DNA of 64,000 nt from Deltaproteobacteria bacterium HGW-Deltaproteobacteria-13. Lineage in GTDB: Bacteria; Desulfobacterota; Syntrophia; Syntrophales; Smithellaceae. Under the pieces are notes generated by a model that worked only from the letters and a program-made list of their open reading frames with translations, ran no database searches and was not told the origin of the DNA. The position numbers and the translations under genes were made by a program. Where the stretch lies: NCBI GenBank assembly GCA_002840555.1, contig PHBJ01000006.1, positions 46,082 to 110,081 of the forward strand. The letters run 5' to 3'. Below, piece after piece: positions 1-64,000 of the stretch (its first letter is position 1; the number at the start of each line of letters is the position of its first letter).

Positions 1-476
1 CCGGCAATTCCGTTCATGTAGTTCCATGAACCGCCGATGTAGTATTGAATCTGATTGTGCAAAAATTCAATCGTAGGAACTGAATACATGACGCCTACTT
101 GAAAGTCACGAACAACAGCTTCGATGATATTGATAGCCAGAATCAGCGGCGGAAAACACAACGCCCATTTCTTGTCGCTGAGTTTCCAGACTTTTCCGTC
201 TTTGCCGGTTCCGCGAAGATGTCGAATGCACCAGAACCCGATACAGCCGGCAGTTGAGGAGTAGACCTTTGCCAGATGGAACCAGTCCATGTAAGCTGTT
301 TCTTTCAACGTTGTGAGCCATAAAATTGTGAGAACAATGGGCAAGACAACAAACATGGCAAAACCCGCCCACTTGAATCTGCGGCCCACCTCGTTAGAGA
401 CGAACAGGGCGACAAATGCCGCAATCCAGACAAGCCACACCAAAACAGAGCTAATGTCGGTACTGAAAGTAAACAT
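1..476 (-). CDS. Integral membrane protein, DUF5692-like (3' end cut by window)
   Basis: An open frame runs from the ATG at 476 to the window edge, 158 codons with no stop. A strong ribosome-binding site (AGGAGG, 5 nt upstream) fixes the start. The translation has hydrophobic segments at about residues 8-25 and 33-52, a motif NEVGRRFKW between them, and further apolar stretches near 73-87 and 108-122. This points to a multi-span inner-membrane protein. The N-terminal pattern (aromatic-rich helix, NE-GRR-K, then DWFHLAKVYS) resembles, from memory, the uncharacterised DUF5692 family of about 300-residue membrane proteins. The function is unknown. The coding call is firm and the family call tentative. 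Confidence 0.7.
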   Translation of the reverse strand, partial: MFTFSTDISSVLVWLVWIAAFVALFVSNEVGRRFKWAGFAMFVVLPIVLTILWLTTLKETAYMDWFHLAKVYSSTAGCIGFWCIRHLRGTGKDGKVWKLSDKKWALCFPPLILAINIIEAVVRDFQVGVMYSVPTIEFLHNQIQYYIGGSWNYMNGIA

Positions 477-764
477 ATCGTTTCCTCCTGCCGGTATTCA
501 ATTGTTTATGGTTGAAAGGTTTATATAAGGAAGATAATTTATTGCGCGCCTCTATCTATGTACTTATTATATGCGCATATAGCTAAAACTCAAGGAAATA
601 TTAAGGGAAACGTGAAGTGTGAAAAGTGAATGGTGAAAACGTTAATATTGGAATGTTATATAAATAAGTGTTGTGTTCCGAAAATGCTTAGGATTCTTTT
701 TGTTTCCCCCTTCCCATTGGTTTGTCTGTATATTTAATTTTACGTTTCATATAAATTTCTTTCT

Positions 765-1064
765 TTACGCATGCGCAAGTTCGTGAATGTTGGCAAGCTT
801 GCGCCGTATATCCTTTTCAGCGGTTTTCAAATCATAGGATGTCTGCAAGTTAATCCAGTACTGCGGCGATTGGCCAAACGCCTTGCCGAATAACAGCGCC
901 ATTTCAGCGGTTACGGGCCGCTTTCCCTTGACGATGTGGGAAATTCTCATAGGCGAAAGGCCGATGGTGTGGGCAAAGCCAGCTTGAGAAATGTTCAACT
1001 CATCAAGAATCTCTTTCAAAAATTCGCCCGGATGAACCGGGGGAAGATTATTTTTTATATTCAT
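765..1064 (-). CDS. higA: HigA-family antitoxin (XRE-type DNA-binding protein)
   Basis: A 99-residue protein beginning with the PVHPGEFLKEILDE signature of HigA antitoxins. A helix-turn-helix follows at about residues 24-60 (SQAGFAHTIGLSPMRISHIV) and then a C-terminal helix rich in Leu and Lys. Family members neutralise the HigB ribonuclease and repress their own promoter. The start has a GGGGG ribosome-binding site 7 nt upstream and lies 12 nt after the toxin stop, the toxin-first order typical of higBA. The palindrome at 1370-1384 in the promoter is the likely operator. Confidence 0.92.
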   Translation of the reverse strand: MNIKNNLPPVHPGEFLKEILDELNISQAGFAHTIGLSPMRISHIVKGKRPVTAEMALLFGKAFGQSPQYWINLQTSYDLKTAEKDIRRKLANIHELAHA

Positions 1065-1076
1065 TTTATTACCCCC

Positions 1077-1358
1077 TCAGTGATAATCGATAATTTCGAC
1101 GTCGTAAGCCTCGCCGTTTTTAAACCGGAAACAAAGACGCCATTGGTCGTTAATGCGAATGCTCCATTTCCCCGAACGATCTCCGGCCAGCGCTTCCAAA
1201 TGGTTCGATGGCGGCATGCGCAAATCGTCAAGTGCCGTTGCCGCATCAAGCTGAGTTAACCTTTTTATAGCCCGTTTCAGTATATCAGGCGGGAAACGTC
1301 TTGTTTTCCCGGTGGTATAAAAAAGTTGTGTTTCCGCATCCGCAAACGACTTAATCAT
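1077..1358 (-). CDS. higB: HigB-family toxin (RelE-superfamily mRNA interferase)
   Basis: Toxin of the plasmid-maintenance HigB/killer family. It is expected to cleave mRNA at the ribosome and to be held inactive by the HigA protein encoded just downstream. With the ATG at 1358 the protein is 93 residues and starts MIKSFADAETQLF, matching the usual HigB start and length. A TTG at 1394 would add 12 residues, but those codons coincide with a good sigma-70 promoter, so they are probably not translated. The conserved RelE-like core GKWSIRINDQWRLCFRF, with the Arg/Trp positions of the active face, is present near the middle. The C-terminus is EIIDYH. Confidence 0.9.
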   Translation of the reverse strand: MIKSFADAETQLFYTTGKTRRFPPDILKRAIKRLTQLDAATALDDLRMPPSNHLEALAGDRSGKWSIRINDQWRLCFRFKNGEAYDVEIIDYH

Positions 1359-1365
1359 GGAAAGA

Positions 1366-1394
1366 AGTATAAACAATTTGTTTACACTCGTCAA
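1366..1394 (-). promoter_or_regulatory. higBA promoter with operator-like palindrome
   Basis: Reading the minus strand, TTGACG (1394-1389), a 17-nt spacer and TATACT (1371-1366) form a near-consensus sigma-70 promoter. The spacer and -10 region contain a perfect 7-1-7 inverted repeat TAAACAA-A-TTGTTTA (1384-1370), a natural site for HigA autorepression. The predicted transcription start falls at or within a base or two of the higB ATG at 1358, so the mRNA may be leaderless. Confidence 0.7.
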
Positions 1395-1525
1395 GGTGAA
1401 TTTTGGATATGGCTTTAAAGGGTTGATAACTTAGGATTAATAAAAAAATAATATACTGTCCCTATAATTTGATCCTTATAAAATAATACGCTGTACTAAT
1501 TTTCTAGAACCAGATTTACAGAACA

Positions 1526-2422
1526 TCACTTGCGGCCGATTTTCGCATAGGCTGTCTCAATATTGTTAAGATGTTCTTTCAGAATCTTCAAAAAAGGCCG
1601 ATCTTTTCTTATTGTTAGTAAACCATCTATGGTTTCGATACATTCAGTTTTCTCTAAATATTTGAATTGCGATAATTCCCAGACAATACCGAATAGGTCG
1701 GCGAGGTGAAGAATGATTTGAGCGTATTCATAGAACTCAAATTGTGTGTGCAGGATAACATTTTTGCTATTATCCACACGTAGAAAATCCGGGTGGCTTT
1801 GGTAGTCCAGATGGGTTTTCTTGCTCAAGAAACCATATAATTTCCCACCCAAGGGTATTACTTTTTTTAGCTTGGAGACAACCTTTGTAGTTATGATAGC
1901 TTTAATATCATCTATGCAGTCAAGAGTGTATGCGGCATGCGCCCAAGCAATCTGTTCTAATATAAGTCTTGATACAGCATGTCCTTCATAACGATGACCT
2001 AGTTCATATAGAAGATGGGCAGAAAAAAAACTGTAGGGTAATCTTTCGAGAACTAATGAAGCTCCAAAGACACCTTTGGATGGCCGGGGTTTATCATTTG
2101 CGGACAGCCTTGTTATTAATTCGTCTATGTATTTTTTGGCTGATTTATATGCAAGAATATACTGAGCCTCTACGGCATCCTCACCAACGTCTTCGACTAG
2201 AGAAATTGTTTTACAATACTGTTTTTTTGCGTAATCAATGCTCGAAAGCCTCATGGTAGAGGCAACAATGGCAGCTTGGATGTTATCTCGCAAACTATAC
2301 TCGAAGCGATATCTAGGAATAATGGCTATTTCTAGTCCAGTACCAACAACTTCAAAGTCTTCTAATAGTTGTCGGATTCTTTTGCCTGCGTGTACTGTGA
2401 ACAATTGATCGGAATCGGTCAT
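1526..2422 (-). CDS. Uncharacterised 298-residue protein
   Basis: I do not recognise this protein with confidence. It is mostly helical and soluble, with no signal peptide or membrane span. A central conserved-looking stretch (about residues 140-170: LYELGHRYEGHAVSRLILEQ followed by IAWAHAAY) resembles the helical core of DUF5677/HEPN-like proteins, but this is only an impression. A charged C-terminal helix ends the chain. No good ribosome-binding site precedes the ATG. Base composition is more AT-rich than the metabolic genes around it, and it sits next to a toxin-antitoxin pair, so it may be accessory DNA. Confidence 0.6.
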   Translation of the reverse strand: MTDSDQLFTVHAGKRIRQLLEDFEVVGTGLEIAIIPRYRFEYSLRDNIQAAIVASTMRLSSIDYAKKQYCKTISLVEDVGEDAVEAQYILAYKSAKKYIDELITRLSANDKPRPSKGVFGASLVLERLPYSFFSAHLLYELGHRYEGHAVSRLILEQIAWAHAAYTLDCIDDIKAIITTKVVSKLKKVIPLGGKLYGFLSKKTHLDYQSHPDFLRVDNSKNVILHTQFEFYEYAQIILHLADLFGIVWELSQFKYLEKTECIETIDGLLTIRKDRPFLKILKEHLNNIETAYAKIGRK

Positions 2423-2484
2423 TATTTATTTTCTATTAATCTAGCAGATATTGCGGTGGCATTAGTCCCACGTCACTTCGCTCG

Positions 2485-2555
2485 TTATACCACGGCGCTA
2501 CGCGCCTGGTATAATTCGTCCTACAAGTTTCAGCGCGCTTTGCTTCTGAAACTTG
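2485..2555. repeat. Two adjacent strong hairpins downstream of the ACT gene
   Basis: The first hairpin pairs TTATACCA plus GGCGC (2485-2498) with GCGCC plus TGGTATAA (2502-2514). The second pairs CAAGTTTCAG (2524-2533) with CTGAAACTTG (2546-2555). They lie within 8-80 nt of the ACT gene stop and could terminate that minus-strand transcript, although no clear U-tract follows. They could equally be remnants of a palindromic intergenic repeat. Confidence 0.5.
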
Positions 2556-2562
2556 GGTCTCA

Positions 2563-2994
2563 CTAAAAGTCATAGAGCTGTGCTCCCGGAATAACCGTGA
2601 ACTTATTCTTCAGCAGAACGTCGATGGCTTTTTCAGGGTTGTCGAAGCGGAAGATGATAACGGCGTTCTGGCCGCTTTTTTCCACGAAGGCGTAAAGATA
2701 TTCCACGTTGATGCCTTCCTTGGAAACGACTTCCATAATACTGTGCAGTCCGCCCGGTGTATCGGGAACTTCCACGGCAACAACGGGGGTTTTGCTGACA
2801 CGAAAGCCGTTATCCTTAAGAACTTTGTTGGCTTTTTCGACATCGTTGACAATCAAACGCAGGATGCCGAAATCCGCTGTTTCCGCCAGCGACAACGTTC
2901 GAATATTGATGTTGTTCTCTTTCAGGGCGCGCGTCGCGTGCTCGAGCGATCCCGGTTTATTTTCCAAAAAAACAGATATTTGTTCTACTTTCAT
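2563..2994 (-). CDS. Tandem ACT-domain protein
   Basis: A 143-residue protein made of two ACT domains (about 3-65 and 70-138), recognised from [20 protein letters not shown] and [21 protein letters not shown]. Such stand-alone ACT pairs bind small molecules, usually amino acids. They are often encoded directly after phenylacetate-CoA-ligase-type genes in anaerobes. Here the start is 21 nt after the ligase stop with a GGGGG ribosome-binding site, so the two form one operon. A role as ligand-sensing partner of the ligase is inferred from context only. Confidence 0.85.
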
Positions 2995-3015
2995 TGTAAC
3001 CCCCTTATGTATTTA

Positions 3016-4314
3016 TCAATAGCGGCGTTTATCAATAATTTTTGCTCCTGCTTTTTGCAGTGTGTTGGGCTCGACGAGTTTTACACGCGCGGTAATGCCC
3101 AGATAATCCGTCATGTCCTTGACAATTCTCTTTTCCATCTTCTGCAGTTCCTTGACACTGCCGGAATCGCTGAATATATTATCGCTGACTTCGACCTGTA
3201 AATCGAGAGAATCCAGCGCGCCCACTTTATCAATGATAATTTGATAATTGGGTTTCAATCCTTCAATGCCAACTAAAATAGCTTCTATCTGCGATGGGAA
3301 AATATTGATGCCGCGGATAATCAGCATATCGTCGCTTCGTTTCAATACCCTTTCCATTTTGACGTGACTGCGTCCGCAGCGGCACGGTTCGGTAATCAGG
3401 CGTGATATATCGCCGGAACGATAACGGATGAGCGGGCCCGCTTCCTTGGTGAGCGTTGTAAAAACCAGTTCGCCCTCTTCGCCCTCAGGCAGCACTTCGC
3501 CTGTTGCGGGATTGATTGTTTCGACGATAAAATGGTCTTCAAAAACATGCATTCCATTGCGGCCTTCCAGACATTCCATCGCCATGCCGGGGCCGATCAC
3601 TTCCGATAAGCCGAAGAGGTCCAGCGCGGTGATGCCGAAAGTATTTTCAATTTCATCGCGTGTCGCACTGTTCCATGGTTCCGCTCCGAAAATACCTACA
3701 CGCAGTTTCAAGGCTTTCATGTCCACACCCAGCGTCTTTCCAATTTCTGCCAGATGCAAAGCGTAGGAAGGAGTGGAACAAATGACCGTCGGCCCGAAAT
3801 CCTGTAAAATCATGATTTGCCTTTTGGCGTTTCCTCCGGACATGGGAATAACACTGGCGCCTATTTTTTCCGCGCCGTAATGCAGTCCCAAACCGCCGGT
3901 GAACAATCCGTAGCCGAACGCGTTATGAATTATATCGTTTTTTGTGATACCCGCGGCGACGAGGCAGCGCGCGATAAGATCCGACCAGGTTTCAATATCG
4001 CGCCTGGTGTAACCGAAGACGGCAGACTTTCCGCTGGTGCCGGAAGAAGTGTGCAAACGCACGATACTGCTCATGGGTACGGAAAATAAACCGAAGGGAT
4101 AATTATCGCGTAAATCCTTTCTGGTAATGAAGGGAAGCTTTTTCATGTCGGCGAGGGATTTGATATCGTCGGGTTTGACTTTAGCGGCATCAAAAGATTT
4201 TTTATAAAATCCCACCGTGTGGTAGACACGTTCCAAGACCTGCTGCAATCTTTTGACTTGCAGGGCTTTGATCACTTCGCGGGGCATGGTTTCAAATTCT
4301 TCGTTGTAGATCAT
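3016..4314 (-). CDS. paaK: Phenylacetate-CoA ligase family enzyme (AMP-forming)
   Basis: A 432-residue adenylate-forming ligase of the PaaK family, which joins an aryl or aryl-acetic acid to CoA using ATP with release of AMP. The P-loop-like SSGTSGK is at residues 90-96. The adenylation core includes [15 protein letters not shown], and the C-terminal hinge includes YRSGDISRL and [15 protein letters not shown]. Length is normal for the family, and the start has a GGAGG site 7 nt upstream. In this gene neighbourhood (ACT partner, no paa ring-hydroxylation genes) the substrate could be phenylacetate, indoleacetate or another arylacid. The paaK symbol denotes the family, not a proven substrate. 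Confidence 0.88.
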
Positions 4315-4409
4315 GCAGTTGCCTCCTCATTAAATAACGGATACCGGACTGGTGAGAAGTCTAACAAAACTTTTGATCTCTGGCAAGAAGCTTTCAATGA
4401 AAAAGGATA

Positions 4410-4946
4410 TTATGCGGGCTTTTGCTGTAAAAAATTATCAGCCAGCATGATTCCCAAAACGGTTTTCGCGTCGATGACTTGGCCATTTTTAATTAATTCC
4501 TGCGCGCTCGCAAAACTGACAGGTATTGTTTCTATGAATTCATCTTCGTCGGGAGTCAGCGGCGCATGAGTCAAATTCCGGGCAAGGAAAAAATACATAT
4601 ATTCATTGCAATATCCCGGCAGCAGATAGCCTTCGAAGAGTTTAATAATATCTCCTGCTTGAAAGCCGGTTTCTTCGGCCAGTTCGCGCTGGGCGCAAAG
4701 TGCCGGCGATTCTTCCGTGCCATCCAACGAGCCGGCAGGGATTTCCAGAAGATCTTTTTTAACGGCATTGCGGTACTGTTTGATTAACAGCAATTCCTTT
4801 TTGCTGTTGATGGCGACAATCGCTACAGTGGGGTTGTGATTAATCCAGCTTTGCCTGGCTGTTTTGCCGTTGGGCAGATCGAATTCTTCTTCCCAGACAT
4901 CAAAAATTTTACATTGGTACATCAGGGAGGATTTATTTTTCTTCAT
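4410..4946 (-). CDS. NUDIX hydrolase, ADP-ribose pyrophosphatase-like
   Basis: A 178-residue NUDIX protein starting MKKNKSSLMYQCKIFDVW. This start lies 16 nt after the thioredoxin stop; a longer start at 5000 would overlap that gene and lacks support. The NUDIX box is AGSLDGTEESPALCAQREL followed by AEETGF. It carries one extra residue between the first Glu and REL relative to the usual GX5EX7REUXEEXGU pattern. The upstream IKQYRNAVKKDLLEIPAG matches ADP-ribose/nucleoside-diphosphate-sugar pyrophosphatases. Likely a housekeeping cleaner of ADP-ribose or sugar nucleotides. Confidence 0.85.
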   Translation of the reverse strand: MKKNKSSLMYQCKIFDVWEEEFDLPNGKTARQSWINHNPTVAIVAINSKKELLLIKQYRNAVKKDLLEIPAGSLDGTEESPALCAQRELAEETGFQAGDIIKLFEGYLLPGYCNEYMYFFLARNLTHAPLTPDEDEFIETIPVSFASAQELIKNGQVIDAKTVLGIMLADNFLQQKPA

Positions 4947-4962
4947 GAGCGCCTTGCTTAAA

Positions 4963-5520
4963 TCAGTTTGTCTTGATGATAGACAGCAGATGTTGTTCAA
5001 TTTGTTCTTTGGGCAGAGCTCCGGTTACTTTCTGCACCATTTTGCCATCCTTAAAGAAAAGCATGGTTGGAATGCTGCGAATTCCGTACTGTGAAGCGAT
5101 AAGCGGATTTTCGTCAACATTAAGCTTAACGACTTTTACCGCGCTGGCATAATCGGAGGCCAACTCATCAATAATAGGCGATAGTGTCCGGCACGGACCG
5201 CACCATGGCGCCCAGCAATCTACTAAAACGGATGACTCGGAGGTCAGCACTTCGCGGGAAAAAGTCTGGTCCGTTACATCGCAAGGCATTACTTTTTGCT
5301 GCGGAATAATCAATGGTTCGTGACATTTGCCGCATAAAGGTTTTTGATTCAAACGATCTTCGGACATTCTGTTTTTTGTGCCGCATTTAAGACAACGAAT
5401 AATTAATTCGTCAAGCGAAGCGCCGCACTTCCCGCAGATAGACCGGCCCTGTAATTTTTTGTGAGGTATTCTGTTTTTTGTTCCGCAATTGAGACAGCGG
5501 ATTATTACGTTATCTGGCAT
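4963..5520 (-). CDS. Thioredoxin 2-like protein with duplicated zinc ribbon
   Basis: A 185-residue cytoplasmic thioredoxin. The C-terminal 110 residues are a canonical thioredoxin fold with the redox site WCGPC at 106-110 and the cis-Pro segment YGIRSIPTMLFF. The N-terminus carries two tandem CxxC...CxxC zinc ribbons: C9/C12/C29/C32, then C43/C46/C63/C66. They share the repeat I-I-R-C-L-x-C-G-T-K-N-R. Thioredoxin 2 (TrxC) normally has one ribbon, so this is an internal duplication. It is followed 16 nt later by the NUDIX gene. Confidence 0.9.
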   Translation of the reverse strand: MPDNVIIRCLNCGTKNRIPHKKLQGRSICGKCGASLDELIIRCLKCGTKNRMSEDRLNQKPLCGKCHEPLIIPQQKVMPCDVTDQTFSREVLTSESSVLVDCWAPWCGPCRTLSPIIDELASDYASAVKVVKLNVDENPLIASQYGIRSIPTMLFFKDGKMVQKVTGALPKEQIEQHLLSIIKTN

Positions 5521-5536
5521 ATCAATTAACCTTTAT

Positions 5537-5649
5537 GGGACTGTTGACCGGGAGCGCATGCCCTGTGGGCGGCGCAATAAAATAATAATTACATTCCTTA
5601 CCGGTAAAATCTGAAAGATTTTACAAAACGATCATTTTTGAACAGTCCC
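5537..5649. repeat. 113-bp inverted-repeat-bounded intergenic element
   Basis: The ends are GGGACTGTT (5537-5545) and its exact complement AACAGTCCC (5641-5649). An internal hairpin GTAAAATCT/AGATTTTAC lies at 5604-5624. No reading frame is present. The end sequence resembles the GGGCTGTT ends of the elements at 14390 and 49949. Confidence 0.55.
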
Positions 5650-5689
5650 TTTATTTGTTATTATCTCTTTTTTGCCTCAAAAAGGCAAA

Positions 5690-6172
5690 TCATATGGCAA
5701 CGCTAACCGCAACCGGTTTAAGTATTCGCACAATTTCAGAGGCAGGTATCTGCGCCAGCAACCCCCGACTGCCCGCATTTATAAAAATTTCCGGCAAATC
5801 AGCAATGGTCTTTTCCATGTAAACAGGCATTGCTTTTCTTGTGCCGAAAGGCGAAGTGCCGCCGACTCGATAGCCCGTGTGTTTTTCCGCCACTGCCGGT
5901 TTGCAGGGAAAAACGGATTTTGCGCCTATGGCGCGGGCCAGTGATTTTGTGGAAACCTCCTTATCGCCATGCATCAGAATTATCAACGGCTTGCCGGTTT
6001 CATCCTCCATGATCAGGGTTTTGATGATACGGTGTTCATCAACGCCCAGTTTAATCGACGATGTTTTCGTGCCGCCCCTTTCTTCGTATGGGTAAGTATG
6101 CAGAGTAAAATCCGCATTTTGCTCTTTTAATACCAAAATAGCAGGCGTTGTCGGAAAGTTTTCTTTTTTCAT
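5690..6172 (-). CDS. ybaK: YbaK/EbsC-family Cys-tRNA(Pro) deacylase
   Basis: A 160-residue single-domain aminoacyl-tRNA editing protein. Family members hydrolyse Cys-tRNA(Pro) formed by prolyl-tRNA synthetase. Visible signatures are KTLIMEDETGKPLIILMHGD, the catalytic-type Lys segment KEVSTKSLARAIGAK, and GYRVGGTSPFGTRKAMPVYM. Length matches E. coli YbaK (159). No operon partner is evident; an inverted-repeat element lies downstream and the next gene is divergent. Confidence 0.92.
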   Translation of the reverse strand: MKKENFPTTPAILVLKEQNADFTLHTYPYEERGGTKTSSIKLGVDEHRIIKTLIMEDETGKPLIILMHGDKEVSTKSLARAIGAKSVFPCKPAVAEKHTGYRVGGTSPFGTRKAMPVYMEKTIADLPEIFINAGSRGLLAQIPASEIVRILKPVAVSVAI

Positions 6173-6388
6173 TGCTCATTATAATAACCATTAAAAATAA
6201 AAAAGCAATATCTCCAACATTGCCCGCCCTTTGTATTAATTTGTATGTTTCTTTATTGATAAATTTATATAAACATTCCGTGTTCAATAGACAAAAAATG
6301 GCTGAATTATCGCAGAACATGTGGTAGAAGCAAATTCATCTATAGCTTTGTTTTTCCAGCATTTTAATTAATTAAGGAGTGTTAATCA

Positions 6389-7492
6389 ATGAAAAGAATA
6401 ATAATCATATTTTTGAATTTGTTTGCATTACTCATCCTCGCCTGTGCTCCTGTCTATACCATTGACCATTCCAAACCCGTTAAGCCGGTCAGTTTGCCTG
6501 CCGATGATGCCGCTCATTACTGGGCGCAGCAGGAATGGTGGTATTATACAGGTCACCTGAAAGCTGAGGATGGAAGAGACTTCGGCTATGAAGTGACCTT
6601 TTTCAAAAGGATCACCAACGAAGATAATGTTCCTGAAATTTTTATTCCCATTCCCGCTTACTGGATCAAAGATGTCGGAATGCTGGGGCACTTTGCCGTA
6701 ACTGATCTGCAAAACAAGCGATTCCGCGCCGCCGAGAAAAACAATTTTATTTTTACAAAATCAAAAGCGGACGAAAAACAATATGATGTCATGATCGGGT
6801 CCTGGTCTGCCCGGGAAAAGGACGGCAAGCACGTTCTTTGCGCTGAAATGGAAGGCTATAAAATAGAGTTGGAATTGGAAAAGCTGAAACCGGCGGCTTG
6901 TCACGGACAAAGCGGCATCGTCGATAAAGGGGGAAATCATTCCAATTACTACTATTCATATACAAATTTAAAAACATCAGGGACGCTGACGGTCGATGGC
7001 CAACCGGTGAAGGTTGAAGGAACATCATGGATGGATCATGAATACGGGACGATGAAACTTAATCCGCCGCAATCGGGGTGGGACTGGTTCAGTGTGCAGT
7101 TGAATAATAATTGCGAATTGATGATCTATTTAATTAGAAATGATAAGGATTCCATGATTGATGCCGGAGGCGCCACCTTTGTGCTGCCGGACGGCAAAAC
7201 AATCTGGATAACCAAAGAGGATATTGATATTAAGGCGTTGGATTACTGGTACAGCAAACAAACAGATTCCAATTATCCCGCTTTGTGGGACATAACCGTT
7301 AAATCATTGAATTTAAAGCTTAACGTTACCCCGGTTTTTGCAGAACAGGAGCTGCATTTAAAGCCCCTGCCTTATTGGGAAGGAGGTGTGACTGTTAACG
7401 GCACCTGCAATGATGTACCCGTGACAGGGAAAGGTTATGTGGAACTGGTTGGATATAGTAAGAAATTCAATTTAGTTTACATGCAAAAATAA
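6389..7492 (+). CDS. CrtC/AttH-like lipocalin-fold lipoprotein
   Basis: A 367-residue exported protein with a lipoprotein-type signal: charged start, hydrophobic core and Cys19 in ILAC. The mature part begins with AAHYWAQQEWWYYTGHL and contains VEGTSWMDHEYG and GWDWFSVQLNN. These are hallmarks of the carotenoid 1,2-hydratase (CrtC)/AttH family, which has two lipocalin-like domains. No carotenoid genes are nearby, so I call only the family; it may be a lipid- or terpenoid-acting hydrolase of the envelope. The ATG follows an AAGGAG site by 9 nt. Confidence 0.82.
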   Translation: MKRIIIIFLNLFALLILACAPVYTIDHSKPVKPVSLPADDAAHYWAQQEWWYYTGHLKAEDGRDFGYEVTFFKRITNEDNVPEIFIPIPAYWIKDVGMLGHFAVTDLQNKRFRAAEKNNFIFTKSKADEKQYDVMIGSWSAREKDGKHVLCAEMEGYKIELELEKLKPAACHGQSGIVDKGGNHSNYYYSYTNLKTSGTLTVDGQPVKVEGTSWMDHEYGTMKLNPPQSGWDWFSVQLNNNCELMIYLIRNDKDSMIDAGGATFVLPDGKTIWITKEDIDIKALDYWYSKQTDSNYPALWDITVKSLNLKLNVTPVFAEQELHLKPLPYWEGGVTVNGTCNDVPVTGKGYVELVGYSKKFNLVYMQK

Positions 7493-7513
7493 AAGACTTT
7501 TCCAAAACGGCTC

Positions 7514-8404
7514 GTGAAGATGTGTTTTAACGATCTTTTTTGCAGGAATTTCGCCTTGGGATGCGGTATGAAAAATGACGATTCTATTGCAGATGCAATC
7601 CGCGCCCCCGGCGAAAATTCTCGATTTCCACAGGATAACCATTCCATAATAAAAATGTTTACCCCGGCTTACCTGCTGCGTGGCTTATTGTTTTTTGCGG
7701 CATCTTACATCATTTTTTTAGGCATCTCGCATTTTTCATGGTGGCTCTTAATTGAGAAGGCCGGCATTGAAATAACAAATCTCGATGCCAGCTGTTGGCC
7801 GGGATTTATCATTGTCTTTGTTTTATTTTTTTTGCCTCTGCTTTATTTTCTTTCCAGTTTCGTGGCAAAAAAATTCCTGTCCATTCATGTTCCGAAACTG
7901 GTGCTCTATATGGGATGCACTTTTTTCGGCGCCATGTGGTTTGAGGTTATCCTCGACACTCTTTTTGTGAAATTCATCGGATATCCCGGCTGGCTTTATA
8001 AAGTATGGCCCGTCCATCAGGGATACACTTCCGGTGTGGGAATGTTTATGTGGCCTCTCTATGGTTTTTTTGTTTACTGTATAAACCAGGCCATTGCAAC
8101 CAATCCGAGGCTCGCTGATATCAACAACGTCGCCGCCAAAGCTTTTTTTTACGCGCTCGACGCCATGGCGCTCGAAATTCTGACCAATATATTTACCATT
8201 TTACTGTTCCATACCTATCTGTTCTATTATCTGCCCGGCGACCTGAAGCATTTCACGACGATTCAGATTTTTCTTCCCTATCTGTTTGTCTCTGGTCTGG
8301 GGGTGACGCTTTCGTTGTTTATGGAACGTATCAAAACGAATCATTTCTTCATCGGACTTGCTTTTTACTTTGCCGGCGTTGGCAGCCTGCTTTTCCTGGT
8401 TTAA
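7514..8404 (+). CDS. Polytopic membrane protein of unknown function
   Basis: A 296-residue protein with a polar N-terminus of about 50 residues, then about seven apolar spans (near 52-72, 93-115, 130-150, 175-190, 210-230, 245-265, 275-295). Aromatic-rich loops such as GYPGWLYKVWPVHQGYTSG may be conserved. I do not recognise the family. The start is uncertain: GTG 7514, ATG 7520 and ATG 7568 are all possible and none has a good ribosome-binding site. The gene follows the CrtC/AttH-like gene by 21 nt, so co-transcription is likely. Confidence 0.72.
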   Translation: MKMCFNDLFCRNFALGCGMKNDDSIADAIRAPGENSRFPQDNHSIIKMFTPAYLLRGLLFFAASYIIFLGISHFSWWLLIEKAGIEITNLDASCWPGFIIVFVLFFLPLLYFLSSFVAKKFLSIHVPKLVLYMGCTFFGAMWFEVILDTLFVKFIGYPGWLYKVWPVHQGYTSGVGMFMWPLYGFFVYCINQAIATNPRLADINNVAAKAFFYALDAMALEILTNIFTILLFHTYLFYYLPGDLKHFTTIQIFLPYLFVSGLGVTLSLFMERIKTNHFFIGLAFYFAGVGSLLFLV

Positions 8405-8527
8405 TGATATTCCCGAAAAGCTGACGAAAAGATTCGAAAATTCAATATTTTCATTTAATTTGACACGGTTGTTTCATTTTCTTGATTTTACTTCTATTTT
8501 AAGTTATTTGTGCAAAACGTTTCTTGG

Positions 8528-9694
8528 ATGGGGAAAAATACATTGCAAATAAATCCAAACACTAAACATAAGCTTATCCGCGATTCCGTGCGGCATTTTG
8601 CGGAAACGGAACTTGCGCCTATTGCGGCCGAAATCGACCGCAAAGCCACTTTTCCCCTTGCTGTCATTGATAAAATGAAGGCGCTTAATTATTTCGGCTT
8701 GCAGGTGCCCCGGGAATTCGGCGGCGCCGCCATGGATTCCATCAGCACCGCCATCGTTGTGGAGGAAATCTCCCGCGTTTGCGCGGCGGTGGGCTTATGC
8801 GTTACCGTGCACAATGGCGTTGCCGTCTATCCGTTTATGAAGTTTGCCACGCCGGAGCAGAAAAAACATTATTTACCTCAATTAGCCAGCGGTGCAATGA
8901 TCGGCGCTTTCAGTTTGACGGAGGCCAATGCCGGTTCTGATTCCGCCAGTGTGGAAACAACGGCAGTCAAAAAAAAGAAGGAATACATTTTAAACGGCAC
9001 GAAAATATTTGTCACCAACGGCGGCATTTGTGATTTGGCCTTGATTTTTGCTCTTACCGGTTTTGATCCGAAACATCCGCAGAGCAGTGTTTTTGTTGTC
9101 GAAAGTAAGTATGCCGGATTTTTGCGCGGTGAACTGGAAGATCTTTGCGGCATGCGCGCCAACCCTGTTTCCTCATTATTTCTGGAAGACTGCTGCGTGC
9201 CGGAAAACAATCTGCTGGGGAAAATCGGTGAAGGAATGAAAATAGGGCTGGCCACTCTGGATAACGGCAGGATCGGCGTTGCCGCGCAGGCTTTGGGACT
9301 CGCTCAGGGCGCATTGGAGGCGGCGATGAAATACGCCAAAGAAAGACAGCAGTTTAAAAAGCCCATCGCCTCTCTGCAGACCATTCAAAATTACATTGCC
9401 GATATGGCCACGGAAATTACCGCGGCGCGCCTGCTTTTGTATCACGCCTGTTCTCTTAAGGATGAGGGAGCGCCCTTTGGCTGTGAAGCGGCGATGGCGA
9501 AGCTTTATTGCAGTCAGGTCGCGGCCAAGAGTACGTCAATGGCCGTGCAAATTCACGGCGGCTATGGATACAGCAAGGAATATGATGTGGAAAGGTATTT
9601 CCGCGACGCTAAAGTTACGGAAATTTATGAAGGCACCAGCGAAATTCAGCGCATGGTTATTGCGCGTTCAATGTTGTCTCAATTGATATTATAG
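8528..9694 (+). CDS. Acyl-CoA dehydrogenase
   Basis: An FAD enzyme of about 388 residues that oxidises acyl-CoA to trans-2-enoyl-CoA and passes electrons to ETF. Family motifs are GAFSLTEANAGSDSAS (flavin/substrate loop), YAKERQQFKKPIASLQ, and the C-terminal VTEIYEGTSEIQRMVIARS. The Glu in YEG is the usual catalytic base of short/medium-chain members. ATG 8528 is chosen; a GTG at 8510 is an alternative. The adjacent etfBA genes supply the electron acceptor, forming a beta-oxidation electron-transfer unit. Chain-length specificity cannot be read from the sequence. Confidence 0.93.
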   Translation: MGKNTLQINPNTKHKLIRDSVRHFAETELAPIAAEIDRKATFPLAVIDKMKALNYFGLQVPREFGGAAMDSISTAIVVEEISRVCAAVGLCVTVHNGVAVYPFMKFATPEQKKHYLPQLASGAMIGAFSLTEANAGSDSASVETTAVKKKKEYILNGTKIFVTNGGICDLALIFALTGFDPKHPQSSVFVVESKYAGFLRGELEDLCGMRANPVSSLFLEDCCVPENNLLGKIGEGMKIGLATLDNGRIGVAAQALGLAQGALEAAMKYAKERQQFKKPIASLQTIQNYIADMATEITAARLLLYHACSLKDEGAPFGCEAAMAKLYCSQVAAKSTSMAVQIHGGYGYSKEYDVERYFRDAKVTEIYEGTSEIQRMVIARSMLSQLIL

Positions 9695-9759
9695 ATTCCT
9701 ATATGTTCACGAGCGAAGTCATAGAATTCTTCGCGTCGTTGAAGGAATCTTCTATGTAG

Positions 9760-9823
9760 CTCGCACGGCGAGCGAGAGGGGGAGGCTCACAAGGCTTTGC
9801 CTTGTGAGGGGGCGACGTGAGCC
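9760..9823 (+). promoter_or_regulatory. Hairpin cluster between acyl-CoA dehydrogenase and etfB
   Basis: A perfect 10-bp stem CTCACAAGGC/GCCTTGTGAG with a TTT loop spans 9786-9808. A smaller CTCGC/GCGAG hairpin is at 9760-9772. GGCTCAC (9784-9790) can pair instead with GTGAGCC (9817-9823), giving a mutually exclusive fold. There is no U-tract, so an mRNA-stability, translation-control or repeat role is more likely than simple termination. Confidence 0.5.
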
Positions 9824-9838
9824 CCTTTGATAGACATT

Positions 9839-10675
9839 ATGTTGAATCTTGTCGTTTGTTTAAAACAGGTTCCGATGGTTACAGAACTGCCGTGGGACGA
9901 AAAAACCGGTACGCTCAGGCGCGATCTTGCCTCCGGTATGATGAATCCAGCTTGTAAACACGCTCTGGAAGCAGCGCTGCAAATCAAAGAAAAATTTTCC
10001 GCGCATATTACCGCCATAACCATGGGGCCGCCTGCGGCCGGAGAAGTGCTGCTCGAAGCGATGGCAATGGGCGCAGACCGCGGGATTCTGGTTTGCGATA
10101 AGCTTCTGGCCGGGTCGGATACGTATGCGACCTCGCTCATTTTGACCGCGGTAATCAAAAAAAAATGTCCGAAATTTGATCTTATTCTTTGCGGCGCCTA
10201 TACCGCGGATAGCGAGACCGCGCAGGTCGGTCCTCAACTGGCAGAGGAACTGGATTTACCGGCGGCGGCCTATGTTGAAAAACTGGAAATTTCCGGACGA
10301 ACGTTGCGTGTCCGGCGGCTGGTGGATAATTTCCGCGAAACGCTTGAGATGGGATTTCCGGCGCTGGTGACTGTGTCCATGGAAAATTATAAACCGCGTT
10401 ACGTCAAACTGGCCGGGCTGGAAAATGCTTTTTGCGGCGATGCCGTTATGGTTGTTGATGCGGCGGAGCTCGGCATCAACGCTTTATCATTTAAAAATAA
10501 AGGCTCGCGTACCAAAGTGCGCAAAGTATTTTTGAGAAAAGCACAGAAAGAAAATGTGCTCATGCAGGGAGCCGCTTCTGTCGTGGTCACTGAATTTCTC
10601 GACAAGTATCAAAGAAAGATCGGCACGGCGATAGGCAAATCGATTGAGGATAAGAAGCTCGATGGCGAAGAGTAA
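9839..10675 (+). CDS. etfB: Electron transfer flavoprotein beta subunit
   Basis: A 278-residue EtfB. The N-terminal VVCLKQVP and the AMP/FAD-binding-type region AMAMGADRGILVCDKLLAGS are characteristic. So are LILCGAYTADSETAQVGPQLAEEL and the C-terminal LPALVTV-like segment (here FPALVTVSMENYKPRY). It pairs with EtfA to carry electrons from the upstream dehydrogenase. ATG 9839 is used; TTG 9827 would add four residues, and neither has a strong ribosome-binding site. The upstream hairpin cluster may influence its translation. Confidence 0.93.
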   Translation: MLNLVVCLKQVPMVTELPWDEKTGTLRRDLASGMMNPACKHALEAALQIKEKFSAHITAITMGPPAAGEVLLEAMAMGADRGILVCDKLLAGSDTYATSLILTAVIKKKCPKFDLILCGAYTADSETAQVGPQLAEELDLPAAAYVEKLEISGRTLRVRRLVDNFRETLEMGFPALVTVSMENYKPRYVKLAGLENAFCGDAVMVVDAAELGINALSFKNKGSRTKVRKVFLRKAQKENVLMQGAASVVVTEFLDKYQRKIGTAIGKSIEDKKLDGEE

Positions 10676-11666
10676 GAAAAAAAGTATCTGGGTATTCGGC
10701 GATTACCGCAATTATTATCAGAATCGTGTAACCCTGCAGCTGCTTTCCAAAGCGGTTGATCTTTCCAAAACGATCAATGCGGAGGTCTGCGCGTTGATTT
10801 TCGGTCATGAAGTTGACGAATGGATTATGGAATATACGGCTCACGGTGCGGATAGAATTCTGGCGATTGATGATCCCGCTTTGCAAAGTTACAGTACGGA
10901 AAGATACCTGGCCATCATAGAAGCGCTGACCAGACAAAGAGAGCCGGAAATCATCCTGATCGGCGCTACCGATTTTGGCCGTGAATTCGCGCCGCGTCTG
11001 GCCAAGCGTTTGCACACAGGATTATCCGCTGATTGCGTGGGACTGGATATTACAGAAGACGGATTGTTGCTGCAAATAGCTCCATCATTCGGCGGCAACA
11101 TGCTGGCGGAAATCGTTACGGAACACCATCGTCCCCAGATGGCAACCGTGCGTCCGGGAACATTTAAGGAAAGACCGCACGACTATCAGAGAAAGGCTGT
11201 AGTTGAACGCCTGCCTCTGATGAAAAATCTGCCCAAACCCCGTGTTCGTCTTATTGAATATGAGCGTTCCGTGGAAAAAGAACATACGATTGAGAATGCT
11301 TCCGTTATCGTTTGCGGCGGACGCGGCATGGGCAATCGGGAAAAATTCAAAAAGCTGCAAGAGCTGGCCCGGCTTTTGGGAGGCGATGTAGGCGCAACGC
11401 GACCCGTAGTTTACTCCGGATGGGCTGAGCACGGAGCGCTGGTGGGACAGGCCGGCAAGCACATTAAGCCCAAAATTCTTTTTTCTTTCGGCATCAGCGG
11501 CGCCATTCAGCACACGGCGGGCTTGGGCGAAGCGGATTTTATTATTGCTATCAATAAAAATCCTCAGGCGACCATGATAAAAATGTCCGATGTCGCTATC
11601 GTTGGCGATGCCAGCGACGTCCTCAATAATTTGATTAAAGAACTCAAAAAGAGAATCAGGGAATAA
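10662..11666 (+). CDS. etfA: Electron transfer flavoprotein alpha subunit
   Basis: A 334-residue EtfA. The C-terminal FAD domain shows the GALVGQAGKHIKPK loop and the family signature SFGISGAIQHTAGLGEADF, followed by IAINKNPQA. ATG 10662 overlaps the etfB end by 14 bp, with GAGGA 11 nt upstream, so translation is probably coupled. The N-terminal domain is basic at its start (MAKSKKKSIWVFGDYRN). Together with EtfB and the acyl-CoA dehydrogenase it forms an electron-transfer module; whether it also bifurcates electrons cannot be judged here. Confidence 0.93.
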   Translation: MAKSKKKSIWVFGDYRNYYQNRVTLQLLSKAVDLSKTINAEVCALIFGHEVDEWIMEYTAHGADRILAIDDPALQSYSTERYLAIIEALTRQREPEIILIGATDFGREFAPRLAKRLHTGLSADCVGLDITEDGLLLQIAPSFGGNMLAEIVTEHHRPQMATVRPGTFKERPHDYQRKAVVERLPLMKNLPKPRVRLIEYERSVEKEHTIENASVIVCGGRGMGNREKFKKLQELARLLGGDVGATRPVVYSGWAEHGALVGQAGKHIKPKILFSFGISGAIQHTAGLGEADFIIAINKNPQATMIKMSDVAIVGDASDVLNNLIKELKKRIRE

Positions 11667-11728
11667 CAGTACTTTAGAGAAACAATGCAGGGAATCATAG
11701 GGACTTCCCCCTCTGCTGAAGTATCTTC

Positions 11729-11757
11729 TTGAATGTTGCAGGAATATCGTTTATAAA
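11729..11757 (+). promoter_or_regulatory. Promoter of the RelBE-like toxin-antitoxin pair
   Basis: TTGAAT (11729-11734), a 17-nt spacer and TATAAA (11752-11757) match the sigma-70 consensus well. The predicted start is near 11764, giving a leader of about 43 nt with a GGAGGA site before the antitoxin ATG. The two genes thus have their own promoter, independent of etfBA. Confidence 0.6.
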
Positions 11758-11806
11758 ATTACCAGCGCAATAAGAAATATTTAGACGTGTTTACGGAGGA
11801 ATAGTT

Positions 11807-12019
11807 ATGATTTCCACTAATGAAGCTATAGCAGAGGTCTATTGGACAGCCTTTCAGGCCCTGCCCAAAAAAGAACGTGAAGCAGTCATCAATCGTTTTC
11901 TGGAAAGTGCCGAATTTATGGAAGATGTGATGGATATGTCCATTATTAAAGAAAGACAAAAAGAGCCTTCCCGCCCTCTCAAAGCATATCTTGCCGAACG
12001 TAAGAGGAAAAATCGATAA
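11807..12019 (+). CDS. Antitoxin of a RelE-type toxin-antitoxin pair
   Basis: A 70-residue acidic-to-basic protein with a helical body (IAEVYWTAFQALPKKEREAV) and a Lys/Arg-rich tail. This layout is usual for small antitoxins whose C-terminus wraps the toxin. Its stop overlaps the toxin start as TAATG, and GGAGGA precedes its ATG by 7 nt. The DNA-binding fold cannot be assigned by eye. The call rests mainly on the adjacent RelE-like gene and the overlap. Confidence 0.78.
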   Translation: MISTNEAIAEVYWTAFQALPKKEREAVINRFLESAEFMEDVMDMSIIKERQKEPSRPLKAYLAERKRKNR

Positions 12020-12273
12020 TGTCTTATTCAGTTTATCTTAAAAAGAGCGCTGAAAAAGAACTTCAATCATTATCCTCTGCAACTCATGATAAAATTGTCA
12101 AACATCTTGTTGAATTGGAACAGAACCCGCTTCCCAAAGGAGTAAAAAAATTACGTGGAATGGAAGCTTACCGTTTAAGAGTTGGCGATTATAGAGTTCT
12201 TTATCAAATCAACAGTAAGAAAAAAATAATAGAGATAATTGCCATTGCACACAGAAAAGATGCTTATAAATAG
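12019..12273 (+). CDS. RelE/ParE-family toxin
   Basis: An 84-residue RelE-superfamily toxin. The pattern LKKSAEKELQSL, NPLPKGVKKLRG, YRLRVGDYRVLYQI and AHRKDAYK is the standard order of RelE/YafQ-type mRNA interferases, including the conserved C-terminal HRKDVY-like end. It is clearly related to the toxin at 14476-14733. Expected action is ribosome-dependent mRNA cleavage, neutralised by the antitoxin just upstream. Confidence 0.9.
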   Translation: MSYSVYLKKSAEKELQSLSSATHDKIVKHLVELEQNPLPKGVKKLRGMEAYRLRVGDYRVLYQINSKKKIIEIIAIAHRKDAYK

Positions 12274-12306
12274 ACATTTTAAATTTACAGAAGGAGATGT
12301 TTTTAA

Positions 12307-13419
12307 ATGATCAAATCCAGACTTTGCGACATGACCGGCATAAAATATCCTATCATCCAGGCGGGCATGGGCCCTTTCAGCAACAACAATCTTGGCGTAG
12401 CCGCGGCCAACGCCGGAGCGCTGGGCTTGTTCTCCACGAGCGGGCTTTGCAACAAGGATTTTCTTCCGTTTATCTACAATGATTGGATCAAGAGCGCCGA
12501 GGCTAATCCGGATGACGACATTCCGACCGCGATGGAGAAAATGCTCAAACGAGCTTATCGGTTGACGAAAGATAAAGGCGGTATATTCGGCATCAACGTG
12601 ATGGTGTCCGCCGAGTTAATGTTTCAGGCAGAGCTTATTATCAATGCAGCGATTCAGGTGCGCGCAGCCAATCCCGGCATGGAAAAGCACTTCAAAGTTA
12701 TCTTCACCTCCGCGGGCGATCCAGTACCCTGGAGGGAAAGAATCAAGGGCGCGGGTTTTACCTGGATGCACGTCGTGCCGTCGGTCAAGGGCGCTCTTCG
12801 CTGCAAAAAAGCAGGCGTCGATGTCATCGTTGCCTCCGGCCATGAAGGCGGATTCCATACATCCTGGGAGCCGGTTCACTCGATGATCCTTTTACCCGCC
12901 GTTGTGGAAGCGGTTTCCGACGAAAAGACTTTGGTATGCGGAGCCGGAGGATTCTGCGACGGCAAGACCCTTGCTGCTGCGCTGGTGATGGGTGCGGACG
13001 GCGTGCAGATGGGTACGCGATTCCTCGCCACACAGGAAAGCGATTTTCCCCCGATTTGGAGACAAGGGGTTGTTGATGCAGGTGACAGAGGAACCCTGGT
13101 TGCCCGAGGTTTTGTCGGACCGGCGCGCTGGATCAAGACCCCGCGCAGTGAAGAGCACGCCAAAAACACATTGCAGAAATCACCCGGATGTTATCTGGGA
13201 ACGCCGGATGATATGGCGACGCTAGATTTGAATTTGATTATGTTTGAGCTTGACTCGATGAAGGCCGCCTATGAAGGCGATAAAGAGAAGGCGCTCTTAG
13301 CAGCCGGTGAAGCGGCACAGCGCATCAATGACATGCCCACAGTCAACGATCTGGTGCAGGGCATGATGAAGGAGACGGAGGGTATACTCAAGAGCGTGCA
13401 AACAAAGATGCTAGCATGA
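12307..13419 (+). CDS. Nitronate monooxygenase / enoyl-ACP reductase II-type FMN protein
   Basis: A 370-residue TIM-barrel FMN enzyme of the NPD/FabK family. Signatures are YPIIQAGMGPFSNNNLGVAA at the N-terminus, the loop DVIVASGHEGGFHTSWEP, and the phosphate-binding GAGGFCDGKTLAAALVMGAD followed by GVQMGTRFLAT. Members oxidise nitronates, reduce enoyl thioesters (FabK) or act in fatty-acid pathways, and sequence alone does not separate these. The position after acyl-CoA dehydrogenase and etfBA suggests acyl-chain or flavin electron chemistry. The ATG has an AGGAGA site upstream. Confidence 0.85.
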   Translation: MIKSRLCDMTGIKYPIIQAGMGPFSNNNLGVAAANAGALGLFSTSGLCNKDFLPFIYNDWIKSAEANPDDDIPTAMEKMLKRAYRLTKDKGGIFGINVMVSAELMFQAELIINAAIQVRAANPGMEKHFKVIFTSAGDPVPWRERIKGAGFTWMHVVPSVKGALRCKKAGVDVIVASGHEGGFHTSWEPVHSMILLPAVVEAVSDEKTLVCGAGGFCDGKTLAAALVMGADGVQMGTRFLATQESDFPPIWRQGVVDAGDRGTLVARGFVGPARWIKTPRSEEHAKNTLQKSPGCYLGTPDDMATLDLNLIMFELDSMKAAYEGDKEKALLAAGEAAQRINDMPTVNDLVQGMMKETEGILKSVQTKMLA

Positions 13420-13425
13420 CCATTC

Positions 13426-13532
13426 CTAAATCAAAGCGCTATCTTTGTTGGCTCAAGGTCGGCTTCCTCAACGTATGTTCATATACGCCTCGTCGCCTCC
13501 TTTACGCCGCCTCGATATCATCTTTGATTTAG
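13426..13532. repeat. 107-bp element with perfect 11-bp terminal inverted repeats
   Basis: It is bounded by CTAAATCAAAG (13426-13436) and CTTTGATTTAG (13522-13532). Its core, CTCAACGTATGT-N2-ATATACGCCTCG, is nearly the same as the core of the element at 49949-50093, although the ends differ. It holds no gene. Confidence 0.65.
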
Positions 13533-13560
13533 AAACAGTCTAAGATAGAATAAATAAAAA

Positions 13561-13586
13561 AGCCGGATATCAGATCCGGCTTTTTT
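13561..13586. terminator. Bidirectional rho-independent terminator
   Basis: An 8-bp stem AGCCGGAT/ATCCGGCT with a 5-nt loop is preceded by an A-run and followed by a T-run. It can therefore end transcripts from both the FMN-enzyme gene (+) and the convergent secreted-protein gene (-). Confidence 0.9.
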
Positions 13587-13631
13587 ATTATTTTATTATC
13601 AGTTTTCTATGTGTTTTTCCACAGACTTTGA

Positions 13632-14216
13632 TTACTCCTTCTTTTGAGGCGTCCATTTCTTCCTAAACTCGGAAATTGGAAAATCAGGAAGTGGCCTGCT
13701 CAGCGACTTGAAGTCTTCGTTCTGAAAAAGAAAGCAATCGTCTTTATATTCGGGGTTGTCTCCGGTATGGCCACAAATTTTAAATACTATTCCAATTCCT
13801 TTTTTGTCCTCGAATGACGCTATGCTCAAAGATTCATAACAATCGTTGTTAAAAAACCCATGTATTACGATCTTGCCATCAAGCCATAAGTTTGCAAGCG
13901 AACCTGGATATGCGCCACACTGTCCCTTCTCTTGCGGTTTTAATGTAGCTAGCTTAGCTCTTGCGATATGGTTTCCAAAGTGACATGCGACATTATGATT
14001 TTTATAGCCATAGTATATTGTTTCGCTATTACCAATCTTTACAACAGACGCATTGCTAACAGTTGCTGAATTATGTGCACCAATCTCAAATCGGCTTGAA
14101 GTACAAGTTACTTTGATGCCCTGAACATGAGAGTCCCCGAAGCTATTATTACCAATTAAAGATATAAATAGCAGTACAAATCCTGTCGTTACGACGGCGT
14201 AAGGCAATTTTCTCAT
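13632..14216 (-). CDS. Putative secreted protein, unknown function
   Basis: A 194-residue protein with a clear signal peptide (Arg-Lys start, apolar core VVTTGFVLLFISLIG, likely cleavage near FGDS). The mature part has several Cys residues (for example CTSS, ACHFGN, CGAYPG, NNDCYE, CGHTGD, KDDCFLF) that could form disulfides in the periplasm. No family is recognised. A GGAG motif is somewhat far (14 nt) from the ATG. It is transcribed toward the shared terminator at 13561-13586. Confidence 0.7.
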   Translation of the reverse strand: MRKLPYAVVTTGFVLLFISLIGNNSFGDSHVQGIKVTCTSSRFEIGAHNSATVSNASVVKIGNSETIYYGYKNHNVACHFGNHIARAKLATLKPQEKGQCGAYPGSLANLWLDGKIVIHGFFNNDCYESLSIASFEDKKGIGIVFKICGHTGDNPEYKDDCFLFQNEDFKSLSRPLPDFPISEFRKKWTPQKKE

Positions 14217-14389
14217 TTCTTGATTTTCATCTCCTTATCATCTGATAACAGTGTTTATGTAGATCTATATTAATATAGTAACCGCCGCAAATTTGTGGCA
14301 TTAAGCATCAAGTAAAAGACTGTTTATTGAAAAAATGGGACTTACGCTTTCTAGCACAAAATTAACGATTTGGTAAATAAGAAACAACG

Positions 14390-14450
14390 GGGCTGTTCAA
14401 AAGCTTGTCCCGTACTTGATACGGGATGCTCAGATGCAAGACGCGCAGTG
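14390..14450 (-). repeat. Truncated copy of the 49949-50093 element (one end only)
   Basis: From 14390 the sequence GGGCTGTTCAAAAGCTTGTC and the following CCCGTACTTGATACGGG hairpin and ATGCTCAGATGCAAG match the reverse complement of the right end of the element at 49949-50093. Similarity is lost near 14450, so this is a partial copy in the opposite orientation. Confidence 0.65.
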
Positions 14451-14475
14451 ATCGGCTGTACTGATTTTGCTCGCT

Positions 14476-14733
14476 TTAGCGATAGACATCTTTTCGATGT
14501 CCCACTTTTACTACCCAAACGGTAAGCTCTTTATCTTGAATAGAATAAATGATCCTGTACTGTCCCTGGCGGACACGATATCTCTCTTGCCCTGTAAGTT
14601 TTTCATGACCCGGCGGTCTCGGGTCTTTGGCAAGCGCCTTAATACGCAAGAGAATTTTCTGTAAATCTTTCTTTGGTATCAGGCGAAAGTCTTTTTCAAC
14701 AGATTCTCTAAAATAGATTTTATATTCGACCAT
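14476..14733 (-). CDS. RelE/ParE-family toxin
   Basis: An 85-residue toxin with the order YFRESVEKDFRLIP, DPRPPGHEKLTG, YRVRQGQYRIIYSI, VGHRKDVYR, matching RelE-type mRNA interferases. It overlaps the upstream antitoxin gene by 14 bp, implying coupled translation. It is a paralogue of the toxin at 12019-12273, but its antitoxin is of a different (ribbon-helix-helix) type. Confidence 0.9.
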   Translation of the reverse strand: MVEYKIYFRESVEKDFRLIPKKDLQKILLRIKALAKDPRPPGHEKLTGQERYRVRQGQYRIIYSIQDKELTVWVVKVGHRKDVYR

Positions 14734-14953
14734 TTTTTTTCAGTCTCTTAAGCATAGCGTCATAGCTGATTAATGGTTCTTTAACTCTTTTTTCAAAGGC
14801 TTCAATGTCTTCAGCATCCTCTGCGAGAGCTTCCTTGATGGCATCATTCACAAGTTTTGATAAGGACTGTGAAGTTTCAATCGCCTTTAGTCGAAGTGCC
14901 TTGTGTAATTCCGGGTCCAAATAGACCGTTGCGCGCATTGCCGCTGTTCCCAT
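14720..14953 (-). CDS. Ribbon-helix-helix antitoxin
   Basis: A 77-residue antitoxin starting MGTAAMRATVYLD. The strand RATVYLD followed by PELHKALRLKAIETSQSLSK and LVNDAIKEAL is the CopG/Arc ribbon-helix-helix DNA-binding pattern. The acidic C-terminal half would bind the toxin. ATG 14953 is set by a full AGGAGGTGA ribosome-binding site 5 nt upstream. Autoregulation through the 12-bp inverted repeat in its promoter is likely. Confidence 0.88.
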   Translation of the reverse strand: MGTAAMRATVYLDPELHKALRLKAIETSQSLSKLVNDAIKEALAEDAEDIEAFEKRVKEPLISYDAMLKRLKKNGRI

Positions 14954-14976
14954 ATAAATCACCTCCTGTGGTACTA

Positions 14977-15009
14977 TGTCACTATAACATTAAAACGTTA
15001 TAGTGACAA
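14977..15009 (-). promoter_or_regulatory. Promoter and operator of the RHH/RelE toxin-antitoxin operon
   Basis: A perfect 12-bp inverted repeat, TGTCACTATAAC (14977-14988) and GTTATAGTGACA (14997-15008), spans a promoter read on the minus strand: TTGTCA (15009-15004), 17-nt spacer, TATAGT (14986-14981). Both promoter boxes lie inside the repeat arms, so antitoxin binding would block RNA polymerase directly. Confidence 0.78.
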
Positions 15010-15077
15010 TATGTTTTATAGCGAACATTTCCTAATGCTTAGCGTTTGGGAAATAAGGATTGAACAAAGATTATTTT

Positions 15078-15839
15078 TTATTCAGGGGACGCAGTTCTGA
15101 AATAGCGAACACCGACGAAAATTAACATTGAAGCGAATACCAGACGGAGAGAGTCGTTTGGAATGATGTTGGCGATGTTTCCGCCGAGATAGGTGCCCAA
15201 AATGATTCCGGGGATCAAACCCCAGAGGGCTCCTTTTTCCACATTGCCCATCTTCCAGTGGGTAAATGAGCCGATGGCGCCTGTGGGAACCATGACTAAA
15301 AGCGACGTTCCCTGCGCGACATGCTGGGTGAAACCGGCCAGGATAACCATCACGGGAATCATGATCGTACCGCCGCCGACTCCCATCATGCCGGAAAGAA
15401 ATCCGGTGAATGCTCCGGTTGTCAAAAGAATAATTATTTTTTCGTAATTGGGAACAGTGCCGATGGCGTCAGTTAGATAAGGTTTTAAAAATAAAAGCGC
15501 TGAGCAGAAAATCAGAAAAGCTCCGAAATATATTTTTAGTTTCTTTCCCGTAAGAGCATAGCAGTAACGCGCGCCCAGCGGCGCGGTGAGTACCGCGGTT
15601 ACGGCCAGAAGAGCGGCGCCGGTAAAATCAACGGAACCGTTTGAGGCATAGGTTATTGCTCCGCCGATTCCCGTAAAGACCAGTGCCACCAGAGAGGTTC
15701 CGTGAGCCTTGTGCTGAGTGAGCTTCAAAACTCCAACCATCAGCGGAATCATAATCAATCCGCCGCCGATGCCCAGGATGCCACCGAAGACGCCGGCGGT
15801 CAATCCTATGAGCAAACTAGTGATTATTGTTATTATCAT
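15078..15839 (-). CDS. TauE/SafE-family sulfite/organosulfonate exporter-like permease
   Basis: A 253-residue protein with about eight membrane spans in two homologous halves. Each half starts with the Gly-rich motif typical of the TSUP/TauE family (GVFGGILGIGGGLIMIPLM and GFLSGMMGVGGGTIMIPVM). Members move sulfite, sulfoacetate or other anions. The start overlaps the MFS gene end by 23 bp with a GGGGGA site, so it is the last gene of the ThyX-like/MFS/TauE operon. Substrate is unknown. Confidence 0.88.
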   Translation of the reverse strand: MIITIITSLLIGLTAGVFGGILGIGGGLIMIPLMVGVLKLTQHKAHGTSLVALVFTGIGGAITYASNGSVDFTGAALLAVTAVLTAPLGARYCYALTGKKLKIYFGAFLIFCSALLFLKPYLTDAIGTVPNYEKIIILLTTGAFTGFLSGMMGVGGGTIMIPVMVILAGFTQHVAQGTSLLVMVPTGAIGSFTHWKMGNVEKGALWGLIPGIILGTYLGGNIANIIPNDSLRLVFASMLIFVGVRYFRTASPE

Positions 15840-17208
15840 GCATTTTCCCCCGAGCCAGTGAAGCGAAGATACCTCCGCAGCAGATGATACTCAAAATGGA
15901 AAAAATAAGCTGATTGCTCTGTAGAAAAAGATTGTGGTTTGCTTGTGAAATCGGATGATTTCCCAAAATGACGGCAAAAACCACCATGGTAATTCCCATG
16001 CTGAACATTTGTCCCAGAAGCCTCATGGTGGCGAGCGTCGCGGAAGCAATGCCGAAGAATTTCTTTTCCACGGAACTCATCGTGGCATTCACATTGGGCG
16101 ACGAAAATAACCCGAAGCCCACGCCCAGCAAAACAAGGCATGTCAAAACATAGTGAGTCGACGTGCCGTTATTCAGAAAAATTAACGGTACAAGCCCGAC
16201 GACGGTGATGGTCATGCCGATAGAGGCGATGATCTGCGGTTCAAAACGGTCGGAGAGCTTTCCGGCGAAAGGGGAAATCAAAGCCTGCATGGCAGGCGCG
16301 GCGATAAGGATTATGCCGGCGTGAGCGGGTGTCAGCAATTTGATGTTTTGCAGATAAAGGCTAAGCAGAAAAGTAACGACAAAGGTGGCGCAGTAGTTAA
16401 TCAGTGCGGCTAAATTGGAGAAAGTAAAAACCTTGTTCCCCATGAACATGCGTATATCCACCAAAGGATAAGGACTCTTGAGCTGGTGAAAAATAAATGC
16501 GGCCAGGCAAATGACGCCGATGCCGATTAAAAATACTGCTTTTGATGAAGGCAGCTGGGCAAATCCATACATAATGGAAAAAAGAGCGGCGGCATAAAGC
16601 AGCGATCCTGCCCAATCAAAACCTTCTCCGTTCGCGGAGGCATCTTCTTCAATCCTGCTCATTGTAAAGTACACGATAATGACGCCCAACAAAGTCGTAA
16701 ATAAAAAAATGTACCTCCATCCCAGGTACTGAGTAAGCAAACCTCCGATAAAAGGGCCAACGGTCAAGCCGATATAAACCGCCGTAACGTTTATTCCCAA
16801 TATCTTTCCCCGTTCGCCAACCGGATAAGCGGAAATCAGCATAGCAGTGCCCGTGCTGAAAATCATGGCGCCTCCAATGCCCTGTAAAGTACGAGCGGCA
16901 ATCAATAGACATTCCGAGTCGGCGACGATGCAAAACGATGAAGCCACAGTAAAAATTAAAGCTCCGTAAGTGAAAATTCTTTTGCGTCCGTAAATATCGG
17001 CCAGCCTTCCCAAAGGAATAAGCGTGATGGCGGCTGCCAGAATAAATGAGGTGGCCACCCAGCCAATCGATAAGGCGTTCATGGATAATTCTTTCGCGAT
17101 GGCGGGGAGGCCTACGTTGACGGCCGATCCCATAAACGGCGTCAGAAAAGAGCTGAGTGTTGTAACAAGAAGAATGTAGAATTGTTTTTTGTTATCGGCG
17201 ATCTTCAA
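15817..17208 (-). CDS. MFS drug:proton antiporter, DHA2 (EmrB/QacA-like)
   Basis: A 463-residue transporter with about 14 predicted spans. Motif A (GRLADIYGRKRIFTYG) and motif C-like GLTVGPFIGGLLTQYLGWRY mark the DHA2 family of multidrug exporters. The start is a TTG at 17208; no ATG occurs until residue 26, which would remove the first span. An AGG site lies 8-9 nt upstream. It follows the tandem ThyX-like gene by 13 nt and overlaps the TauE gene. Confidence 0.88.
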   Translation of the reverse strand: MKIADNKKQFYILLVTTLSSFLTPFMGSAVNVGLPAIAKELSMNALSIGWVATSFILAAAITLIPLGRLADIYGRKRIFTYGALIFTVASSFCIVADSECLLIAARTLQGIGGAMIFSTGTAMLISAYPVGERGKILGINVTAVYIGLTVGPFIGGLLTQYLGWRYIFLFTTLLGVIIVYFTMSRIEEDASANGEGFDWAGSLLYAAALFSIMYGFAQLPSSKAVFLIGIGVICLAAFIFHQLKSPYPLVDIRMFMGNKVFTFSNLAALINYCATFVVTFLLSLYLQNIKLLTPAHAGIILIAAPAMQALISPFAGKLSDRFEPQIIASIGMTITVVGLVPLIFLNNGTSTHYVLTCLVLLGVGFGLFSSPNVNATMSSVEKKFFGIASATLATMRLLGQMFSMGITMVVFAVILGNHPISQANHNLFLQSNQLIFSILSIICCGGIFASLARGKMHDNNNNH

Positions 17209-17221
17209 TATTATTGCCTGA

Positions 17222-18685
17222 TTATTTGCGGGGGAAAGTATTTTTGAATAATTTAGCGAACTGATCCTTGCCGCAGGCCATCATGAGCGTGAGGGGCATA
17301 ACTTTTTTTGCCTGTTGGAGCATGGTTTCCGTTATATCGCGGATATCCCACTGGGCGTGCGCATCTGAGCGCAAACGCGCCAGATGATATAATTCACGGG
17401 CGTTGAATTTCATCAAAACTCGCTTGCGATGTGCGTTGGTCAAAACATAAGCCGCGGCACCCGGCGTTTTTTTCTTAATTCGATCGTAAGCGTTTTTTGT
17501 ATGGCGCATGACTTCCATAAAATCCTTTTGCTGGCCGATGGCTTTAATGGAAGGCGGCACGGTCACCCCCAATTGCGGATTATAATCCTGAGCGATAATA
17601 GTGGACATGCGGTGTCTTTTTAACTGAGCAAAGCAACTGGAGCTTAAAATGAGTTCAAATTGCAGGTCAACATTTTCCAACTCCCGCAATACGGCGTCGT
17701 GCGCTTGTAAATTGCCGAAAGCCGTTTTGAACAAAATTGTTTTTTCACGAGAAGTCATTTTGCCGGCCATATTCAGGCAATGAGGATAATCCAGACCGGA
17801 TGAAGAAAAAAGAAAAGCGGCGGCAATCCGGTTATCGGCGTCCGCAGAGAAAAAAGTCAGTTGGGCGGCGGATAATTTTTTAGAGCCGGAGATATATTTT
17901 TGTAATAGAGCGGAAGTTCGGCTGCGCAAATTAAGTTTGGTGAATTTGTCATAGTCCGTGGCCTGGGTGTAACGGATCAGTGAGGGCGCGATGTCTTTTG
18001 TCGCCGCATACAAATTTTGGCTGTATTCCTGAGCTTCAGCGAGCGGCAACGCGGCCAGCCTTCGCAGCATGAGTTCCAGATTGCGGGCGTTAATGGTCAT
18101 GCCCAGTTGCGTTTGGGTTGCCATGGAGATCGCATAGCGCGCATCTTCTTTAGCCCATCCCTCCAGAAGAGATTTGTTGGCCGTGTCCTTCGCCAGGGTT
18201 TTATGTTTGGTAAAAATGTACGGCCTTAATTTCTCATAGAGTGCATGATAATAGTCGTTTTGCGTCTGGACGGTATCGGTGAACAAATCAGCCAGATTGG
18301 CCTGCCTGATCTCTTCCGGAACGACAAAATCCTTGTTAAAAAGAACATAACGCTGTGATTTTTCCGTGTAAGAACATAAGCGGAATTTTTCAATTTCTTC
18401 GACGAGGAGCCGGGATACGCCGATCACATCAATATTGAATACGGCATGTTCGGCAACGGAACTGTGCCCCATTTCAAAAACGATGTTGCGGTTGGATTGA
18501 CGCGCCTTGTCCACTTCCTCGCGGGAGAGTTCGCGCAATTCATTAACAGGCTTCGGGCTGCGGCTGATGCGGGCATAGGCCGCCGATATGGTTTCAGGCG
18601 TTAAATCCTGTTTCAATCCGCTTTTATCTTTCAACGCGCGGATAAGATCGTAATCCAAATTGTAGCCGGCAAGAAGAATTTTCAT
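17222..18685 (-). CDS. Tandem (duplicated) ThyX-like flavoprotein
   Basis: A 487-residue protein made of two ThyX-fold halves (about 1-240 and 255-487). ThyX normally makes dTMP from dUMP with FAD and methylene-folate. The first half has GHSSVAEHAVFNIDVIGVSR and SQRY at 110-113, but its RHR motif is KFR (100-102). The second half has RHR (357-359) and NARELYHLARLRSDAHAQWD, but not the SQRY part. The two halves therefore keep complementary parts of the ThyX signature. ATG 18685 is chosen because the protein then begins at the conserved MKILLAGYN. Canonical thymidylate synthase activity is uncertain. Confidence 0.82.
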   Translation of the reverse strand: MKILLAGYNLDYDLIRALKDKSGLKQDLTPETISAAYARISRSPKPVNELRELSREEVDKARQSNRNIVFEMGHSSVAEHAVFNIDVIGVSRLLVEEIEKFRLCSYTEKSQRYVLFNKDFVVPEEIRQANLADLFTDTVQTQNDYYHALYEKLRPYIFTKHKTLAKDTANKSLLEGWAKEDARYAISMATQTQLGMTINARNLELMLRRLAALPLAEAQEYSQNLYAATKDIAPSLIRYTQATDYDKFTKLNLRSRTSALLQKYISGSKKLSAAQLTFFSADADNRIAAAFLFSSSGLDYPHCLNMAGKMTSREKTILFKTAFGNLQAHDAVLRELENVDLQFELILSSSCFAQLKRHRMSTIIAQDYNPQLGVTVPPSIKAIGQQKDFMEVMRHTKNAYDRIKKKTPGAAAYVLTNAHRKRVLMKFNARELYHLARLRSDAHAQWDIRDITETMLQQAKKVMPLTLMMACGKDQFAKLFKNTFPRK

Positions 18686-18840
18686 AAAGTTATTAAGTGT
18701 CCATGTAATTTTTAAGAATCTTTTACATTTTATGCAATTTTGTCGAAAAAAGATACCGCTTAAAATGGGCTGTAACGCATTTTTTTTAAAATTAAGGGGT
18801 AACCCTACCCCCAAAAACTAAACAGCAAATAACAAATTTA

Positions 18841-19647
18841 TTACAGGCTAACCAATTCGACACGGCCAAGCGTGCGTCCAAGGAAACGTTCTCCGATTGT
18901 TTGAAAGCGGTAAGGCAAATCGCTTACATAAAACACATAATCCGGCGGTGAGCAATCGGGGTTGCCCATGTTTTCTTTAGCAATCAAATCAGCGGCGATG
19001 TCAGCCATGGCTTCCGCCGAATCAATGAGATGGACTCCTTTGCCCATGGTCTCCTGCAACAGTGGTTTTAAAAGAGGATAATGGGTACATCCCAAAACCA
19101 GCGTATCGATTTGTTCGGCAATAACCGGCTTTAAATATTCCTGAGCGATAAGCCTGGTTGCCGGATGATCGAACCATCCTTCTTCCACCAGAGAAACAAA
19201 AAGAGGGCAGGCCTGCGAAAAAACCTTTGCTTCATTATCTAAAAGATGGATAGCCCGGGCGTAAGCGTTGCTGTTAATGGTTGCCGGTGTTCCGATGACG
19301 CCAATTGATTTGGTGCGGGTGCTTTTCGTGGCAATGCGGGCGCTGGCGTCAATGACTTCCAGCACTGGCACCGGAGACAAATCAACAATGGTTTGATGGG
19401 CGACCGCCGCCATCGTGTTACAGGCGACAATCAACATTTTTACGTCCTTCTTGATAAGAAATTCAGTAATTTGCGCCGCGTAGCGATTGATAGTTTCTAC
19501 CGATTTAATGCCGTAGGGGACGCGCGCGGTATCGCCGAAATAAATGATGTTTTCAAAAGGCAGACGTTCCATCAGCGACCGGACAACCGTCAGGCCGCCA
19601 ATACCGGAATCGAAAACGCCTATGGCACGATTTGTTTTTGTATTCAC
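18841..19647 (-). CDS. murI: Glutamate racemase
   Basis: A 268-residue cofactor-independent racemase that makes D-glutamate for peptidoglycan. Both catalytic Cys motifs are present: VACNTMAAV in the first half and LVLGCTHYPLLKP in the second. The N-terminal GVFDSGIGGLTV and the YFGDTARVPYG loop are also present. The start is a GTG at 19645-19647. Length is normal. It stands alone, with about 290 nt of featureless AT-rich DNA upstream. Confidence 0.95.
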   Translation of the reverse strand: MNTKTNRAIGVFDSGIGGLTVVRSLMERLPFENIIYFGDTARVPYGIKSVETINRYAAQITEFLIKKDVKMLIVACNTMAAVAHQTIVDLSPVPVLEVIDASARIATKSTRTKSIGVIGTPATINSNAYARAIHLLDNEAKVFSQACPLFVSLVEEGWFDHPATRLIAQEYLKPVIAEQIDTLVLGCTHYPLLKPLLQETMGKGVHLIDSAEAMADIAADLIAKENMGNPDCSPPDYVFYVSDLPYRFQTIGERFLGRTLGRVELVSL

Positions 19648-19937
19648 GTGTTATCTTTTCCCATTAAGTGAAATGGTATCACGCAGTGTTGGTCTTTAGA
19701 ACCCGCTGAAGATAAGCGCACTTGAAGGGTCCTACTGCAATTTAATAACTTCAAAAGTGTCTATTGATACAAGCTTACCCTTAGGAAATTCTTATCATAA
19801 CTCATCAAAATATAGCAAGATGTCTCGTAGATTATTTTATAAAGGAAGTGAAAAGTATTACTTATCAATATGGTTCTGTCTATAACTTAATTGAGAATTT
19901 CCATTTTTAATGATGACGACTAATCAACATCTCATAT

Positions 19938-20750
19938 TTAAAGATATATTTTGCTTTTCTGGCCTTTCATGTTCTTTCCGATGATTTTTTCCATTTCGCC
20001 TTTGAAAGACCAGCCGTCAGAAACATCTTTTATTTTCAAAACATTTTCAGGACAATTGTTTACACAGGCTAAACAAGCGATGCATTTTTCTTTATCAGCT
20101 TCACCGTATTGGGCGTTCATCGCTTCGGTGGGACATGATTCCTCACAAACCAAACACATGCTGCAGTCCTCTCCATCTCTGGTCGGGATTTGTGTGAGGA
20201 CATTAAATTTAAACGATTCAAGAGTATCGAGCTGTTCTTCCGTATAATGGGTCTTTTCCAGGATAGACTTGTCCTCGCCGGTAAAGCGCTTGAATGTTTT
20301 TCTTGCATATTCTATAGCCACTTCGAAATAGGATTCATCAAGCCGGTCTTCCCTGGCCTGCCTGCCGGGACGGTTAAAAGAATAAAAGCCCAGAAATTCC
20401 GCGGAGGAAACAACGATGAAATTTTGATTTCCTAATAGCTGTCCTGTGGAATAATGAGTGGGATGAACGCCAAACCCGCCGTATGTGAAGAATGTTGAAC
20501 ATTTTTTACCCTGGCCATTGAGTGTCCTGATCCATTCTTTCACTGCTTTTGGAGCTCGCCAGGAATGAATAGGGGCTCCGAACACCACTGCGTGATAAGG
20601 TTTTAAATCAATGATTCTTTGCCGATCCGCATAAGAGGTAATATCAGCCATCGTGACGTCACCTCCCATTTGAGTGAATGTATCTCCAATTACTTTCGCG
20701 ATTCTTCCGGTGATTCCCGTGGCTGAAAAATACAATATCAACAACTTCAT
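19938..20750 (-). CDS. EFR1-type flavodoxin-ferredoxin fusion
   Basis: A 270-residue protein. The N-terminal half (1-150) is flavodoxin-like (LILYFSATGITGRIAK, the FMN phosphate loop). The C-terminus carries two [4Fe-4S] motifs, CSMCLVCEESCP and CIACLACVNNCP, near residues 195-235. EFR1-type proteins are predicted to move electrons between ferredoxin clusters and FMN in the cytoplasm. It has no obvious operon partner. The physiological partner in this anaerobe is unknown. Confidence 0.88.
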   Translation of the reverse strand: MKLLILYFSATGITGRIAKVIGDTFTQMGGDVTMADITSYADRQRIIDLKPYHAVVFGAPIHSWRAPKAVKEWIRTLNGQGKKCSTFFTYGGFGVHPTHYSTGQLLGNQNFIVVSSAEFLGFYSFNRPGRQAREDRLDESYFEVAIEYARKTFKRFTGEDKSILEKTHYTEEQLDTLESFKFNVLTQIPTRDGEDCSMCLVCEESCPTEAMNAQYGEADKEKCIACLACVNNCPENVLKIKDVSDGWSFKGEMEKIIGKNMKGQKSKIYL

Positions 20751-20843
20751 AGAATTAAATTCCCGATCTCCTGATGCCCGAATACTTATGTTCAGCCTTT
20801 ATTGCTAAAAATTCATATGGGAACTTCATTTTTTTATTGGTGA

Positions 20844-22109
20844 TCAAACTTTAAAGCCGGTCAAACCGTTAAAATCTAAAGTAGCCAGATAGTCTTTTAC
20901 CGTTTCGGCGCGGCGGATTTGTACCACTTCACCATTTTCCCGTAAAAGCAATTCCGCCGAACGGAGCTTGCCATTATAATTGAAGCCCATGGCGAAACCA
21001 TGCGCGCCGGCGTCATGAATCACTATAATATCGCCTTGTTCGAGTTTGGGCAGCGCGCGATCAATGGCGAATTTATCGTTGTTTTCGCACAGAGAGCCGG
21101 TAACATCGTAAATAAATTTACGGGGTTTATTTTCCTTGCCCATGACTGTGATGTGATGATAAGCGCCGTACAGAGCGGGACGCATCAGATTGGCCATGCA
21201 GGAATCCAATCCGGCAAATTTCTTGTAAGTGTCCTTAATATGCAAAACGCGGGAAACCAGATAGCCGTATGGGCCGGTGATGTAACGGCCGCATTCCGTA
21301 AAAAGTTTGATGGGGGCAAGGCCGTTGGCGGCAATAATTTGTTCGTATTTTTTCTTAATCCCACGACTCATGGCTTGTAAGTCTATGCGTTTTTGTTCCG
21401 GCCGGTAAGGAATACCCACACCGCCGCCGATATTGACAAAGTCAAATTTGATTTTCAGCTTTTGTGAAATCTCCACGATTAATTGAAATAATATTTCCGC
21501 GGTTTCCACAAAATAATTGGCGTCAAGCTCGTTGGAAGCGACCATGGTATGAATACCGAATCTTTTAACGCCTTTTTCTTTACAGATTTTATAACCTTCA
21601 AAAAGCTGTTCCCTGGTGAAGCCGTATTTTGCTTCTTCCGGATGGCCGATGATCGCATTGCCTTTTTTCAAATGGCCGGGATTGTAACGAAAGCAAATCA
21701 GGGAAGGAAGGCCTGCGTATTTTTCCAGATAATTAATATGGCTGATGTCATCCAGATTTATGATGGCTTTTAATTTTTTGGCCAGCTGAAAATCTTCCAC
21801 AGGCGTGTCATTGGAAGAAAACATAATTTCTTCGCCGGTAATCCCTGTTTTTTGCGCCATGATCAATTCGGCCAGCGAACTGCAATCAGCGCCATAATCT
21901 TCCTCGTGCAGGATTTTCATCAGGTAAGGATTCGGCGCGGCCTTGACAGCATAAAATTCTTTAAAGCCTTCATTCCAGGAAAAGGCATTCTTAAAATTGC
22001 GGGCGTTTTCCCGGATGGCTTTTTCATCATAAAGGTGAAAAGGCGTCGGATATTTTTTTATGATTTTCTCGATTTGATTTTTCGTAAAAGGCACCAGCTT
22101 TTTAGGCAT
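20844..22109 (-). CDS. lysA: Diaminopimelate decarboxylase-like PLP enzyme
   Basis: A 421-residue fold-type III PLP decarboxylase of the DAP/ornithine/arginine family. Evidence: AVKAAPNPYLMKIL (PLP-Lys segment), FVNIGGGVGIPY (phosphate loop), ECGRYITGPYGYLVSRVL, and YDVTGSLCENNDKFA plus HDAGAHGFAMGFNYNG, which correspond to the C-terminal DAP-decarboxylase signatures. ATG 22109 follows AAGGAG by 8 nt; an upstream start at 22208 would add 33 unlikely residues. The usual CHIGSQ motif is replaced by FGIHTMVASN, so a related substrate cannot be excluded. It would supply lysine, the substrate of the aminomutase encoded 4 kb upstream. Confidence 0.8.
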   Translation of the reverse strand: MPKKLVPFTKNQIEKIIKKYPTPFHLYDEKAIRENARNFKNAFSWNEGFKEFYAVKAAPNPYLMKILHEEDYGADCSSLAELIMAQKTGITGEEIMFSSNDTPVEDFQLAKKLKAIINLDDISHINYLEKYAGLPSLICFRYNPGHLKKGNAIIGHPEEAKYGFTREQLFEGYKICKEKGVKRFGIHTMVASNELDANYFVETAEILFQLIVEISQKLKIKFDFVNIGGGVGIPYRPEQKRIDLQAMSRGIKKKYEQIIAANGLAPIKLFTECGRYITGPYGYLVSRVLHIKDTYKKFAGLDSCMANLMRPALYGAYHHITVMGKENKPRKFIYDVTGSLCENNDKFAIDRALPKLEQGDIIVIHDAGAHGFAMGFNYNGKLRSAELLLRENGEVVQIRRAETVKDYLATLDFNGLTGFKV

Positions 22110-22250
22110 GATACGCTCCTTCATTAAAGTGTATTTTATACACAAAATATTATGCGGAAACAGATTTAACTTAACAATAGATTTACGGCAAAAAATAAAA
22201 TTTATCAATATTATTTTCTATCAGGAAAACGAATCGATGAAGATGGAAGC

Positions 22251-23252
22251 TCAAAAGAAAAGATGTTTACATGAAAAATAAGTGATGGAGGAGATAATGG
22301 CTGAGATGGGAATGGTTAAAATCCATGCCCAGATAATATTTCCGGCAACCCCCCAACGCACGGCGGAGAGTCTTTTCGTGGCGCCGACGCCGACGATAGC
22401 GCCGGTGATGGTATGGGTCGTGCTGACGGGTATTCCAAAGACAGATGCACCGATGATGGCGCAGGCCGCACCGGCTTCGGCGCTGAAACCGCCGATAGGC
22501 TGGAGTTTGGTAATTTTTGTTCCCATCGTTTTGACGATGCGCCAGCCGCCGAACATGGTTCCCAAGGCGATGGTAGAGTAGCACATGATGATAATCCAAT
22601 AGGGGATATTGAAGTTAGAATTAATGAGCCCCTTGCTGTAAAGAACTATCGCAATGATTCCGATTGTTTTCTGTGCGTCATTCATGCCGTGGCCCAGGGA
22701 ATAGATGGCCGAAGAGATAAACTGTAATTTTCGATAAAGCTTATCGGAACGGGCCATGTTGGAATTGCGGTTGAGATTGAGAGAAAGCACCATAAAAAAA
22801 TAACCTAAAAACATGCCGATGGCCGGTGACAGAACAATGAAGGCCGTCGTCTTAATGATACCCGACCAGACGAGCGTGCTGGTGCCTGCTTTGGCAATTC
22901 CCGCGCCGATAAGTCCGCCAATTAAGGCATGCGATGAACTGCTGGGCAATCCGAAATACCATGTTGTAAGATTCCAGATGATTGCGCCGCTCAGTGCGGA
23001 AAGAATCACCAGATTATCGACAACATCCAGATGAATAATGCCTCTGCCGATAGTATGCGCTACCGCTGTGCCGATAAAAAAGGCGGCGACAAAATTAAAA
23101 AATGCCGCCCAGAGTACCGCATATTTGGGAGAAAGAACACGAGTGGAAACAATAGTGGAAATGGAATTCGAAGAGTCATGAAAACCATTGATGAAATCAA
23201 AAACAAGCGCGACAATAACAAGAAAAATGACAAACGCCATTGAATCAAGCAT
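22251..23252 (-). CDS. pit: Inorganic phosphate transporter, PiT family
   Basis: A 333-residue polytopic permease. The paired PiT signatures are present: FDFINGFHDSSNSISTIVST near the N-terminus and SLGHGMNDAQKTIGIIAIVL in the second half. GLPSSSSHALIGGLIGAG and GIPVSTTHTITGAIVGVG repeat motifs are also present. It imports metal-phosphate with protons. It overlaps the upstream DUF47 gene by 8 bp, the standard pairing of a Pit permease with its PhoU-like partner. Confidence 0.94.
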   Translation of the reverse strand: MLDSMAFVIFLVIVALVFDFINGFHDSSNSISTIVSTRVLSPKYAVLWAAFFNFVAAFFIGTAVAHTIGRGIIHLDVVDNLVILSALSGAIIWNLTTWYFGLPSSSSHALIGGLIGAGIAKAGTSTLVWSGIIKTTAFIVLSPAIGMFLGYFFMVLSLNLNRNSNMARSDKLYRKLQFISSAIYSLGHGMNDAQKTIGIIAIVLYSKGLINSNFNIPYWIIIMCYSTIALGTMFGGWRIVKTMGTKITKLQPIGGFSAEAGAACAIIGASVFGIPVSTTHTITGAIVGVGATKRLSAVRWGVAGNIIWAWILTIPISAIISSITYFSCKHLFF

Positions 23253-23865
23253 GTTTCAGGACAATCCCTTCCACGATGTTGGATACATCTTCACAAACAT
23301 CAATTGCTTCTTCTAGGAGCTGAAAGATATCTTTCCATTTTATAAGTTCAATAGCGTCTTTTTCGTTTTCAAAAAGATTGGCCATGATCGTTCTGAGCAC
23401 AATATCACCGGCATTTTCCAGCGTGTTAATTTCCACGCAACCTTCCAGAATCATCTCGGAATTTTTCATATTGCGCATGGCATGGATGATGCTTTTCACT
23501 TTCGTGATAGCTTGGATTAAAATTTCAGCTTGTTTAATGATTTCATCCGCCGGCTTTTTAACTTTATAAAGATGAACGCGGACGGCCGTTGCCTCGATGA
23601 CGTCCATAATACTGTCCATTTTGTTAACAAGCGCGTAGATATCTTCACGGTCTATCGGCGTCAGAAATGTCTTATGCATTTTTTCATAAGTTTTATGGGT
23701 GATGCCGTCCGCTTCATGTTCAATTTCTTTGAGTTTGGCGACTCTGACGTCGGAAAAATCACGGGTTTGAGCCATTTCCAGAAAAAATTTTCCACCCTCT
23801 TCAATTTTGTCGGCTAGCTCGTCAAAAAGTTCAAAAAAATCTTCTGTTTTAGGAAAAAGGCGCAT
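23245..23865 (-). CDS. DUF47 (PhoU-like) phosphate-transport accessory protein
   Basis: A 206-residue all-helical protein of the DUF47/PhoU_div family. Signatures are IKEIEHEADGITHKTYEKMHKTF-type helix (residues about 46-70), LTPIDREDIYALVNKMDSIMD and ENAGDIVLRTIMANLF. It is encoded immediately before pit with overlap and a strong AAGGAGG site. It is believed to regulate the permease, though the mechanism is not proven. Confidence 0.93.
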   Translation of the reverse strand: MRLFPKTEDFFELFDELADKIEEGGKFFLEMAQTRDFSDVRVAKLKEIEHEADGITHKTYEKMHKTFLTPIDREDIYALVNKMDSIMDVIEATAVRVHLYKVKKPADEIIKQAEILIQAITKVKSIIHAMRNMKNSEMILEGCVEINTLENAGDIVLRTIMANLFENEKDAIELIKWKDIFQLLEEAIDVCEDVSNIVEGIVLKHA

Positions 23866-23987
23866 GAGAAAATCCTCCTTGCTCTCCTTTAATAGTTTAT
23901 AAAATTTCTGGCAGTGCTCTAGCGAATTATCACCGAAAATGCAAGTATTAAAACGATGTAAAAAAATTAAAAAAGCATTAATACCTG

Positions 23988-24473
23988 TTATTTAAGGTTC
24001 TTAGAGTAAATAATTTTACTGTCGCCTTCGGAATAAAAATTCTTCAAATATGCTTCCTGAATAAAACCGCAGTTTTCATAAAATTTGTGGGTTGGTTTAT
24101 ATTGGTCGCGGGATGATGTCTCCGCGTAGATTCGTTTGCCGCCGCTGATCTGAATGAGTTGTTCGGTTTCAGTCATCAGCAATTTCCCCAGTCCGTGACC
24201 GCGCATATCTTTAAATACGGCGATCCAATAGATGTCATAACTTGCGTGGGTTGCGGGAATAAGGCCGTAGCAGGTATATCCGGCAACACGATTTTCTTTT
24301 TCGGCGAATAAAAACTGGTAAGAGCTGTCATGGGGCTGTGTCAGCTTTTCTTCCGCTAGTTCCAGCGCAATGTCTATTTCCTCGGCGGAAAAAAAGCCAC
24401 TGGATTTTACAATATCGGCAATAGCTCCGATATCCGAGTGCTGTATTTGCCGTCGATAGATAAAATCATTCAT
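23988..24473 (-). CDS. GNAT-family N-acetyltransferase
   Basis: A 161-residue GNAT protein starting MNDFIYRRQIQHSDIG. The acetyl-CoA loop is DMRGHGLGKLLMTETEQLI, followed by RIYAETSSRDQYKPTHKFYENCGF and a C-terminal strand. It is the last gene of the operon headed by the aminomutase at 26900-28210. The upstream small membrane protein gene ends 11 nt before its ATG. Context suggests it acetylates the operon product or an intermediate. It is much shorter than AblB (beta-lysine acetyltransferase), so that identity is not supported. Confidence 0.85.
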   Translation of the reverse strand: MNDFIYRRQIQHSDIGAIADIVKSSGFFSAEEIDIALELAEEKLTQPHDSSYQFLFAEKENRVAGYTCYGLIPATHASYDIYWIAVFKDMRGHGLGKLLMTETEQLIQISGGKRIYAETSSRDQYKPTHKFYENCGFIQEAYLKNFYSEGDSKIIYSKNLK

Positions 24474-24484
24474 AAAGTGACCAA

Positions 24485-24832
24485 TCAACTTTGCGGCAAT
24501 CCTTCACGGAACATGAAGTAAACCGCGCCGACAAGGCAAAATCCGGCCCAGAGGAAATCCAATTTTAATGGTTGCTTCATGTACAGAATGGCAAAGCCGG
24601 CGAAAACAATCATCGTAATAACTTCCTGGATAATTTTGAGTTGCCCCAAACTATAATATTGAAAACCGATTCGATTGGCGGGCACCTGCAAAACGTATTC
24701 AAAAAAAGCGACGCCCCAACTGAATAATATTACAAAAAACAAAGGTTTGCTATTGAAATTTTTCAAATGGCCATACCAGGCGAACGTCATGAATAAATTG
24801 GAAAAGAAAAGAAATACAATGGTTTTTAACAC
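24485..24832 (-). CDS. Small four-span membrane protein (DUF486/DMT-like)
   Basis: A 115-residue protein with four hydrophobic segments. The conserved core FFVILFSWGVAFFEYVLQVP-ANRIG-F-Y-LGQLKIIQEVI matches the DUF486 family, related to small DMT transporters. The start is GTG 24832 with AGGAGA upstream. It sits between the ATP-grasp ligase genes and the acetyltransferase in one operon, so it may export or import the pathway product as an oligomer. This is an inference. Confidence 0.85.
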   Translation of the reverse strand: MLKTIVFLFFSNLFMTFAWYGHLKNFNSKPLFFVILFSWGVAFFEYVLQVPANRIGFQYYSLGQLKIIQEVITMIVFAGFAILYMKQPLKLDFLWAGFCLVGAVYFMFREGLPQS

Positions 24833-24852
24833 AGAAATTAAATCTCCTGAAA

Positions 24853-25833
24853 TTATTTTATCGCGTTATCGATTATCCAACCGATAGCTTCGTGATATTC
24901 TATTTGGGCATGTTGAAGCGCCGCCGCAAACCCCGCATCAGGGGACAAACAGGGATTGGAATTGATTTCCAGCACCCACGGTTTGCCCTGATGATCAACC
25001 CGAAAATCTACGCGGGCATAACCGCGCAGAGAGAAAATGTCCCAGCAGCGCAAGGCTATTTCACGCAAAGACGATATTAAAGAGGCATCGTTTTCCGTAA
25101 AATCATATTTTCGTACCGTATTATTGTATTCAAAAGAATCCGTGATCCACTTGGCTTTGTAATCAACAATTTTCGGCTTATCCGGAGCATAATCCTGAAA
25201 TATCATTTCCGCGATGGGCAGGACCTGAGCGCCTTCTTTGCCGGATATGATGGCTACGTTGAATTCACGGCCGTCAATATAAGCTTCGGCATAACAGGAG
25301 CCGCCCAGGATTTCTTTGCGGCGGTTCATTTCTTCTAAAAGATTTTCTTTGTTTGTATAACGGACGAAAGAGTTTTCATCGAGACCGATCGAGGCGTGTT
25401 CCCAAGAGGACTTGATTAAATACAGCCCTGCGGTATCTGTCGAACCGGAGCCTTCCTGATCCAGCCAGGCCGGTGTGTCAATGCCTTCATAATGCATGAT
25501 GGTCTTGGAAAGAGGTTTGTTCGATGTTTGAAACACAGCTTGTGTGCCGCAGCCGGTATAGGGAATCTTAAGCGCATCGAGAATAGCGGGAGCAAAATAA
25601 ATCAAACTGCCCCTGGAGTCCAGAGTTTCCACAATATTGAAAACGGCATGCGGATTTAAGGATTTCAACCTTGCCATGGTCTGATTCAGATCAAGACCGA
25701 AAGGCAAAAGCAGGGGTTCGTAATGCAGTGTGCGCAGGGCCTGGGCGATCGCGTCGGCCTGCTGAAGACAATCAAGTTCATCCTCTTTAGCTTCCGGCGA
25801 AACATCACTGTGTAGAATCACTATTTTTTTCAT
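24853..25833 (-). CDS. ATP-grasp ligase A, D-Ala-D-Ala ligase-like
   Basis: A 326-residue ATP-grasp protein starting MKKIVILHSDVSPEAKEDELD. It has FNIVETLDSRG near residue 70, the substrate-loop region IPYTGCGTQAVFQTSNKPLSK, the central AEAYIDGREFNVAII, and the metal-binding end YARVDFRVDHQG plus VLEINSNPCLSPDAGFA. The fold is that of D-Ala-D-Ala ligases (carboxylate-amine ligation with ADP release), but the N-terminal substrate half differs. A housekeeping Ddl would normally sit with mur genes. Here it is paired with a second ATP-grasp enzyme and an aminomutase, suggesting amide-bond formation in a small-molecule pathway. Confidence 0.85.
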   Translation of the reverse strand: MKKIVILHSDVSPEAKEDELDCLQQADAIAQALRTLHYEPLLLPFGLDLNQTMARLKSLNPHAVFNIVETLDSRGSLIYFAPAILDALKIPYTGCGTQAVFQTSNKPLSKTIMHYEGIDTPAWLDQEGSGSTDTAGLYLIKSSWEHASIGLDENSFVRYTNKENLLEEMNRRKEILGGSCYAEAYIDGREFNVAIISGKEGAQVLPIAEMIFQDYAPDKPKIVDYKAKWITDSFEYNNTVRKYDFTENDASLISSLREIALRCWDIFSLRGYARVDFRVDHQGKPWVLEINSNPCLSPDAGFAAALQHAQIEYHEAIGWIIDNAIK

Positions 25834-25861
25834 GAAGATTTTCACCGGCCTTGATGGATGA

Positions 25862-26860
25862 TTATTTCCTGGTGCGCTTTAAAGCGGATTCAATGATGGC
25901 GCTAATTAATTCGTGATAACTCATTCCTATTTTAGAGCACAAGATGGGCAAGTCCGACCGAACCGGATTTAATCCGGCAAGGGAATTTACTTCCATGAAA
26001 TTAGGAACTCCACGGGCATCTGAGCGCAAATCGATACGTCCGGCGTCTTTTAAATCCAATCCGCGCCAGGCCATAAGTGAAATATCCATCGCTTGCCGGG
26101 CCTCATCATCATCAACCAGAACATACTCAACCAGCTTTTCATAGTGTTCTTTGTTTTCGTATGAGTAAGCGTTTTTTTCCGCGTCCGGCCGCAGAATTAT
26201 TTCCATGGCTCCGAGTGCGCGGGCATCCGGCCCTGTTCCTAAAATGCCCACGGTAAATTCGCGGCCGGGCAGATAGGCTTCAATCAGCACCGGCTGCTTG
26301 AATGTCTTTAAAAGATGCTTGCAGACCTTATGCAATTCTTTACGATTAGTTATTTTTGATGTCGCCGTTATGCCCTTTCCCGTTCCTTCGGCTATCGGTT
26401 TGGCAAATACGGGAAAAGGAAGATTAACGTTGTCAATGTCCCCTTCACCATGAACGACGGCAAAATCAGGTGTGGGTACTCTCAAATCACGCAGAACATG
26501 TTTGGTCATTCCTTTCTGGAGGGAGACGGCATGACCCAGCGGATCGGAAAAAGTGTAGGGGATGTTGTAGGCTTCCAGGAGAGCGGGAACCTGAGATTCG
26601 CGTCCGAAACCATACATGCCTTCGGCAATATTAAAAACGAGATCCCAACGGCTTCCCGCGACAAGACGGCTGGCCAAAGCTTTGATATTGCCGATTCGGT
26701 CAGCTTCAAAGCCGTTGTCTAGAATTACCTTTTCGATGGCCTGGATTGTGTCGGGAAGATCGAATTCGGCTGTTTCCTCTAAATTAAAGCCTTCTTTTAA
26801 ATAGTCATCGCGCAAATCATAGGTTATGCCGATTTTCAGTGTTTTGGCTGCGCGACTCAA
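25862..26860 (-). CDS. ATP-grasp ligase B, D-Ala-D-Ala ligase-like
   Basis: A 332-residue ATP-grasp ligase, only distantly similar to its neighbour ligase A. Features include WDLVFNIAEGMYGFGRESQVPALLEAYNIPYTFS split over about residues 74-105, the adenine-loop AKPIAEGTGKGI, IEAYLPGREFTVGILG, and the C-terminal AGRIDLRSDARG plus FMEVNSLAGLNPVRSDLP. The start is a TTG at 26860, since no ATG lies near; AGG is 10 nt upstream. It is 40 nt downstream of the aminomutase gene. The two non-identical ligases suggest two successive condensations or two different amine/acid pairs. Confidence 0.85.
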   Translation of the reverse strand: MSRAAKTLKIGITYDLRDDYLKEGFNLEETAEFDLPDTIQAIEKVILDNGFEADRIGNIKALASRLVAGSRWDLVFNIAEGMYGFGRESQVPALLEAYNIPYTFSDPLGHAVSLQKGMTKHVLRDLRVPTPDFAVVHGEGDIDNVNLPFPVFAKPIAEGTGKGITATSKITNRKELHKVCKHLLKTFKQPVLIEAYLPGREFTVGILGTGPDARALGAMEIILRPDAEKNAYSYENKEHYEKLVEYVLVDDDEARQAMDISLMAWRGLDLKDAGRIDLRSDARGVPNFMEVNSLAGLNPVRSDLPILCSKIGMSYHELISAIIESALKRTRK

Positions 26861-26899
26861 TGTGAAATTACCTGCCCCATACGATAAAATCCAGCCGGT

Positions 26900-28210
26900 T
26901 TAATGTATATCTTTCAGTTTGGCGTGGTTGTCCGGGTAGCGGAAAATATTGCCTTCGTAATTGCGCAGCAGTAAAGCGCCGTTTTCCCATCCGATAGCGT
27001 ATTCTGGAAGCAGAGGGATTTTACCGCCGCCGCCGGGGGCGTCGACAACATAAGTAGGCACAGCGTAACCGGTCGTGTGCCCGCGCATCCCCTGAATAAT
27101 TTCCAGTCCCTTGCTGATCGGTGTCCGGAAATGAGAAGATCCGGGAATCGGATCGCACTGATATAGATAATAAGGACGAACTCTGATTTGCAGCTGGCCG
27201 TGCACCAGTCTTGTCATGGTGACAACATCATCATTGATGTCGGCAAGCAGCACCGTCTGACTTCCTAACGGAATGCCGGCATCGGCCAGGCGAATACAGG
27301 CGGCGCTCATTTCCGGGGTCAGCTCTTTTGGATGGGTTATATGGATGCTCATCCATAAAGGATGATATTTTTTCAGCATAGCTGTCAGGGCCGGCGTGAT
27401 TCTCTGGGGCAACACAACAGGCACTTTCGTGCCGATGCGCAAAAGCTCGATGTGAGGAATTTTGTGCAGCCGCATTAATAGCCATTCCAGTTTTTCATCG
27501 GACAGGGTTAAAGGATCGCCGCCGGAGAGCAGGACGTCCCGGATATTTTTATTGCCGGCGATGTATTGAATAGCCCTTTCCCATTTGTTGAAGTCCACCA
27601 GATGATGATGGCTCCGTTCGATAATGCGGGAACGCGTGCAGTAGCGGCAATAGGTAGAACAGGTGTCGGTGACCAGGAACAGCGCCCGGTCGGGATAGCG
27701 ATGAATAATGCCCGGCACCGGAGAATCGACATCTTCGCAGAGCGGATCTTCTTCTTCGCCTTCGGTGTGCAGACATTCGTCCACAACGGGAATGACGCAG
27801 CGGCGCAAAGGATCTGAAGGATCATTCGGATTAAGCAGACTGGCATAATACGGCGTAATGGAGACGGGCAACGCTCCCGAGTGATGCATCATGGCCTGAC
27901 GTTCATTATCGGAAAGGTTAATGATCTGGGATAAGGTTTCAACCTCTCGGATGGCATTTCGCATCTGCCAATGCCAGTCAAACCATTCGAGGCGCGTAAT
28001 GTCGGGGTAATGTCGTGTCCGGAAAAGACGGGAGCGGGCTGAATCTTTAAAAGGAAATAGAACTCTATCTGACTTTTGTTTAGTCGGGTATGATTGAGAG
28101 AGTTCCGCGTTGAATAAAAAAAAGTCACTTACTTTATTTTCAACATTAACAAGACCGGTCAATGGACCAGGAGGTTCCTCCTCCTCTTTGAACAGGGTCT
28201 CGCTTTCCAT
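26900..28210 (-). CDS. Lysine 2,3-aminomutase family radical SAM enzyme
   Basis: A 436-residue KamA-type enzyme. Radical SAM cysteines are C184, C188 and C191 (CSTYCRYC). PLP-binding is indicated by the Lys in VVDAPGGGGKIPLLPEY. Asp residues that in lysine 2,3-aminomutase contact lysine are retained in QCDPIPGSSHFR and VVDAPG, favouring lysine over glutamate as substrate. The family shifts the alpha-amino group to the beta carbon (lysine to beta-lysine). GGAGG precedes the ATG by 5 nt. It heads a five-gene operon with two ATP-grasp ligases, a small membrane protein and a GNAT. EpmB (EF-P modification) is an alternative, but no epmA/efp is nearby. Confidence 0.87.
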   Translation of the reverse strand: MESETLFKEEEEPPGPLTGLVNVENKVSDFFLFNAELSQSYPTKQKSDRVLFPFKDSARSRLFRTRHYPDITRLEWFDWHWQMRNAIREVETLSQIINLSDNERQAMMHHSGALPVSITPYYASLLNPNDPSDPLRRCVIPVVDECLHTEGEEEDPLCEDVDSPVPGIIHRYPDRALFLVTDTCSTYCRYCTRSRIIERSHHHLVDFNKWERAIQYIAGNKNIRDVLLSGGDPLTLSDEKLEWLLMRLHKIPHIELLRIGTKVPVVLPQRITPALTAMLKKYHPLWMSIHITHPKELTPEMSAACIRLADAGIPLGSQTVLLADINDDVVTMTRLVHGQLQIRVRPYYLYQCDPIPGSSHFRTPISKGLEIIQGMRGHTTGYAVPTYVVDAPGGGGKIPLLPEYAIGWENGALLLRNYEGNIFRYPDNHAKLKDIH

Positions 28211-28727
28211 TCGTTCCTCCTTTTGAAGGTCTCCCTCCCGTGAAATTATTTTGTAATTTAAAATTACAAAGTCTTAATTATGGAATGTACTCATACAGAA
28301 ATATTTGTCAACACTTTTTTGCATTTTTGTCATAAAAAAATAAAAAAAATTTCTGGAGCGACCGTCTCCAAAAAATATTTTTCTGATTCTCCGGAATATT
28401 TATATGGACTTCATGTTCAATATCTGTCCTTGATCACGCAAAATCAAAAAACTTTCAGATCGCGCTAAGGCCCGTGGAATCTACGTCAGCGCGGAATGGA
28501 AGCCGTATCGGGAAAAAGCGAAAGGACCGCGGGGCGAGATAAATCTTTTTTGCAAACGGGAAGGAACTGTCTGTCATGACCGCTGACGATCATATTTTAG
28601 TTCATCGAGCAGCCGGAGTGTATGGTGTTCAGGATCGGGAAAAATATTTATCAGCCGGAAAAAGAAATAGGAAAAGAGAAAATATTTTAGTAATAGGGAA
28701 AAGAGAATTTGAATGTGGAGAGCAGCC
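28211..28727. other. 517-nt intergenic region upstream of the aminomutase and mutM
   Basis: It holds the 9-1-9 palindrome at 28251-28269 in the aminomutase leader and AT-rich DNA to about 28450. A GC-richer stretch follows (about 28455-28590) that reads open without a start codon (ends ...GTVCHDR stop) and may be a gene remnant. No RNA gene was recognised. Confidence 0.5.
28251..28269 (-). promoter_or_regulatory. Operator-like palindrome upstream of the aminomutase operon
   Basis: TTGTAATTT-A-AAATTACAA is a perfect 9-1-9 inverted repeat 41 nt before the aminomutase ATG. Its symmetry and position suggest a dimeric repressor site controlling the operon; the regulator is unknown and not encoded adjacent. 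Confidence 0.55.
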
Positions 28728-29501
28728 ATGCCCGAATTGCCCGAAGTAGAAACGCTGTGTCGTCAACTGCAAAAAATGATTTGTGGACGAAAAATATCAG
28801 CTTCAAAAGTTTACGACGATAAATTAGCCCATATCAAAAATATCAGGGGAAAAACAGTCATAGGGGTTGAACGCCAAGGTAAAATGATAGACATTCTTCT
28901 TGATGATGGAATGTCCATATTAATCCATTTACGTATGACCGGAAGATTACTATGGCATGAGAGTGCGGATAAGCCGAAACACAGCCGTTGGAAAATAACT
29001 TTTGCAGGCAACAATCTCTTTCTTGTCGATCCGCGCCGTTTTGCAACGGTCAAAATATTAAAGACAGTACCATGCGATCCAGGCAGGGACATTTTTAAAA
29101 AATTCGATTTAACAAATTTCATAAAGAGTAATGGATGCCGGAAAACAAAAGTTAAAATTTTGATGATGGATCAGAAAGCTTTAGCGGGAATCGGCAACAT
29201 TTATGCCTGCGAGATTTTATACAGGGCGGGGATTCATCCGGAACGAATAGCGGCAACTTTATCCGAAGATGAATGGGAAAAAATATTCGGTCACGCCAAA
29301 GAAATATTAAAGGTAGCCATTAAAAAAAGAGGAACGTCCATTTCCGATTGGCGGGACCTTTTTGGATTAAAAGGTCAAAATCAGCACGAATTAAAAGTTT
29401 ATGGGCAGGAAGGCAGCCTTTGTTTAATTTGCGGCGGAAAAATTTGCCGTATAAAACAGGGCGGCCGGAGCACTTTCTATTGCCCGGGTTGCCAGAAGTA
29501 A
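28728..29501 (+). CDS. mutM: Formamidopyrimidine-DNA glycosylase
   Basis: A 257-residue base-excision repair glycosylase/AP lyase. The start at ATG 28728 is dictated by function: after Met removal the catalytic Pro must be N-terminal, giving PELPEVETL. ATG 28728 has GGAG 9 nt upstream. Also seen are the Lys in RQGKMIDIL, IHLRMTGRLLW, the H2TH region KALAGIGNIYACEILYRAGI, and a C-terminal zinc finger CLICGGK...YCPGCQK. Upstream ATG 28713 would block the catalytic Pro and is rejected. Confidence 0.94.
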   Translation: MPELPEVETLCRQLQKMICGRKISASKVYDDKLAHIKNIRGKTVIGVERQGKMIDILLDDGMSILIHLRMTGRLLWHESADKPKHSRWKITFAGNNLFLVDPRRFATVKILKTVPCDPGRDIFKKFDLTNFIKSNGCRKTKVKILMMDQKALAGIGNIYACEILYRAGIHPERIAATLSEDEWEKIFGHAKEILKVAIKKRGTSISDWRDLFGLKGQNQHELKVYGQEGSLCLICGGKICRIKQGGRSTFYCPGCQK

Positions 29502-29531
29502 TGTGCGTAAGGAAGATGCGAATGTTAAAAA

Positions 29532-30035
29532 TTAATTATTTGTTTGATCAAAAGCCTCAATGATCCATTCACGGATTCTACTTTTCGGAGGCACTTCGCC
29601 GACAGAGACCACCTTTTTATTTATCACAAGAGCGGGAGAACCTAAAAGTTTGTATCGCGCTATTTCCTTAATATCGGTAACGTGTCTCAACCCGGCGGCA
29701 ATTTTCATTTCGGATAACAAATCGCGCACATCATTTTCCAGTTGATCACAACGGGCGCAGCCCAAGCCGACAACTTCGATATTCAGTCCGTGGACAGGTT
29801 CTGCGTCAACCGGCATTTCTTGTGCTATCTTAAATTCTCTGAGAAGCGCGTTGGCGTAAGCGTCATGTGCGGAAGACGGAATGTAATTATGAATGGAAAT
29901 CTCTTGCAGTAATTTATTCTTGATTTCTTCGTCACTGCCGCCTTTTGGTAGTATTTTTTTTATTGCATCGTCTAAGCCCACAATACCAACCAGATGCTCG
30001 TTAATCATAATTTGTTTAATGTTGTCTTCGGTCAT
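29532..30035 (-). CDS. Thioredoxin-fold redox protein with N-terminal extension
   Basis: A 167-residue protein. The C-terminal 80 residues form a small thioredoxin-like domain of the redox-active-disulfide (thioredoxin_3) type: NIEVVGLGCARCDQLENDV with a CxxC pair, then GSPALVINKKVVSVGEVP as the cis-Pro strand. The N-terminal about 80 residues (TEDNIKQIMINEHLVGIVGL then ...NYIPSSAHDAYANALLREF) form a separate helical domain I do not recognise by name. ATG 30035 is chosen over an upstream start at 30101. It is divergent from the TetR/acyl-CoA synthetase operon. Confidence 0.78.
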   Translation of the reverse strand: MTEDNIKQIMINEHLVGIVGLDDAIKKILPKGGSDEEIKNKLLQEISIHNYIPSSAHDAYANALLREFKIAQEMPVDAEPVHGLNIEVVGLGCARCDQLENDVRDLLSEMKIAAGLRHVTDIKEIARYKLLGSPALVINKKVVSVGEVPPKSRIREWIIEAFDQTNN

Positions 30036-30172
30036 ATATTTTCTCAACTGATAAATGTTTTGTGCAAATTTATTAGTGTGGGACAGTTTCGTCAAGTACA
30101 AAATTTTATTTTGTCAAATTATCGTATGAAACATTGATGTTACTCGCTAATATTATTATCTTTTTTATTAAA

Positions 30173-30224
30173 TGAAACAATGTTTCAATAAGTGCTTGAC
30201 AAATGAAACAATGTTTCATATTAT
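30173..30224 (+). promoter_or_regulatory. Promoter with two TetR-type operators
   Basis: Two identical 7-1-7 palindromes, TGAAACA-A-TGTTTCA, lie at 30173-30187 and 30204-30218 (31 bp apart, about three helical turns). The second fills the 17-nt spacer between TTGACA (30196-30201) and TATTAT (30219-30224). A partial third site, TGAAACATTGATGTTAC, starts at 30126. This is a classic autoregulated repressor promoter. Confidence 0.85.
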
Positions 30225-30256
30225 TTTCTCAAATCCAATCATTTATAAGAGATATT

Positions 30257-30856
30257 ATGACGCCAGAAAAACCGGTGATGCCTCAGAAATTAAAAGCGCG
30301 CCTTTATCCAGTAGTTTTGCGGCAATTTTCCAGGAAAGATTTCCACGCAGTGAACATACGCGATATATCAAAAGAAAGCGGAATCAGTACGGGAACCATA
30401 TACAAATATTTTTCATCAAAAGAAGATCTGCTTTTTTCCATTGTCGACGAAAAACTGCTTGATCTGGCGTCATTGTTGAGGATGCATCTCGCGGGAACAG
30501 AGGATATACGCGAAATGTTCAGAAAAATGTTCTGGGTGACGATGAATTTCTTCGATGAAAATCCCGATCTTGCCATTACAGCTTTTATAACAGTTCCATG
30601 GAAGAGTTTTATGGCCAGCAAATCTTATAAAAGAGAAACTGAAATGGATATATTAAATGGTGTAGTGGAAATAGCAAAGAAGAGAGGTGCTGTAATAACT
30701 GATATTGAAAACCATTATTTTGCCGATCTTTATATGATGATTACGCAAAGGCATATACAAAACTGGTATGTCCATGGAATGAAATGGAAACTGGCCGATT
30801 CGATAAACCAATTTTTTGATTTTTTCTGGAAAATAGTAAAACCTTTAAGTAAATGA
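30257..30856 (+). CDS. TetR/AcrR-family transcriptional regulator
   Basis: A 199-residue regulator. The N-terminal TetR helix-turn-helix is NIRDISKESGISTGTIYKYF followed by SSKEDLLFSIVDEK. The C-terminal helices form a ligand pocket. The start at ATG 30257 is fixed because the -10 box ends at 30224, so earlier ATGs (for example 30203) precede transcription. It is 55 nt before the acyl-CoA synthetase gene and almost certainly controls it together with itself. By analogy with FadR/PsrA-type TetR proteins the ligand may be an acyl-CoA. Confidence 0.9.
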   Translation: MTPEKPVMPQKLKARLYPVVLRQFSRKDFHAVNIRDISKESGISTGTIYKYFSSKEDLLFSIVDEKLLDLASLLRMHLAGTEDIREMFRKMFWVTMNFFDENPDLAITAFITVPWKSFMASKSYKRETEMDILNGVVEIAKKRGAVITDIENHYFADLYMMITQRHIQNWYVHGMKWKLADSINQFFDFFWKIVKPLSK

Positions 30857-30911
30857 TATTATAAAGAATATTTATAAAATATTAATAAATATGCATTAAT
30901 ATGGAGAGAAG

Positions 30912-33089
30912 ATGAAAAAAATAGATATCCTGGAAAAAGCTAAATCTCAAGATCGAACGGCATTAACAGAGGCGGAATCAAAGGAAGTGTTAAGACAATA
31001 TGGCATTCCGGTGGTAGAAGAAAAAGTAGTTAATACTATAGAAGAAGCAAAAACTGCAGCAAAAGTAACAGGTTATCCTGTTGTTTTAAAAGGATTGGGA
31101 TCTCGTCTTACGCATAAAACAGAAAAAGGATTGGTTAAACTGAACTTAAAAAATGAAGAGGAACTTCATTCTGCGGCAATATATATAAAGGAAGCGGCAG
31201 GAAATGATTTAGAAGGTTTTCTAATTCAACCGATGCTGGAAGGCAAAAGGGAGTTTGTCGCCGGTCTTTTTCGTGACGAGCAATTTGGCGCTACGGTAAT
31301 GTTTGGATTAGGAGGAATATTTACAGAAGCCATAGGAGATGTTGTTTTTCGTCTGGCCCCATTTGATGGTAATGAGGCGCAAAAAATGATTGACGAGTTG
31401 CATGCACAGAAGTTGCTCGGCGCATTTCGTGGAGAGAATGCCCCGGACAAAGATGCGCTGATTAAAACACTTGTCGGTTTATCCAGGATAGGCACGGAAA
31501 TACCGGACATCAAGGAAATAGATATCAATCCATTACTCGTTTCTGCCGATGGCAAAATTACAGCTGTTGACGCTCTCATTGTCTTGGGAAACGGAAAGGA
31601 TAAAAAAGAATACCCATTACAGGTCGATTTAAAACATGTTTGGAAATTATTCTATCCTAAATCAATTGCTTTTGTCGGAGCTTCAGCAAATATCAGCAAA
31701 TGGGGACATTTAATGTTTTCCGGTGTTGTCGCAGGAAAATACCAGGGAGAAATCTATCTGGTAAATTCTCAGGGCGGAGAAATTGCCGGCAGAAAAGTTT
31801 TTAAATCGGTAACGGCAATACCTGATCCGGTGGATCTTGCTGTTGTTACAGTTCCCGCAGATAAGGTTTTATCTTTAATTCCGGAACTGGAGAAAAAGGA
31901 AATAAAAAACGTTCTACTTATTTCTTCCGGATTTGGGGAAGTTGGCGCGGAAGGAAAGCTTTTAGAAGCGGAGTTGGTAAAAAAGGCACGCGAGGCGGGA
32001 ATATTGATCATTGGCCCCAATACGATGGGCATATGTAATCCCTGTATATCCTTTTATTGTGTCGGCTCACATGTCCGACCTCCTGCCGGCGGAACCGTTC
32101 TGCTTGCGCAGTCCGGCAATTTGGGTACGCAGCTTTTAGCTTTTGCCGCAAAGGAAGATGTAGGAATACGTGCGTTTTGCGGTTCCGGCAATGAAGCGAT
32201 GATTACGATTGAAGATTACATGGAAGGCTTTGAGGTTGATGAAAAGACTAAAACAGTTGTTTTATACCTCGAAAGCATAAAAAATGGCCGGAGATTCTTT
32301 GAGTCGGCAAAGCGAGTAGGGAAAATAAAACCTATTATTGTCTTAAAGGGAGGCCGTACAACAGCAGGTTCCCATGCCGCGGCAAGCCATACCGGAGCAA
32401 TGGCTTCCGATATAAAAGTATTCATGGCTGCCTGCCGGCAGGCTGGTATCATTCAGGCGGAAAGCCCGACAGATTTGCTTGATCTTTCGGCAGCGTTTTC
32501 TTCTTTGCCGCTGCCAAAAGGAAATAAAGTTGGCCTTTTAACATTAGGTGGGGGATGGGGTGTTGTAGCATCGGATTTATGCGAAGAAAATGGTTTAACA
32601 GTTCCAAAGTTATCTGAAGCAGTAATTTCCCAAATTAATAAATTATTACCGCCTTTTTGGAGTCATGCTAATCCAATAGATGTTGTAGGCGAGATGAATG
32701 CTGACACCTATATGAAGATTCTCGAAGAACTGATCCAGTGGTCTGATTGTGATGCCATAATTCACATGGGTATTATCGGGAGAAAGATAATGATAAAAGC
32801 AATTATGGAATCGACTGTGGCGGTAGACAATAAATATGATTCTAAGTTCGTAGAAAATTCTTTATTGTACATTGACAGTTTTGAAAAGCAGACCATTGAA
32901 CAGACGGTCAAATTAATGGAAAAATATAATAAACCAATCATAGGGGTTTATTTGCTTAATGATGAGCAGACGCAAACCGTTACGGACGTTAATGGATGCA
33001 AACATAAGGGTGTAAACTTTATTACTCCGGAAAGGGCGGTTAAATCTTTGGCCAAAATGTATCAGTACTCAAAATGGTTGAACGGATAA
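30912..33089 (+). CDS. Acyl-CoA synthetase (ADP-forming), fused beta-alpha
   Basis: A 725-residue single-chain ADP-forming acyl-CoA synthetase (NDP-forming). It interconverts an acyl-CoA with acid plus ATP by way of a phospho-His. The ATP-grasp (beta) domain comes first (about 1-235, GYPVVLKGLGSRLTHKTEKG). The CoA-binding Rossmann domain follows (about 245-370, SIAFVGASANISKWG), then the ligase domains with GGRTTAGSHAAASHTGA. The His in SHTGA is the expected phosphorylated residue. Acetate or a longer/branched acid could be the substrate. It conserves ATP from acyl-CoA in fermenting anaerobes, or activates acids. Controlled by the upstream TetR. Confidence 0.92.
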   Translation: MKKIDILEKAKSQDRTALTEAESKEVLRQYGIPVVEEKVVNTIEEAKTAAKVTGYPVVLKGLGSRLTHKTEKGLVKLNLKNEEELHSAAIYIKEAAGNDLEGFLIQPMLEGKREFVAGLFRDEQFGATVMFGLGGIFTEAIGDVVFRLAPFDGNEAQKMIDELHAQKLLGAFRGENAPDKDALIKTLVGLSRIGTEIPDIKEIDINPLLVSADGKITAVDALIVLGNGKDKKEYPLQVDLKHVWKLFYPKSIAFVGASANISKWGHLMFSGVVAGKYQGEIYLVNSQGGEIAGRKVFKSVTAIPDPVDLAVVTVPADKVLSLIPELEKKEIKNVLLISSGFGEVGAEGKLLEAELVKKAREAGILIIGPNTMGICNPCISFYCVGSHVRPPAGGTVLLAQSGNLGTQLLAFAAKEDVGIRAFCGSGNEAMITIEDYMEGFEVDEKTKTVVLYLESIKNGRRFFESAKRVGKIKPIIVLKGGRTTAGSHAAASHTGAMASDIKVFMAACRQAGIIQAESPTDLLDLSAAFSSLPLPKGNKVGLLTLGGGWGVVASDLCEENGLTVPKLSEAVISQINKLLPPFWSHANPIDVVGEMNADTYMKILEELIQWSDCDAIIHMGIIGRKIMIKAIMESTVAVDNKYDSKFVENSLLYIDSFEKQTIEQTVKLMEKYNKPIIGVYLLNDEQTQTVTDVNGCKHKGVNFITPERAVKSLAKMYQYSKWLNG

Positions 33090-33108
33090 AATAAACGCGA
33101 TGGATGAA

Positions 33109-33124
33109 TGTTTCACGTGAAACA
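33109..33124. other. parS: parS chromosome-partition site (ParB-binding)
   Basis: TGTTTCACGTGAAACA is a perfect 16-bp palindrome identical to the bacterial parS consensus TGTTNCACGTGAAACA. It is intergenic, 20 nt after the synthetase stop. Its arms are arranged oppositely to the TGAAACA-A-TGTTTCA sites at 30173, so it is not another copy of that operator. ParB spreads from such sites near the origin. Confidence 0.82.
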
Positions 33125-33147
33125 TTTTACCTCCCGGCAAAAGCAAC

Positions 33148-33180
33148 AAAAAAGGCAGGCTTAAAAAAGCCTGCCTTTTT
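33148..33180. terminator. Bidirectional rho-independent terminator
   Basis: The stem GGCAGGC(TT)/(AA)GCCTGCC with an AAAA loop is flanked by A-run and T-run. It serves the convergent acyl-CoA synthetase (+) and HtrA (-) genes. Confidence 0.93.
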
Positions 33181-33201
33181 CAATTAATATCAATTAACCT
33201 T

Positions 33202-34659
33202 TTATTCGACGTGCAATCCGACAAAGAAATTGGAGTTGCCGCGCTTGATTAAAAGAATCACACTTTTCTTTCCGGCGGCCTTGCTCATTTCCGCAGAAAA
33301 TTGTTTCAAAGATGAGATTTTTACTTTATTGACTTGCACAATTATATCATGCGGTTGAATACCGACATCATCGGCCGGGCTTCCCTCTTCCACATCAGCG
33401 ACCATCACGCCGGTCTCGTGGGTAAGTCCCAGCTGCTTGGCAAGCTCTTTAGATATTTCTTGAGCATTTATTCCGAAATATCCACCTGATTTTTTGGTCA
33501 AGGCGATTTCCGGCTTGTCTTTACGTTCCGTTACAACAACCTGAAAAGATATTTCTCTACCGTCGCGCAATGCTTTAATAGTTGCCTTATCACCGACATG
33601 TAAAGAAGCTGTTGTTAAGAGCAAATCATGTGTGTCTTTAATAGTCTTTCCGTTGATTTCAGTAATGATATCACCAACTTTAATTCCTGCCTTGTCTGCC
33701 GGATCACCTTTGAATACATCCGATACCAGTACGCCGTTTTTGCTCTTATAGTTCATGCTTTTTGCAATATCTTCGGAAATATCCTGAATGGAAATGCCTA
33801 ACCATCCGCGAGTCACCTTACCTTTTGTTTTCAGGTCTTCTAAAATGCTTTTTGCCATGTTAATCGGTATGGCAAAACCTATGCCCTGCCCCTGGGCGAC
33901 AATTGCGGTGTTAATGCCGATAACCTTCCCCTGCATGTTAAATAACGGTCCACCGCTGTTCCCCGGATTAATCGATGCATCTGTTTGAATAAAATTATCA
34001 TAAGCGCCTGCTCCAATGACACGGCCCTTGGCGCTGACGATGCCGGCGGTGACAGTTTGTTCTAAACCAAACGGATTACCTATTGCAATAACCCATTCCC
34101 CTACTCTCACCGCATCAGAGTCGCCAATTGACACGGTCGGCAGGCCATTATCCGGTTTGATTTTAATTAAAGCGATATCTGTTTTGGCATCCGCACCTAT
34201 GATTTTTGCTTCATATTCCTTACCATCAGAGATTTTTACCAGAATTTTATCTGTATTTTCAACCACATGGTTATTAGTTAAAATATATCCGTCATTGCTG
34301 ATAATAAAACCGGACCCGAGACTTCTTTGTTTAAAATCGCGCTGAGGCATATCGCCAAAAAAACGGTTAAAGAAATCATCTCCAAAATAGTCATTAAAAG
34401 GCGACCGGCCTAAACGACCCTGGCTTTTTCCCTTAAATGTTTTTGTAGTGCTGATATTGACAACTGCCGGTTTAACACGTTCCGCCAGATCAGAAAAAGA
34501 ACCAGGAACAGTTCCTTCTATGGCCGATGCTGTCGGAATTTCCGGAGCTCCGGAAGGCAAGATAGAAGATCTCAGAACCTCCACCAGCGAAACGATGAAA
34601 AAAGCGACTAAAAACGCCATTAAGAACATAAAAAATGTTTTACGATTTTTATTTTCCAT
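33202..34659 (-). CDS. degP: Periplasmic serine protease, DegP/HtrA (Do) family
   Basis: A 485-residue envelope protease/chaperone. It has one N-terminal signal-anchor (about 10-30), a trypsin-like domain with His in TNNHVV, Asp in AKTDIALIKI and Ser in NPGNSGGPLFNMQG, then two PDZ domains (about 270-360 and 385-480). ATG 34659 has GGAGG 7 nt upstream. Members degrade or refold misfolded envelope proteins under stress. Length and domain order match DegP/DegQ (two PDZ). Confidence 0.94.
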   Translation of the reverse strand: MENKNRKTFFMFLMAFLVAFFIVSLVEVLRSSILPSGAPEIPTASAIEGTVPGSFSDLAERVKPAVVNISTTKTFKGKSQGRLGRSPFNDYFGDDFFNRFFGDMPQRDFKQRSLGSGFIISNDGYILTNNHVVENTDKILVKISDGKEYEAKIIGADAKTDIALIKIKPDNGLPTVSIGDSDAVRVGEWVIAIGNPFGLEQTVTAGIVSAKGRVIGAGAYDNFIQTDASINPGNSGGPLFNMQGKVIGINTAIVAQGQGIGFAIPINMAKSILEDLKTKGKVTRGWLGISIQDISEDIAKSMNYKSKNGVLVSDVFKGDPADKAGIKVGDIITEINGKTIKDTHDLLLTTASLHVGDKATIKALRDGREISFQVVVTERKDKPEIALTKKSGGYFGINAQEISKELAKQLGLTHETGVMVADVEEGSPADDVGIQPHDIIVQVNKVKISSLKQFSAEMSKAAGKKSVILLIKRGNSNFFVGLHVE

Positions 34660-34853
34660 ATTATCCTCCACCACCTTGATAAAAAATTATACTTTTTGCC
34701 ATATTATTAAAATGATTAACTTAACAATCTTAAATACTATAATAATGAAATTATTTTTGTCAATAAATATTGTTTAATCTTGGCAGTTTGAAATCTTAAC
34801 GATCAAAAGTGTTCAGTATCTAAATCGGATTGAGATTGAATTGACTATCGAAT

Positions 34854-35627
34854 TTACAGTTTGTAAATTTCCGCATGGCAGTATTCCTGGAAACCGGCGC
34901 GGGGGTAAACTTTAGCGCCCATGGGTGTTGCCTGTAAAATGATATCTTTAAAACCGGACTCTTTCGCTGATTGCATGGCGGCCTGCGTAATTCTCAGGCC
35001 GCATCCTTTATTTCTATAGGCGGGAAGAGTGGATACGTAATAGATTCCTGCCGAGCTTTTATTCGTAAAAAGCAATGACGTCGCCGCGGGTATTCCGTCG
35101 AGATATGCAAGAAAAAGCTTCTGCGGAGATTCCGCGCCAAGCTTAAATGAAGAAACAAAAGCGGCATATTGTTCTTGGGCCCGAGGGGGCATTTCAAATC
35201 CATGGAAAGAGATCCTTTCCCATGTGCGCAAACCTTCTTTGTCTTTAACCTCAGAGATAGTTATATTGTCCGCCGGTTGGCCCTCTGATAATGACTTGTT
35301 CAAATCCGCGGCCATACAGGGAACTTTGACAATCAAACGCAATCCAGCATCCTGTAACATTCTTTGGGTTTCAGGAGATTGTCCGCGGGGATATACCCAC
35401 CACCAGAAACGCAGATTTAATCTTTTGTAAATATCCTTAATTTCGGCGATGGACTTTGCGTTATCATTGTTTAAGGGCTTTTCATTCCAGACCCAGTTGA
35501 TATCGGAAATAGTGACACCGGTGTTCATGGCGTAGATTGATTCGGCCTGGCGAAGGGAAGAATTTAAACTGCCCCAATAGCGGCTGACTGCAAAAAAATT
35601 TTCTTCAATCTGTTTGATTAAATCCAT
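34854..35627 (-). CDS. GNAT-type acetyltransferase, pdxST-linked
   Basis: A 257-residue protein. The C-terminal half has the GNAT acetyl-CoA region STLPAYRNKGCGLRITQAAM and ends ILQATPMGAKVYPRAGFQEY. The N-terminal half is a second, less conserved GNAT-like repeat. The ATG directly abuts the pdxT stop (TAAATG), so it is translationally coupled to PdxT. Acetylation target unknown. Confidence 0.82.
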   Translation of the reverse strand: MDLIKQIEENFFAVSRYWGSLNSSLRQAESIYAMNTGVTISDINWVWNEKPLNNDNAKSIAEIKDIYKRLNLRFWWWVYPRGQSPETQRMLQDAGLRLIVKVPCMAADLNKSLSEGQPADNITISEVKDKEGLRTWERISFHGFEMPPRAQEQYAAFVSSFKLGAESPQKLFLAYLDGIPAATSLLFTNKSSAGIYYVSTLPAYRNKGCGLRITQAAMQSAKESGFKDIILQATPMGAKVYPRAGFQEYCHAEIYKL

Positions 35628-36302
35628 TTAAGCAATGCCGGCATATTTTGTCCAACTTGAAATTTTCCAAAGCGGATCAATATAATTCCGACTGTCGTCC
35701 GCGAGTTTCAAACCGCATTTGAGTGCGAAATAACGATGCAGGGCAAGGCATCCGGTTAATTCCGGATGAAATACTGTAACCAATATGGATTCATTTTCCG
35801 CCGCCGCGATGTAATCGTCAATCTTTAAAAGGACATTAACATCAGCGCCGGCATCAATGATTTTAGGCGCGCGAATAAAAGTCAACGGTATTGATTCCGG
35901 TGATACGGCAGGAATCAACGCTTCACTGACAAAACTATCGAGTTGACTGCCGAAGCCGTTGCGCTCAATAGTTATATTGATCAATCCTAGACACGGAGCT
36001 TCATCGACAACGTTCATTGCCAGTAGAATCGCGCCCGCGCAGGTGCCCCAGATTTTCATCCCCCGGCGATGAGCTTCAAGCAACACATTCTTGATTTCAA
36101 AAATATTAAGCAGTCTGGAAAGACAGGAACTTTCACCGCCGGGAATAATCAATCCGGCCAGATCCGTAAAATCATCGGCCTGCTTCACTCTTTTATAAGC
36201 CACACCTAACCGTTCCAGATGTTCCAGATGCTCATGCACTCCGCCCTGCAAATCCAGGACGCCGATAACGGAATGCTTGTTGCCGACTAAACGCAGACTC
36301 AT
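35628..36302 (-). CDS. pdxT: Pyridoxal 5'-phosphate synthase glutaminase subunit
   Basis: A 224-residue class I glutaminase that supplies ammonia to PdxS. Motifs: GVLDLQGGVHEH at the N-terminus, LIIPGGESSCLSRLL, nucleophile Cys in WGTCAGAILLA, and the His-Glu pair in FHPELTG. It lies 5 nt after the pdxS stop. It is somewhat longer than typical PdxT (about 190-200) because of a short N-terminal and a C-terminal extension (DDSRNYIDPLWKISSWTKYA). Confidence 0.93.
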   Translation of the reverse strand: MSLRLVGNKHSVIGVLDLQGGVHEHLEHLERLGVAYKRVKQADDFTDLAGLIIPGGESSCLSRLLNIFEIKNVLLEAHRRGMKIWGTCAGAILLAMNVVDEAPCLGLINITIERNGFGSQLDSFVSEALIPAVSPESIPLTFIRAPKIIDAGADVNVLLKIDDYIAAAENESILVTVFHPELTGCLALHRYFALKCGLKLADDSRNYIDPLWKISSWTKYAGIA

Positions 36303-36307
36303 AAAAC

Positions 36308-37189
36308 CTACCAGCCGCGCCCTGCCAATATTTGTTCAGGCGGTATTTGTGAAATTTCCAGACCGGGCATTGCCTCTCCCAGATTCATCGAAGCTTCCAG
36401 CACCTTTTGGGGGTCATTGAAATAAGCTGTCGCCTTGACAATAGCTCTTGCGCGCAGTGCCGGATCGGCTGATTTGAAAATACCTGAACCGACAAAAACA
36501 CCGTCGCAGCCCAACTGCATCATCAACGCGGCATCCGCCGGAGTGGCAATGCCGCCTGCCGCGAAATTAACCACAGGCAAACGTCCCAGCTCTTTTACTT
36601 TCAATGCCAGTTCGTAAGGCAGACCGTTATTTTTGGCAAAACCGGTAACTTCCTCCACCGGCATTTGCGCCAGCTGACGGATTTCACGATTCATTGTTCT
36701 CATGTGGCGGACAGCCTCGACAACATTTCCCGTTCCCGCTTCGCCTTTCGTGCGAATCATTGCCGCGCCTTCGGCAATCCGGCGCAGAGCCTCACCTAAA
36801 TTACGCGCTCCGCAAACGAAAGGAATCGAAAATTTTGTCTTATCAATATGGCATTCTTCATCGGCCGGCGTCAAAACCTCGCTTTCATCTATATAATCAA
36901 TCCGCAGAGCTTCCAGAATTTGCGCCTCCACGAAATGACCGATGCGCGCTTTGGCCATAACCGGAATGGTTACGGATTTTTTAATCGCAGCTATCATTGA
37001 AGGATCGGACATTCTGGCCACGCCGCCATCCTTGCGAATATCAGCAGGCACGCGCTCCAGAGCCATCACCGCCACCGCTCCGGCTTCTTCAGCGATTTTT
37101 GCCTGATCAACATTTGTTACATCCATAATGACGCCGCCCTTGAGCATTTGCGCCAACTGGACATTTAATTCATACCTTTTTGTATCCAC
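36308..37189 (-). CDS. pdxS: Pyridoxal 5'-phosphate synthase, synthase subunit
   Basis: A 293-residue TIM-barrel enzyme that builds PLP from ribose 5-phosphate, glyceraldehyde 3-phosphate and ammonia. Highly conserved PdxS sequence is visible: [39 protein letters not shown], the Lys in [16 protein letters not shown], and [20 protein letters not shown]. First gene of the pdxS-pdxT-GNAT operon. Provides DXP-independent vitamin B6, used by the PLP enzymes in this window. Confidence 0.97.
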
Positions 37190-37264
37190 TTTAAATAGCC
37201 TCCTGACTTAATAAACTTATTATAATACTTCACAAACGCATTGCATAGCAGAAAAACAATCAAA

Positions 37265-38044
37265 CTACCAAAGCATTCTCGTTTTGATTTGTTTATTATC
37301 TAAATATTGCTTGATTTCGGCGATTGTATACGTGCGGTAATGTACCATGGAAGCGATCAGGGCCGCGTCTGCATTGCCTGTTGTCAATACTTGGGCCAGA
37401 TGTTCAGGCTTGCCCGCGCCTCCGGACGCGATGACCGGGATACGCACATTTTTTGAAATAAGCGCTGTTAAATTCAATTCATAGCCTTCTTGCGTGCCGT
37501 CAGCATCAATAGAATTCAAACAAATTTCACCGGCGCCCAGGTTCTGGGCCTCTTTCGCCCACCACAGAGCATCAATGCCGGTAAATTTTCTGCCTCCGTG
37601 AATGACTATTTCATAACCCGAAGGAATTTTACCGGATACTTCCACTTTTTTTACATCCATTCCCAGCACAACACACTGGCTGCCGAAGGCCTTCGCTCCC
37701 TGGGCGATGATTTGGGGTTCGTCCACCGCCGCCGAATTAACGCTGATTTTTTCCGCACCGGCCAGGATCACCCGGCGCATATCTTCCACATTGCGGATCC
37801 CGCCGCCTACGGAAAAGGGAATGAAAATCGTTTCCGCGACTCGCCGCACCACATCAATCATAATATCGCGCTTGTCCGACGAAGCCGTAATATCGTAAAA
37901 AACAATTTCATCCGCGCCCTGTTCGTAGTATTCCCGCGCGGCTTCCACCGGATCTCCGATATCCACGTTACCCTTGAATTTGATGCCCTTGGTGAGCAAG
38001 CCTGCGCGCACGTCCAGGCAGGGAATTATTCTCTTACTTAACAT
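37265..38044 (-). CDS. hisF: Imidazole glycerol phosphate synthase, cyclase subunit
   Basis: A 259-residue TIM barrel. The conserved N-terminal [11 protein letters not shown] with catalytic Asp11, [21 protein letters not shown] with the second Asp, and [15 protein letters not shown] are present. It converts PRFAR plus ammonia (from HisH) to IGP and AICAR. It overlaps the hisH stop by 11 bp. No other his genes are adjacent. Confidence 0.95.
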
Positions 38045-38666
38045 TGCCCCTCCACGCGCAGAAATTTCTCAAAATCTGCAGGCCGGGACGCCCGCTTTTT
38101 TCCGGGTGAAACTGCATGGCGACCAGATTATCTTTGGCCAACACAGAACAAAATGTCATGCCATAGTCAGTTGTTCCTAAAACAGCCGAATCATCAGAAG
38201 GAGCCGGATAATAGGAATGCACAAAATAAAATTCGGCATCCGGCGCAACATCCTTAAACACCGGATGACTGCGGCGGAATTGCACGCTGTTCCAGCCCAT
38301 GTGCGGAATCTTTAATAACTCACCTTCCGAAGTCAGTTTCTCAGGAAAGCGTTTCGTTGAACCGGCGATAAGGCCGACGCATTCGGTTTTATTTTCTTCG
38401 GAGTAATCAAGGATGATCTGCGTGCCCAGACAGATGCCTAAAAGCGGCTTTCCGGTTTTGATATATTTTTTCAGCCAGGCATCAAGGTTTTTTTCTCGCA
38501 GATAAACCATCGCCTCGCCCGCCGCGCCGACGCCAGGAAAAATCACATGCGATGCCGCTTCGAGCATATTTGTGTCATCCGTGATGACAAAATCCTGTCC
38601 GATATTCTGCAGAGCACGCGCCACGCTGGTGATGTTTCCTGCATTGTAATTAATGATTGCTATCAT
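38034..38666 (-). CDS. hisH: Imidazole glycerol phosphate synthase, glutaminase subunit
   Basis: A 210-residue class I amidotransferase. N-terminal [18 protein letters not shown], nucleophile Cys in [12 protein letters not shown], and catalytic His/Glu in MQFHPEKSG are present, as is [11 protein letters not shown]. It channels ammonia to HisF encoded just downstream. The pair lacks other histidine genes here, so the pathway is scattered, or the pair serves another HisHF-like amidation; the residues look canonical. Confidence 0.94.
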
Positions 38667-38684
38667 AAAATCTCTGTAAAAATT

Positions 38685-39230
38685 TTAGCTTTCTAATTTT
38701 TTAATCCCAAAGCGCTGACAGATAGCATCCGCCTGTTGAACCTGATCGGGCGTAAAGAAAATCCCGTATTGCACCAGGTCATAGTTTTTGGGCAATACCC
38801 CTTTATGATTAAAAAGAAACAGGGATGTTCCTTCGTTTTGGTCCGATGTCAAGGCCGTCTCCGCTGATGCGTTCCATCTATACTCATCAATATCTTTCCA
38901 AAACTCAGCCAGCCCCGGTTCTATAAAAAAGCCTTTTTCCGTCATAATAAGACTTTTGCCGCTGTCCCGATTCATTCTATATAATGTAAAGAAAAAAGCC
39001 GCTAAAAAAATCAAAGCCATCGAAACAAGCACAAGCTGTTCATCCATCGACTTTTCTTGTATTATATTTATAATATCCTTATAAAAAAGCAATGAAAGCG
39101 CAACCATCAGAATCAGAAGAATTTTTGTCAGCCCTCCACCGCCTGCGTAGCGGGAGTTAATTCTCAGCAATTCGGGCGACAAGCGGATTTCTTCTATCTT
39201 TAATTGATTGTCCTCTTTTCCTGTCAACAT
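38685..39230 (-). CDS. Putative membrane protein of unknown function
   Basis: A 181-residue protein with two membrane spans (about 35-52 and 66-86: LTKILLILMVALSLLFY and LVLVSMALIFLAAFFFTLY) and a soluble C-terminal domain of about 95 residues. That layout resembles STM3941/YcxB-type proteins (EKGFFIEPG, an internal hydrophobic strand, then ADAICQRFG). No firm family. It is 18 nt upstream of hisH and may be co-transcribed. Confidence 0.68.
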   Translation of the reverse strand: MLTGKEDNQLKIEEIRLSPELLRINSRYAGGGGLTKILLILMVALSLLFYKDIINIIQEKSMDEQLVLVSMALIFLAAFFFTLYRMNRDSGKSLIMTEKGFFIEPGLAEFWKDIDEYRWNASAETALTSDQNEGTSLFLFNHKGVLPKNYDLVQYGIFFTPDQVQQADAICQRFGIKKLES

Positions 39231-39324
39231 TCCTGCAAAAAGGCCCTTTGCGTTTCATTCTTTTACTTAGCAATTTTTATGCAAATATCATAGATTTTTT
39301 TGCCACATCATTAAAACCGCTTTT

Positions 39325-39450
39325 GATAACTTTGTAAAAAGCCCAGAGGCAAGGCGCGCGAATGTTTAGGAATGAGGCCTACTTTTTCGTAGGTTGCAGT
39401 GACTAAAATATGAAGCGCAACGCAGCATATGGGTTTTTTACGGAGTTATC
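39325..39450. repeat. 126-bp element with 20-bp terminal inverted repeats
   Basis: Left end GATAACTTTGTAAAAAGCCC (39325-39344) and right end, read in complement, GATAACTCCGTAAAAAACCC (39450-39431) match at 17 of 20 positions. The interior has AACGCAGC/GCG-rich and CCTAC...GTAGG hairpins. The right end lies inside the last codons of the adjacent radical SAM gene. Confidence 0.72.
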
Positions 39451-40376
39451 CCATAGTGTTTCGCCTGATACGAACCCCGCCGCTCCAATTCCCTATTAAT
39501 GGAGTTCAACACATCCAGTTTATTCCTTGCCCAGTCAGGCGCAAGGAATATATCGCGATAGCCGTCGGCGGTGAGACGTTGAATCACCATTTCGGGAGGC
39601 AATACCTCCAGGACATCGGCGGTCAAAGAAACATATTTCTCTTTGGTGATCATGGTTATGGCGCCTTTTTTGTACATCTCGCCCAAAGCGGTTCCTTCCA
39701 GAGCCAACAGAGAATGAATCTTGATGCCGTTGACCGGCATGGCCGCAAGAGTCTCAGCAGTCGTTAATACATCTTTGTCGCTTTCACCGGGCAAACCGAT
39801 GATAATGTGAACACAAATGTTCAGGCCATGTCCGGTAAGTCTGTTCACTGTATCAGAGAATTGCTGAAAATTATGTCCGCGATTGATGAACTGCAAAGTC
39901 TTGTCGTGAACGGATTGCAGGCCCAATTCCACCCAGATGTGATATTTTTTTGCGTATCCACTTAATAACTCAACAACATCGGGTTCCAGGCAATCCGGCC
40001 TTGTGCCGATGGAAAGGCCGATGACATCTTCCTGCGCCAGAGCTTCGTCATATATTTCCCGCAATTTGTCTATCGGTGCGTAAGTGTTTGTAAATGTTTG
40101 GAAATATGCGATATATTTTGCGGCCTGCGGCTTGTAATATTTTTTGCCGGAAACGATTTGCTCGGCAACCGAAGGCAAAATTCCCTGTTGGCGCAACTTC
40201 GATCCTCTGCCGTCGCAGTAAATACAGCCGCCCGTGGCGACGTGTCCATCGCGATTGGGACATGTAAATCCCGCGTCAATCTGCAGTTTATGGACACTGC
40301 AGCCGAACAGATTACGCCAGTAGCTTTTCAGGTCGTAATAATTCTTGCTGTTTTTCCAAAAATCCGGTTTAGCCAA
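39438..40376 (-). CDS. Radical SAM protein, YhcC/TIGR01212 family
   Basis: A 312-residue radical SAM protein. The cluster motif is CPNRDGHVATGGCIYC near residues 39-54 (the unusual C-x14-C-x2-C seen in YhcC/Elp3-like proteins). It also has IGLSIGTRPDCLEPDVVELL, VELGLQSVHDKTLQFINRGH, and HIIIGLPGESDKD. Function is not established for the family; Elp3-like architecture suggests RNA modification. The last four residues and stop (GITP stop) are supplied by the inverted-repeat element. Confidence 0.88.
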   Translation of the reverse strand: MAKPDFWKNSKNYYDLKSYWRNLFGCSVHKLQIDAGFTCPNRDGHVATGGCIYCDGRGSKLRQQGILPSVAEQIVSGKKYYKPQAAKYIAYFQTFTNTYAPIDKLREIYDEALAQEDVIGLSIGTRPDCLEPDVVELLSGYAKKYHIWVELGLQSVHDKTLQFINRGHNFQQFSDTVNRLTGHGLNICVHIIIGLPGESDKDVLTTAETLAAMPVNGIKIHSLLALEGTALGEMYKKGAITMITKEKYVSLTADVLEVLPPEMVIQRLTADGYRDIFLAPDWARNKLDVLNSINRELERRGSYQAKHYGITP

Positions 40377-40429
40377 AGCCGCCTCTTTTTTATGTTGTGT
40401 TTTTACAGTCTATGCCGTAAAAAATGCTT

Positions 40430-40487
40430 GTCATTCCGGCTGAGACCGGAATCCAGTCTTTTTCTTGGATACCGTTCTTCAACGGTA
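40430..40487. repeat. Palindromic intergenic repeat, GTCATTCCGG type
   Basis: GTCATTCCGGC-TGAGA-CCGGAAT-CCAGTC (40430-40458) is followed by the hairpin TACCGTT-CTTC-AACGGTA (40470-40487). The first part resembles the element at 54791-54819 (in complement GTCATACCGGC...CCGGTCCAGAC), so it is a dispersed palindromic unit. Confidence 0.6.
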
Positions 40488-40542
40488 TGACGGATTCGTT
40501 TTTACTATTGATTTAATACAAGAGCAAGTGTTTGATTAAAAA

Positions 40543-42423
40543 ATGACTAACTTAACAGACAATTATGATGTTGCGGTGATCGGCGGCGGACATGCCGGCT
40601 GTGAAGCGGCCCTGGTTTCCGCGCGTATGGGTTGCCGGACAATTCTGTTCAATATCAATCTGGATTCGATAGCGCTGATGTCCTGCAATCCGGCAATCGG
40701 GGGATTGGCGAAAGGGCAACTCGTCAAGGAAATTGACGCGCTCGGCGGCGAGATGGGCAAGATCACCGATAAAACCGCCGTGCATTTTCGCATGCTCAAC
40801 GCCTCCAAGGGCCCGGCCGTTCATTCCTCCCGGATGCAGTGTGATAAGCAGCTCTACCGCCTGACGATGAAATCAGTGGTCGAGAATCAGCAAAATCTTT
40901 TCATCCGTCAGGCAATGATTGAGAGCCTGGTTATTGAAGCTGGCCAGGTAATCGGCGTGCTTGATCAAAGCGAGTATTTTTACGGAGCGAAAAAAGTCAT
41001 CATTACCACCGGGACTTTTTTAAACGGCCTGGTGCATGTCGGCGCTTCGCAGACTCCTTCAGGTCGCGCCGGAGAACTGGCTTCCATCGGGCTTGCCAAC
41101 AATCTCAAAGGACTTGGTTTCGATATCGGTAGAATGAAAACGGGAACACCGCCGCGTCTGCGGGCCTCTTCCATCGATTTTTCCCGATTAGAGCGGCAGG
41201 ACAGCGACCCCGATCCCCATCCCTTTTCTTTTACCACGACCGCGCTGCGGTCGGAGCGTCTGCCTTCTTATTTTTCAGCCACATCCGCCGAAACACATCG
41301 TGTGATCCGTGAAAATATTCAGTGCTCGCCTCTTTACTCCGGCATCATCAAGGGAGTGAGCGCCCGCTATTGTCCCTCGCTCGAAGATAAGGTCATGCGC
41401 TTTTCAGAGCGCGAAAGCCATCCGGTGGTGCTGGAGCATGAAGGACTCGACACGCAGGAAGTTTATGCCAAGGGCCTGGGCAATTGCCTGCCTCTCGAAT
41501 TGCAATATCAGATTGTGCGCAGTGTGAAAGGATTGGAAAGCGCCGAAATCATGCGCCCGGCTTACGCGATCGAATATGATTTTGTTCAGCCGACACAGCT
41601 CAAACCCACGCTGGAGACAAAATTAGTTGAAGGTTTATATTTGGCCGGTCAGATCAACGGCACCTCCGGCTATGAAGAAGCGGCAGCACAGGGTCTCTGG
41701 GCGGGAATCAATGCCGCCCGTGCTGTGCAGGGAGCGCCAGCATTTATCTTAGATCGCTCCGAGGCCTACATGGCGGTGATGATCGACGATCTCGTCACGC
41801 GCGGTGTGGACGAACCTTACCGCATGTTTACCTCGCGCGCCGAATACCGCCTGATTCTGCGGGAGGATAACGCCGTCATCCGCCTGATGGGCAAGGGCTG
41901 CGAATTGGGATTGATTGACCAAGCGCATTATCTGGAACTTCAAGGCAAAATAAAAGAGATAGAGCAGGGCATTGAGCATCTCAAGTTATCGTCAATTAAG
42001 CCGACGGTGGAGACAAACGAGAAACTGGCGGAACTCAACTCTCCGCCTCTGAACAATCACTCAACTTTGCATGGCCTTTTAAAAAGACACGAATTGTCCT
42101 ATGACAATCTGGCTGTGTTTCCCGGCTGGGAACCGCAGCCGGACGCCTTTGTCAAACAACAGATTGAAATTGAAACGAAATACGAAGGCTACATCAAGCG
42201 TCAGTTCGATGCCGTGAAAAAATTAAAAGACCAGGAAAAAAAGAAAATCCCGCCGGACTTTGATTATTCTTCAGTACCTGGTCTTTCCAATGAATTAAAA
42301 ACAAAACTCACCAAAATAGCCCCGCAAACTTTAGGCCAGATGGAGCGCATTATCGGCATGACCGAGGGGGCCATCTCCGCCGTGTTGATTATGATGAAAA
42401 AGCAGGAACTCCAGGGCCGCTAA
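40543..42423 (+). CDS. mnmG: tRNA uridine 5-carboxymethylaminomethyl modification enzyme MnmG
   Basis: A 626-residue FAD/NAD protein that, with MnmE, modifies U34 of tRNAs at the wobble base. The N-terminal dinucleotide fold [20 protein letters not shown], the signature [77 protein letters not shown], and the C-terminal helical domain are all present. Length is normal (about 620-630). Often origin-linked in bacteria; gidB/parAB are not in the next 20 kb. Confidence 0.97.
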
Positions 42424-42515
42424 AAAACGCCCATCTGCGGCGTTGCGCTGCAAAACGCACCACTCAACGTATTAATATATATACGTCTCGCGGTTCGATT
42501 TTTAAATCTGGGGAC
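42424..42515 (+). repeat. Left half of the 49949-50093 element family
   Basis: Immediately after mnmG the sequence AAAAAACGCCCATCTGCGGC and the following GTTGCGCTGCAAAACGCACC and core CTCAACGTATTA-N-ATATATACGTCTCGCGG match the left half of the full element, in the same orientation. The right end is missing. Confidence 0.62.
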
Positions 42516-42572
42516 ACCATACCAATTAAAACTCTTCAGAAATAAAAAGAACATGCACAGTTATTCTCAACA

Positions 42573-42627
42573 TGTATACAACTTGTTGACAACTTTTAAA
42601 ATTAGTTTACAATAAAGTTGTCAACAA
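42573..42627 (+). promoter_or_regulatory. Promoter and inverted-repeat operator of the HTH-ATPase regulator
   Basis: Perfect 13-bp arms TTGTTGACAACTT (42583-42595) and AAGTTGTCAACAA (42615-42627) are separated by 19 nt. They enclose a sigma-70 promoter: TTGACA (42586-42591), 16 nt, TACAAT (42608-42613). A TGTATACA palindrome precedes it at 42573-42580. An equivalent repeat lies just downstream of the gene (43664-43718). Confidence 0.8.
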
Positions 42628-42645
42628 TAATTATGGAGAAGATAT

Positions 42646-43680
42646 ATGGAATTGAGAACTCTCATACTCAATACAATTAATAAACAAGGGCAAATTACTA
42701 CCGCTGACATTGTAGGCCAAACAGGGCTTTCGCGGGCGTATGCGCAGAGGTTTCTGAAAAACCTTGCGGATGAAGGTGCCATTGTTTTGATGGGTAAAGC
42801 AAACCAGGCCCACTATATTATTTCTTCGAAAAAAGGCACAAGCATTAAGAAACCTTTAAGGGTTCACAAGATCATGCTCAACAAGGATTTGGCCGAGGAT
42901 AAAGTGTTGCGTCAAATCAAAGAAGAAAGCGCAATCTTCAAAGGTGTTGCCACTAATATTTCTTCCATTGTCGATTATGCTTTTACCGAAATGCTCAACA
43001 ACGCGATTGAACATTCTGCTTCGGAAAAGATAGACTTAATCATTATGAAAACCGCGACAGATATCCGGTTTACGGTGGCCGATCAGGGTGTCGGCATATT
43101 TAACAATATTATGAAAATAAAGCGTCTGCACACAACGATTGAAGCCATTCAGGATCTGCTCAAAGGAAAAGAAACCACTGCGCCTGATGCACACAGCGGT
43201 GAGGGTATATTTTTTACGTCAAAGGTTGCTGATCGTTTGATCATCAAGAGTTTTGAGAAGAAGCTCATTTTCGACAATATTGGGCAGGACATTTATATAA
43301 AAGATATCCAATCCGTGAAAGGAACAAAGATTGATTTTGTCCTGGGTCTAAAATCGAAAAAGAAACTGGCTGATCTTTTTAATAAGTACACGGATGATTC
43401 CTTCCAATTCAGCAAGACCGCAGTGAAAGTCAAGCTGTATCATCAGAATGTGGATTATGTGTCAAGATCGCAGGCACGGAGAATTCTGGCTGGTCTGGAA
43501 AAATTCAAGACGATTGAGCTCGATTTTAACGACATTAAGACTATCGGGCAAGCCTTTGCCGACGAAGTATTCCGAATTTGGCAGTCTGCGCACAAAGATG
43601 TTAAGTTTGTCGTCAAAAATGCCAATGAAAACGTGATGATTATGATTAAGCGTGCGCAATCATTGTATACAACTTGTTGA
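42646..43680 (+). CDS. Winged HTH - HATPase - STAS-like (DUF4325) regulator
   Basis: A 344-residue three-domain protein. Residues 1-60 form a winged helix (GQITTADIVGQTGLSRAYAQ). Residues about 105-215 form a GHKL ATPase domain with N-box EMLNNAIEHS (115-124), G1 DQGVG (146-150) and G2 HSGEGIFFTS (183-192). The C-terminus (about 275-344) is a DUF4325/STAS-like domain (IELDFNDIKTIGQAFADEVF). There is no phospho-acceptor His, so it is probably an ATP-dependent DNA-binding switch. GGAGAAG precedes the ATG. Its last codons and TGA stop lie inside the downstream inverted repeat, identical in arms and spacing to that in its promoter. Context-free otherwise. Confidence 0.85.
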   Translation: MELRTLILNTINKQGQITTADIVGQTGLSRAYAQRFLKNLADEGAIVLMGKANQAHYIISSKKGTSIKKPLRVHKIMLNKDLAEDKVLRQIKEESAIFKGVATNISSIVDYAFTEMLNNAIEHSASEKIDLIIMKTATDIRFTVADQGVGIFNNIMKIKRLHTTIEAIQDLLKGKETTAPDAHSGEGIFFTSKVADRLIIKSFEKKLIFDNIGQDIYIKDIQSVKGTKIDFVLGLKSKKKLADLFNKYTDDSFQFSKTAVKVKLYHQNVDYVSRSQARRILAGLEKFKTIELDFNDIKTIGQAFADEVFRIWQSAHKDVKFVVKNANENVMIMIKRAQSLYTTC

Positions 43681-43718
43681 CAACTTCTAAAATCAATATT
43701 GAGAAAAGTTGTCAACAA
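43664..43718. repeat. Second copy of the regulator-flanking inverted repeat
   Basis: TGTATACA (43664-43671), TTGTTGACAACTT (43674-43686), 19-nt spacer and AAGTTGTCAACAA (43706-43718) repeat the arrangement at 42573-42627 exactly in arms and spacing. The -10 box in the spacer is degraded here. The stop codon (43678-43680) lies in the left arm. Confidence 0.85.
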
Positions 43719-43797
43719 AAGAGAGTGCTCATTTTAGAGCCTAATTGAGTTTTTTCGTTTGGGCGACTTATTCTTTTTCTGGAAGATATGCGAAAGG

Positions 43798-44280
43798 ATG
43801 AACAGGAGCATGCTCTGGATTCGTAGATGTTTGGCCGTATGTCACCTTGCCTTGGGCCTGGTTTTACTGCTGGGCGTCTTGTCATATATCGTATTGGGGA
43901 TTCACGGCCTGCCTCAACTGTTGAGGGATGCCCCCAAAACTCACATAACCGGTGCTTTACTGCTTGTTGTGATGGTGATCCTTCTACCCGAAATTGCGCT
44001 CGGAACGTGGATGCTTGTCCTGGCCCGCTGGTTGTGGTCGGGGCATCGACTGCTGCGCAATCTGCTGCTGGTGACGCATGGCTTTCTGCTGCTGCTCGCT
44101 GCTTTTATCATCAAGTGGGGTTTCGACGCCATAGACGCCGCCGAGCGCAGCATAGCGCAAGGCGGAGGACTGCTCAGCCCATTTGCTTACTTTCCGTTCG
44201 TGATAGGAATACCTCTGCTGGTCTTCGCCCTGTGTTCCATTGTGGTTGCCCTGTGGGCAGTTCCACGGCAGCAAACATAA
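43798..44280 (+). CDS. Small four-span membrane protein, unknown function
   Basis: A 160-residue protein with four apolar helices (about 9-30, 48-70, 80-100, 125-150) and very GC-rich, Leu-heavy coding, unlike its AT-rich neighbours. This suggests a different origin. The family is not recognised. ATG 43798 is chosen; a second ATG at 43810 is also possible. It begins 80 nt after the second inverted repeat of the upstream regulator. Confidence 0.65.
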   Translation: MNRSMLWIRRCLAVCHLALGLVLLLGVLSYIVLGIHGLPQLLRDAPKTHITGALLLVVMVILLPEIALGTWMLVLARWLWSGHRLLRNLLLVTHGFLLLLAAFIIKWGFDAIDAAERSIAQGGGLLSPFAYFPFVIGIPLLVFALCSIVVALWAVPRQQT

Positions 44281-44622
44281 TTATAATGACGGACAGTTTT
44301 GTCGCATAATTAAAAAAAGGATGAAGGTTAATGGATGAAGATTTCTCGCCGTGGGCACATGGCTGCCTCCTGCTTAAGAACGGTTAATTTTTCCAATTAG
44401 AATTTTGCTGAGTGGAATTATTGTTGATGATTTGCTCTTTAATGATTGGGCGAAATCAAAGGGGGCAATGATTAAAACTTCTCCTCATCGTTAAAATAAT
44501 TATTGGCCATGAAAAAATGAAGATCATTTTTCATTGACATACAAAACGAACCTGCTTATAAATTTTCGGGCAGTCAAAAAGAATCATCAAAAATATTGTG
44601 ACTAGCCTAGTGTATTATCATT
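44281..44622 (+). other. 342-nt intergenic region
   Basis: It contains the promoter at 44534-44562 for the radical SAM/glycosyltransferase pair. I see no gene, RNA or repeat in the first 250 nt. Confidence 0.6.
44534..44562 (+). promoter_or_regulatory. Sigma-70 promoter of the radical SAM/glycosyltransferase pair
   Basis: TTGACA (44534-44539), 17-nt spacer and TATAAA (44557-44562) match consensus closely. The expected start is near 44569, leaving a leader of about 54 nt before the ATG at 44623. Confidence 0.7.
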
Positions 44623-45600
44623 ATGATCAAAAAGATGTACTCTTCATGCAAGTCATTTCTTAACCCTCCTGCGAATAAGACTCCGGATGACTGGCGGTGC
44701 TTCAGCATCGTTGACGGCGAAATTGTCCCGCCGTACAGTTGCGAAATCAATGCAGTCGATCACTGCAATCTTGGATGTACGGATTGCGATCACGGAGCAC
44801 CGGCAATGGTTCCAAAATTTGCCGATCCGGATATTGTTTTTCGCGGCCTTTCGCTTTTGTCTACATCATATAAAGCCGAGGCGTTAAAAATTATAGGCGG
44901 TGAACCGCTGCTGCATCCGGACTTGCTTTCTCTCATTCGCGCTGTGCGCAAAAGCGGAATATGTAATCATATTCTTCTCGTCACCAACGGAACGCTTCTA
45001 CATCAAATGAATGATAAAATTTGGGAAGCAGTTGATGAGGTTGAACTTTCCGTCTATCCGGAAACCCGAAAGCTGTTGGATAGGCATATGCCAATCATTC
45101 GGAAAAATGCCGAGAAGCACAAGATAAAACTATCCGGATACTTTTATGAATATTTTCGGATTCCATTTTCACTGGTTGGAACGAGTGATATATCGCTCAT
45201 AAGGTCTATTTACAGGACATGTTTAAGAGCACGTATTTGGGGGTGCCAATCCATCTATGATGGATATTTTTTCAAGTGTCCCCAGTGTATATATATTCCT
45301 AGAATCATTGATCCATCCGTTGCCTACGATTACAAAAAAGACGGTATAAAGATTACCGGTGATTCCAATTTTCAGAACGCACTTAAGAAATACCTCATGT
45401 CCAAAAAACCGTTAAACGCCTGTCGCTACTGTCTTGGCGGCGTCGGCAAATTACGCGCCAACACAATACGGAAAACTTCCGCTTGGACATCTACCCATTA
45501 TGTTCCGACAGAGCAATTAGTTGATTATGATAAACTGCGTTATTTGGGAAAGAGCAAAACGGTATATGACTTAAGTGAAATACGCACACAATATAAATAA
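44623..45600 (+). CDS. Radical SAM protein of a glycosyltransferase-linked pair
   Basis: A 325-residue radical SAM enzyme. The CxxxCxxC motif is CNLGCTDC at C48/C52/C55 (INAVDHCNLGCTDCDHGAP), with KIIGGEPLLHPDLLSLIR and ILLVTNGTLL typical of the SPASM/MoaA-like branch. A second Cys-rich region near residues 195-275 (CLRARIWGCQ, FFKCPQCIYIPR, NACRYCLGG) could bind auxiliary [4Fe-4S] clusters. No ribosome-binding site is clear. The next gene encodes a glycosyltransferase whose possible start overlaps this stop. Substrate unknown. Confidence 0.85.
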   Translation: MIKKMYSSCKSFLNPPANKTPDDWRCFSIVDGEIVPPYSCEINAVDHCNLGCTDCDHGAPAMVPKFADPDIVFRGLSLLSTSYKAEALKIIGGEPLLHPDLLSLIRAVRKSGICNHILLVTNGTLLHQMNDKIWEAVDEVELSVYPETRKLLDRHMPIIRKNAEKHKIKLSGYFYEYFRIPFSLVGTSDISLIRSIYRTCLRARIWGCQSIYDGYFFKCPQCIYIPRIIDPSVAYDYKKDGIKITGDSNFQNALKKYLMSKKPLNACRYCLGGVGKLRANTIRKTSAWTSTHYVPTEQLVDYDKLRYLGKSKTVYDLSEIRTQYK

Positions 45601-45676
45601 GCGGGAAGATGCCCCAGTTGAACCGCCGCATGGATTTATAAAAAACAATACGCCCTCTTTTTTCCAGAGAAATAAT

Positions 45677-46654
45677 ATGCAGGGTTATCAAAATATGAAC
45701 ACTGAGAAAACAATATTTTCATTCTGGGAACCCAAGGGGAACATGACCCCATATCTGGAGCTTTGCAGAAAAACATGGGAAAGAAACCTTCCTGATTATG
45801 AAATTATTTTTCTGGATTATTCGAATCTCGGCCTCTATCTGCCTGAAGGGGCCTATGATATGAATATCCTCAGGAAACTCACTCTCATGATGCAGAAAGA
45901 TGCCGTCATGGTTGCCGTATTAAAGGAACATGGCGGAATCTTCATGGATGCCGATACGCTGGTGACGGGAGACCTGGCGCCGCTTTTGCGCATGTTGAGC
46001 CATACTGAAGTGGTTATGTTCAGTGCTCATATGGCCTTTGTGGCAGCGCAACCCGGCTCTTATCTCCTTACTCTATGGTATAAAAAGATTCAGCAAAAGT
46101 TAAATTTCCTGAAGGAGGAAAAGGACGGCGCGCCGCAATTCCAGCAATGGGATTTTATAGGAAACAGCTCACTGGCCGATGTAATGGATGAGATGATAGG
46201 GACCCTGGGCTTCTTTCACAGAATTCCCAAAAATATTTCAGATAAATTTGTTTCTGCTTATATGAAAATCACTCATAATGAAAACTTGCTGACACCCCGG
46301 TTAAAAGAGTTGATTAATCGCCTGGGAAGTTCTCTGGCGCGAAGGAAGAGAGAATTTTATTTTCGTCACGTTTTTAAACATCATCTTACCATGCTGGATA
46401 GGTTGGAATACGGGTTTATTCCCGAAGCTCTTTACTTTAAATCGAAAAGGATGATGCCTGAAGAAAAGTATCGGAAGTTCTGGTTTGACAAGAACATTGA
46501 AATCAAGGACTCCCTCAGGTCGAATCAGTCGTTGATTGGGCTACACCATTCCTGGACTCCAGAGTGGTACAAGGAATTGTCAGAGAAAGAAGTGCTGGAA
46601 AATGATTTTCTTCTTTCCAGAACATTGAAACATATTTTAGGACTTCGCTTGTAG
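45677..46654 (+). CDS. DXD-motif glycosyltransferase (GT32-like)
   Basis: A 325-residue protein. FSFWEPKGNMTPYLELCRKT, WERNLPDYEIIFLDYSN, and the metal/sugar-nucleotide motif GGIFMDADTLVTGD place it among capsular/mannosyl glycosyltransferases with a sugar-binding DXD region. The C-terminal half binds acceptor and includes GLHHSWTPEWYKEL. ATG 45677 or 45695 is possible; an in-frame ATG at 45575 would overlap the radical SAM gene. Co-transcribed with it and likely acts on the same glycan or peptide. Confidence 0.82.
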   Translation: MQGYQNMNTEKTIFSFWEPKGNMTPYLELCRKTWERNLPDYEIIFLDYSNLGLYLPEGAYDMNILRKLTLMMQKDAVMVAVLKEHGGIFMDADTLVTGDLAPLLRMLSHTEVVMFSAHMAFVAAQPGSYLLTLWYKKIQQKLNFLKEEKDGAPQFQQWDFIGNSSLADVMDEMIGTLGFFHRIPKNISDKFVSAYMKITHNENLLTPRLKELINRLGSSLARRKREFYFRHVFKHHLTMLDRLEYGFIPEALYFKSKRMMPEEKYRKFWFDKNIEIKDSLRSNQSLIGLHHSWTPEWYKELSEKEVLENDFLLSRTLKHILGLRL

Positions 46655-46966
46655 CTGAGCTTTTGCCTGGGCGAGTTTTTCTTTGTCGAGATAATATTTC
46701 CCATTGCTCGTTTTGATGACCAGACCATCGGAGATTAGAAGATTTAATGCTTTGGGGCGGATATTTTTGGTACCGACGCGGAAGAAATTTTTCCGTTCAT
46801 CCTGAATTGCAACAGCCCTTGCTTCTTTAAAGGCTCTGGACTCTTCCATTTCCGCGATAATTTTTAAGCACGTCTTCTGTACGGCCAATCCACCCACGTA
46901 AAGCATAATGACAATAATGGCAATAAAGACGACAACCAGCAGAATGATTTGTAAAGATAACGTCAT
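46637..46966 (-). CDS. Small single-span membrane protein
   Basis: A 109-residue protein with one N-terminal span (about 4-28) and a charged cytoplasmic domain ending in a possible winged-helix-like region (IRPKALNLLISDGLVIKTSN-GKYYLDKEKL). It is antisense at its 3' end (18 bp) to the glycosyltransferase stop. An AAGAGA site precedes the ATG. Unrecognised. Confidence 0.62.
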   Translation of the reverse strand: MTLSLQIILLVVVFIAIIVIMLYVGGLAVQKTCLKIIAEMEESRAFKEARAVAIQDERKNFFRVGTKNIRPKALNLLISDGLVIKTSNGKYYLDKEKLAQAKAQLQAKS

Positions 46967-47043
46967 AAAAATCTCTTAAAAAGTATTTACGGCATCAGTT
47001 AATACAATTGATAGGTATATTTGTCAATATTGGTCCTGCATCT

Positions 47044-47685
47044 TCATTTTTTAATTAATTTCGCCAGCTCCATGGCCCGCCGCAGAATGAACCTTGCGGA
47101 CAGCAAGCCCTGCTCGTCATTTTCCATTCCCAGGCAAGCCGCAGGCTCAAAGTTGCCCGAGCCGCTGATGCTTGTCAAAACGGACGCGCCCAGCGGGCTG
47201 ATTCCCTGATGGGTGCTGGCGGGAATCATTTCCAGAGTCAAAAACGCCAGGATATGAGTCAGATGCGTTGTTTCGACGCCGCCATTGCGGAGCCAGGCGG
47301 CCGCCATGCTCACGCCTATTTTGTTTTTCATGCGTCCCGCCGTCAGGTTGCCGAAAACAAACACGCGGAAACGGTCCATCAATGCTGCCGTCAGCGCGGA
47401 TGAGCGCATGAAATACACGGGGCTGGCTAAAACAATAATATCTGCGGTTTCCGCTTTTTCAAATATGGACTGAGCATCATCCTTGAGGGAACAGTATTTG
47501 CCCGAGATCTGCTTTGTCAAACAGAAATTGCAGTGAATGCAGTCCCGAACTTTCATTCCGGAAAGATTGACAATTTCATACTCGATTTTTTTCGCGGGCA
47601 GGCTTTCAATCGCACGGTTAAGCAGACTCTCCACATTGCCTTTTTTTACCGGACTGCCGGATATACCCAGAATTTTGTATTTCAT
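47044..47685 (-). CDS. Flavodoxin-fold NADPH-dependent FMN reductase-type protein
   Basis: A 213-residue flavodoxin-fold protein. ILGISGSPVKKGNVESLLNRA is the FMN phosphate-binding loop; CIHCNFCLTKQISGKYCSLKDD is the Cys-rich stretch typical of the iron-sulfur flavoprotein/NAD(P)H-dependent FMN reductase family; VLASPVYFMRSSALTAALMDR binds flavin. ATG 47685 has AAGGAAA 6 nt upstream. A role in thiol, quinone or electron shuttling is probable. Confidence 0.85.
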   Translation of the reverse strand: MKYKILGISGSPVKKGNVESLLNRAIESLPAKKIEYEIVNLSGMKVRDCIHCNFCLTKQISGKYCSLKDDAQSIFEKAETADIIVLASPVYFMRSSALTAALMDRFRVFVFGNLTAGRMKNKIGVSMAAAWLRNGGVETTHLTHILAFLTLEMIPASTHQGISPLGASVLTSISGSGNFEPAACLGMENDEQGLLSARFILRRAMELAKLIKK

Positions 47686-47902
47686 AAATTTCCTTAAAGT
47701 GTTCAAATCCATCGTCACGAAGATTGATTTTCAGTATTAAATCCCAACGCGGTCGCCTCTCTGATTGTAGCGTAATTTTTGAAAAAGAAAATAACAAATT
47801 TAATGAAATGATAATTGCCTTGACTAATGAATCGTGTTGCCATAATTTTTGATTGAAAACCGAAACAATTTTTGGTTTTTCTGAAGCAATGGAGATCAGG
47901 TT

Positions 47903-48643
47903 ATGAACAAAAAAGCTCCAAGGTATAAACAGAGCACACATGAATATGTTCTGTGGGCTATACGGTGCCTGCTGATCGGTTCGATTATCATCAATCTGGT
48001 TTACATCATCCTAGCTTTGCTTGATAAAAGCCTTGGCACCAAGAGCGATATGATGAATGCCATGGAAAAAAATATTACAATAATATTCTGGGCGCTGGTA
48101 ACATACGCGCTTACCTTTTTACATGATTATTTTGAAAAAATTAAAAAAATACATATTCCGGATATTCTGGAATCCATTATCATTATTTTTATATATGCCG
48201 GCATATTTTTAAGCGCGCGTTTTAATCTGTATGACGACGTGTTTTGGTGGGATGTGGTACTGCATACCGCTTCCGGTGTCATTCTTGGATTCATAGGATT
48301 CCTGGCCATCTATAAGATTAACAGCAGACATAGTATGAATATAAGTCCGTTACTGGTCGCGGTCTTCGCCTTTACTTTTGCCGTAACGATGGATGTGATG
48401 TTTGAAATTTATGAATTTGCCATGGATGTAATTTTCGGAACGGATATGCAATCGTGGAATTTGCCTGCAACCACGATAGAACTGGGCCGATCCTTTCAGG
48501 GCATAGGTTTGCGGGATACCATGTCGGACCTCATCTTTGATACCATAGGAGCTTTATCCATTGCAGTAATATGTTTCTTTTTATATAAAAACGAGAAGAA
48601 AAAGACTTTGAAGCTGATGCATGAAGTATTTCCGGATAAATAA
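47903..48643 (+). CDS. YjdF/DUF2238-like membrane protein
   Basis: A 246-residue protein with about six spans. The conserved loop WWDVVLHTASGVILGFIGFLA, the acidic/His motif EIYEFAMDVIFGTDMQSWN-type, and GLRDTMSDLIFDTIGAL are the DUF2238/YjdF pattern. Function is unknown. It is followed 2 nt later by the methyltransferase, so they form an operon with the PPOX-type gene. Confidence 0.82.
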   Translation: MNKKAPRYKQSTHEYVLWAIRCLLIGSIIINLVYIILALLDKSLGTKSDMMNAMEKNITIIFWALVTYALTFLHDYFEKIKKIHIPDILESIIIIFIYAGIFLSARFNLYDDVFWWDVVLHTASGVILGFIGFLAIYKINSRHSMNISPLLVAVFAFTFAVTMDVMFEIYEFAMDVIFGTDMQSWNLPATTIELGRSFQGIGLRDTMSDLIFDTIGALSIAVICFFLYKNEKKKTLKLMHEVFPDK

Positions 48644-48645
48644 AT

Positions 48646-49449
48646 ATGAAAAAAGCATATGTCCACGGTTACGATCAACGGGAAAATATACGGTTACAGG
48701 ACCAGGCCTCTACTCTGGTCGAGTTGCTGCACTCCGACACTTTTTATCCGCCGGGAAGCAAAGTTCTGGAGGCCGGCTGTGGGGTCGGCGCGCAAACAAT
48801 GACTCTGGCGAAAAACAGTCCCGGCGCATCGATTACCTCAATAGATATATCCGAAGCGTCCGTTAACGAAGCCAGAAGAAAAACGGAAGCGGCAGGCATG
48901 ACGAATGTTCAATTCGCACAGGCCGACATATTTAATTTATCTTATGAACCGGAATCCTTTGATCACATTTTTGTCTGCTTTGTTCTGGAACATCTCCCGC
49001 GGCCGGTAGAAGCGCTGCAAGCGCTGAAACAATATTTGAAGCAGGGCGGCACAATTACGGTCATTGAGGGAGATCACGGCTCGGCCTATTTTTATCCGGA
49101 CAGCGAAGAGGCGCACAAAGCGATTCAGTGTCAGGTTGAATTGCAGCGACAGGCCGGCGGCAACGCCATGATAGGGAGAGAATTATATCCGCTTTTGCAT
49201 CAGGCCGGTTTTAACGCGATTCGCGTGTCTCCCCGCATGGTCTATGTCGATTCCAGCAAACCCGGACTCGTTGATGGATTTACGAAAAAGACATTCACAG
49301 CGATGATTGAAGGGGTGCGCGAGTCCGCCATTAATTCGGGAATAATCGAACAAAATGTTTTTGAAAAAGGAATCAGAGATTTATACCGGACTGCAGAGGC
49401 CGATGGCGTTTTCTGCTACACATTCTTTAAGGCAATGGGTAACAAATGA
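48646..49449 (+). CDS. Class I SAM-dependent methyltransferase
   Basis: A 267-residue Rossmann methyltransferase. Motif I is VLEAGCGVGAQTMTLAKN; acidic loop ITSIDISEASVNEAR; then FDHIFVCFVLEHLPRPVEAL and GGTITVIEGDHG. The FVLEHLPRP and GSAYFYPDSEEA pattern resembles ubiquinone/menaquinone-type and arsenite methyltransferase-like enzymes; the substrate is not evident. The start is 2 nt after the YjdF-like gene. Confidence 0.88.
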   Translation: MKKAYVHGYDQRENIRLQDQASTLVELLHSDTFYPPGSKVLEAGCGVGAQTMTLAKNSPGASITSIDISEASVNEARRKTEAAGMTNVQFAQADIFNLSYEPESFDHIFVCFVLEHLPRPVEALQALKQYLKQGGTITVIEGDHGSAYFYPDSEEAHKAIQCQVELQRQAGGNAMIGRELYPLLHQAGFNAIRVSPRMVYVDSSKPGLVDGFTKKTFTAMIEGVRESAINSGIIEQNVFEKGIRDLYRTAEADGVFCYTFFKAMGNK

Positions 49450-49485
49450 TTGCCGGATAACCGAAGGCTACGGTTGGAGGAAAAA

Positions 49486-49941
49486 ATGCGTAAAAAAGAG
49501 AGAGAAATAAAGGACAGAAAGGATATTGACGGCATCATCAGGCGTTGCCGTGTTTGTCATCTGGCAATGTGCGACGAGGGTCAGCCTTATGTTGTTCCAC
49601 TTAATTTCGGCTATGACGACCGCTTTCTTTATTTCCACGCGGCGCTCGAAGGAAGAAAGGTTGACATTATCAAAAGAAACAATCGCGTGGGCTTTGAGTT
49701 TGATATCCTCCATGATATTGTCACCGCTGAGCGTGCTTGCGACTGGGGAGCAAAATATGAGAGCGTCATGGGATCAGGTACTGCGGAAATAGTAGATGAT
49801 GCGGACGCTAAAAAAGAAGCTCTGCAATGTATTATGCGTCAATACGGAAGCGACGCAAATGATTTCTCCGATGAAATTCTCAAAAAAACCCTGATCCTTC
49901 GTGTGCGGATAATCGAAATCAGCGGCAAAGCAAAAAAATAA
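49486..49941 (+). CDS. Pyridoxamine-phosphate-oxidase-like (NimA-type) flavoprotein
   Basis: A 151-residue split-barrel flavoprotein beginning MRKKEREIKDRKDIDGIIRR. GQPYVVPLNFGYDDRFLYFH-AALEGRKVDIIKRNNRVGFE matches the nitroimidazole-resistance/PPOX family. ATG 49486 is selected by a GGAGG site 6 nt upstream; a TTG at 49450 is also in frame. Members bind FMN/F420 and reduce small molecules. Last gene of the 47.9-49.9 kb operon; followed by an inverted-repeat element. Confidence 0.87.
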   Translation: MRKKEREIKDRKDIDGIIRRCRVCHLAMCDEGQPYVVPLNFGYDDRFLYFHAALEGRKVDIIKRNNRVGFEFDILHDIVTAERACDWGAKYESVMGSGTAEIVDDADAKKEALQCIMRQYGSDANDFSDEILKKTLILRVRIIEISGKAKK

Positions 49942-49948
49942 ATATTTA

Positions 49949-50093
49949 GGGCTGTTGAAAAACGCTCATCTGCTGTGTTGCGCTTCAAACCGCACCGCTC
50001 AACGTATGTAAATATACGCCTCGCGGTTCGCTTTTTGCGCGCCTTGCATCTGAGCATCCCGTATCAAGTACGGGACGAGCTTTTGAACAACCC
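49949..50093. repeat. Full copy of a 145-bp inverted-repeat-bounded element
   Basis: The left end GGGCTGTTGAAAAACGCTC and right end, in complement GGGTTGTTCAAAAGCTC, are imperfect inverted repeats. The interior carries the core CTCAACGTATGTAAATATAC-GCCTCG (49998-50023), a CGAACCGCGAGG-rich part and the CCCGTATCAAGTACGGG hairpin. Partial copies occur at 14390 and 42424, and a related core at 13426-13532. No coding capacity: a MITE-like sequence. Confidence 0.75.
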
Positions 50094-50134
50094 TGAAATT
50101 TGCGGTTTTTCAACGATCCCTTTACTTAAAAATA

Positions 50135-50172
50135 ACAAAGCCTCTCCGCGGCAAGCTGCGGAGAGGCTTTGT
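50135..50172 (-). terminator. Terminator of the DEAD-box helicase gene
   Basis: A 15-bp stem ACAAAGCCTCTCCGC/GCGGAGAGGCTTTGT has an 8-nt loop. On the minus strand it is followed by TTATTTTTAAG, a usable U-tract. It lies 37 nt after the helicase stop. Confidence 0.85.
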
Positions 50173-50209
50173 TTCATAAAGAACAATATCAATCAGTTCC
50201 GCATTTTGC

Positions 50210-51487
50210 TTAATGTGCCCACTGGCTGCGGTTGGAAGAATCGAAAGAACGCTGTTTGGATCTGATGTTGGGTCGTGCTTTGGTAGCGAACAGCTTTCTT
50301 CCATTATTTGGTTTCATGCCCCGTCCACTGCTATTGCGGCGCGCGGGAGATCCGTCGTCAACAGGCATGCTGGTGGTTAATCCGGCCACGCTGTGGTATT
50401 CTAGCTTTTCCCCAAGCACTCTTTTCAGCGAATGAGCAAGGCCGGCATCTTCTCCCGTCACAAAAGTAAAGGCGTCGCCTGTTTTGGCGGCGCGTCCCGT
50501 CCGTCCGATGCGATGGGTATAGGCATCAGTGGTGGAAGGCATATCATAATTGATAACATGGGAGATTCTGGTCACGTCAATACCGCGGGCGGCGATATCT
50601 GTCGCCACCATGATTTCATAACGTCCATCACGGAAGCCGTCGAGCGCATGCTGCCGTTTCTGCTGTGTCAAGTTGCCATGCAGTGAAGTAACTTTATATC
50701 CCGATTTATCCAGTTGCAGAGCCACGCTCTTGGCGCGTGATTTTGTCCGCGTAAAAACGAGCACGGATTCCATCTCGGTTTTATCAAGAATATCTTTCAG
50801 CAGAGCTGTCTTGGTGGCCATTTGCACCGGATAAAAATGATGGGTAACGGTTTCAATCGGCGCTTCGTGGCCGATTTTAATGTTCACCGGATTGGTTAAC
50901 AGATCATTGGCGAGCGAGCGGATGTCTTCGGGCATGGTCGCTGAAAACAGCAATGTCTGACGTTGCGCGGGAAGGTGTTTCACAATTCTCCGGACATCCG
51001 GCAGAAAGCCCATATCAAACATGTGATCCGCTTCATCCAGTACCAGTACTTCTACATGAGATAAATCAATGGTGTTGCGCTGGATATGGTCAAGTAGACG
51101 GCCGGGACAGGCGGAGACAATATCAACTCTATCACGGAGCTTTGTTATCTGACCGTTAATGTTCACGCCGCCATAGATGGAGGCGCTGCGGATTTGAGCC
51201 CTGCGTCCCAATTGTCCGATTGCTTTATGGGTTTGTTCGCTTAACTCACGTGTCGGCGCAATAATAAGCGCGCGGATATGGCCGCGAGGCCCCTGCATCA
51301 GCCGCTGTAAAATCGGCAATACAAAAGCGGCTGTTTTTCCCGTTCCGGTCTGGGCAAGCCCCATAACATCGCGGCTTTCCATAATCGGCGGGATTGATTC
51401 CAGTTGAATTGGTGTTGGTACTTTATAGCCAAGCGCCTGAACGCCGGCAAATATTTTCGCATCTAACTTAAACTTCTCAAAACTCAT
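50210..51487 (-). CDS. DEAD-box ATP-dependent RNA helicase (RhlE-like)
   Basis: A 425-residue helicase. Motifs: Q-motif GYKVPTPIQLESIP, I AQTGTGKT, Ia PTRELSEQ, II DEAD in VLDEADHMFD, III SAT, V ATDIAARGID and VI HRIGRTGRA. ATG 51487 (MSFEKFKL) is the usual RhlE start; the ATG at 51526 would add 13 basic residues. The C-terminal tail is basic (KPNNGRKLFATKARPNIRSK), as in RhlE proteins acting on ribosomal or structured RNA, possibly at low temperature. Confidence 0.94.
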   Translation of the reverse strand: MSFEKFKLDAKIFAGVQALGYKVPTPIQLESIPPIMESRDVMGLAQTGTGKTAAFVLPILQRLMQGPRGHIRALIIAPTRELSEQTHKAIGQLGRRAQIRSASIYGGVNINGQITKLRDRVDIVSACPGRLLDHIQRNTIDLSHVEVLVLDEADHMFDMGFLPDVRRIVKHLPAQRQTLLFSATMPEDIRSLANDLLTNPVNIKIGHEAPIETVTHHFYPVQMATKTALLKDILDKTEMESVLVFTRTKSRAKSVALQLDKSGYKVTSLHGNLTQQKRQHALDGFRDGRYEIMVATDIAARGIDVTRISHVINYDMPSTTDAYTHRIGRTGRAAKTGDAFTFVTGEDAGLAHSLKRVLGEKLEYHSVAGLTTSMPVDDGSPARRNSSGRGMKPNNGRKLFATKARPNIRSKQRSFDSSNRSQWAH

Positions 51488-51868
51488 TTCTTTCTTTTTT
51501 CCTTTTTCTTTCAGTATTTGTGACATGTGAACCCAGGTCTAGTCGTTGCGGTTGTTGAGAACACACCGCTGTGTGTCATGAATTGGAGCCTGAATAACAG
51601 GCCGAAAACATGACTCTAAAGTTGGATTCGGTTACGATTAGCCGGATTTTCCTGCCGAAATTTCTGACGTAGAAAGGATGGGAGGTCAATAACTATCGCG
51701 ATCACTGTAGCGGCTTGTACAGGTATTATTAGTAAATAGCAAGGATTATCTTTGAAGGACATTTTTCTTAAGGTAGTCCAAATACTGTTTGTCAGACCGG
51801 GCGAAAGCGTCATGCTGCCGGAGTATGGCTGAGATATGGATGATATTAAAGCGAATAAAAATTCAATT
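51488..51868. other. 381-nt intergenic region
   Basis: It holds the helicase leader and no recognisable gene, RNA or repeat. A 65-codon minus-strand frame at 51616-51813 has no ribosome-binding site or family likeness and is not called. Confidence 0.5.
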
Positions 51869-53008
51869 CTACTTGCTTAGATAGCGTTCCAGCCTGTCTA
51901 AACCCTCTTTAATGTTTTCCATGGAGGTGGCATAAGAAAAACGAAGAAATCCTTCGCCGCCGCTGCCGAAATCAATACCGGGCGAGACGCCTACCTTTAC
52001 CTCTTCAGTAATACGGAAAGCCTCCTTGTAGGAATCTGTGCAAAAGCGCCGCGCGTCGGCAAACACGTAAAACGCGCCGGTCGGTTCGACATGGATGACA
52101 AAACCCATGTCCGTCAAACGGGCCAGCATGTATTTGCGGCGTTCATCGTAAATTTTTACCATTTTAGCGACATCTTTTTGCGCTTTCGTAAGAGCGGCAA
52201 TACCGGCCCATTGGATAAAACCATTGGCGGAAATCATAAAATTCTGATGAATACGCTGCATGACTTTCGAAAATTCCGCAGGAAAGATGCAGTAGCCCAG
52301 ACGCCAGCCCGTCATCGCGTATAGTTTGGAAAAACCATTAATAACAAACGCTTTATCCGTGAATTCCAAAATAGAATGAGCGCGGTCTTTATAAACCAGG
52401 CCATGATAAATCTCATCCGAGATAATATACTGCTTGTCGAATTGCGCAACACTTTGCAATTGCTCCTCAGTCATGACGATGCCGGTGGGATTGGAAGGCG
52501 AATTGATCAGAATCGCCTTGGTCCGGGGGGAAAGTTTCTTTTTGATATCCTTCGGGCGATACTGAAAGCCCTCCTCGGGATACGTCTTAACTTCTTTCAT
52601 TTTGCCGCCGGCCGCGAGGATAAAGTTCTGGTAGCAGGGATAGCGCGGGTTGGAAATGATTACTTCATCGCCGTGATCCAAAATGGCGAGCATTGCAAAA
52701 AGGAGCGCCGGAGAGGTGCCGGTGGAGATCATCACCTGATCGGGCGTAATACCAACGCCGTATTCTTTAAGATAGAAGTCGCATATGGCTTGCCTCAATT
52801 CTAGCAGGCCCAGAGCGTGGGTATATCGGGTTTTGTTGTTGGATAAAGCTTTGTTCGCCGCCCGTGTGATGACTTTCGGTGTTGGGAAATCAGGTTCGCC
52901 GACTTCCATATGGATGACGTCTTCTCCCTGACGTTCCAATTCCTCGGCTTTGGCCATGACATCCATGACAATGAAAGATGTGAATTTGGACGCTCTTTTT
53001 GAAATCAT
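51869..53008 (-). CDS. PLP-dependent aminotransferase, class I/II (aspartate-type)
   Basis: A 379-residue fold-type I aminotransferase. It has MEVGEPDFPTPKVI near the N-terminus, INSPSNPTGIVMT, the PLP-Lys region INGFSKLYAMTGWRLGYCIF, and the C-terminal FLRFSYATSMENI. The pattern is that of the Ib aspartate/aromatic aminotransferase group. It would use oxoglutarate with a variety of amino acids; exact substrate unknown. ATG with AGGATT upstream. Confidence 0.92.
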   Translation of the reverse strand: MISKRASKFTSFIVMDVMAKAEELERQGEDVIHMEVGEPDFPTPKVITRAANKALSNNKTRYTHALGLLELRQAICDFYLKEYGVGITPDQVMISTGTSPALLFAMLAILDHGDEVIISNPRYPCYQNFILAAGGKMKEVKTYPEEGFQYRPKDIKKKLSPRTKAILINSPSNPTGIVMTEEQLQSVAQFDKQYIISDEIYHGLVYKDRAHSILEFTDKAFVINGFSKLYAMTGWRLGYCIFPAEFSKVMQRIHQNFMISANGFIQWAGIAALTKAQKDVAKMVKIYDERRKYMLARLTDMGFVIHVEPTGAFYVFADARRFCTDSYKEAFRITEEVKVGVSPGIDFGSGGEGFLRFSYATSMENIKEGLDRLERYLSK

Positions 53009-53201
53009 AAGTAATCCTGATATATTTTTTGTAAACTATCTCTATTGCGATTATCTAAATTTTTCAACAATTTTATTGGTTTTAATTATTAAAAAGTTCA
53101 AATTTGGTTCAGTAATTGCAGTAAAATGGGGAAATATGAAAAAACATATTGCTATTGGTACAATTTTGTAACAAAATACATTTCAGTTAGTTGAGCCATC
53201 T

Positions 53202-54785
53202 ATGAGCAAGGCTACAAAAAAACATTTTATTGAGAAAGAACGCATATTGAGCATTCATACTTATGAAGAATTAGCCGCCCTACATGCGATTGCCAAGATT
53301 CTGGCGCAGCCGGGAGATTTACGCGATCAACTGGAGCTGGCCCTGCAGGAAATGAGTTCGCGTCTCGGCATGCAGCGCGGGATGATATCTCTGCTGGATC
53401 GCGAAAAAAAGGAAGTCTGGCTTGATGTTGCCCTTGACATTAATATTGACGGGCTGGACGTGACCTATAAACCGGGAGAAGGCATCACAGGCAAGGTGGC
53501 GGAAACCGGCCGGCCGATGGCAGTCGCCAATCTGGGCAAGGAGACGCATTTTCTGGATCGCACGGGCGCGCGGCGTCATCTGAACCGCGCTGAACTTTCC
53601 TTTTTGTGCGTTCCGATTATGTATGACGCAAGTGTCGTAGGCGTTTTGTCGGCTGACAAGGTTGCTCAACAGGTAGAAAATCTGGACAAGGAACTGGCCA
53701 TGCTGTCTGCGGTTGCCGAATTGATGGCCAAGGCCGTCCATATCCGCGCGCTGGAGGAAGAAAACGAACGCCTGAGAAAAATTGTGGGAAGTGAGCGTGC
53801 TCCTTCCATAGATATTATCGGCCATTCCAAACCAATGCAGGAAGTGTTCGGAATGGTTGCGCAAGTGGCTGATTCCAATACAACAATTTTAATCACCGGT
53901 GAAACGGGAACCGGTAAAGAATTGGTCGCGCGCGCGATCCACATGAACTCGCCGAGGCACGGCGGTCCGCTGGTGCAGGTCAACTGCGCGGCGATTCCCG
54001 ACACGTTAATCGAAAGCGAACTATTTGGTCATGAAAGAGGGGCTTTTACCGGGGCCCTGCATCAACGCCGCGGAAGGTTTGAAGAGGCCAACGGCGGCAC
54101 CATTTTCCTTGATGAAGTGGGTGAGCTTTCCGCTGCCGCGCAGGTAAAGCTTTTGCGCGTTTTACAGGAAAAGAGATTTCAGCCTCTGGGTTCTTCAAGG
54201 GTCATCAACGTCAATGTGCGGATTATTGCCGCCACCAACAGAAATCTGGAACAGGATATTTTAGCGGAACGTTTCCGCGCCGATTTATTTTACCGCCTCA
54301 ACGTATTTCCTATTTATCTGCCGGCATTGCGTGAAAGAGGAAGTGATATTATACTCTTAGCTGACCATTTTATCTTGAAATACAGCAAGGAAATGGGCAA
54401 ACACGTGAAAAAGATTTCCACGGCGGCCATTGAAGTATTTTTATCTCATAAATGGCCGGGTAATGTACGTGAACTGGAAAACTGCATTGAGCGCGCCGTG
54501 CTTTTGTGCAACACAGACACGGTCGATGTTCAGCACCTGCCCCCATCACTGCAAGTTAGAGAAAAAAAGGTGGAAAAAGTTGAACACAGCAAACTATCTT
54601 CTGTGGTTAAGGCTCAGGAACGATCTTTAATTATTGATACTCTGGAAGCGACCGGCGGAAATCAAACCAGGGCGGCCAATATTCTGGGAACAACAAAACG
54701 TATTATTCAATATAAAATTACAAAACTGGGAATTGATCCCAGGATGTTCCGCAAAAGCAATAAAACCGCTCAGGAGCATGACTAG
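53202..54785 (+). CDS. Sigma-54-dependent activator, NifA-like (GAF-AAA-HTH)
   Basis: A 527-residue enhancer-binding protein. It has an N-terminal GAF domain (about 20-180), an AAA+ domain (about 200-440) with Walker [11 protein letters not shown], sigma-54 contact motif GAFTGA in [18 protein letters not shown], and [12 protein letters not shown] (Walker B), and a C-terminal Fis-type HTH ([20 protein letters not shown]). The arrangement is that of NifA, but no nif genes are in the window, so another regulon is possible. It is not followed by co-directional targets. Its start has only a weak ribosome-binding site. Confidence 0.9.
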
Positions 54786-54790
54786 ACTCT

Positions 54791-54819
54791 GTCTGGACCG
54801 GCCCTTCGCCGGTATGACG
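54791..54819. repeat. Second palindromic GTCAT-CCGG repeat
   Basis: In complement, GTCATACCGGC-GAAGG-GCCGGT-CCAGAC resembles the unit at 40430-40458. It lies between the stops of the convergent NifA-like and PEP-synthase-like genes, where its hairpin (ACCGGC/GCCGGT) could also help terminate. Confidence 0.5.
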
Positions 54820-54871
54820 ATCTATAAATTTTTTACGAGACGAGCAATATTGTCTAATTTAATTTTAAGGA

Positions 54872-57454
54872 TTAATCAAAGTAACAGATCATTTTCTGCG
54901 CAACAACATCGGAAAGAAATCTCAATTTGTCTTTTTTGACATCGTGGATGCGGACGACCCTGGCATACTGTTTATCCTCAGGTACAATCTTTTCCAGTAA
55001 ATTGGGCATCGCTTGCATCCATGACGTGTTGAAGATTACTTTTTCTTTGTCCGGATAAATCGCCATATAAAATATATTCATTTCCACGAGGTCCTGAAAA
55101 AAGTGCGTGCCGAAGGATAAATCCGGTATCAAACTTCCTTCCCGGTAGGCGATTTCCGCAATAGCGGCGATATTATTTATTTCGGAAAAAGTGATAGGAA
55201 CACCCATTTCCGGAGTTGTTGTCCCCCAGCGGCCTGGTCCGAAAAGCATCGCAGGATCTGCATCGCGCGAAATGGTCTTGTTGATCTTTCCTACCAACCG
55301 GGCAATATTGTATTTAGCCGAAAGCGGCAGTTTGGTGTAACCTTGCGGATCAATATAAATGACCCGCGCGATATCCTGATAAACGCTCCCACCCATGAAG
55401 TTACCTTCCTGCCGTAAAAATATTTTATTTTCTTCAATCTTGTCCGGGATTTCCACTCGGCTGCGGTGACCTCTTGTTTGAAATGGCCGGCATTGCAGGA
55501 GATTAATTTGAAGTTTCCCTTCCGCGTTAAAATTAGCCGTGAATTCGATATCAACCGGATAATCATAGACTTTTTCCAGTTGTTTCAGCATTTTGGACAT
55601 AAGGTTTGAAAAATCCGTTGTGGATAACAACTCATCAAAAGTAAGAATCCATGCCTCCTTACTCTTGCCGGAAGCTTCCATCCTCTCTCCGGCCTCAATA
55701 TCTTTGGAACCGATAAGCTCCCAATGTTCTTCCAGCTTTTCTTTAATCACCTGCTCCATCGGCAACGTCTCAAAACTGTTTTCATCCAGATTGAGCACAT
55801 CAACCCGATGCTGAGAAAAGCGCCCGGCATCTTCCTGTCTGGCATACGGCTTAACCAATGGCGCATCCAGAGCAACAATGCGCGGATAATCATTTTCCTT
55901 CCGGTTAACGGCTCTTGTTCCCAGTCCGAAAACAAGCCGCAGCATTCCCGCTTTGGGATCTATTCCTTTTCGCCAGACAAAGGTGTTATAAGACAACCCG
56001 ACACCGGCCAATTCCGGGAAATAATAATTCTTGCGATACGAGCCGGAAACCCTTTGAACCAGCAGAGCCATCTGCTCATCCATTTGATCCAGGCCGAGCT
56101 GCATCCGGTAGGTTAACGCGTCGATATTCATGGTGCTGGCAAATATTTTTCTCACCGCTTCCTCAAATTTTTCATAGCGCTCTTCCGGCGTTCCCTGATT
56201 GGCGCAAAAATAACTTTCATATTTGCCGGCAAACGCATTCCCGAAAGCATCTTCAAGCAGAGAACTGGAGCGCACAATAATCGGTGATTGCCCGAAATAT
56301 TCCAGCATCAACTGAAAACGTTCACGGATTTCGTCGGAAAATTTGCCTTTCAGCATTTTGTGTTTTAATTCCGCCGCGCTGGCAAAGTAGTTTTCTTTGG
56401 TTTTATGGGACATGAAAGCCGGCCACCAGCCATTTTGTACAATGTAAGAATAAAAGATATCCGACCCGATATAAAACGAATCGTGCAGCTCCAGATGCTC
56501 GGACCATTTTACAGAGGCATCCTGGCGTAAAATATTTCTAGCCAAAAGCATGCCCACGGCTTTACCGCCGATAAAGCCCGTTCCGATCAGCCGCTCTTTA
56601 ATTTCGATAAGATCTTCCAGTGTGAAATATTTTTTAACCAGACCGAGGATTCTCTTTTCTCTGCCTATTAACATCCGGGAAAGCTGATCAATAATTTTCT
56701 TTCTTTTATCTTTATCTTCGGTATTTTCCTGTGTCGTTTTTGCCTTGATGAACAGGCGATCCCAATAGTCCAGATTTCTCTCGGCGCTGTTCGTGCCGGT
56801 TTTTGTCAGATAGGAAAATAAGTTCGAGGCGTCGGCGCTGTTCATAATGGGAACAAACTTATCTTTATCCATCCTGTGAGGAAGAAACATGGTTGGTGAA
56901 TAACGCTGCCATGCTTTAACAGGATGGACATAAAGCTTATTCTGAAAGCTGTAAATGTCCAACAGCACCTGGGTCGTTTCTCTAATGCGGGCAATCGTTT
57001 TAATTGAATGCCGGTTTCGCAGAATGGCAAAGTAGGCAATGGTATTGAGATCAAAAAGATAGGGACAGGTAATCACAAAGAAGTTGCCAATCATCAGATC
57101 CGTCGCCCAGATTAAAAGCAGATCAGACAGGCAATCGAACACATAAAATACATCGCGCCCTTCTTTCTCTATGATATGATGAACCTGAGTGGAGAAGGAT
57201 TCGAAACCGGTATTGGCGTTCAGTTCGTAAATTACAATATTCTGAGTCGAATCTAAAAGGGGGGGATGTTTGGCAAAACGCATATAAACAACGCGCTTCC
57301 CTTTTTCCTGTGCATTTTTTACAAACGGATGAATAAAGGTTTTGTATTCCTCGATGTTTTCAACGGTAAAAACAACATTATCACCCATTTGCAGGTAATT
57401 AATGGTTTTATCCAGGCCTTTAATGCCGGTGCTTACGCTGGAAATTGAAATCAT
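54872..57454 (-). CDS. PEP/pyruvate-binding (PpsA/PPDK-like) protein with RecA/KaiC-like head
   Basis: An 860-residue protein. Residues about 1-225 resemble a degenerate RecA/KaiC domain (SSVSTGIKGLDKTINYLQMG) without a Walker A loop. Residues about 280-600 are a PPDK-N/ATP-grasp domain (GTGFIGGKAVGMLLARNIL, PIIVRSSSLLEDAFGNAFAG, MALLVQRVSGSYRKNYYFPE). The TSH phospho-His domain and PEP-binding barrel of true PEP synthase/PPDK are absent; instead a further 200-residue conserved tail follows (GRWGTTTPEMGVPITFSEIN). It is thus probably not a complete PEP synthase but a nucleotide-sensing or phosphotransfer protein. ATG 57454 has AAGGTG 6 nt upstream. Confidence 0.78.
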   Translation of the reverse strand: MISISSVSTGIKGLDKTINYLQMGDNVVFTVENIEEYKTFIHPFVKNAQEKGKRVVYMRFAKHPPLLDSTQNIVIYELNANTGFESFSTQVHHIIEKEGRDVFYVFDCLSDLLLIWATDLMIGNFFVITCPYLFDLNTIAYFAILRNRHSIKTIARIRETTQVLLDIYSFQNKLYVHPVKAWQRYSPTMFLPHRMDKDKFVPIMNSADASNLFSYLTKTGTNSAERNLDYWDRLFIKAKTTQENTEDKDKRKKIIDQLSRMLIGREKRILGLVKKYFTLEDLIEIKERLIGTGFIGGKAVGMLLARNILRQDASVKWSEHLELHDSFYIGSDIFYSYIVQNGWWPAFMSHKTKENYFASAAELKHKMLKGKFSDEIRERFQLMLEYFGQSPIIVRSSSLLEDAFGNAFAGKYESYFCANQGTPEERYEKFEEAVRKIFASTMNIDALTYRMQLGLDQMDEQMALLVQRVSGSYRKNYYFPELAGVGLSYNTFVWRKGIDPKAGMLRLVFGLGTRAVNRKENDYPRIVALDAPLVKPYARQEDAGRFSQHRVDVLNLDENSFETLPMEQVIKEKLEEHWELIGSKDIEAGERMEASGKSKEAWILTFDELLSTTDFSNLMSKMLKQLEKVYDYPVDIEFTANFNAEGKLQINLLQCRPFQTRGHRSRVEIPDKIEENKIFLRQEGNFMGGSVYQDIARVIYIDPQGYTKLPLSAKYNIARLVGKINKTISRDADPAMLFGPGRWGTTTPEMGVPITFSEINNIAAIAEIAYREGSLIPDLSFGTHFFQDLVEMNIFYMAIYPDKEKVIFNTSWMQAMPNLLEKIVPEDKQYARVVRIHDVKKDKLRFLSDVVAQKMICYFD

Positions 57455-57633
57455 GAAGACACCTTCATATGACAAAAGTCACTTTCCTGAGAGTATTTAA
57501 TCAGATTAATGAATTAATGCCAAGGATAAAACATCAGAAATTTACATGCGCCATGCAAAAAATATATGCAACACAACATTACGCTTCATTGCGCGCAATG
57601 AGAAATTGTGCACGACTTTCTTTGATGCCTTGT

Positions 57634-60261
57634 TTACTCTTCTAATCCGTCATCGTCTTTTTTAACAGCGGCAGCTTTGAGAGGCCTGATTTTTCTGTAT
57701 ACCTCTTGCGGGGCTTTCTTGTTACCGTCAACGGTGAGAAGTCTTTCAATGGTGATGGCGAAAAGTTTTTCATTTTCCTTAAGATAGGGCTCGATGAGAT
57801 TCCAGTCCGCATCAGTGATTTCAATAAACTCTCCACCGTTGAGCTGCTCATCAACGAGTTTCCTGTGCGGATCGCGAACGTAAATCGCGCCGCCGGAAGC
57901 CAGAGAAAAAATATTCGAACCGGGATAAGGTGAATCATACTCGCAAATCGATCCGTCGGCATCGTCAAAGCCGATACCGTTCAGGATAACAAACCCGCCG
58001 CCGTTGAGCGGATCACCGGCCATGAAAGATTCGGCCAGATAATCCAGCGCTGTTCCATTAATAACGACTCTGGGCTTGCCGACAGCATTGATCAATGGTC
58101 TTCCCGCCGCATTGCCCATGATGAAAGCGGTGCCGCCTTTGGCGCCGTACATGAAGGTCTGGCCGACGTCGCCATATACAACCAGTTTGCCTTCTTTCAT
58201 GATCTGGCAAAGTTGATCCTGCGCATTGCCATGAATATAAATTTCCATGCCGTCAATGCCCGACGCGATGTAGTCCCCGGAGGCGCCGTAGATATCAATT
58301 CTCACTTCTTTCGTGGACGGACCGAAACCGCAGCCCGTAAATCTCTGCCCACGGTATTTGTAGACGATGAAGCGTTTCCAGCCCAGCTGAAATGCCTTAA
58401 CGATCATCACCGCGTCGCAAAGGTCTCCTTCCGGCTCAAAATGTTCAGCGTCAATAATCAAAACTCTTTCATTGTTTTTGGGCGCGCGCAGTTTCTCGCG
58501 GCTCGCAAAATTGATCCGGCTGAACCGTGAGTTGGTGATTTCGGTAATGGCCGGCGATGCGTCGAAAATATCATCCAGCGCTAATTTCAAAACATGCTGC
58601 AGCGAACTTCTTTTTATGGAGCCTGTGTTGAATCTGTGATCATTCAAAAGTGTTAATGCACTGATGACGGTCTGCTTGCAATCGTCATTTTTACCCGCAT
58701 GGCCTTTAATCGTTTCTATGCAGAATCTCAGTGTATCCGGATTAAAGCCGGCAATATTATCTTTGACATAGTCGTATATTTTACCGGCTGTCGCTGAATA
58801 ATCACTTACAGCAAACAAAGCGGTAATCTTGTCTTCTATGGGTTTGAATTCAGGAGTGACGGTTATCCTTTTGGCAACATCACAAGCGACCTTGCCTTTG
58901 GGAGTTTTAATGACATTCCCGAATTTGTCCGTACAAATCAGTTCTTTGCCGTTTGCGGTATCTTTCAGGCTGAAGATAAACGAGCCGCCGTCGGTATAGC
59001 TGCCGCCGCGTGCGTTCCAGTATTTATCGGCAATGGGACCAAAGCGGGGATCTTCGCGCTCCAGGGAAATTAAAGTCGCGTCGATGGCCTGCTTTTCCGA
59101 ACAGATCAGGCCAATCTGGACTTCACCCTCCTGCAAGGCAAAAACCTGCGGACGGAGCATGGCGGTATCGGTAATGCCGATCAGTTGGAACTGGTCGTTT
59201 TTGACATCATTTCTGGCAATGATAAAGAACCAAGGGCCATCAGGAGAAGCGTTCACATGATGGGTTTGAATGGCTTTGTACAATTCCTGCTTATCCTTGG
59301 GCAGCATGTCAAAATCCATTTCCGATGTAGGCGCCATAGCCTCAATCAGGTATTCCAGCGGATATTTATAGACCCTGCTCCACAAGTCAAGCAGCAGCGC
59401 CGCTTCTTCCGTATCCGTCAGAAACAGCGGAAAATAATTGCGCTGCTTCAGATATTCATTAACCGCCTGATAATTGGCAAAGTCGCCGTTATGGACGAGT
59501 GCTTCATTGAGCGCGCTGAACGGATGGCAGCCACCCGGATGCCAGACACGTCCACGGGTCGGATAGCGTTGGTGCGCCAGCCAGGCATGCGCCTTGAAAT
59601 CATCAAGCTTATAGTATTTGACAACGTTCTCCGCATAGCCCACGATTTTCAGGATCATCATGTTCCTGCCGTGAGACATGACAAAAGCCTTCTTGTCACC
59701 CAAAGATGCATAATAGTGCGTGTTAATCTTGAAACTGTTCTGATAAACAAACTCGTCTTCGGCGTCCCGCCTGTCCATGGATTCAAATTTATTAGCCGCG
59801 ATGAATTTATCCAGGACATCATCCTTGACACGAACAAAATAACGCATGACATCCGGAGGACGGACATCCAAACCGATACTGCGATGATCATTAAGTGTGG
59901 CCAGTTTTTCCGATTTATCAATTTTAAAGAACGGTTTGATAAAGGTATCTTCAATTTCAGTGCAGACGCTTCCATCCAGAAGTGCAATGTGCAGCATATA
60001 ATCATCCTGCAGCACCTGCCGGGATACGCCCATCGCTTCGGGGACAAATCCGACAGCGCCGATACCGCCGCCTTTTCCATTGCCGCGGTTATGCATTTGC
60101 GCGGAAGGCTCAAAGATATTCTTTCCGGTGACAGGAATCGAACAGATAAAACCGGTTACGCCGCAGCCGCCTTCTTCTTCCGTGTTCATATTTAAAGGCG
60201 GCACCTGGCTGCAAATTTCCGCACGCGACTGTGTTATTTTTTCAACATTATCCATTATCAT
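57634..60261 (-). CDS. Glutamate synthase-like protein: class II amidotransferase + GXGXG
   Basis: An 875-residue fusion. Residues 1-32 may be a propeptide, because the class II amidotransferase needs an N-terminal Cys, here C33 in GGCGVTGFICS. Asn/Asp features of the fold follow (HNRGNGKGGGIG; HQRYPTRGRVWHPGGCHPFS). The C-terminal third is a GXGXG beta-helix (YIHGNAQDQLCQIMKEG, VYGDVGQTFMYGAKGG, NGGGFVILNGIG). It is the split GltB1/GltB3 part of archaeal-type glutamate synthase. ATG 60261 has GGAG 7 nt upstream; it is encoded 14 nt after the FMN/Fe-S synthase gene and forms the operon end. Confidence 0.88.
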   Translation of the reverse strand: MIMDNVEKITQSRAEICSQVPPLNMNTEEEGGCGVTGFICSIPVTGKNIFEPSAQMHNRGNGKGGGIGAVGFVPEAMGVSRQVLQDDYMLHIALLDGSVCTEIEDTFIKPFFKIDKSEKLATLNDHRSIGLDVRPPDVMRYFVRVKDDVLDKFIAANKFESMDRRDAEDEFVYQNSFKINTHYYASLGDKKAFVMSHGRNMMILKIVGYAENVVKYYKLDDFKAHAWLAHQRYPTRGRVWHPGGCHPFSALNEALVHNGDFANYQAVNEYLKQRNYFPLFLTDTEEAALLLDLWSRVYKYPLEYLIEAMAPTSEMDFDMLPKDKQELYKAIQTHHVNASPDGPWFFIIARNDVKNDQFQLIGITDTAMLRPQVFALQEGEVQIGLICSEKQAIDATLISLEREDPRFGPIADKYWNARGGSYTDGGSFIFSLKDTANGKELICTDKFGNVIKTPKGKVACDVAKRITVTPEFKPIEDKITALFAVSDYSATAGKIYDYVKDNIAGFNPDTLRFCIETIKGHAGKNDDCKQTVISALTLLNDHRFNTGSIKRSSLQHVLKLALDDIFDASPAITEITNSRFSRINFASREKLRAPKNNERVLIIDAEHFEPEGDLCDAVMIVKAFQLGWKRFIVYKYRGQRFTGCGFGPSTKEVRIDIYGASGDYIASGIDGMEIYIHGNAQDQLCQIMKEGKLVVYGDVGQTFMYGAKGGTAFIMGNAAGRPLINAVGKPRVVINGTALDYLAESFMAGDPLNGGGFVILNGIGFDDADGSICEYDSPYPGSNIFSLASGGAIYVRDPHRKLVDEQLNGGEFIEITDADWNLIEPYLKENEKLFAITIERLLTVDGNKKAPQEVYRKIRPLKAAAVKKDDDGLEE

Positions 60262-60275
60262 TAGCAAACTCCGCT

Positions 60276-61757
60276 TTATTTACTGTAATCTATATGTTCG
60301 AGCAAATCCGTCCGGCCGACCAGTTCTCTGACACTCCTCATGCCGAACTTCTGTAATATTTCAACCAGCTGGACATTCCAGGCATGGTACATATTGGTCA
60401 AACGCTGTGTCGCCCATTCTTCATTGAACAAATCCGCAAGCTCCGAATCGGTGGAAGCAATGCCCCGGGCGCAACCTCGGCCCGATTCACAGTTTCCGCA
60501 TCTTACGCATTCCAGGGAAACCATTTCCGCCGTGCCGATAACCGCGCCGTCCGCTCCCAGGCAAATGGCTTTCACCAGATCATGGGCCGTCCGGATACCG
60601 CCTGAAGCAATGAGGGTTACGGCATCGCGGGCTCCTTCGTCCTTTAAAAAATTATGGACTTTCGCTATGGCATATTCTATCGGCATCGCGATGTTCTTTT
60701 TGGCAATATCCGGCGCGGCGCCGGTGCCGCCGTAGCCGCCGTCTATATGAATGATATGAGCGCCCGCATAGTAAGAACCAACCGCAACCATATCCACATC
60801 ATTAGGCGTTGATACCTTCACGGAGACCAGGGCATTGGGATTGATCTCTTTAATCCAGTCGATGTGTTTCTTGTGATCTTCAATGGAGTATACCGAATGA
60901 AAAGGAAACGGCGAAAACAAAGAAGTGCCCTTGACCGCTTCTCGCATCTTGGCAACGCTTTCCGTATTTTTTTCTCCGAGGAGATGTCCGCCCAGGCCGG
61001 GTTTCGCGCCCTGCGCGTATTTAAATTCTACTATTTTTACCCGTTGAATGGTTTCTTCGCGCACCCCGAACAAACCGGTTGCTACCTGCGTAATAACATG
61101 ATCGCTATAAGGCAGAAGAAGGTCCGGGTATCCGCCTTCTCCCGTGCAGGTAAAGGTGTTCCAGAGGGTCGCATTATGCGCTTTGGAAACCATGGTAGGC
61201 AGACTGACCGAGCCAAAAGACATTCCACCGCCATAGACCGGTGTGGAAATAACAATATTGGCGCGGCCGTCATTTCTACGGTTCAGGGGAATTTCAGTAG
61301 AAATTTCAAATTTATCAATTTTGGAATGCCCCTTGGGGAACTTCAAACGCAGCTTATCGAAACCGCCTCCGGAATTACCCGTGTTATATTCAAGATCCGT
61401 CCGCTCGGGCGGATAGCCGGTTTCCGCCATGATCCAGGTGCCGGTAATCATATCGGCCGTCCATCGATAGTCACCCAATGTTTCATACATGGGATTCAGC
61501 GAGATGCTCAACGCGCCGCGCGGGCATTTTTTGACGCAGTAAAAATCATTGTTTTCGCATTCAAACCCGATACATTTATAGTCTATCGGGACGCTCATTT
61601 TATTGTGCCCTTCAAGTCTTTCATGAACTCCGTAGATACATGATTTGGCGCAAGTTCCGCAATTGATGCAAGCGGCGGACCGCGTTACCTTATACTTAGG
61701 AACCTGGTGCTTGAAACGCGACGGCATTCTTTTAATTTTCACAGTTGATGGTTTCAT
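60276..61757 (-). CDS. Glutamate synthase domain (FMN, [3Fe-4S]) with N-terminal ferredoxin
   Basis: A 493-residue protein. Residues about 25-85 carry two [4Fe-4S] motifs (C30/C33/C36/C40; C62/C67/C74/C78). The rest is an intact GltB2/FMN-binding glutamate synthase barrel: GGMSFGSVSLPTMVSKAHNA, QGAKPGLGGHLLGEKNT, HIDGGYGGTGAAPDIAKKN, IASGGIRTAHDLVKAICLGAD, and the cluster motif ECVRCGNCESGRGC. It makes glutamate from oxoglutarate and ammonia delivered by the amidotransferase; electrons likely come from reduced ferredoxin. It overlaps the next gene by 4 bp (ATGA). Confidence 0.9.
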   Translation of the reverse strand: MKPSTVKIKRMPSRFKHQVPKYKVTRSAACINCGTCAKSCIYGVHERLEGHNKMSVPIDYKCIGFECENNDFYCVKKCPRGALSISLNPMYETLGDYRWTADMITGTWIMAETGYPPERTDLEYNTGNSGGGFDKLRLKFPKGHSKIDKFEISTEIPLNRRNDGRANIVISTPVYGGGMSFGSVSLPTMVSKAHNATLWNTFTCTGEGGYPDLLLPYSDHVITQVATGLFGVREETIQRVKIVEFKYAQGAKPGLGGHLLGEKNTESVAKMREAVKGTSLFSPFPFHSVYSIEDHKKHIDWIKEINPNALVSVKVSTPNDVDMVAVGSYYAGAHIIHIDGGYGGTGAAPDIAKKNIAMPIEYAIAKVHNFLKDEGARDAVTLIASGGIRTAHDLVKAICLGADGAVIGTAEMVSLECVRCGNCESGRGCARGIASTDSELADLFNEEWATQRLTNMYHAWNVQLVEILQKFGMRSVRELVGRTDLLEHIDYSK

Positions 61758-63163
61758 ACGTTTGCTGATTCTCTTTTTTTAAATATTTTTCCAAAAGTTT
61801 CGTTATCAATTTCCTCAAAAAATATAGCTCTGCCGGTTTCGCCGCGCAGACGCCGCGCTTCGCGGATACCCATGGCTCCCATGACTTCCAGAAGCTGTGA
61901 GTGCCAGGCGCTCATCAGATTAATCATCCTCTGCCTGACGGTACGAACCGGAATGTTCTCCAGTCCTTCGGGGAAAACGATGATCTTTTCGGGGCTTTCA
62001 TAAAGCCTGACGCCGAGCGCGATAAGCAGCGGCAAATCGATTGCAGTTAAATCCGCGCCGCACAACATGGACTTGGGAACATGTTCAGCCATGGCGATGC
62101 CTCCGGAGAAAATAATCGTCACTTCATCACGGATCCTTTCCTCTACCAGTTTCAGATGAACAGCACGGATAATATCCTTGCCCAGACGATTGTTTTCATT
62201 ACCTGATCCATTGACCTCCATACCGCGATAATCAGCGACGACATGAATAATTTCCGCTCCATTATGAGCCAGTTGGGAAACGATGGTTTCGACAGACTTC
62301 GTTGCCGGAACACGAATGATCGTGAGGGCATTACTTATTTTTTTGATTTTTTCTTTCAACGCGGGAAATGCACTCAGCATTTCTTCGGCGTACTCAAAAG
62401 CCACAATTCTTGCACTTTTAATCAATCCCTGGTGCTGATCAATTTCCTTGGCAGAAATTAAAGGGATGATGTTTTTGATGTATTTTTTGATATCCGCCGC
62501 AATTTCAGTCGCAGGCAGTACAATGAACGTATTGAGTTCCGCCGCCGCCCTCACTTGGGCTAACTTAACATTCGGGCTCAAATTTTCCGGGGGAATATCA
62601 AAGATGATAGGAATCGGAATATCAACGGTATCATGAATTTTGGACAGTAATTTTCCGCATTCATCAAAGGTCAGATGATTGAGTTTCCTTCCCAGTTCAA
62701 CGGAGGTGCTGATATATTCGCGGCCATGGATTCCATCGCGTGTCGGACGGACAATTTCCGACATGTCTGTCCACATGCTGTCAAACCCCGGTCCGGTAAA
62801 CGGCCCGCGATAACCCGCGCCGGTCACCGGCACTTTGCCGTCTTCCGCCTGCTTCCATAAAGTGATGAATATATCGGATTTCCAGTACGACCCGCCGATA
62901 TTTAAAAAGTCCTTATCCAGAGATTTTTCCAGAGCGCCCCGGGGACATTCCTGAATGCAGCGAAAGCAGTTTCTGCAAACAACCGTGTTCGGATCGGCCA
63001 TTTTACGGGGATCGCCTTTTCCTCTTTTGTGCGCCTCATAAATGCACACCTTCGTGCACCGGCCGCAATTGATGCAATTTTCTCCCCGCTCAATCCTGAA
63101 TTTATAGACATAATCCAGATTAAGCGGCATTACCTTCGGGTGAATATGATATTTCTTTGGCAT
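61754..63163 (-). CDS. Degenerate glutamate synthase paralogue with ferredoxin domain
   Basis: A 469-residue paralogue of the protein encoded just downstream. It has the same two N-terminal [4Fe-4S] motifs (C30/C33/C36/C40; C63/C66/C69/C73) and a recognisable barrel (STSVELGRKLNHLTFDECG, SGGIAMAEHVPKSMLCGADL, MSAWHSQLLEVMGAMGIREA). The catalytic KPGLGG loop, the GGYGGTG segment and the [3Fe-4S] cysteines (ECVRCGNCESGRGC in the paralogue) are missing. It is probably not a synthase but an electron-transfer or structural subunit of a hetero-complex with the intact one. Confidence 0.85.
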   Translation of the reverse strand: MPKKYHIHPKVMPLNLDYVYKFRIERGENCINCGRCTKVCIYEAHKRGKGDPRKMADPNTVVCRNCFRCIQECPRGALEKSLDKDFLNIGGSYWKSDIFITLWKQAEDGKVPVTGAGYRGPFTGPGFDSMWTDMSEIVRPTRDGIHGREYISTSVELGRKLNHLTFDECGKLLSKIHDTVDIPIPIIFDIPPENLSPNVKLAQVRAAAELNTFIVLPATEIAADIKKYIKNIIPLISAKEIDQHQGLIKSARIVAFEYAEEMLSAFPALKEKIKKISNALTIIRVPATKSVETIVSQLAHNGAEIIHVVADYRGMEVNGSGNENNRLGKDIIRAVHLKLVEERIRDEVTIIFSGGIAMAEHVPKSMLCGADLTAIDLPLLIALGVRLYESPEKIIVFPEGLENIPVRTVRQRMINLMSAWHSQLLEVMGAMGIREARRLRGETGRAIFFEEIDNETFGKIFKKRESANV

Positions 63164-63205
63164 AGTTTTTAATTCGTCTCTTCTCTATAATAATATTAAG
63201 TGGTT

Positions 63206-64000
63206 CTAGTTATTCCGATCCACCATTTCCCAGTATTCCTTGCTGTCGTCAACCCGCTTTAAAAATTCACTAATTTTATCTTCAGGACGGCCAAACTTAG
63301 CTTCCACCCTCTTTTCGAGAGCGTCCCAGAGCATCATCAGTTCCAGATTGGTTTGACATATTTCCTCGCAGCCCTTGCAATGCATGCACATAAACACATT
63401 TTCAGCTTCTTTTTGTGTAACAGGCCTGCCTTCAATGAGTTTTTTCGCCAGAGCGATTTTACCTTTTGCCGTAACCTCTTCATTTTTTGTGACAAGGTAC
63501 GCAGGACACACGGCGATGCAGTTTCCGCATTTGGCGCAGGCATGTGTTGTCAACTCAAAATCAAGACTGTCAACTTTCTGGTCTTTCCCCAAAAGCAATG
63601 TCGCAATTTTTCCAATAACCGGCGACAGCAGAATCAATAAATTGATGGAAAAGCTGAAAATCGCCGGATTGAATATGAGAGCCGGAATATTACCGAATTT
63701 TGACCGGATCGCGAAAAACTTACCCGGATTCATGATATTATTCGGATCAATCTTTTCTTTGTAAGCCAGCAGATCACGTTTCTTTTCATCGCTGTATAAA
63801 TGATTGATAAAGGCAGCGTTCCAGATACCCAGTCCATAGGGCTCTGCACCCATGGAAACGGCAGCTTGCGTAAGCATTTGCTGTAACGGCAAGGCGATGT
63901 AATATCTTGTCTTCCTGGAGTCGCAGAGAAAATTGGTCATAATAAGGGCCATTTTTTCATCAATGATATATGAATCGATGAATATCTCCACGCCGAAATT
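63206..64000 (-). CDS. FAD-linked oxidase / Fe-S protein (5' end beyond window)
   Basis: An open frame of 264 codons plus stop, with no start seen; it continues past the window. The first about 95 residues match the C-terminal cap of FAD-linked oxidases of the GlcD/D-lactate dehydrogenase type (IDPNNIMNPGKFFAI). The C-terminal 110 residues have two [4Fe-4S] motifs, CAKCGNCIAVCP and CMHCKGCEEIC, as in GlcF/GlpC. It may oxidise a hydroxy acid and pass electrons to the glutamate synthase-like proteins encoded 40 nt downstream. Confidence 0.82.
   Translation of the reverse strand, partial: NFGVEIFIDSYIIDEKMALIMTNFLCDSRKTRYYIALPLQQMLTQAAVSMGAEPYGLGIWNAAFINHLYSDEKKRDLLAYKEKIDPNNIMNPGKFFAIRSKFGNIPALIFNPAIFSFSINLLILLSPVIGKIATLLLGKDQKVDSLDFELTTHACAKCGNCIAVCPAYLVTKNEEVTAKGKIALAKKLIEGRPVTQKEAENVFMCMHCKGCEEICQTNLELMMLWDALEKRVEAKFGRPEDKISEFLKRVDDSKEYWEMVDRNN

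Follow-up and report, generated by a model that had tools for sequence, protein, structure and literature searches.

CapK and CapS, regulators of bacterial immune operons, consist of two proteins, an HTH-STAS-GHKL kinase and its STAS-wHTH substrate (PMC13373217). The CapS sites are TTAA palindromes located between capK and capS and after capS, and CapS and VapS carry an invariant Ser (or Ser/Thr) in the STAS domain that was phosphorylated or required in tests (PMC13373217). This is the nearest characterised system that we met for a gene encoding the same kinds of domain in the DNA analysed here, a stretch of 64,000 nucleotides referred to as the window. Repressors of the lac O2 type use an auxiliary operator downstream of the promoter operator, and Xer sites have an 11 + 6 + 11 layout.

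The gene in the window is bracketed by two copies of a repeat, R. Searches of the literature on a second operator with looping and on GHKL-STAS-HTH proteins, with most subscription journals outside the search, found no description of such an R-gene-R arrangement in the sources covered. The account that we prefer, and to which we give about an even chance of being right, is that the gene product binds DNA and regulates its own gene, at whose end selection has maintained a second operator, that the direct repeats make the gene excisable, and that the unit spreads horizontally.

The gene, its predicted product and the two copies of R

The gene (42646 to 43680, forward strand) encodes 344 amino acids, compared to 339 in 11 of its 12 relatives and 340 in G054. 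The HTH, HATPase and DUF4325 domains named in the original prediction were all found above their Pfam cut-offs. They correspond to a winged helix-turn-helix in residues 1-63 (42646 to 42834, forward; PF13412, HTH_24, 25.0 against a cut-off of 21.9), a GHKL ATPase/kinase domain in residues 69-238 (42850 to 43359, forward; PF13581, HATPase_c_2, 34.5 against 27.4) and a STAS-like DUF4325 in residues 276-330 (43471 to 43635, forward; PF14213, 54.4 bits against 23). An AlphaFold model of the protein based on 18 sequences had a mean pLDDT of 82.1 and a pTM of 0.68, and predicts a Bergerat fold with the N, G1 and G2 motifs of a SpoIIAB-type GHKL domain. Fold searches were carried out with residues 1-63, which matched solved wHTH chains (VIA-align Z ~10), and residues 71-240, which matched SpoIIAB (1l0o_A; Z 14.2, rmsd 2.6, 135 residues aligned). 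As the C-terminal part was barely covered by these searches, the STAS likeness rests on Pfam. The ATP-site residues E115/N118/N119, D146-x-G148-x-G150 and G185-E186-G187 are invariant in 18 of 18 alignment rows. In the same alignment no Ser or Thr within DUF4325 residues 276-330 is invariant or nearly so, and S273 and S275, directly before the domain, are invariant. Judging by the motif, we take A303 to be the position that matches the phospho-acceptor.

Pfam found no transposase or recombinase domain in the gene, PADLOC called nothing on the window, and a search of solved structures by sequence gave no match better than E 0.005. The protein had no match in plasmid and phage collections; its top match in PHROGs was phrog_3364, of unknown function. 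Among viral contigs a single-protein query found no relative, and an alignment query found 17 loci at 32-58% identity. A search of titles, with most subscription journals outside it, found no paper on DUF4325 function.

R is 56 nt in full, with an upstream copy at 42572 to 42627 and a downstream copy at 43663 to 43718 in direct orientation, within one base of where the repeats had been predicted. Each copy contains three TTGTNNACAA boxes at offsets 0, 11 and 46. Boxes 1 and 2 are direct and 11 nt apart, box 3 lies at +46 in the inverted sense, and boxes 2 and 3 together make up the inverted repeat of the original prediction, with perfect 13-nt arms and a 19-nt spacer. The two repeats had been called identical, which is true of the arms and untrue of the spacer; the pair as a whole (42573 to 42627 and 43664 to 43718) is 85% identical across 55 nt.

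The upstream copy (forward; boxes 42572 to 42581, 42583 to 42592 and 42618 to 42627) has a layout common to 13 of 13 close homologues. A consensus scan placed a candidate sigma-70-type promoter within it (42586 to 42613, forward), i.e. TTGACA at 42586 to 42591 inside box 2, a 16-nt separation and TACAAT at 42608 to 42613, with 11 of 12 consensus matches. Box 2 thus overlaps the predicted -35 element and box 3 comes after the -10 element. These operator-like boxes over a predicted promoter lend support from sequence to the autoregulation originally proposed.

The downstream copy (forward; boxes 43663 to 43672, 43674 to 43683 and 43709 to 43718) begins in the coding region and includes the stop, as had been stated: it holds codons 340-344 and the TGA at 43678 to 43680. 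Codon 340 (341 in G054) is TAG in 12 of 12 other clade genes, inside the first downstream box, and aligns with 43663 to 43665 of the window, where the codon is TTG. The window protein is therefore five residues longer (LYTTC) and its first downstream box is a perfect TTGTATACAA palindrome. The downstream copy has no -10 box at the place occupied in the upstream copy. The consensus scan found just two weak 9/12 promoter matches in it, one per strand, at a level of match for which the scanned region gave 11 sites compared to 3.9 in shuffles. The claim that a -10 box is kept only upstream extends to the relatives: of 12 copies checked on each side, 11 upstream and no downstream copies have TACAAT or TATAAT at this place.

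Both copies of R are far beyond chance by pattern counts and by a weight matrix. The pattern TTGTNNACAACTT with at most one mismatch had nine matches in the window compared to 1.08 expected, eight of the nine being inside the two copies. The matrix, trained on these and related repeats, scored 88 and 85 at the two copies; when one strand of the window was put through 20 simple letter shuffles, the highest score was -6.4. In the window's own genome (3.5 Mb, 29 contigs), the protein has a single match and R has no strong copies besides these two. The 13-mer TTGTTGACAACTT has four exact sites in this genome, all within the two copies, and seven with one mismatch. As the reversed control pattern of TTGTTGACAACTT had five matches, we do not claim a wider regulon.

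Conservation of R among close and distant homologues

Full-length close homologues were found in 13 of 155 genomes of the class, i.e. in 12 of the 51 family genomes and in G054 from another family. These 13 include the window gene, to whose protein the 12 relatives are 68-91% identical; the window genome and G006 share a genus code. R is present at both ends of the gene in 13 of 13. Mean pairwise identity of the boxes was 0.904 for the downstream and 0.903 for the upstream copies (13 each), while the central NN of the downstream boxes varied (0.489). Spacer identity was 0.570 downstream compared to 0.817 upstream, where the spacer includes the -10 element. The unit has sharp edges: outside it, identity dropped to 0.281 over 30 nt after and 0.313 before, near chance. 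The R-to-R distance is 1091 in 10 of 13 loci, and 1087, 1092 and 1104 in the others. A truncated relative in G024 lacks both DUF4325 and the downstream R, and its upstream R is damaged.

We considered that R might work as an RNA hairpin, either a terminator or an end-protecting stem, rather than as a protein site. The downstream copy can form a 13-bp stem (-17.3 kcal/mol, z -2.98). The arms also show some covariation: in the R alignment 91.1% of cells were paired, compared to a shuffled mean of 88.8 (4 of 500 shuffles reached the value), ten arm cells were double-changed (5 of 500 shuffles), and the covariation score was reached in 2 of 500 shuffles. As arm pairing is somewhat kept as well, the arms may have a structural role. 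However, no U-run follows the stem on either strand by eye, a search of Rfam with R gave no match, and no terminator was called at R by a scan that takes loops of 3-8 only, so that the stem of R is outside its range. Moreover, several upstream copies pair TTGTTGACAA with TTGTATACAA or TTGTCTACAA, in which case the stem is weaker and each box is kept, and the first box is conserved though it lies outside the stem. Having tested the hairpin reading, we rank it low and consider it very improbable.

The second repeat, whose presence around homologues the original prediction proposed to check, proved constant among the 13 close homologues and did not extend to most others. We analysed 35 other homologous loci, which include near-duplicates and cases in which two pieces come from a single genome; for the phylum, a sample of 395 genomes was scanned. 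In the interval from -30 to +90 of the stop, three of the 35 have a downstream array of 2-3 TTGACAA boxes (L193, L194 and L175); of the others, 30 have no box and two have one. An array of two or more downstream boxes is thus absent in 32 of 35, the truncated G024 relative included. The three arrays are TTGACAA-type with a spacing of 23-24 + 11, some boxes having one change; L193 and L194 have this layout upstream as well as downstream, and L175 has no upstream sequence to compare. All three belong to the sister group of the R clade, together with L195, L196, L176 and the truncated L043 (joint support 99/97). L195 and L196 are without a downstream array, and none of the 21 rows in the tree's other main clade has two or more downstream boxes. 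As arrays occur in both the R clade and its sister group, two groups bracket the gene with arrays that differ in sequence and spacing. This clade pattern may reflect either losses or separate origins.

Upstream boxes are more widespread, occurring in 23 of the 32 more distant loci that have upstream sequence. These 32 loci contain 42 boxes in 3,795 nt upstream, where shuffles predict 2.1; their gene bodies (33,621 nt) contain 28. The upstream excess is consistent with family-wide autoregulation.

Conservation also bears on whether the downstream R is a relic, left as a functionless promoter copy when a tandem duplication of promoter and gene lost one gene. Downstream copies do lack the -10 box, and in G025 the first R is preceded by a retained gene 3' end, a tandem-type junction (score 22 compared to a shuffled maximum of 12). 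A relic would not be expected to keep its boxes while spacer and flanks diverge, as in these 13 loci with proteins 68-100% identical to that of the window. In addition, box 2 in several downstream copies is TTGTATACAA, a palindrome unlike the box of the gene's own promoter copy, which suggests that it was retained for its role as a site rather than as a promoter, and the sister clade presents a parallel situation with another array. The relic explanation therefore seems to us quite improbable, and the conserved boxes together with the different array of the sister clade favor the functional downstream copy of the original prediction.

Several distant homologues have neighbors of their own. L176, the nearest non-R homologue fetched (58%, IMG/VR contig), adjoins a large serine recombinase (L176:1248-2957). 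L044 in G016, a distant homologue without a downstream R, precedes type I restriction-modification genes for HsdM, HsdS and HsdR (1724-7223, reverse strand). L185, L187 and L188 are prophage-like contigs in which the homologue lies directly before terminase-like genes, like a single-gene cargo; the terminase small subunit was recognised by Pfam in L187, and the terminase-like genes of L185 and L188 were labelled by eye.

Solo copies of R, empty sites and movement of the unit

A profile search for R (E up to 1e-5, with Infernal's stricter filters, under which weak matches are lost) identified R in 22 of 51 family genomes, i.e. the 12 gene bearers and 10 genomes without an R-type gene. The latter carry a solo R (G002, G005, G014, G015, G016, G017, G020, G023, G027 and G032), and G016 has its distant homologue elsewhere in the genome. 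All solos except that of G020 sit in regions where relatives carry the gene: mnmG to c7 in genus g1, mnmG to c34 in g3 and the c35-c36 gap in g2. The G014 solo was placed by its flanks, its contig being without mnmG. None of eight solos checked has TACAAT or TATAAT at the -10 place, and G015 and G023 are also without it by eye. Solo boxes are only slightly less alike than gene-flanking ones (0.848 for 8 of 10 solos compared to 0.904). A weak third R-like site, away from the gene, was seen in G013, whose genome also carries the R-gene-R unit (L107; contig C204, ~2028-2083 reversed, E 3e-8).

The flanks of the solos were also compared. The left flanks in G014, G002 and G016 match those of upstream R copies, with scores of 25, 18 and 16 compared to shuffled maxima of 12, 11 and 12, as would be predicted if the two R copies had recombined. 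Those of G005, G015, G017, G020, G032 and, as a borderline case, G027 match neither class clearly (6 of 10 solos). The G023 solo has a leftover gene 3' end beside it, indicating an origin by a different deletion. Between G002 and G013 the two flanks of the site align at 98/132 (74%) and 110/131 (84%); in the same scheme, 59-68% is reached by pairs that lack evident homology. For the g3 pair G030/G027 the flanks align at 65% and 60%, within the level of unrelated pairs, and the shared site rests on gene order. In g2, the same gap contains no R at all in G034 and G060, indicating that the whole unit, not the gene alone, was gained or lost there. The solos are most simply explained as by-products of direct-repeat recombination, and their position at sites where relatives have the gene speaks for the excisable unit originally suggested.

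The same material could be read as a minimal mobile unit whose ends are recombination sites. A circle of the gene (3' end-R-5' end) would be moved into or out of a solo R by the protein itself or by a recombinase that the host or a helper supplies, and the operator role would be secondary. The expected states are all present, i.e. the solo R, the flanked gene and the G025 junction of gene 3' end, R and next gene; the edges are sharp (flank identity 0.28-0.31), genomic sites differ, and the nearest non-R homologue fetched is the one beside a serine recombinase. The gene itself, however, is without a recombinase domain, and the naive g2 site (G034, G060) offers no R to insert into, which argues against insertion into R being the sole route of entry. 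Furthermore, the downstream R of G025 came with the gene and is not the host's, as its spacer is g1-type by eye, and ordinary deletion between 56-nt repeats explains the solos equally well. We therefore regard this reading as unlikely. Terminal inverted repeats of the transposon or insertion-sequence kind were not found at the unit, whose ends are direct repeats, and the 13-nt arms and 19-nt spacer do not fit the general layout of a Xer site, with 11-bp XerC/XerD arms and a 6-bp core. A variant that we hold to be distinctly improbable is a one-gene mobile element without an encoded recombinase, in which the operator array is also the recombination site and protein binding couples gene control to integration, excision or tandem amplification.

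The sites of the unit differ, comprising the mnmG region, two sites within g2, the G054 site and the solo of G020. The gene after the downstream R varies and is often convergent. Among the neighbors of R-clade genes, judged by translations and clusters with a few assigned by Pfam, no immune operon was recognised.

The window contains a small gene, c7 (46637 to 46966, reverse strand), ~60-80 bp 3'-end fragments of which are duplicated beside differing inserts between mnmG and the gene (L035, L065, L066, L067, L114 and L115), a sign of an insertion hot spot. A shorter c7 remnant lies directly after the downstream R of the window by eye. Small toxin-antitoxin-like pairs are found beside the R unit or solo, mostly on the side toward mnmG, in several species (L030, L033, L034, L038, L040, L066 and L070). 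The L066 neighbor is a ParE toxin by Pfam, two L034 neighbors have no Pfam match, and the other labels were given by eye.

Descent of the gene was compared with that of rpoB; G020 was not used, its rpoB row having been in a wrong reading frame with a very long branch, G002 had no match, G014 had a fragment only, and G062 and G071 were outside the set. The G000 gene is 90.9 and 91.2% identical to those of G006 and G012, which share 91.2% with each other, and rpoB groups G000 with G013 and others (support 100/100). The G025 gene is 80.5-84.4% identical to g1 genes compared to 70.5-72.3% to those of five other family members; for rpoB the values are 84.6-85.8% and 85.9-89.7%, respectively. For G026 and G029, members of a single genus, identity is 66.7% between the genes and 88.3% between the rpoB sequences, and rpoB groups their genus with support of 100/100. 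Six AU tests were performed on five groupings, which were named after the identities had been seen. The grouping of the G026 and G029 genes was rejected in both of its tests (p-AU 0.004 and 0.020), and vertical descent was not rejected in the other four tests (p-AU 0.103, 0.106, 0.108 and 0.149). Horizontal spread of the R-gene-R unit between relatives within its order is thus probable, and one case has statistical support. Of the mobility in the original prediction, the differing genomic sites and the one rejected grouping are in favor, while no recombinase is encoded.

Proposed mechanism and comparison with known systems

We propose that a single chain, composed of a wHTH, a SpoIIAB-like GHKL ATPase and a STAS-like DUF4325, binds the three-box array R. 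Because the upstream R covers the gene's own -35 element and start region, bound protein would shut the gene off, and the GHKL domain probably switches DNA binding by binding or hydrolysing ATP. The downstream R, overlapping the stop codon, would be a selected second operator, such that the protein occupies both ends of its gene. The two ends might then be bridged in a loop of ~1.09 kb, giving tighter autorepression, or polymerase might be blocked at the gene end. As the operators are direct repeats, R x R recombination can excise the gene exactly, a single R without a promoter staying behind, and we infer this to be the cause of the solos. The R-gene-R unit is compact (1.15 kb) and self-contained.

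The locus is a directly testable case, with exact predicted binding sites, a promoterless downstream copy as a natural control, natural gene losses in the form of the solos, and a sister clade whose array is different. Should the pair prove functional, it would represent a conserved arrangement whereby a regulator marks its own gene at either end.

By sequence, operator-like sites over the gene's own promoter and a distant second array make up the layout of an autoregulated repressor. As in lac O2-type systems, the predicted second operator is downstream of the promoter operator. The difference is that here it is a full copy of the array, located at the end of the repressor gene, overlapping the stop and conserved across species. 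The likeness to Acinetobacter dif/pdif modules, as far as the available descriptions go, is that small genes lie between short repeated sites; R differs in its 13-nt arms, 19-nt spacer and direct repeats, and a Xer layout is not evident. SpoIIAB/RsbW with SpoIIAA/RsbV resemble the window protein in the GHKL fold and in bringing GHKL and STAS-like modules together. The window protein fuses these modules to each other and to a DNA-binding domain, and its DUF4325 is without the conserved Ser/Thr.

With CapK/CapS, the window gene shares HTH, GHKL kinase-type and STAS domains, palindromic sites for autoregulation and two binding sites per locus, the sites being predicted for the window gene. Some capKS pairs adjoin restriction-modification systems, as type I genes follow the distant homologue in G016. 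The differences are that the window gene encodes one chain in the order wHTH-GHKL-DUF4325, with no separate STAS-wHTH gene directly after it; that its STAS-like domain has no conserved phospho-Ser/Thr; that no immune operon was recognised beside it; and that the copies of R bracket one gene while the CapS sites do not. By analogy, the window gene would work like CapK/CapS yet is no member of that system, and the locus provides a counterpart, in a single chain, to the two-protein kinase/STAS repressors of bacterial immunity.
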